Part shown: in pieces, positions 1-19,290 of the stretch | Layout of the letters: the number at the start of each line of letters is the position of its first letter | Numbering within the stretch: position 1 is the first letter of the stretch | Source of the DNA: Verrucomicrobia bacterium UBA3214 | GTDB lineage: Bacteria > Verrucomicrobiota > Kiritimatiellia > RFP12 > UBA1067 | Assembly (NCBI GenBank): GCA_002363575.1 | Contig: DEWI01000039.1 | Span: forward strand, 1-19,290 | DNA length: 19,290 bases | Direction of reading: 5' to 3' | Program-made: the position numbers and the translations under genes | The notes under the pieces: model-generated | The model's database searches: none | Seen by the model: only the letters and a program-made list of their open reading frames with translations | Told to the model about the DNA's origin: nothing

Positions 1-725
1 ATTGTGCCGCCGTTGAAGTTGACAGAAAGCGAACCGCCAGCAACTTCGTCCTCGATATGCTGCGTCACGAATGTTCCGCCGTTCAGATTCAGCGTTCCAT
101 TTCCGTCAGTGCTCTTCGTCCATTTGTTGTTGGCGACTGTTACCGTTCCGCTGTTTAGCGTGAACGTCGCCGAAGCGTCGGCCGCCGCACCAATGACAAG
201 ATCGCCGCTCAACTTCCAGTCGCTGTTGTTGCAGACGATTTTCCCGCTTCTGAGAGATGCCGTTCCGCTGAGATTCAGCGTCGTTCCATCAAGGAGGAGA
301 TACGCCGTCGTGCTAGCACCTGCCAAATACAAATCTTTCCCGTTGAAAGTCCCGCCCCGAAATATTGCACCAGCATTGTTATCAGCGGTGCCAATATTTG
401 TTGTGTTTGGCATTGTAAAGGATGCGTTGTTCTGAAACACGAAAGGATCTTCTTCCGACCCCACCTGCACATGCATCGTGGTCAGAGTTTCTGTAGTATT
501 CTCGTTTATTGTCGCCAATCGGTTCCATGTACCGCTGATCTTGTCGCTGTTGAACCAGATATGACCGGAACCGTTCCCGGTCCAGTTCCCTGATGTGGAC
601 CAGTAGGAATCCGCTCCGTTGCCAGTCCATGTCTTCGCCGCCCAAGCGCCGGTGGTGGCGAATGAGATTGCGAGTGAAAGCACCGCAGCGAGGCGGTGTG
701 CCGTCTGTTTTGCTCGTGTTTTCAT
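1..725 (-). CDS. Secreted beta-strand-repeat surface protein, 5' part only (runs off the window)
   Basis: An open frame of 241 codons runs from ATG at 725 to the window edge with no stop, so the C-terminal part lies outside. The first ~30 residues form a signal peptide (basic MKTRAKQ, hydrophobic LAAVLSLAISFATTGAWA, cleavage likely after AWA). The rest is rich in Gly, Thr, Asn and Ser, with recurring pieces such as WTGNGADSYW, GTLNLNGGTF and SVNFNGGT, the pattern of autotransporter-associated beta-strand repeats that stack into an extracellular beta-helix. A good ribosome site (AAGGAG at 731-736) sits 5 nt before the ATG. Exact binding target or anchoring cannot be judged because the C-terminus is missing. 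Such proteins are often very large in PVC bacteria (family knowledge); a role in adhesion or surface display is inference. Confidence 0.8.
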   Translation of the reverse strand, partial: MKTRAKQTAHRLAAVLSLAISFATTGAWAAKTWTGNGADSYWSTSGNWTGNGSGHIWFNSDKISGTWNRLATINENTTETLTTMHVQVGSEEDPFVFQNNASFTMPNTTNIGTADNNAGAIFRGGTFNGKDLYLAGASTTAYLLLDGTTLNLSGTASLRSGKIVCNNSDWKLSGDLVIGAAADASATFTLNSGTVTVANNKWTKSTDGNGTLNLNGGTFVTQHIEDEVAGGSLSVNFNGGT

Positions 726-1012
726 TGTTTCTCCTTTGTTGTTTAGAAGCAGCTGGTGGCGGTTTGCGGTCGCGAGCAATGCGCGATAGCGAGGCTCCTG
801 GAGGTACAGGAGCCGCGAAACCTCGGGGGCGGAAAAACACATTCTATGCGCGCATCCGCGCGCATGGCCGCCATACGGCCTTCTGATGCATGTTTTACAT
901 GGGGGGAGACAGGGAGGCAGAACGCGATTAAACGCCATGAACGCCATCGCCGGTGCAGTTCGTACGGCGATAATGTCACGCCAGTTTATAGCGACTACTT
1001 GCATCATTTTCA
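726..1012 (-). promoter_or_regulatory. Long hairpin-rich 5' leader of the surface-protein gene (candidate)
   Basis: No convincing gene lies between 726 and 1235. If transcription starts from the -10 at 1013-1018, the leader is about 280 nt. It contains four inverted repeats in a row: 793-800/807-814 (8 bp, GGCTCCTG with CAGGAGCC), 846-853/858-865 (8 bp, ATGCGCGC with GCGCGCAT), 866-870/876-880 (GGCCG with CGGCC) and 889-893/897-901 (CATGT with ACATG). It matches no riboswitch class that I recognise; the leader and its structure are inference. Confidence 0.35.
731..736 (-). promoter_or_regulatory. Ribosome binding site of the 725 gene
   Basis: On the minus strand AAGGAG lies 5 nt before the ATG at 725. 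It fixes the start of a gene whose end lies beyond the window. Confidence 0.75.
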
Positions 1013-1021
1013 ATTATACCA
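1013..1021 (-). promoter_or_regulatory. Extended -10 promoter for the 725 gene
   Basis: The minus strand reads TGGTATAAT: a perfect TATAAT at 1018-1013 preceded by TGn, which can replace a good -35. No convincing -35 hexamer lies at 16-18 bp. It would fire away from nadD, towards the surface-protein gene. Confidence 0.45.
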
Positions 1022-1042
1022 TATTTCAAGCTGGAGGTCGCT

Positions 1043-1063
1043 ACTGGTTTTAACCAGTTTTTT
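1043..1063 (+). terminator. Rho-independent terminator, plus orientation, with no upstream plus-strand gene
   Basis: ACTGGT (1043-1048), loop TTTA, ACCAGT (1053-1058), then a run of six T (1058-1063). The stem is perfect and the T-run is on the plus strand. There is no plus-strand gene before it in the window, so it would end transcripts running antisense to the surface-protein leader, or a small RNA. Confidence 0.5.
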
Positions 1064-1092
1064 GGCTCTCGATCTGGCATTTGAAATTCCGT

Positions 1093-1114
1093 AGCGCGTT
1101 GCGAGCGCGTTGCG
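1093..1114 (+). repeat. Tandem 11-bp direct repeat upstream of nadD
   Basis: AGCGCGTTGCG occurs twice back to back (1093-1103 and 1104-1114), exactly one helical turn apart and ending 11 bp before the nadD -35. It may be a regulator site; no known operator is recognised. Confidence 0.45.
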
Positions 1115-1125
1115 GGCGGGCACGC

Positions 1126-1155
1126 TTTACATGAGCGGACGGAAAATGCTACAAT
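1126..1155 (+). promoter_or_regulatory. Sigma70-type promoter of nadD
   Basis: TTTACA (1126-1131), 18-bp spacer, TACAAT (1150-1155), with TG at 1147-1148 giving an extended -10 (TGCTACAAT). A start near 1162 would leave a leader of about 74 nt. Confidence 0.65.
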
Positions 1156-1235
1156 ATCCCCCGTCGGCACACAATGGCGGCATCGCGCGCATCTGGCATC
1201 GGCGGCAATTTACAAATCAACGAGGATCAAAGAAA

Positions 1236-1928
1236 ATGAAAATCGGAATATTCGGAGGGAGTTTCGATCCCGTCCACAACGGCCATGTCGGCATAGCGAA
1301 AAAGGCGCTGGAAGAGCTTGGCTTGGATCGCCTCGCCGTCGTGCCGGCGGCCGTCAGCCCTTTCAAGGCGGATGAAGCAGGGCAGGCGCTTTTCGATGCT
1401 CCAACGCGCCTCATGCTTGTTCGCGCGGCTTTCAACGGCATCGAGCGCGTCGTCGTCGATGATCGCGAAATTCTTCGCGGCGGCACGAGCTATGCGATTG
1501 ACACCGTGCGCCAATATGCCGGCGAAAATCCCGATGCGCAACTCTATTTCATAATCGGCGAAGATTCGCGTGACGGCCTGCCGCGCTGGAAAGAATACGA
1601 TACGCTGAAAACCCTCTGCCGCTTCGTCGCATATCCCCGCACTCCGGAATCTTCGACGCATATCCGCTCGCTTCTCGCAGCGGGCGCGGACATCGCCGCG
1701 TTCGTTCCCGATGCCGTGGCGCTCTTCATCAGGCATCATGTCCGCGAGAATGCCGATTCGCGCCTCGCTTCCACAGTGCGCTCGGGACTTGTCCGCAAAG
1801 CCGGCTATTGCCCGTGCCGACTGCCGAAGCTCCCGGAATTCTTCTGCCCGTGCGAGGAATTTCGCGGCCAGCTCGCCGATCCTTCTTTCCACGGCCTCTG
1901 CCATTGCAGATTGTACGATAAGCCGTAA
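1236..1928 (+). CDS. nadD: Nicotinate mononucleotide adenylyltransferase fused to a ferredoxin-thioredoxin reductase-like Fe-S domain
   Basis: The 230-residue product has two parts. Residues 1-170 are NadD, which adenylates nicotinate mononucleotide in NAD synthesis: GGSFDPVHNGH at 7-17 carries the nucleotidyltransferase HxGH signature and SSTHIR at 139-144 is the SSTxIR motif. About 20 residues usually found before SSTxIR are missing. Residues 172-230 match the catalytic chain of ferredoxin-thioredoxin reductase: CPC at 192-194, CPC at 204-206 and CHC at 222-224, in the contexts GYCPCR, CPCEEFR and CHCRLY. In that family these cysteines bind a [4Fe-4S] cluster and form a redox-active disulfide. 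The frame is open throughout, and no internal start with a ribosome site is visible. I chose ATG 1236 (GAGGAT at 1222-1227 before it, and the MKIGIFGG family start); the frame is open further upstream. Both domain calls are by eye; the joint function is unknown. Confidence 0.88.
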   Translation: MKIGIFGGSFDPVHNGHVGIAKKALEELGLDRLAVVPAAVSPFKADEAGQALFDAPTRLMLVRAAFNGIERVVVDDREILRGGTSYAIDTVRQYAGENPDAQLYFIIGEDSRDGLPRWKEYDTLKTLCRFVAYPRTPESSTHIRSLLAAGADIAAFVPDAVALFIRHHVRENADSRLASTVRSGLVRKAGYCPCRLPKLPEFFCPCEEFRGQLADPSFHGLCHCRLYDKP

Positions 1929-2069
1929 GCGCGCCACCTCCCGAACGCCAGGCGCCTTCGCGCACTTCCGCCGCGCGCGCCCCTTCCAGACGCGGCGCCG
2001 CCATGCCCGGCTCGCGGCGTGGTTCCGGCGTCGTTCTGTTGCGCGCAGGCCTTTGGACTGCGCAAAACA

Positions 2070-2085
2070 CCACTAGATATTGTGG
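2070..2085 (+). promoter_or_regulatory. NrdR box 1 upstream of nrdD
   Basis: CCACTAGATATTGTGG fits the NrdR consensus acaCwAtATaTwGtgt at its core positions. It lies in a larger 20-bp dyad, CACCACTAGATATTGTGGTG (2068-2087). NrdR is the ATP/dATP-sensing repressor of ribonucleotide reductase genes (established knowledge). Its centre is 74 bp, about seven helical turns, before that of box 2. Confidence 0.7.
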
Positions 2086-2096
2086 TGCGGCGCTAA

Positions 2097-2117
2097 TTGT
2101 CCACAACCTGTAGATAA
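2097..2117 (+). promoter_or_regulatory. DnaA-box-like inverted pair (or degenerate third NrdR box)
   Basis: TTGTCCACA (2097-2105) and the inverted TGTAGATAA (2109-2117) flank ACC. Each 9-mer differs by one base from the DnaA box TTATNCACA. The overlapping CCACAACCTGTAGATA (2101-2116) also has a weak NrdR-box core, centred 31 bp from box 1, the usual spacing between paired NrdR boxes. Which protein, if any, binds here is open. Confidence 0.4.
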
Positions 2118-2135
2118 GTTTTTTACTTCTCCCCC

Positions 2136-2164
2136 TTGCGCGGACACAATATATAGTGTATCAT
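2136..2164 (+). promoter_or_regulatory. nrdD promoter
   Basis: TTGCGC (2136-2141), 17-bp spacer, TATCAT (2159-2164). NrdR box 2 fills the spacer, so repressor binding would block RNA polymerase. The -35 ends the 15-mer CTTCTCCCCCTTGCG, which recurs at the surface-protein promoter near 11676-11690. Confidence 0.6.
2144..2159 (+). promoter_or_regulatory. NrdR box 2, inside the nrdD promoter
   Basis: ACACAATATATAGTGT matches the NrdR consensus acaCwAtATaTwGtgt at all 16 positions. It lies between the proposed -35 and -10. Confidence 0.85.
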
Positions 2165-2241
2165 ATGCGTCGTTGCCTACCACAGAATGTGGTTTTGCGG
2201 CAGAATTTATCGATTTGAAGTATCCAATCAGGGGGACACCG

Positions 2242-4485
2242 ATGGAAACAAGGCCGATGACGATTATCAAACGCAGCGGAGAAGAGAAGCCGTTTGATAT
2301 CACGAAGATCGAAAACGCGATTCGCAAGGCGTCGCAAGCCGTCGATTACAGAGACGCGCTGAGCGAAGGCCGCATCAAGCTCATCGCGGAGGAAGTCGCC
2401 GGTGTTTGCGCGGCGCGCGATCGCGCAATGACCGTCGAAGAAATCCAGGATGTCGTCGAGACGAAGATCATGGAATTCAACGCGACGGAGATAGCGAAGA
2501 AGTACATCACCTACCGCTACAAGCAGTCGCTCCTCCGCCAGGCCAACACGACCGACAAGCAGATACTCTCGCTTATCGAGTGCAACAACGAAGACGTCAA
2601 GCAGGAAAACGCCAACAAGAACCCGACCATCAACTCCGTGCAGCGCGATTACATGGCCGGCGAAGTCTCGAAAGACGTCTCCGCGCGCCTTCTCCTGCCC
2701 GCCGATATCGTGCAGGCGCACCGCGAAGGCATAATCCACTTCCACGACATGGATTACTTCGCGCAGCATATGCACAACTGCGACCTCGTCAATCTCGACG
2801 ACATGCTGCAGAACGGCACCGTCATCTCCGGGACGATGATCGAAAAGCCGAAGTCGTTTTCCACGGCCTGCAACATCGCGACGCAAATCATCGCGCAGGT
2901 CGCGTCCAACCAGTACGGCGGCCAATCCATCTCGCTCACCCATCTGGCGCCGTTCGTCGAAGTCTCCCGCCAGGCCATCCGCCGCGAACTCGCCGCCGAA
3001 TGCGCCGATGCCGGCGTCGAAATGGACATGGCGGCTTTCGACCGCATCGTCGAAAAGCGCGTGCGCCGCGAAATCAAGAAAGGCGTGCAGACGATCCAAT
3101 ATCAGGTCGTGACGCTCATGACGACGAACGGCCAGGCGCCCTTCGTGACCGTGTACATGTATCTCGGCGAAGCGCGCAGCGAAAACGAGCGCCGCGATCT
3201 CGCGATGGTCATCGAAGAAGTCCTGAACGAGCGCATTCTCGGCGTCAAGAACGAACAGGGCGTTTACGTGACGCCGGCGTTTCCCAAGCTCATCTACGTG
3301 CTTGAAGAGCAGAACATCACGCCGGAATCCCCGTACTGGTATCTGACGGAACTCTCGGCGAAATGCACCGCCAAGCGCATGGTCCCGGACTACATATCCG
3401 AGAAGAAGATGCGCGAATACAAGCTCTCGAAAGGCGAAGAGCCAGGCCATGGCGATACGTACACGTGCATGGGCTGCCGCTCCTTCCTCACGCCTGACCG
3501 CTCGGGCAACGGCTTCGGCAATATCGCGCGCGCCGGCAACTACGAGCCGGGCAAGCCGAAATACTACGGGCGCTTCAATCAGGGCGTCGTCACCGTCAAT
3601 CTCGTCGATATCGCCCTTTCCGCACATGGCGACATGGCGCGCTTTTGGTCGATTTTCGCCGAGCGCATGGAGCTTTGCCACCGCGCGTTGCAATGCCGCC
3701 ACAACCGTCTGAAAGGGACGCCGAGCGACGCCGCGCCGATCCTCTGGCAGTATGGCGCGCTTGCGCGTCTCGACAAAGGCGAAAAGATCGACAAGCTTCT
3801 CTACGGAGGGTATTCGACCATATCGCTCGGCTACGCCGGCCTCTGGGAATGCGTGTACGCGCTGATCGGCAAGAAGCTGACCGAGCCCGAAGGCGAGAAA
3901 CTCGGCCTGGAGATCATGCAGAAGCTGAACGAGTTCACCGCGAAGTGGAAAGCCGCCGAGGATATCGACTACTCGCTCTACGGCACTCCTCTCGAATCCA
4001 CGACCTACAAGTTCGCGAAGACTTTGCAGAAGCGCTTCGGCGTCATCAAGGGCGTGACGGACAAGAACTACATCACCAATTCCTACCACATCCACGTCAC
4101 CGAGCCGATCGACGCATTCAAGAAGCTCGAGACGGAGGCGAAATTCCAGAAGCTCTCGCCCGGCGGCGCAATCTCCTACGTCGAAGTGCCGAACATGCAG
4201 AACAATCTGCCGGCCGTCCTCGCGATCATGCGCTTCATCTACGACAATATAATGTACGCCGAACTGAATACGAAGTCCGACTACTGCCAGGTCTGCGGCT
4301 TCGACGGCGAAATAGAAATCCGCAAGGATGCGTCGGGGAAGCTTGTCTGGACATGCCCGAAATGCGGCAACCAGGACGAGTCGCGCATGAATGTCGCCCG
4401 CCGCACTTGCGGCTACATCGGTTCGCAGTTCTGGAACCAGGGCCGCACGCAGGAAATCAAAGAGCGCGTGCTCCATGTATCTTGA
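2242..4485 (+). CDS. nrdD: Anaerobic (class III) ribonucleoside-triphosphate reductase, catalytic subunit
   Basis: The 747-residue enzyme reduces NTPs to dNTPs with a glycyl radical, so it works only without oxygen. Residues ~7-95 form an ATP-cone (IIKRSGEEKPFDITKIENAI), the allosteric dATP/ATP sensor. Cys180 (HNCDLVN) and Cys409/Cys412 (TCMGCRS) lie in the regions carrying the active-site cysteines. The zinc site is C682-x2-C685 and C705-x2-C708. The glycyl radical site is Gly724 in RRTCGYIG, followed by the usual WNQGRTQEIKERV tail. Length is normal for an ATP-cone-bearing NrdD. I chose ATG 2242 because GGGGGA sits 5 nt upstream; ATG 2257 is possible, and the open frame further upstream overlaps the promoter. 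It is co-directional with nrdG, 97 nt downstream. NrdR boxes upstream indicate repression when dNTPs are plentiful. Confidence 0.97.
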   Translation: METRPMTIIKRSGEEKPFDITKIENAIRKASQAVDYRDALSEGRIKLIAEEVAGVCAARDRAMTVEEIQDVVETKIMEFNATEIAKKYITYRYKQSLLRQANTTDKQILSLIECNNEDVKQENANKNPTINSVQRDYMAGEVSKDVSARLLLPADIVQAHREGIIHFHDMDYFAQHMHNCDLVNLDDMLQNGTVISGTMIEKPKSFSTACNIATQIIAQVASNQYGGQSISLTHLAPFVEVSRQAIRRELAAECADAGVEMDMAAFDRIVEKRVRREIKKGVQTIQYQVVTLMTTNGQAPFVTVYMYLGEARSENERRDLAMVIEEVLNERILGVKNEQGVYVTPAFPKLIYVLEEQNITPESPYWYLTELSAKCTAKRMVPDYISEKKMREYKLSKGEEPGHGDTYTCMGCRSFLTPDRSGNGFGNIARAGNYEPGKPKYYGRFNQGVVTVNLVDIALSAHGDMARFWSIFAERMELCHRALQCRHNRLKGTPSDAAPILWQYGALARLDKGEKIDKLLYGGYSTISLGYAGLWECVYALIGKKLTEPEGEKLGLEIMQKLNEFTAKWKAAEDIDYSLYGTPLESTTYKFAKTLQKRFGVIKGVTDKNYITNSYHIHVTEPIDAFKKLETEAKFQKLSPGGAISYVEVPNMQNNLPAVLAIMRFIYDNIMYAELNTKSDYCQVCGFDGEIEIRKDASGKLVWTCPKCGNQDESRMNVARRTCGYIGSQFWNQGRTQEIKERVLHVS

Positions 4486-4502
4486 GAATGCCGCCGCGCG
4501 CG

Positions 4503-4540
4503 CCGTCGCGGGACAGGGTTCGTCCCCTGCCCCGTGACGG
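4503..4540 (+). promoter_or_regulatory. Strong intercistronic hairpin between nrdD and nrdG
   Basis: The arms 4503-4518 and 4525-4540 pair over 16 positions with one G-U and one A-C mismatch, closing a 6-nt TTCGTC loop. No T-run follows (CTTGGC), so it is not a classical terminator. It could stabilise the nrdD message, attenuate nrdG, or be a copy of a dispersed palindromic repeat. Confidence 0.6.
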
Positions 4541-4582
4541 CTTGGCATATGCCGCGCGCCGCGCAAATCACGCTGCCAGGCG

Positions 4583-5086
4583 ATGAACTACGCTTCGATC
4601 AGGACATGCGACATCGCCAACGGCGACGGCGTCAGAGTCTCGCTCTTCGTCTCCGGGTGCACGCACCATTGCAAAGGCTGCTTCAATGAAGCGGCATGGG
4701 ATTTCGGGTATGGCGAGCCGTTTACGCGCGCAGTGGAAGACCGCCTGCTCGAAGCGCTCGCCCCTTCATACATATCGGGGCTGACGGTTCTTGGCGGCGA
4801 GCCGATGGAGCCTTGCAACCAGCGCGCGCTTCTCCCCTTCCTGCGCAGAGTCCGCGAACGCTTCGGCAATGCGAAGACGATTTGGATTTATACCGGCTGC
4901 ATCTACGAATTGGAGCTTCTGCCGGAAGCAAAGACGGATCGCTGGCGCACCGAAGCCACGGATGAAATTCTCGCCATTGTCGATGTCCTCGTGGATGGCC
5001 CGTTTATCGAGGAACTCAAAAACATATCCTTGCGCTTCCGCGGTTCATCCAACCAGCGCATAATCAACCTTCGCAAACAGGCATAG
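4583..5086 (+). CDS. nrdG: Anaerobic RNR-activating protein (radical SAM)
   Basis: The 167-residue protein makes the glycyl radical on NrdD using S-adenosylmethionine and a [4Fe-4S] cluster. The cluster motif CxxxCxxC is C26-THH-C30-KG-C33 (SGCTHHCKGC), and GGEP at 71-74 is the SAM-contacting motif of radical SAM activases. Length is slightly above E. coli NrdG (154 residues). No alternative in-frame start is seen just upstream, and the ribosome site is weak (AGG at 4578-4580), so expression may depend on coupling to nrdD or on the hairpin at 4503-4540. The adjacent nrdD supports the pairing. The 77 nt between its stop and the convergent gene end at 5164 hold only a weak stem followed by CTTTTTCTC near 5104-5112; no clear terminator is seen. 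Confidence 0.96.
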   Translation: MNYASIRTCDIANGDGVRVSLFVSGCTHHCKGCFNEAAWDFGYGEPFTRAVEDRLLEALAPSYISGLTVLGGEPMEPCNQRALLPFLRRVRERFGNAKTIWIYTGCIYELELLPEAKTDRWRTEATDEILAIVDVLVDGPFIEELKNISLRFRGSSNQRIINLRKQA

Positions 5087-5163
5087 CGCCGCCACGTCCG
5101 CGTCTTTTTCTCAATCGCGCGGGAGGGACGCTCGGGGGGCGGCGGGATTATCGGCATTGCCGG

Positions 5164-7149
5164 CTATTCCTTTTGCGCCCAGACGGACTTGGCCAAGACA
5201 TGGACGTGTCCATCCGGTGCGGAGAGTTTGTGCATGAATACGCCATCGGAGACTTCGACGGCTTCGGCAAGCACGCGATCTCCCGCGAAAGTCTCGGACT
5301 TGAAAACAAGCTCGAGCTCTTTGCAGAAGCCCCGTTCCGGCGGGACGCATTCCAGCATCCATTCCACGTAGCGCACGTTGTTCACATGTCCGTTGAGATC
5401 GATATCTGAGCGCCGCGCATGGAATTCCAGCGCATCGACTGGCTCCGTGCACGTCCAGCGAAGTTGCGAAAACGCATCGTCCTTGAGCGCCGGTTCGCGC
5501 GCGGGATCGGAAAGACTGCCGACGGAATCGGGGAGGGAAACGATTTTGCGTGCCGCGAGGTCGATCAACATCCATTCGCTCGTCGCCGCGCCGATCTTGC
5601 GCGTCGATGAATCGAGGATGATGAAATCGCGTCTGGCGGCGATCTTCCTGGCCGTGGTGGGCCAAGTCAAGATGGAAATGCCGTCTCCCCAGCGAGGCTG
5701 GCGCTCTATTTTAACTTTAAGGCGAGTGAGAACCCATGAAATGTTCTCGCCTTGATTCATGAAATTCGAGCGCGAGAAACCCAGCTCTTGCGCATTCAGG
5801 CTGGCCGCTTCCTGAAAGAGATTCAAGATCGCCGGGAGCTTGGCGAAGCCGTCGGGCCCGCATTCGTTCGTGCGGATGCGCCAGACGTAGCACCCGGGCG
5901 GATGCGGGCGGCGCAAACGCAATTCGCCGAGATCGGCGGCGGCCTGCGCGGCGATGTCGGCAGGCTCGCGCGGCACCGGCGCGCCGCCGGGCGAACTCGC
6001 ATCGACCGCCGAAAGCTGAAGGCGGAAATCGTCGCGCGCCCATGTGGCGGCGACGGCGCGATCGTCGAAGGGATATTGGACGCCGGCGATCTCCTGCGTG
6101 GTCTCGTGGCCCTTGCCGCAGACAAGCACGATGTCGCCGCGCGCCGCATTCGCCAGCGCGTAGCCTATCGCCTCGCGGCGATCGGGTATCGCGATGAATC
6201 CGGAGGCGTCGGGACGGACCCGCGTGACCCCTTTCTCGATTTCGCTGATTATGTCCAGCGGATTCTCCGAGCGCGGATTGTCGCTCGTGACCACGACGCG
6301 GTCGGCGCCATGCGCGGCGGCCGCACCCATCAGCGGGCGCTTGGCGGCATCGCGGTCGCCGCCTGCCCCGAACACTATCCACAAGCGTGCGAACGGCGGG
6401 AGGATCTGGCGCGCGGCCTGCAAGACCTTGGATATGGCGTCGGGCGTGTGCGCGAAATCCACATAGACATCGGCGTAGGCGTGGGGGCAGGCGATCTTCT
6501 CGAATCTCCCCCAGCGAGGACGCAGCTGCGGAATCCTCTCCTGTATGGCGTCGTGCGGGACGCCGGCAGCTTCCGCCAGCGTGGCCGCGACAAGCACGTT
6601 GGACTTGTTGAAATCGCCGTGGAGCGCGAGTTGCGAGAGATCGAAATGCGGCTCGGCGATTGTGACGGGGATAACGTCGAGCATCTCGAGATTCATCGCC
6701 TCGTGAAGCATGCGCTCCGCGCCTTCGCCATCCATGCAGACGACGAAAGGCAGCTTCCTGTTCTCGGCCGCGGCCTGCTCGGCGAGCCGCTTGGCGAAGA
6801 GGAATTTCGCGCGGAAGTATTCCTCCATCGTCTTGTGGTAGTCGAGATGGTCTTCGGTGAGATTCAAGAAGGCGCCGCCGGAGAACTTCGTCAATTTGCC
6901 GAAGCCAACGCGGTCTTGCACGATCGCATGGCTGGAGACTTCCATTACGCAGTCCTTGGCGCCGGCTTCGCGCATCTCTGCGTATATCGAGGCCAGGGCG
7001 TCCGCGGGCGGCGTGGTGTAGCCGGAGTGGAAAGTTCTTTTGAGGGTATTGACTTCGACGGTGGTGATGTAGGCGGCGTGCAGGAAATCCGCCAATATCC
7101 ATGTCGTCGTCGTCTTGCCGTTTGTTCCTGTTATTCCCCAAATGCGCAT
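5164..7149 (-). CDS. Fusion of an N-terminally truncated MurE-like ligase and an acyl-ACP thioesterase
   Basis: A single 661-residue frame holds two enzymes. Residues 1-380 are the central and C-terminal domains of a MurE-type ligase: GTNGKTTT at 8-15 (P-loop), SSHA at 72-75, LTEDHLDYH at 97-105, GRFE at 214-217, DFAHTPDAI at 231-239, DNPR at 290-293 (the meso-diaminopimelate-selecting motif) and GKGHET at 345-350. The first ~100 residues of normal MurE, the domain binding the UDP part of the substrate, are absent: the frame is closed by a TAG at 7255-7257 and upp occupies the DNA beyond. After a Pro/Ala-rich linker (~381-415), residues ~416-661 form an acyl-ACP thioesterase of two hot-dog domains: TNECGPDGFAKLPAILNLFQ opens the first, and DLNGHVNNVRYVEW carries the catalytic Asn and His of the second. 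No ribosome site precedes ATG 7149. Whether the ligase half still makes peptidoglycan precursor is uncertain. Confidence 0.87.
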   Translation of the reverse strand: MRIWGITGTNGKTTTTWILADFLHAAYITTVEVNTLKRTFHSGYTTPPADALASIYAEMREAGAKDCVMEVSSHAIVQDRVGFGKLTKFSGGAFLNLTEDHLDYHKTMEEYFRAKFLFAKRLAEQAAAENRKLPFVVCMDGEGAERMLHEAMNLEMLDVIPVTIAEPHFDLSQLALHGDFNKSNVLVAATLAEAAGVPHDAIQERIPQLRPRWGRFEKIACPHAYADVYVDFAHTPDAISKVLQAARQILPPFARLWIVFGAGGDRDAAKRPLMGAAAAHGADRVVVTSDNPRSENPLDIISEIEKGVTRVRPDASGFIAIPDRREAIGYALANAARGDIVLVCGKGHETTQEIAGVQYPFDDRAVAATWARDDFRLQLSAVDASSPGGAPVPREPADIAAQAAADLGELRLRRPHPPGCYVWRIRTNECGPDGFAKLPAILNLFQEAASLNAQELGFSRSNFMNQGENISWVLTRLKVKIERQPRWGDGISILTWPTTARKIAARRDFIILDSSTRKIGAATSEWMLIDLAARKIVSLPDSVGSLSDPAREPALKDDAFSQLRWTCTEPVDALEFHARRSDIDLNGHVNNVRYVEWMLECVPPERGFCKELELVFKSETFAGDRVLAEAVEVSDGVFMHKLSAPDGHVHVLAKSVWAQKE

Positions 7150-7235
7150 GGTTGAAAGAATAGTTGATAGATTGTCTGGATTCGATTTCGAGCGGCCGGA
7201 TGCCGGGATCGGGAGACTCGCGGCAGCGCGCCTTG

Positions 7236-7856
7236 TCAGAGCGTTCCGAAAATTCTATCCCCCGCGTCTCCGAGACCAGGTACAATATAATGGTGGGAGT
7301 TGAGATAGGAATCCTTGGCCGCGGTCCACACGGGGACGTCCGGGAATTCGGCTTCGAATTTGCCAATCCCTTCGGGAGCGGAAATCAAGCAAAGGAATTT
7401 GATGCGCTTGTAGCCGAGTTTGCGGAGCTGGCGCACGGCGTCGCAGGCGCTTCCGCCCGTCGCGAGCATCGGGTCGATGACGATGGCCAATTCGTCGCCC
7501 TGCGCCGGCGGGACTTTGGCGTAGTATGGAATCGGCTCTGCGGTATCTTCGTTGCGCTGCATGCCGAGGACGCCGACTTTGGCGTACGGCAGGATGCGGA
7601 GCATGGCGTCCAGCATCCCCATGCCGGCGCGCAGAATCGGCACGAGCACGATCCTGTCGGCGATCTTGCGCCCGGTAGTCTTTTTGAGCGGCGTCTCGAC
7701 GGGAATTTCGGCGGTGCGCAAATCGCCCAGCGCCTCGAATGCGAGAAATTCGGTGATTTCACTTGCCAGTTCGCGGAAAAGCTTGGGCGGCGTCGCTCTA
7801 TCGCGCAACAATGCCACTCTATGATCGACCAACGGATGACTCAAAACAGAATGCAT
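7236..7856 (-). CDS. upp: Uracil phosphoribosyltransferase
   Basis: The 206-residue enzyme converts uracil and PRPP to UMP (pyrimidine salvage, cytoplasm). Diagnostic motifs are ILRAGMGM at 74-81, the PRPP loop VIDPMLATGGSA at 126-137, and the uracil-binding end YIVPGLGDAGDRIFGT at 190-205. Length equals that of typical bacterial Upp (~208). A strong ribosome site, GGGGAAG at 7864-7870, lies 7 nt before the ATG. The MurE-thioesterase fusion begins 86 nt downstream on the same strand and may be co-transcribed. I see no regulator site beyond the promoter. Confidence 0.96.
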   Translation of the reverse strand: MHSVLSHPLVDHRVALLRDRATPPKLFRELASEITEFLAFEALGDLRTAEIPVETPLKKTTGRKIADRIVLVPILRAGMGMLDAMLRILPYAKVGVLGMQRNEDTAEPIPYYAKVPPAQGDELAIVIDPMLATGGSACDAVRQLRKLGYKRIKFLCLISAPEGIGKFEAEFPDVPVWTAAKDSYLNSHHYIVPGLGDAGDRIFGTL

Positions 7857-7880
7857 TTCACTACTTCCCCTTTCGGTAAT

Positions 7881-7911
7881 ATTATATCATAAATCGCCGC
7901 GGCCGTGTCTA
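7881..7911 (-). promoter_or_regulatory. Promoter of upp
   Basis: On the minus strand a perfect TATAAT at 7886-7881 is preceded by TAGACA (7911-7906) with a rather long 19-bp spacer. The -10 is about 25 nt from the upp start. Confidence 0.5.
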
Positions 7912-7951
7912 TTATCCGGGAATTTGTTTGGCGCGCGGGCGGCTCTGCAGG

Positions 7952-8006
7952 GCGCGCTTTCCGACGAAAGGAAAGCGCGCGAGACCGTGGGGACTCGCGC
8001 GCTTTT
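7952..8006. terminator. Overlapping hairpins after the 8034 gene (terminator region)
   Basis: Hairpin A: GCGCGCGAG (7975-7983) pairs with CTCGCGCGC (7994-8002); it is followed by TTTT on the plus strand (8003-8006) and by TTTCCTTT on the minus strand. Hairpin B: GCGCGCTTTCC (7952-7962) pairs with GGAAAGCGCGC (7970-7980). The two share 7975-7980 and exclude one another. The minus-strand gene stops at 8034, so this is its likely terminator; the T-run on that side is imperfect. Confidence 0.6.
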
Positions 8007-8033
8007 GGATGCCGTCGGGAACGGCATTGCCGC

Positions 8034-11000
8034 TTACTCGGCGGCGTTTTCGATCGTTATGGCGACCTTGTAGAAGCCGCTAACGGCCGAACCGTGCTCG
8101 AAGGCGGCGGCTTCTTCATCGGCGCCGAGCTGATACGTCTTCTTGAGAGTCCAGCCGGTCTCTGCGGAGGCGGCGATCGGCGCGGCGCTCTCGTAAACGC
8201 TGAGCATCACCTTGTAGGCGGGCTTGGCGTCTGCATCGATCGAGACGATGACATTGCCATCCTTGAGCTCGATCGTGGGCGTGACGTCCGCGGCGGGCTT
8301 CTCGGCATCGAAGAGGCCGAGCGCATACGCCTGCGCGTAGGTCAGGCCGCTCGTGGAGCCGGCGACCGGATCGGCCAGCGAAGCGCCTTCGGGGAGAGCC
8401 GCGGCGAGCGTGCTCTGGACGTCGGCGGGAATGTCGAATTTCTTGCCGTCGGCGCCGCCGGCGAAGCCATCGTCCGGAGGAACGACTTCCGTCCAGGATG
8501 CGACGAGGACGAGGTTGGCGTTCACGGGCGCGGTGAAGTCGTACGAGGCGCCCGCGAGAGTCCAACCGGCGAACTCGAATCCTTCACGTTCGGGATCCGC
8601 AGGCTTGGCGGCGGTGTCGCCTTCGTAAACGGACGACGTCTGGGCGAGTTCCGTGGTGCCGTCGGTATCGACGAACTTGACGGTGTACTGAGCCTTCGCC
8701 GCGACAGTGTAGGAGCCGTCGCCATTGGCCACGGTCTTGAAGCCGGTGGCGAGGAACGTGCCCTGGCCGTCGGCCCAGGAATCGTCGCCGAGCGCGGGAT
8801 CGACCTTGGAGAAAGTGCCGCCTTCGACGAATACCGCCTGCGTAGCATTGTTGGCCTGGTTGAGCGCCATGCCGGTCCAGCCGGAGTGATACTGGTAAGG
8901 CTCGTCGGTCAGGTTGGAGTACGTACCGCTCTTGATCGTGGCCGTCGCGCCGGCGAACGGATAGACGCACGCGCCCGCCTGCGAATCGACAGTGACGGTC
9001 AGATTCTGGAGGACGACCTGCGCACCGCTGCGAGAAGTGATGGCATATACGCCGTCTTTGACAATCTCCGTATCGTCCTGCGTGCAGTCGATCGTGCCGT
9101 TTTCAATGGTGACGGAACCGCTCTTGACGTCGAAGACGCTGCCGTTGCCGCTCGTGCCGGTACGGGTAATCGTCTTGCCGTTCAGATTGATTATCAATTC
9201 CGTACCGGCGCCGAGATTCGGCTCGACACGGGCATCGAGAGTTATGTTGTCTTCGATAATGACCGTATTGCCCGTCTTGGCGGCGGCGACAGCGGCGGCA
9301 AGCGTCTCGTACGGCGTGCCTGCGATAGATGCGACGCTGTTCAGGACCGTGTAAGTGCGCGTATCGGAATGCCAGACGAAATACGAAGCCATCGAACCAT
9401 TGTCAGCATAGGAAGGATCGGTGACGGTTACGACGAGATCCTTGCCGGCCGCCCCCTTGGTATATACATACATCAGCGCAGCTTCCACGGAATCGTAGAT
9501 CGTACCGTCGGAAACAGTCGCGAGGACGGGATACATATAGATGCCGGAGAGGTCGTCGATGGTCTTGTATTTAAGAACCGCGGCCGCGCCATTCACCGTG
9601 GCGTTGCCGAGAGCCGGCTCCTTGCCTTGCGTCGCGGTGAGCTTGACGATGCAGTTCGTTCCTGTCGCAGCGCCGTCGTAAACGATATTGCCGAGCGTGT
9701 ACTGGGCGCGTGTGCCGGCGAGAGTTCCGGTGTAGCCGTCGAGAGTACCGATCGTGTAGGGGATGGCGTTTCCGGCCGATCCGGTGCCATTGACAATCAA
9801 ATCGCCCGTGCCGGAAAGTTTGGTGATGATCGTCCTGTCGGCTGTCCAGCCGTTGCCGATCGTCCAATTGGCGGTAAGGACGATTTCCGGGACAATCGTC
9901 GGGGCGCTGCCGCCGGAGGTTCCCCAGTTTGTCGAGGGCAGGGCGATGAATGCGCCATTGACGCCGACGATCTCGACCTTGGAATCGGCATCGCCGAGGT
10001 CGTTGAAGTTGATGCGGGCGTTGCTGTTATCCGGGTTCCAGGCAACTTGGACGGTCGCATTGCCGAAGTCTCCGAAGCGCGGCACATTGCCGGTAATCGT
10101 GCCTGCATCCTCGAGGGTAAGGACTTTGCTATTTACATAGCCGACGAGCTGGCCGATTCTCGCCGTTGCAAGCGTCGAGGACATAGTGCCGGAGTTGGCG
10201 CAATTCCTGAGGACGACATTCTCGGAGGCATAGCCGAGGATACCGGCAAGGCCGTCCTGTCCGGCCTTTGCTCCGGAGGGCATCGTGAGCGTTCCGGTGT
10301 TAGAGCAATTCTCGATGACGATGCGCGAGCCCGCAATTTTTGTCTGCGCGATCGCCGAGATGCCGGCGAGTTTGGTGTAGGTGCCGTAGATTGCGGCGTT
10401 GTTCGTGCAGGAGACGACGCGAGTTTCGGTCTCGCCGCCGGCGCTCAGGCGCACGACTATGCCTGCCATGTTGTGCATGCCGGGGGTCGTCTCCGACAAG
10501 AACGATCCCGCCGCCGTGATATTCTGGAGCAGCGCGCCATTGCCGGCGTTGCCGACGACGGCATAGCCGTATTCGCCGGTTGCACCGCTCTCGACGGCGA
10601 TATTCTCGACGACGAGATTCTTGATCGTGCCGCCATTGACCTGGTTGAAGACGCCGCCGTAGTTGCGCTTGGTCATCGTGACATTGGCGATCTTGTAGTT
10701 GCCGCCGTCGTACGTGCCTGTGAAAGGAACGCCGTTGGTGGGGGTTGCGTCATATGTGCCGATGCCGGGGAATGCGGCTCTGCCGGCCATGTCGATATTG
10801 GCGACCTGCTGATAGCAGAAACCGGCGCCATAGCCGCTGGTGATGGCGTTGGCGAGCGTCTCGAGATTGGAGGCAGTGGCGATCTTGAAAGGCGCTTCGG
10901 CCGTGCCGCAGACGGTGCCGTCAGGAAGCATATAGGTTTTGCGCTGGGCAAACGCGGTATCGAAAGCTTCGCCGAAGTCGGTGAAATAGTCGCCTTCGAA

Positions 11001-11594
11001 ACCGTCGTCTGTCGTCGTGCCGATCTTGGCTACGCAATTCGCCGGAGCGTTGAACGGATCAGTCGTGCGGGCGACGAAGTTGTCGAGCTTGCCCGAACCG
11101 GAGACTTCGACGGAAGTGAAATCTCCCGGCATTTCGGCAGTTTGGCAATCGGCGAGCAGCTGGCGATTGAGATACACTTTATATCCGAGAGTATCCTTGA
11201 CAATCGTCAGACGATACCACGTATCTTCCGAGATCGTGGTTGACGTGACGGTCGTATCGACCTCGGAGCCATCCACGACGAGCTTGCCGTCGGCATCGGC
11301 ATAGATGCAAATCTTGCCTTCGTTGACGCCTTCCGGCGTGGACGGGTGGCAGACGAATTGCACGACCATATCCACGGCATCCGCGCCCGCGACATTGAGC
11401 TGCTGCCCTTCGTCGTCGATCTCGCAGTATTTGTCGCCGAAATCTTCGAATGGATACGGCGAGCCAATGGTCGGCTTTTCTGACGCATTCGCGTACAGAG
11501 TTCCATCTGTCTCAAAGCCGTCCTGCTTCGTCACCGCGGCAAATGCGCATGTGGCGAACGCAGTGACGGCTAAAGCCAGCAACGTTCTTTTCAT
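8034..11594 (-). CDS. Large secreted beta-helix protein with InlB-type repeat
   Basis: A 1186-residue protein with a clear signal peptide (MKRTLLALAVTAFATCAFA, cleavage after residue 19). Residues ~70-170 look like a concanavalin/LamG-type beta-sandwich (DMVVQF, KICIYADADGKLVVDG, TWYRLTIVKD, YKVYLNRQLLA). Residues ~285-480 have GLUG-like beta-helix turns (FTGTYDGGNYKI, YGGVFNQVNGGTIKNLVVENI). Residues ~780-930 read as right-handed beta-helix (LIINLNGKTI, GSVTIENGTI, ATIKSGTYSN). Residues ~968-1035 form an InlB B-repeat (YTVKFVDTDGT, EGYEFAGW-type REGFEFAGWT, LVLVASW). The last ~150 residues form another beta-rich part; no membrane anchor or sorting signal is visible at the C-terminus. AAGGAAGGG at 11606-11614 precedes the ATG with a long 11-nt gap. 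A surface or secreted binding role, perhaps to glycans, is inference. Confidence 0.88.
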   Translation of the reverse strand: MKRTLLALAVTAFATCAFAAVTKQDGFETDGTLYANASEKPTIGSPYPFEDFGDKYCEIDDEGQQLNVAGADAVDMVVQFVCHPSTPEGVNEGKICIYADADGKLVVDGSEVDTTVTSTTISEDTWYRLTIVKDTLGYKVYLNRQLLADCQTAEMPGDFTSVEVSGSGKLDNFVARTTDPFNAPANCVAKIGTTTDDGFEGDYFTDFGEAFDTAFAQRKTYMLPDGTVCGTAEAPFKIATASNLETLANAITSGYGAGFCYQQVANIDMAGRAAFPGIGTYDATPTNGVPFTGTYDGGNYKIANVTMTKRNYGGVFNQVNGGTIKNLVVENIAVESGATGEYGYAVVGNAGNGALLQNITAAGSFLSETTPGMHNMAGIVVRLSAGGETETRVVSCTNNAAIYGTYTKLAGISAIAQTKIAGSRIVIENCSNTGTLTMPSGAKAGQDGLAGILGYASENVVLRNCANSGTMSSTLATARIGQLVGYVNSKVLTLEDAGTITGNVPRFGDFGNATVQVAWNPDNSNARINFNDLGDADSKVEIVGVNGAFIALPSTNWGTSGGSAPTIVPEIVLTANWTIGNGWTADRTIITKLSGTGDLIVNGTGSAGNAIPYTIGTLDGYTGTLAGTRAQYTLGNIVYDGAATGTNCIVKLTATQGKEPALGNATVNGAAAVLKYKTIDDLSGIYMYPVLATVSDGTIYDSVEAALMYVYTKGAAGKDLVVTVTDPSYADNGSMASYFVWHSDTRTYTVLNSVASIAGTPYETLAAAVAAAKTGNTVIIEDNITLDARVEPNLGAGTELIINLNGKTITRTGTSGNGSVFDVKSGSVTIENGTIDCTQDDTEIVKDGVYAITSRSGAQVVLQNLTVTVDSQAGACVYPFAGATATIKSGTYSNLTDEPYQYHSGWTGMALNQANNATQAVFVEGGTFSKVDPALGDDSWADGQGTFLATGFKTVANGDGSYTVAAKAQYTVKFVDTDGTTELAQTSSVYEGDTAAKPADPEREGFEFAGWTLAGASYDFTAPVNANLVLVASWTEVVPPDDGFAGGADGKKFDIPADVQSTLAAALPEGASLADPVAGSTSGLTYAQAYALGLFDAEKPAADVTPTIELKDGNVIVSIDADAKPAYKVMLSVYESAAPIAASAETGWTLKKTYQLGADEEAAAFEHGSAVSGFYKVAITIENAAE

Positions 11595-11651
11595 AGTTTT
11601 TAGTACCCTTCCTTGATTTTCCCGGCGAACCTTTCACCAGTTTTCGCCTAT

Positions 11652-11680
11652 ATGATAGCATATTTTCTTTTCCCCCGCAA
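11652..11680 (-). promoter_or_regulatory. Promoter of the large surface-protein gene
   Basis: On the minus strand TTGCGG (11680-11675), 17-bp spacer, TATCAT (11657-11652), preceded by TGC, giving an extended -10. The -35 ends the 15-mer CTTCTCCCCCTTGCG shared with nrdD. An A-tract (11694-11703 on this strand) upstream could act as an UP element. Confidence 0.6.
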
Positions 11681-11703
11681 GGGGGAGAAGAGGATTTTTT
11701 TTT
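11667..11703 (+). terminator. GCAA-tetraloop hairpin followed by a T-run
   Basis: CTTTTCCCCC (11668-11676 region) pairs with GGGGGAGAAG (11681-11690) around a GCAA tetraloop, with one G-U pair, then AGGA and a long run of T. In plus orientation it looks like an intrinsic terminator, but no plus-strand gene precedes it and it overlaps the minus-strand -35. The T-run begins 4 nt after the stem, so it may be only a promoter element. Confidence 0.35.
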
Positions 11704-11727
11704 TAGCATCGAAAGCAAACTTCTTTT

Positions 11728-11740
11728 GTTATATAATAAC
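11728..11740. promoter_or_regulatory. AT-rich 13-bp dyad; possible plus-strand promoter or metal-regulator-like site
   Basis: GTTATATAATAAC is a perfect dyad (GTTAT, ATA, ATAAC) in a GC-rich region. It contains a plus-strand TATAAT (11732-11737) with TCGAAA 17 bp upstream (11709-11714). It also resembles the core of the gamma-proteobacterial Zur box (GTTATAnTATAAC, one mismatch). A promoter here would transcribe through the 22-bp repeats. Confidence 0.35.
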
Positions 11741-11834
11741 GACGCGCGCGCCTGCGCGCGAGAGCGAGAGCATGCCAAGCCTTTGCGCACCTGCCGCCGG
11801 GAGCGCGGCGCGGCCGCGCGGAGCGCATGCGCTC

Positions 11835-12024
11835 GCGACGCGGGTCGCGGGCAAAAGCGACCCGCGTCGCAGGCAAAGGCGACTCCAGTCGCGAGCAAAA
11901 GCGACCCGCGTCGCGAGCAAAGACGACTCCAGTCGCGAGACGAAACGACTCCAGTCGCGAGACGTGGCGACTGGAGTCGTGAAACAAGGCGACGGGAGTC
12001 GCGAAGATATGCGACTCTGGAAGC
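11835..12024. repeat. Array of 22-bp palindromic tandem repeats, eight units plus a partial ninth
   Basis: A 14-bp core GCGAC-nnnn-GTCGC begins at 11835, 11857, 11879, 11901, 11923, 11945, 11967 and 11989, with a degenerate half unit at 12011: an exact 22-bp period. The central four bases vary (GCGG, CCGC, TCCA, CCGC, TCCA, TCCA, TGGA, GGGA), while the 5-bp arms are kept apart from end-base changes. The 8-nt spacers drift from GAGCAAAA-like to GAGACGAA and GAAACAAG. It lies in the 485-nt gap between gene ends 12081 and 11594. The frames open across it differ every 22 nt and are not credible genes. As RNA, each unit can form a 5-bp hairpin with a 4-nt loop. Confidence 0.85.
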
Positions 12025-12080
12025 CGGGATTGCGGCTCAAGACCGCGGTAATTTCGTTTCAGGGAGTGTTTTGCGGCGCT

Positions 12081-13565
12081 TTAGTCGGCATTGACAAGCG
12101 CCTCGACTTCGCGGCGGAACGCGCCCATATCCACCTTGCCCTTGAGCGCGGCGGCATAACCGCAACGTCCGGCAATTTCATCGGCTTTCGCTTTGGCCGC
12201 CGGGCCGAGGATGCGGAGCTTTTCGGCGGCTACGATGCCGGCGCGAAGCGCGACGAGCCTTGCGGAAGGTTCGCCGTTTGGATATACGAGGAACGTATCG
12301 CCCGCCTTCCAGCTCTTCGTCTTGAAGGACGCATCTTTGTAGGGATCGGCAGGCCAGGAATTCGCCGCCCAGCGCAGAAAGCCGTCAAAGCCCGCCATGG
12401 CGGGATAGACGCCGAGCCAGAAGCCTTCGTCGTCGGAGCTGAGCATGAAATTGTTCGGGCGCTGCGGCGAGCAGCATACATAGACGGTGGTCTTGCAGCC
12501 CTGCGCGCGGCGCGCATCGAGCGTCTTGAGGAAATCGGGGCTTTTGCCGAGGTGGTGCAGGCCCTGGCTGTAGTTGTCGATCTTGATGCCGTCGAAAGCG
12601 GCGGGGCTCTTGTTGCCTGCCATGGCGACCTTGAGGCCCGGGGCCTTGGCTTGAATTAGCGCGACGATGGCGCGAACATCCTCCGGGGAACGCTCGTCCA
12701 TGGCCATATAGGCGTTCGCGAACCAACCCTTCGCCTTGAGGTGGGCGGAGAAATCGACGAGGAACGCGCCCCAGTATTCCTCGAACTGCGGCGTGCCGGG
12801 CAGCAGTTTCTCGCGGTGCGTCTGGCCGGCGGCATCGCGCCAACTGGCCATGTAGCCCCACGGGCACATCGTGTAGCAGGCGATATCCGGGCCAAGGCCG
12901 CAACTCCGCGCGAACTCCACGTAGCGGTCGAAAAGCGTATAGTCGAATTTCCACGAGCCGTCACCGGCCTTGACGCGGTCTATCATGGAATGGTAGCCGT
13001 CGTAGCACTGGTGGTTCCACGGGAGATCGAGAATGGAGACGGTGATCGTCTTTACGCCGAAGTCGGCTAGCGTGGACCAGACGGTGCGCATTCTCGCGTA
13101 GTGCTCGCTCGAAAACGGCTCGACGTCGAAGTAGCGCGCGACCGCCCACGGATGCTGCCAGAGATCGAGAAAATATTTCCACTCGCGCGGCGGCGGCAGG
13201 ACGCGAGGGAGCACTTCGATTTCGAGCGGCCCGAAGTTCCTCTTGCCTGGCTTGGCATCGGCGGCGACTTCGATCTTGCAAGCGCTTGGCGCTTTCGCGT
13301 CGCCCTGGCGCGCGGTGCGCCAGACATCGGGACGCGAGCGCATATCCACTCCCTTCGGCTTCAATTCGTACGCGACTTCGTCATAGCGGCCTGGCGTGAC
13401 GCAAACGCCATCTTTCGCTATGCAGCCTGCGGCGCCGACGGCCTTCGCTTCATTTTCCGGAAGCTCGAAATACGCGGTTTCGCCGCGCCAGACGCGCGCC
13501 GTGAAGGCGAAAGCGCCGGAACCCAGCATCGAAACGATCGCAAGAGCGGCGAACTTGGTTCTCAT
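12081..13565 (-). CDS. Secreted DUF4091/GH123-like glycoside hydrolase
   Basis: The 494-residue protein has a signal peptide (MRTKFAALAIVSMLGSGAFA). Residues ~20-125 are a beta-rich N-terminal part; residues ~130-420 form the barrel with features of the DUF4091/GH123 group: the acidic pair D290-E291 in AYMAMDERSPED, and the block GFWLGVYPAM...FLRWAANSWPADPYKDA (381-411). In GH123 an Asp-Glu pair drives substrate-assisted cleavage of beta-N-acetylgalactosaminides (family knowledge); D290-E291 is the candidate here. I preferred ATG 13565 because AAGGGA lies 8 nt before it; ATG 13571 is only 2 nt from that site. It follows a GH89 gene on the same strand, so both may act on the same amino-sugar glycans. 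Substrate is inferred, not shown. Confidence 0.82.
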   Translation of the reverse strand: MRTKFAALAIVSMLGSGAFAFTARVWRGETAYFELPENEAKAVGAAGCIAKDGVCVTPGRYDEVAYELKPKGVDMRSRPDVWRTARQGDAKAPSACKIEVAADAKPGKRNFGPLEIEVLPRVLPPPREWKYFLDLWQHPWAVARYFDVEPFSSEHYARMRTVWSTLADFGVKTITVSILDLPWNHQCYDGYHSMIDRVKAGDGSWKFDYTLFDRYVEFARSCGLGPDIACYTMCPWGYMASWRDAAGQTHREKLLPGTPQFEEYWGAFLVDFSAHLKAKGWFANAYMAMDERSPEDVRAIVALIQAKAPGLKVAMAGNKSPAAFDGIKIDNYSQGLHHLGKSPDFLKTLDARRAQGCKTTVYVCCSPQRPNNFMLSSDDEGFWLGVYPAMAGFDGFLRWAANSWPADPYKDASFKTKSWKAGDTFLVYPNGEPSARLVALRAGIVAAEKLRILGPAAKAKADEIAGRCGYAAALKGKVDMGAFRREVEALVNAD

Positions 13566-13649
13566 TGTCATTTCCCTTTCTTTAAAATTGAACTGAATAT
13601 GAGAGCGCCGAGTGCGGAACTTTGTTTTGTCCGCTGCGCGGCGCGCCGG

Positions 13650-15422
13650 CTATTTGGCGGCGGTTGGCGGCGGCGCGGCGTTTTTGCGCTTCGCCTCCTG
13701 CACGAAGAAAGCGCGCCAGCGCGGGATGTACCAATCGCGAAGAAGCTCGGCGTATTCGCGATTCGCGTAATCGGCGAGCTGCGTGTGGCCGAGGCTCGCG
13801 GCATTCCAGGTCGTCACCATGCGCAGCCAGGCGGCGGCGCCGCGCTCGCCTGCGCGACGCCGCGCGACATCTTGCCAATATTCGAGGCGGAACGGCGGAG
13901 GGACTTCGTCGATCGGGCGCGAAGAGACCGCGTCGAACAGCTTTTCGCATTCGGCGGCGGCGGCGGCATCGCCCTTCGCGATTCGCGGCAGCAAGGCGCG
14001 GAATCTATTCGCTTCGAGCTGTCTGTGGATATCGTATAGATCGCAGGCGAGCGCGCGCGAGGGATGCGCCTTCGCCGCGTCTTCCATCAGCGAGGCGGCG
14101 TTTTCGAGTTGCGAAGAGTCGTACCAAACGCCCTTTCGCGGCCCCCACGAACTCGCGCGCACGGCATTCCACGCCGGCTGCGCGCACATCAGATTCTCGA
14201 CCGTTCCCTGCTGCGCGTACGGGCAGGCGTATGCCGTCGCGGCGAGAATGCGCCACGCCTTGGCGAGGCGGGCGTCTTTCGTGCCATAGCGCTTTGCGAC
14301 CCAATCGTCCAGCCAAGCGGCAAGTTCGGCGTCCGACATCTCGGCGCCGGACTCGCGCATCATCATCTCTTCAAATAGATCGCTGCACACCTCGTTCGTG
14401 AAAAAGCCTTCCGAAAGCGCGCCATAGCCGCGGAACGTCGCCGCGCCAACGCCCTTTGCGGCGCGTCCGAGGCGCGCGTACGTCTTGAGGTTGCCGTAGA
14501 GGCCGTGGTTGCCGCCGAAATTCAGCACTTCGCACCACACCCAGGGGAACGCGCCGAATGAAAGCCCGCACGACGCATCATCCTTTACGAAAGCGGTCAT
14601 ATCCGCGACGAGCGCTTCGATGAGAGTATAGCGGGGATCGAGACCGGCGAGCAGTTCTTTTTTCGGATTGCCCGCCCAGCCTTGCAAAACCCACGTCACG
14701 CCGGGGAAGGCGCTCTGCTGGGTCGCCTGCACGGCGCGCGCCGCCGCCGTGACGTTTATGCCGGCGGCGTTGCCGCCTTCGTGGAACAGATCGCCGGCGA
14801 GATACTTCGGCTTGAAGCCATAGACCTTCTCGAGATTGCGGTGCCAGGCGGCGGCGGCGAGCGCGAACGCCGGGCACGTGGGGTCTATGACCGGCGGGCG
14901 TTCGTAGCACAGCCACTTGCCTTGCGGCATAAGCCGCAGCCCCGCGGCCTTCAACGGCTCCGGAGAGAAGTTCGGCCACATGCCGAAAAAGCCTTGAAGG
15001 ATAGGCTCTATGCCCTTCTCGCGCATCTTCGCGGCGATGCGCCGCCCGCGCTCGCCGTCTTCGTCGATAGTCTTGCCGTCGATGGGTCCGCCTTCACCCG
15101 AGAGGTTGTCCATGAGCCACCACGCGCGCGCGCACTCGTCGGGGATGAAGGCGCGAATGGCATCGCCGGAAACGCCTAGCTCGCGCAACGTCTCTTGCCA
15201 GACTTTCTGCGTGCCGTCGAGAACGAGCGCGACATTGTAGCCTGCGGCGGCGAGGCGGTCTATCTCGCGCTCCCACATCTCGTCGGAGAAGTACGCGAAG
15301 GTATAGGAGAGCGTGCAGTAGTTGTATGCTATGCGAAGCGGCGGCGGCGCCGCCACGCCGTCGAAAGCGGCCGGTGCGGCGGCCAACGACGCTATGCAGA
15401 GGGCTTTGAATGCTTTGTTCAT
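13650..15422 (-). CDS. Secreted GH89 alpha-N-acetylglucosaminidase-like enzyme
   Basis: The 590-residue protein begins with a signal peptide (MNKAFKALCIASLAAAPAAF). It then goes straight into the GH89 barrel: YCTLSYTFAYFSDEMWEREID at the start (the NAGLU pattern of a Trp-Glu-Arg-Glu-Ile-Asp helix), MDNLSGEGGP, YLAGDLFHEGG with Glu215 (acid/base position), TWVLQGW, PWVWCEVLNFGGNHGLYGN and GYGALSEGFF with Glu338 (nucleophile position). The small N-terminal domain found in most GH89 enzymes is missing. The all-helical C-terminal part follows to residue 590. The family releases terminal alpha-linked GlcNAc from mucin or heparan-type glycans. The start ATG 15422 is chosen for the signal peptide; the ribosome site is weak (CGGAAAA). 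Next to the DUF4091 gene (84 nt) and the transporter-linked gene upstream (38 nt). Confidence 0.9.
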   Translation of the reverse strand: MNKAFKALCIASLAAAPAAFDGVAAPPPLRIAYNYCTLSYTFAYFSDEMWEREIDRLAAAGYNVALVLDGTQKVWQETLRELGVSGDAIRAFIPDECARAWWLMDNLSGEGGPIDGKTIDEDGERGRRIAAKMREKGIEPILQGFFGMWPNFSPEPLKAAGLRLMPQGKWLCYERPPVIDPTCPAFALAAAAWHRNLEKVYGFKPKYLAGDLFHEGGNAAGINVTAAARAVQATQQSAFPGVTWVLQGWAGNPKKELLAGLDPRYTLIEALVADMTAFVKDDASCGLSFGAFPWVWCEVLNFGGNHGLYGNLKTYARLGRAAKGVGAATFRGYGALSEGFFTNEVCSDLFEEMMMRESGAEMSDAELAAWLDDWVAKRYGTKDARLAKAWRILAATAYACPYAQQGTVENLMCAQPAWNAVRASSWGPRKGVWYDSSQLENAASLMEDAAKAHPSRALACDLYDIHRQLEANRFRALLPRIAKGDAAAAAECEKLFDAVSSRPIDEVPPPFRLEYWQDVARRRAGERGAAAWLRMVTTWNAASLGHTQLADYANREYAELLRDWYIPRWRAFFVQEAKRKNAAPPPTAAK

Positions 15423-15460
15423 GATGTCGGTGTGTTTTCCGAGTTGGACGAAGGCAGATG

Positions 15461-15931
15461 CTATTCCCGTTCCCAAAGCTTGAAATCGGCATCGGCGATA
15501 CGCGGGAAGCGGCGCCCGGCTTCGTCGTACATCTCGAGGCGCCCGGTGACGACGATAGGCGATTCGTTTGGCGGGAAATCCCCCGGCCACGAATATTTCG
15601 CCTTTGGAAGGAACTCCACAGGATCAACGACAGAGCAGCAAACGCATCCCGCCTCGGACGCGGGAGCGATGGCGAACGAGCGATGGACGCCCGCGGAGTC
15701 TTCGTCTTCGGCAAGGACGAAAGCGCCCGCGAGGCGCAGCGTCTTGCCTTCGAACTCGACGGGATTAGCGGCGAGGCGGTAGGTTGTCGAAGATCGCAAC
15801 GAGGGCTTCATGCTCATCAAATCGAAATCGACATCGGCGCGCGGCGTAGGCGCGTCGAGCATGCAAAAAAGCGCGACGGCCGCGAAAGGCAGCGCCGCCA
15901 ATGAAAACTTCGCGATGGCGGAGGCTTTCAC
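15461..15931 (-). CDS. Small membrane-anchored protein with CxCC motif, coupled to the zinc permease
   Basis: A 156-residue protein starting at GTG 15931, which overlaps the permease stop as GTGA and has GGGAGG 8 nt upstream, so translation is coupled. Residues ~7-25 are a hydrophobic anchor or signal sequence (no lipobox: the residue before Cys23 is Phe). The rest is soluble and beta-rich: EGKTLRLAGAFV at 61-72, EAGCVCCSVVDPVEF at 93-107 with Cys96, Cys98 and Cys99, then PIVVTGRLEMYDE. By eye this resembles the C-terminal part of YcgQ/DUF1980-type proteins (G-k-v-x-G-f ... CC-x-D ... V-x-G-x-l), some of which are zinc-regulated, but I could not verify it. A role in metal handling in the envelope is inferred from its position and cysteines. 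Confidence 0.75.
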   Translation of the reverse strand: MKASAIAKFSLAALPFAAVALFCMLDAPTPRADVDFDLMSMKPSLRSSTTYRLAANPVEFEGKTLRLAGAFVLAEDEDSAGVHRSFAIAPASEAGCVCCSVVDPVEFLPKAKYSWPGDFPPNESPIVVTGRLEMYDEAGRRFPRIADADFKLWERE

Positions 15932-16752
15932 CGCTTGAACCTCCCGGCGAGGGACAAAATCCCAAAGCCCGCTATGTCCGCCGCTACGATAGTCGAGCCG
16001 ACAGGCGTTCCGGCGACGACTGCCGCGAGGATGCCCGCGAGCGAACACACGACAGTAAAGACGGCGGCGACGGCGCACACGCCGCGAAAAGATTTCGCAA
16101 CGCGCATCGCCGCGATCGCGGGCACGACGATAAGCGAAGAGACGAGCAGCGTGCCCACGAGACGCATGGAGATCACGATCACCACGGCGATGACGACGGC
16201 AGAGACGCTGTTGAAGAGGGCGGTGCGCGCCCCGCAAGCCTTGGCGTATGTCTCGTCGAATGTCATGTCGAATATGCGGTGGTAGAAGAAAAGCCAAAGC
16301 GCGCATACGGCGAGCGAAAGCCCCACGGAGAGCCAGACGTCAAGGTCCGTCAATGTCAATATTGACACGGAACCGAAGAGCGTGGTGCAGACATCTCCGG
16401 AAACGTTCGACGACGAGGGCTTGAGATTCATCACAAGATACCCCGTCGCCATCGCGCCGACGGAAAGCATAGCCAGCATCGCATCCGCGCCAGTCTTGGC
16501 GCCGCGGCCCGCGCGCACCAGGAGAAGCGCCGCCGCTATCGTCACCGGCAGACTGAGCGCCATCGTATCCGCAAGCGAAAGCGCGCCGGCGACGGCCATG
16601 GCGCCGAAGGCGACATGCGAAAGCCCGTCGCCGATGAACGACAGCCTCTTCAAGACGAGCGGAACGCCGAGAAGCGCGGCGCAAAGCGATATGAGCACGC
16701 CGGCCACAAGCGCGTTCTGGACGAACGGATATGATAGATATTCCAGTATCAT
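15928..16752 (-). CDS. znuB: Zinc-type ABC transporter, membrane permease
   Basis: The 274-residue protein is a polytopic inner-membrane permease of the ABC-3 (ZnuB/AdcB) family, with about eight hydrophobic segments spread over its length. Family-like pieces are RRLSFIGDGLSHVAFG-type KRLSFIGDGLSHVAFGAMAV near 35-54, FDETYAKACG in the middle (cytoplasmic coupling loop to the ATPase) and LLVSSLIVVPAIAA in the later half. It would form the channel for ions delivered by the binding protein encoded upstream. ATG 16752 follows the ATPase stop by 4 nt; the longer frame to 16791 would overlap it. Its stop overlaps the GTG of the next gene. Metal identity (Zn versus Mn or Fe) rests on the neighbours. 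Confidence 0.92.
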   Translation of the reverse strand: MILEYLSYPFVQNALVAGVLISLCAALLGVPLVLKRLSFIGDGLSHVAFGAMAVAGALSLADTMALSLPVTIAAALLLVRAGRGAKTGADAMLAMLSVGAMATGYLVMNLKPSSSNVSGDVCTTLFGSVSILTLTDLDVWLSVGLSLAVCALWLFFYHRIFDMTFDETYAKACGARTALFNSVSAVVIAVVIVISMRLVGTLLVSSLIVVPAIAAMRVAKSFRGVCAVAAVFTVVCSLAGILAAVVAGTPVGSTIVAADIAGFGILSLAGRFKR

Positions 16753-16756
16753 GGCG

Positions 16757-17419
16757 TCATCCGTGCCGTTCGTTCGTCTTGAAAGACGCATCTTCGCCCA
16801 GCGTCAAGATGTGGGTGGAGGCCGCGAGCGCCGCGGTCAGGTCGTGGGTGACCATGACAATCGCGAGGCCGTCGGCGCTCAATCTGGAAATCAGCCTGTA
16901 GAAATCCGCCGTGGCCTCGGCGTCCAAGCCGTTCGTCGGCTCGTCGAGAAGCAATAGACGGCAATTCCCGCAAAGGGCGCGCGCGAGGAGGGTCTTCTGG
17001 CGCTGGCCTCCCGAAAGCTCGCGATAGCAGCGGTCTGCGAGCGGCGCTATGCCCAGGCGGACCATCGCAGCAAGCGCGCGGCGCTTTTCGCCGCGCGAAT
17101 AAAACGGCCTCCAGCCTCTGCGGGCCTGGCAGCCGGATTGCACGACTTCGCGGACGGAAGCGGGGAAGTCGCGCTGCATCGGGCCTTGCTGCGGGAGATA
17201 GCCGATCTGGCCGTCTTCGAAATCGCTTGCAAATTCGATAGTGCCTGCGAGGGGCTTGGCGAGGCCGGCGATGCACTTCAGAAGCGTCGTTTTGCCCGAG
17301 CCGTTGTGGCCGACCACGCAAAGGCAATCTCCCGGCCCGACGTTGAAATCGGGGCAGGGGGCCAAAACGTGCGTACCGTAGCCCAAAAGCAAGTCGCGGC
17401 ATTCAACGAGCTTCTGCAT
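16757..17419 (-). CDS. znuC: Zinc-type ABC transporter, ATPase
   Basis: The 220-residue cytoplasmic ATPase powers metal import. Walker A is GHNGSGKTT at 37-45, Q-loop YLPQQ near 74-78, signature LSGGQRQK at 135-142, Walker B LLLLDEP at 155-161, and the switch histidine is H192 in MVTHDL. The stretch IGYLPQQGPMQRDFPASVREV is typical of metal-ion ATPases of the ZnuC group. It starts 11 nt after znuA ends and stops 4 nt before znuB, consistent with one transcript. Length is a little under E. coli ZnuC (251), which has an extra C-terminal part. Confidence 0.94.
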   Translation of the reverse strand: MQKLVECRDLLLGYGTHVLAPCPDFNVGPGDCLCVVGHNGSGKTTLLKCIAGLAKPLAGTIEFASDFEDGQIGYLPQQGPMQRDFPASVREVVQSGCQARRGWRPFYSRGEKRRALAAMVRLGIAPLADRCYRELSGGQRQKTLLARALCGNCRLLLLDEPTNGLDAEATADFYRLISRLSADGLAIVMVTHDLTAALAASTHILTLGEDASFKTNERHG

Positions 17420-17430
17420 TCGAGATCCTT

Positions 17431-18414
17431 TCAGTTGAGCGCGGCTTTGAGAACTTCGAGATTGCGCTTCATCGCGTCGAGATAGCGCGTCGTCCCGGCG
17501 GCGTCCGCGCCGGTGGATTGCAGGGAATCGAGCGCGAGAATGCGCTGGTCGCGCGTCTTCGTAGCGCGGCGCACGGCTTCGGCGATCTTCGAATTCGGGC
17601 TTTCGGTCGTAAGGATGACGGGCAGGCGGAGTTCGTCAAGCTTGCGCGCTAGGAAAGCGATCGTCTTGAAGCTCGCTTCGCTCTCGGCGGAGCAGCCGGG
17701 GAAGGCCGCATGAAAGGCGAGCGAGTAGTCGTCCGCAAGATACCTGAAAGGGAAACGGTCGGCCACGAGGATGGTCTTTCGCCTGGCGGAAGCGACGGCT
17801 GCGGCGTATTCGGCGTCGAGCGCGGCGAGGCGCTGGCGATACGCCGATGCGTTCGCGCGGTACGTCTGCGCGTTCGCGGGGTCGATGGCGCAGATTTCAT
17901 TTGCGATCGCCTCCACGAGCGTAGCGGCATGGCGCAGGGAAAGCCAGACATGCTCGTCCAATTCGCGCTCGCCGCCGTGGCGGGCTTCGTTATGGCAAGC
18001 GGCGTCGTGGCAGGCGTGCCCATGCTCCATGCCTTCGGCATGCTTCTCTTCCTTGGCGGCCGCGCCCAGAGTCTGCATGAGATTCAGGACGCGGCGGCCG
18101 GGCTTCGCGTCCTGCGCGAGCACGCGCGGCGCCCACGAATCGGATTCGCCTCCATTATATATAAATAGATCGCAGGCGGCGACGACGCGCAAATCCGCGG
18201 CTGTCGGGATGTAGCTGTGGAGATCGGCGCCGCTGCGAAGGAGCAGCACAAGCTCCGCGCCGCCGGCGTTGTCGCCGAGAATCTGGCGCGTCCAGTCGTA
18301 TATCGGGAAAGTCGTCGCGACGATCCTGGCGCGCGGCGGCGCGGCGGGCGGCGGCGGCGCCGCGAATACGAGCGCCGCCAGCATCGCGGAGATGGAGAAA
18401 ACTGTCTTTTTCAT
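17431..18414 (-). CDS. znuA: Zinc-type ABC transporter, substrate-binding protein
   Basis: The 327-residue periplasmic protein has a signal peptide (MKKTVFSISAMLAALVFA) and a proline-rich stretch. ATTFPIYDW near 33-41 opens the cluster A-1/ZnuA fold. Likely ligands are His66 (DLHSY) and His155 (DEHVWLS). Between them, residues ~125-147 form a His/Cys-rich loop (HAEGMEHGHACH, AACHNEARH), typical of zinc rather than manganese binders. The usual third-histidine region reads ADRFPFRYLADDY with no histidine, as in a subgroup of such proteins in anaerobes. Start ATG 18414 is chosen for the signal peptide; AAGGA lies 9-10 nt upstream. nadK ends 70 nt before it. No Zur-like site is visible in that gap, so it may be transcribed from an upstream promoter. 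Confidence 0.93.
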   Translation of the reverse strand: MKKTVFSISAMLAALVFAAPPPPAAPPRARIVATTFPIYDWTRQILGDNAGGAELVLLLRSGADLHSYIPTAADLRVVAACDLFIYNGGESDSWAPRVLAQDAKPGRRVLNLMQTLGAAAKEEKHAEGMEHGHACHDAACHNEARHGGERELDEHVWLSLRHAATLVEAIANEICAIDPANAQTYRANASAYRQRLAALDAEYAAAVASARRKTILVADRFPFRYLADDYSLAFHAAFPGCSAESEASFKTIAFLARKLDELRLPVILTTESPNSKIAEAVRRATKTRDQRILALDSLQSTGADAAGTTRYLDAMKRNLEVLKAALN

Positions 18415-18484
18415 TCTTCTGCTTTCCTTGGTATCCGCTGGCGGGAAGAGACGGCGCGAGAGACGGGAACGCTGCGGCAGGCTC

Positions 18485-19276
18485 TCAGACCGGCCAGCCG
18501 AGTTTGCGCGAAAGCACCGCGAATGGATCGTAGCCGGGCAGCTCGACAAGGCACGCGCTCTCGCGCGCCTTCGATACGACGATGGCTTCGTCGCACTCGA
18601 GCATGAACACCCCGTCGCCGTCCGCATACACGCCGAGGCGCTCGCCGCGGCCGTTCACGCGCCTGCGGGATGTCAGCTTGAAATACACGCCGTCGTTGGC
18701 TACGAAGGCGCGCACGCCGAGCGCGTGCGGATTCATCGGCGTGACGACAAGCGCCGACGTATCCGGCATGAGGATCGGCCCTCCGGCGGCCAGGGAATAT
18801 GCCGTGGAGCCGGTCGGCGTGGCGATCACGAGGCCGTCGGCCGCATAGCGCGTGACGGCGCGTCCGCCGGTCTCGAGGTCGATCCATGCGGCGTGGCCTG
18901 TAAGCTCGCGCATGGCGGCGATTTCATTCAGCGCCACCGCCCTTTCGCCCGTTGAAGGCTTTACGACTTGGAGCATGGTGCGGCGCGAAACCGTCCAATT
19001 CCCGCTTGCGAGTTTGTCGAGGGCATCCTCGAAACCGCCTTCTTCGACAGTGGCCAGATAACCGAGCGAGCCGAGATTGAACCCGAGGACGGGCATGCCC
19101 GGATGGTGGTGGACGGCGCGGAGAATCGTGCCGTCGCCGCCAAGCGCCACCACTATATCGCTGGCGGCGCCGTCCGCGCAAAGCTCCAGACCGCGTGCGC
19201 GCGCAAGCCGCGCCACTTCGCTTTTCGCGGCTGCGGCACGATCGCTCGCTTCGTTGGTATGCAAATGCAGACGCAT
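18485..19276 (-). CDS. nadK: NAD kinase
   Basis: The 263-residue cytoplasmic enzyme phosphorylates NAD to NADP. GGDGT at 46-50 is the ATP/catalytic motif with the essential Asp, NE at 117-118 contacts NAD, and DGLVIATPTGSTAYSLAAGGP at 147-167 is the glycine-rich NAD-kinase signature. Length is normal (250-300). ATG 19276 lies 14 nt from the window end; upstream bases continue the frame as K-P-K-P with no visible ribosome site, so a start outside the window cannot be excluded, but MRLHLHTNEA matches the usual first beta-strand. It is upstream of znuA on the same strand. The other NAD gene of the window, nadD, is distant. Confidence 0.95.
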   Translation of the reverse strand: MRLHLHTNEASDRAAAAKSEVARLARARGLELCADGAASDIVVALGGDGTILRAVHHHPGMPVLGFNLGSLGYLATVEEGGFEDALDKLASGNWTVSRRTMLQVVKPSTGERAVALNEIAAMRELTGHAAWIDLETGGRAVTRYAADGLVIATPTGSTAYSLAAGGPILMPDTSALVVTPMNPHALGVRAFVANDGVYFKLTSRRRVNGRGERLGVYADGDGVFMLECDEAIVVSKARESACLVELPGYDPFAVLSRKLGWPV

Positions 19277-19290
19277 GCGGTTTCGGTTTT

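Follow-up and report, generated by a model that had tools for sequence, protein, structure and literature searches.

What is a six-cysteine domain resembling ferredoxin:thioredoxin reductase (FTR) doing at the end of an enzyme of NAD synthesis? The question is raised by one gene in a 19,290-nucleotide stretch of DNA from Verrucomicrobia bacterium UBA3214 (contig DEWI01000039.1, here called the window). Its product was originally predicted to be nicotinate-nucleotide adenylyltransferase (NadD) joined in one uninterrupted frame to an FTR-like domain.

Architecture of the fused protein

The frame is continuous and its arrangement is kept in relatives. The gene (1236-1928, forward strand) opens with ATG, has no internal stops and encodes 230 residues up to its stop codon at 1926..1928. 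The NadD part comprises residues 1-168 (1236..1739, forward strand) and the FTR part residues 171-230 (1746..1925, forward strand), with a zero-length junction, i.e. no linker, between them. The predicted structure of the full-length protein has a pTM of 0.85. The six cysteines that had been read behind the NadD motifs are found as Cys192-Pro-Cys194 (1809..1817), Cys204-Pro-Cys206 (1845..1853) and Cys222-His223-Cys224 (1899..1907), all on the forward strand, and their spacing is exactly CPC-x9-CPC-x15-CHC.

NadD proteins carry the nucleotide-binding motif GxFxPxHxGH and the motif SSTxIR. The window protein has GGSFDPVHNGH at residues 7-17 and ESSTHIR at residues 138-144, and H14, G16, H17, S140, T141 and R144 are invariant in 22/22 aligned members. 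The Pfam family PF01467, proposed as a check of the prediction, matched with E=5.2e-19, and the equivalog profile TIGR00482 scored 124.6 bits (cut-off 112.45). In Foldseek searches the NadD part resembles NadD structures of Bacillus and Staphylococcus with a TM of about 0.8 on the target; the Bacillus subtilis enzyme (PDB 1kaq; TIGR00482) shares profile, motifs and fold (TM 0.79 on the target). Compared to bacterial NadD, the fused protein lacks about 30 positions before SSTxIR and has the FTR domain added at its C-terminus. The missing part corresponds to profile positions 130-158 and falls between YPR (ending at residue 135) and SSTHIR (residues 139-144). Since the same gap of about 30 positions is present in the 17 non-fused relatives compared, the shortening did not arise with the fusion. 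In its own genome (74% complete) the fused NadD is the only NadD match above the cut-off, and motifs and profile suggest that the domain would still make nicotinate adenine dinucleotide.

The C-terminal 60 residues are best read as the catalytic domain of a ferredoxin:thioredoxin or ferredoxin:disulfide reductase (FDR) with a putative [4Fe-4S] cluster. Modelled alone, the domain reaches a pLDDT of 96, its predicted structure has the FTR fold, and its only clear PDB matches are ferredoxin:thioredoxin and ferredoxin:disulfide reductases, which bears out the FTR-like identity claimed for the six-cysteine part. The Pfam model PF02943 (FeThRed_B) gave a divided answer to the same claim: the window protein stays below the cut-off of 22 (13 bits, E 0.11; 16.3 bits for the domain alone), while 13 of the best 120 relatives among 2536 matches carry a precomputed PF02943 and all 22 members of the 22-member alignment match it at E<=1, the best at 5.1e-7. 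In the organism's own genome, searching with PF02943 missed the window's domain, the sole match lying elsewhere and being a chance one (E 0.44), so this model is too weak for the domain; a profile of this FTR type (alignment A2) found exactly one match in that genome, the fused domain. The PDB profile search with A2 returned no FTR match and only chance ones, e.g. crambin, and the search with the deeper alignment A3 returned 4tpu (E 0.0013), 7pwe (E 0.31) and one chance match.

The best fold and profile matches are thus the FDR of Methanosarcina acetivorans (4tpu) and the glutaredoxin-FDR fusion of Desulfotalea psychrophila (7pwe), with about 27-28% identity. Like these, the window protein combines an FTR-type catalytic domain with CxC-CxC-CxC pattern and a second domain on the same chain. 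However, that partner is a redox protein in 7pwe (glutaredoxin, according to the entry's title) and in 4tpu (rubredoxin, according to the chain name), while here it is an adenylyltransferase, and the spacings are x9 and x15 instead of the x14 and x12 of 4tpu. Plant-type FTR (e.g. PDB 1dj7, 2pu9) differs by a variable chain and a photosynthetic context, neither of which is seen here; the variable-chain family PF02941 matched in 0/61 genomes of the genus and, among 14 control genomes, only in Synechococcus. Closer are small FTR catalytic-chain-like proteins from Clostridia and the rest of the phylum, some of them named 'ferredoxin thioredoxin reductase catalytic beta chain' at their source. They have the same cysteine spacing in 116 of the 120 best matches listed (out of 3353) and share 40-64% identity with the window's domain. 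They differ in being separate proteins, mostly of 66 aa among those listed, whereas the fused domains form a clade of their own.

Distribution and origin of the fusion

A protein search yielded 2536 matches, of which the best 120 were examined, the first being the window protein's own cluster. Random placement of cysteines, which would speak against the domain, was looked for in this set and is absent: the six-cysteine spacing is exact in 121/121 sequences (window protein plus best 120). A strict NadD motif pattern is kept in 117 of the same 121, the remaining 4 differing at one residue. The six cysteines and His223 are invariant in the 22-member alignment (A1), all 37 fused genomes of the genus have CxC, CxC and C[H/Y]C, and the FTR part is no less conserved than the NadD part. 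Invariant cysteines, fixed spacing and dozens of separate in-frame copies in relatives exclude chance, a frameshift or an assembly accident as the source of the fusion. In the open-licence part of the PMC literature, as far as it could be searched, we found no description of a NadD-FTR fusion.

The two-domain architecture was also sought in related genomes and is present, in open frames, in 37 of the 61 genomes of the genus; a NadD match was obtained in 51, the other 14 of these being not fused. On contigs of named genomes 58 loci were identified, 27 of them full fusions and the other 31 FTR proteins lacking NadD. The fusion records are labelled Kiritimatiellae/Kiritimatiellia, Verrucomicrobia, Lentisphaerae or uncultured bacterium, and their stated sources are horse faeces and gut segments of goat or sheep; the label RUG of some metagenome-assembled genomes presumably stands for rumen. 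These relatives, together with a source name among the protein matches, would place the window's genome in Kiritimatiellae. Among the 31 loci without NadD, 30 lie in Clostridia-type records. A clostridial NadD-FTR fusion was considered and rejected, as the loci concerned (L032-L062) matched only from query residue 136-172 on and are FTR-only frames; a NadD motif is absent from all 64 FTR frames that do not belong to the fused set. In a sample of 288 genomes out of a larger group in the phylum, the full-length fusion matches among those listed come only from the genus (G000, G171, G253). Two genomes deviate. G291 has a second, partial copy of the C-terminal part (NadD helix and FTR domain; L165:1364-1765, forward strand), which hardly differs from the full copy that this contig also carries, either by recent segmental duplication or as an assembly effect. 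G239 (a member of the genus, 88% complete, 1.3 Mb) has TrxB and neither NadD nor FTR matches; its NadD may be missing or lie in a gap.

In the family outside the genus the FTR domain occurs in 10 genomes of the genera g2 and g162. Eight were read (all but G367 and G368): in seven it is a small separate protein, and in G383 (g162) it stands in frame with a Sua5/YciO/YrdC domain (L152:2-769, reverse strand; PF01300, E 1.4e-38, residues 94-245 of 249) in a frame that runs off the contig end. No other locus examined has FTR and Sua5 in one frame. If real, the family would have a further case, beside NadD, of FTR joined to an enzyme of unrelated, housekeeping type. The prediction that FTR is normally a small separate protein therefore holds for most FTR relatives read, but fusions to other partners are known (7pwe, 4tpu, G383).

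In a tree of FTR domains (64 columns, built without L035, a copy of G385) the fused domains form one clade with support 98/97, recovered in 99% of 200 bootstrap trees. The g2-type FTRs, together with G384, nest among sequences from Clostridia; G383 and G385 belong to neither group. Inner support is moderate. By this tree, the FTRs of the family's genera apparently do not stem from one acquisition. The NadD tree covers 51/61 genomes of the genus and 3 of the family, the 10 genomes without NadD match being absent. Here the fused rows stand in more than one place, with 3 changes at the fewest; however, a single clade is not rejected (p-AU 0.29). Two origins of the fusion, considered on this account, were not upheld, because one clade is compatible with the NadD tree and is what the FTR tree gives.

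FTR, TrxB and the gene neighbourhood

We compared the occurrence of FTR with that of the NADPH thioredoxin reductase TrxB, scored as present at E<=1e-30 in genus and family and at E<=1e-40 in the phylum, weaker matches being taken as other flavoproteins. Among the 114 genomes of the family, FTR is found in 47 and TrxB in 58; 45 have FTR only, 56 TrxB only, 2 both and 11 neither. The corresponding numbers are 35, 17, 2 and 7 for the 61 genomes of the genus, and 27, 9, 1 and 3 for those at least 80% complete. In g2, 7 genomes bear FTR and 8 bear TrxB, in g162 3 and 2, with an overlap of 0 in both genera. The several FTR types across genera suggest that absence of TrxB went along with gain of FTR more than once, or so it seems, the events being too few to be tested formally on a tree. 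Fusion and TrxB occur together in just two of the 114 genomes, G307 and G311, which may be in a transitional state or contaminated. The near-exclusion holds within the family, but the phylum sample speaks against a general rule: 23 of its 29 FTR-bearing genomes also have TrxB, 17 of them in genus g62, although TrxB is still missing more often with FTR (6/29) than without (8/259; Fisher 0.001). At the loci L113-L138, mostly from g62, FTR adjoins a thioredoxin-like gene, and many of these genomes also have TrxB; two thioredoxin-reducing routes probably run side by side in them.

It could be argued from these numbers that the domain is a passenger which nadD captured and which no longer acts as a reductase, and that common ancestry accounts for its association with the absence of TrxB. 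On the tree the labels cluster, a tree test has low power, and many FTR-bearing genomes outside the family retain TrxB. A passenger would hardly explain, however, the six cysteines and spacing kept throughout the 121 sequences, the conservation of the FTR part at no less than the level of the NadD part, or the same exclusion in g2 and g162, two genera with FTRs unlike the fused type. We regard it as very improbable.

The surroundings of FTR genes point to a substrate. Where FTR is not fused to NadD, it adjoins a thioredoxin-like gene on the same strand in 47 of 64 loci, with the frames at most 60 bases apart in 42. Such a neighbour was defined by a motif pattern and not by a profile (WCGPC-like, frame of 95-170 aa, same strand, within 1.2 kb; CYC was allowed in FTR). 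The 64 loci comprise 61 distinct domains, owing to three identical pairs, and one of them, the FTR-Sua5 fusion of G383, has no such neighbour. None of 28 fused loci has a thioredoxin-like gene within 1.2 kb of the fusion; the window's genome encodes a thioredoxin elsewhere, at G000:C21:13414-13698.

In the window the fused gene is followed after 0.3 kb, in the same orientation, by nrdD for class III ribonucleotide reductase (2251..4485) and nrdG for its activating protein (4583..5086). This arrangement would fit an FTR domain that feeds NrdD directly or via thioredoxin, and the FDR of Methanosarcina barkeri reportedly, going by the title of Wei et al. 2015, feeds a class III ribonucleotide reductase. 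Of 28 fused loci, with flanks of unequal length, just 2 have the nrdD protein cluster nearby, and for this reason we dropped the coupling to the neighbouring nrdDG; as the role of the domain it is quite unlikely. NrdD as one downstream user of reduced thioredoxin is compatible with the explanation favoured below. The remainder of the window holds further observations, all on the reverse strand. At 5164-7149 a frame of 661 aa joins a MurE-type ligase without the N-terminal Mur domain to an acyl-ACP thioesterase (PF08245, PF02875, PF01643 and PF20791; TIGR01085 above cut-off, from profile position 86). Adjoining glycosidases, a GH123 catalytic domain and an alpha-N-acetylglucosaminidase, lie at 12081-15440, and an NAD kinase-like gene, scoring under all 18 listed cut-offs, lies at 18485-19276, separated by about 16.5 kb from the fused gene.

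NadD as probable carrier of a thioredoxin reductase

Unfused FTR beside thioredoxin-like genes, near-exclusion of FTR and TrxB and FTRs from several acquisitions together point to thioredoxin reduction. We therefore think it likely that NadD carries a ferredoxin-dependent thioredoxin reductase that replaced TrxB in this lineage. Four of the six cysteines would bind the [4Fe-4S] cluster, with the remaining two forming a redox-active disulfide; by analogy to plant-type FTR we take Cys194 and Cys224 to be this pair. Ferredoxin would supply the cluster with single electrons, from where they would pass to the disulfide and on to thioredoxin. The FTR module, formerly a separate gene, would thus have taken over the job of TrxB and been hung on a constitutively needed enzyme, where it would work as a separate head with NadD mainly its carrier. 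This separate-head reading is the most economical one; cluster, electron donor, thioredoxin as substrate and NadD activity are all inferred in it.

The original prediction had offered two ideas, NadD as carrier of a redox module and an Fe-S/disulfide switch on NadD, and the former is the better supported, given that FTR and TrxB have mirrored distributions within the family. A switch would sense oxidant or the state of ferredoxin, set NadD up or down and couple NAD synthesis to redox state. The zero-length junction is in line with it, the full-length model (pTM 0.85) permits a fixed arrangement, and the junctions are of two types: 11 of the 37 fused genomes of the genus, including the window's, keep the LVPxxV helix after SSTxIR, while the other 26 have lost this C-terminal NadD helix and the FTR part comes almost directly after SSTxIR. 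On the other hand, the NadD part has no cysteine in 16 of the 37, one in 18 and at least two in 3, so NadD offers no conserved disulfide for reduction, and a disulfide switch within NadD is ruled unlikely. A switch specific to NadD would also not predict that FTR presence tracks TrxB absence, nor that unfused relatives pair with thioredoxin-like genes. We consider such a switch unlikely. The two ideas could be combined: the cell would have no thioredoxin reductase but the fused NadD, and NadD would be tuned by its FTR part, depending on redox state or on the cluster, so that NAD synthesis would follow ferredoxin supply in cells that had moved thioredoxin from NADPH to ferredoxin. We give this version little credence as well; the two activities may be coupled, and the tight junction is the one observation that suggests it.

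If NadD indeed carries the reductase, a clade of gut bacteria would have replaced TrxB with a domain that is fed by ferredoxin and sits on an enzyme of NAD synthesis, an unusual place for a central thioredoxin-reducing function. A gene annotated as 'NadD' in these genomes could then mask a thioredoxin reductase. One family would offer a comparative series, with TrxB, with FTR beside thioredoxin, and with FTR on NadD or, in one case, on a Sua5-type protein. Together with an assay on a single protein, this series would allow studying how a thioredoxin system changes its electron donor.
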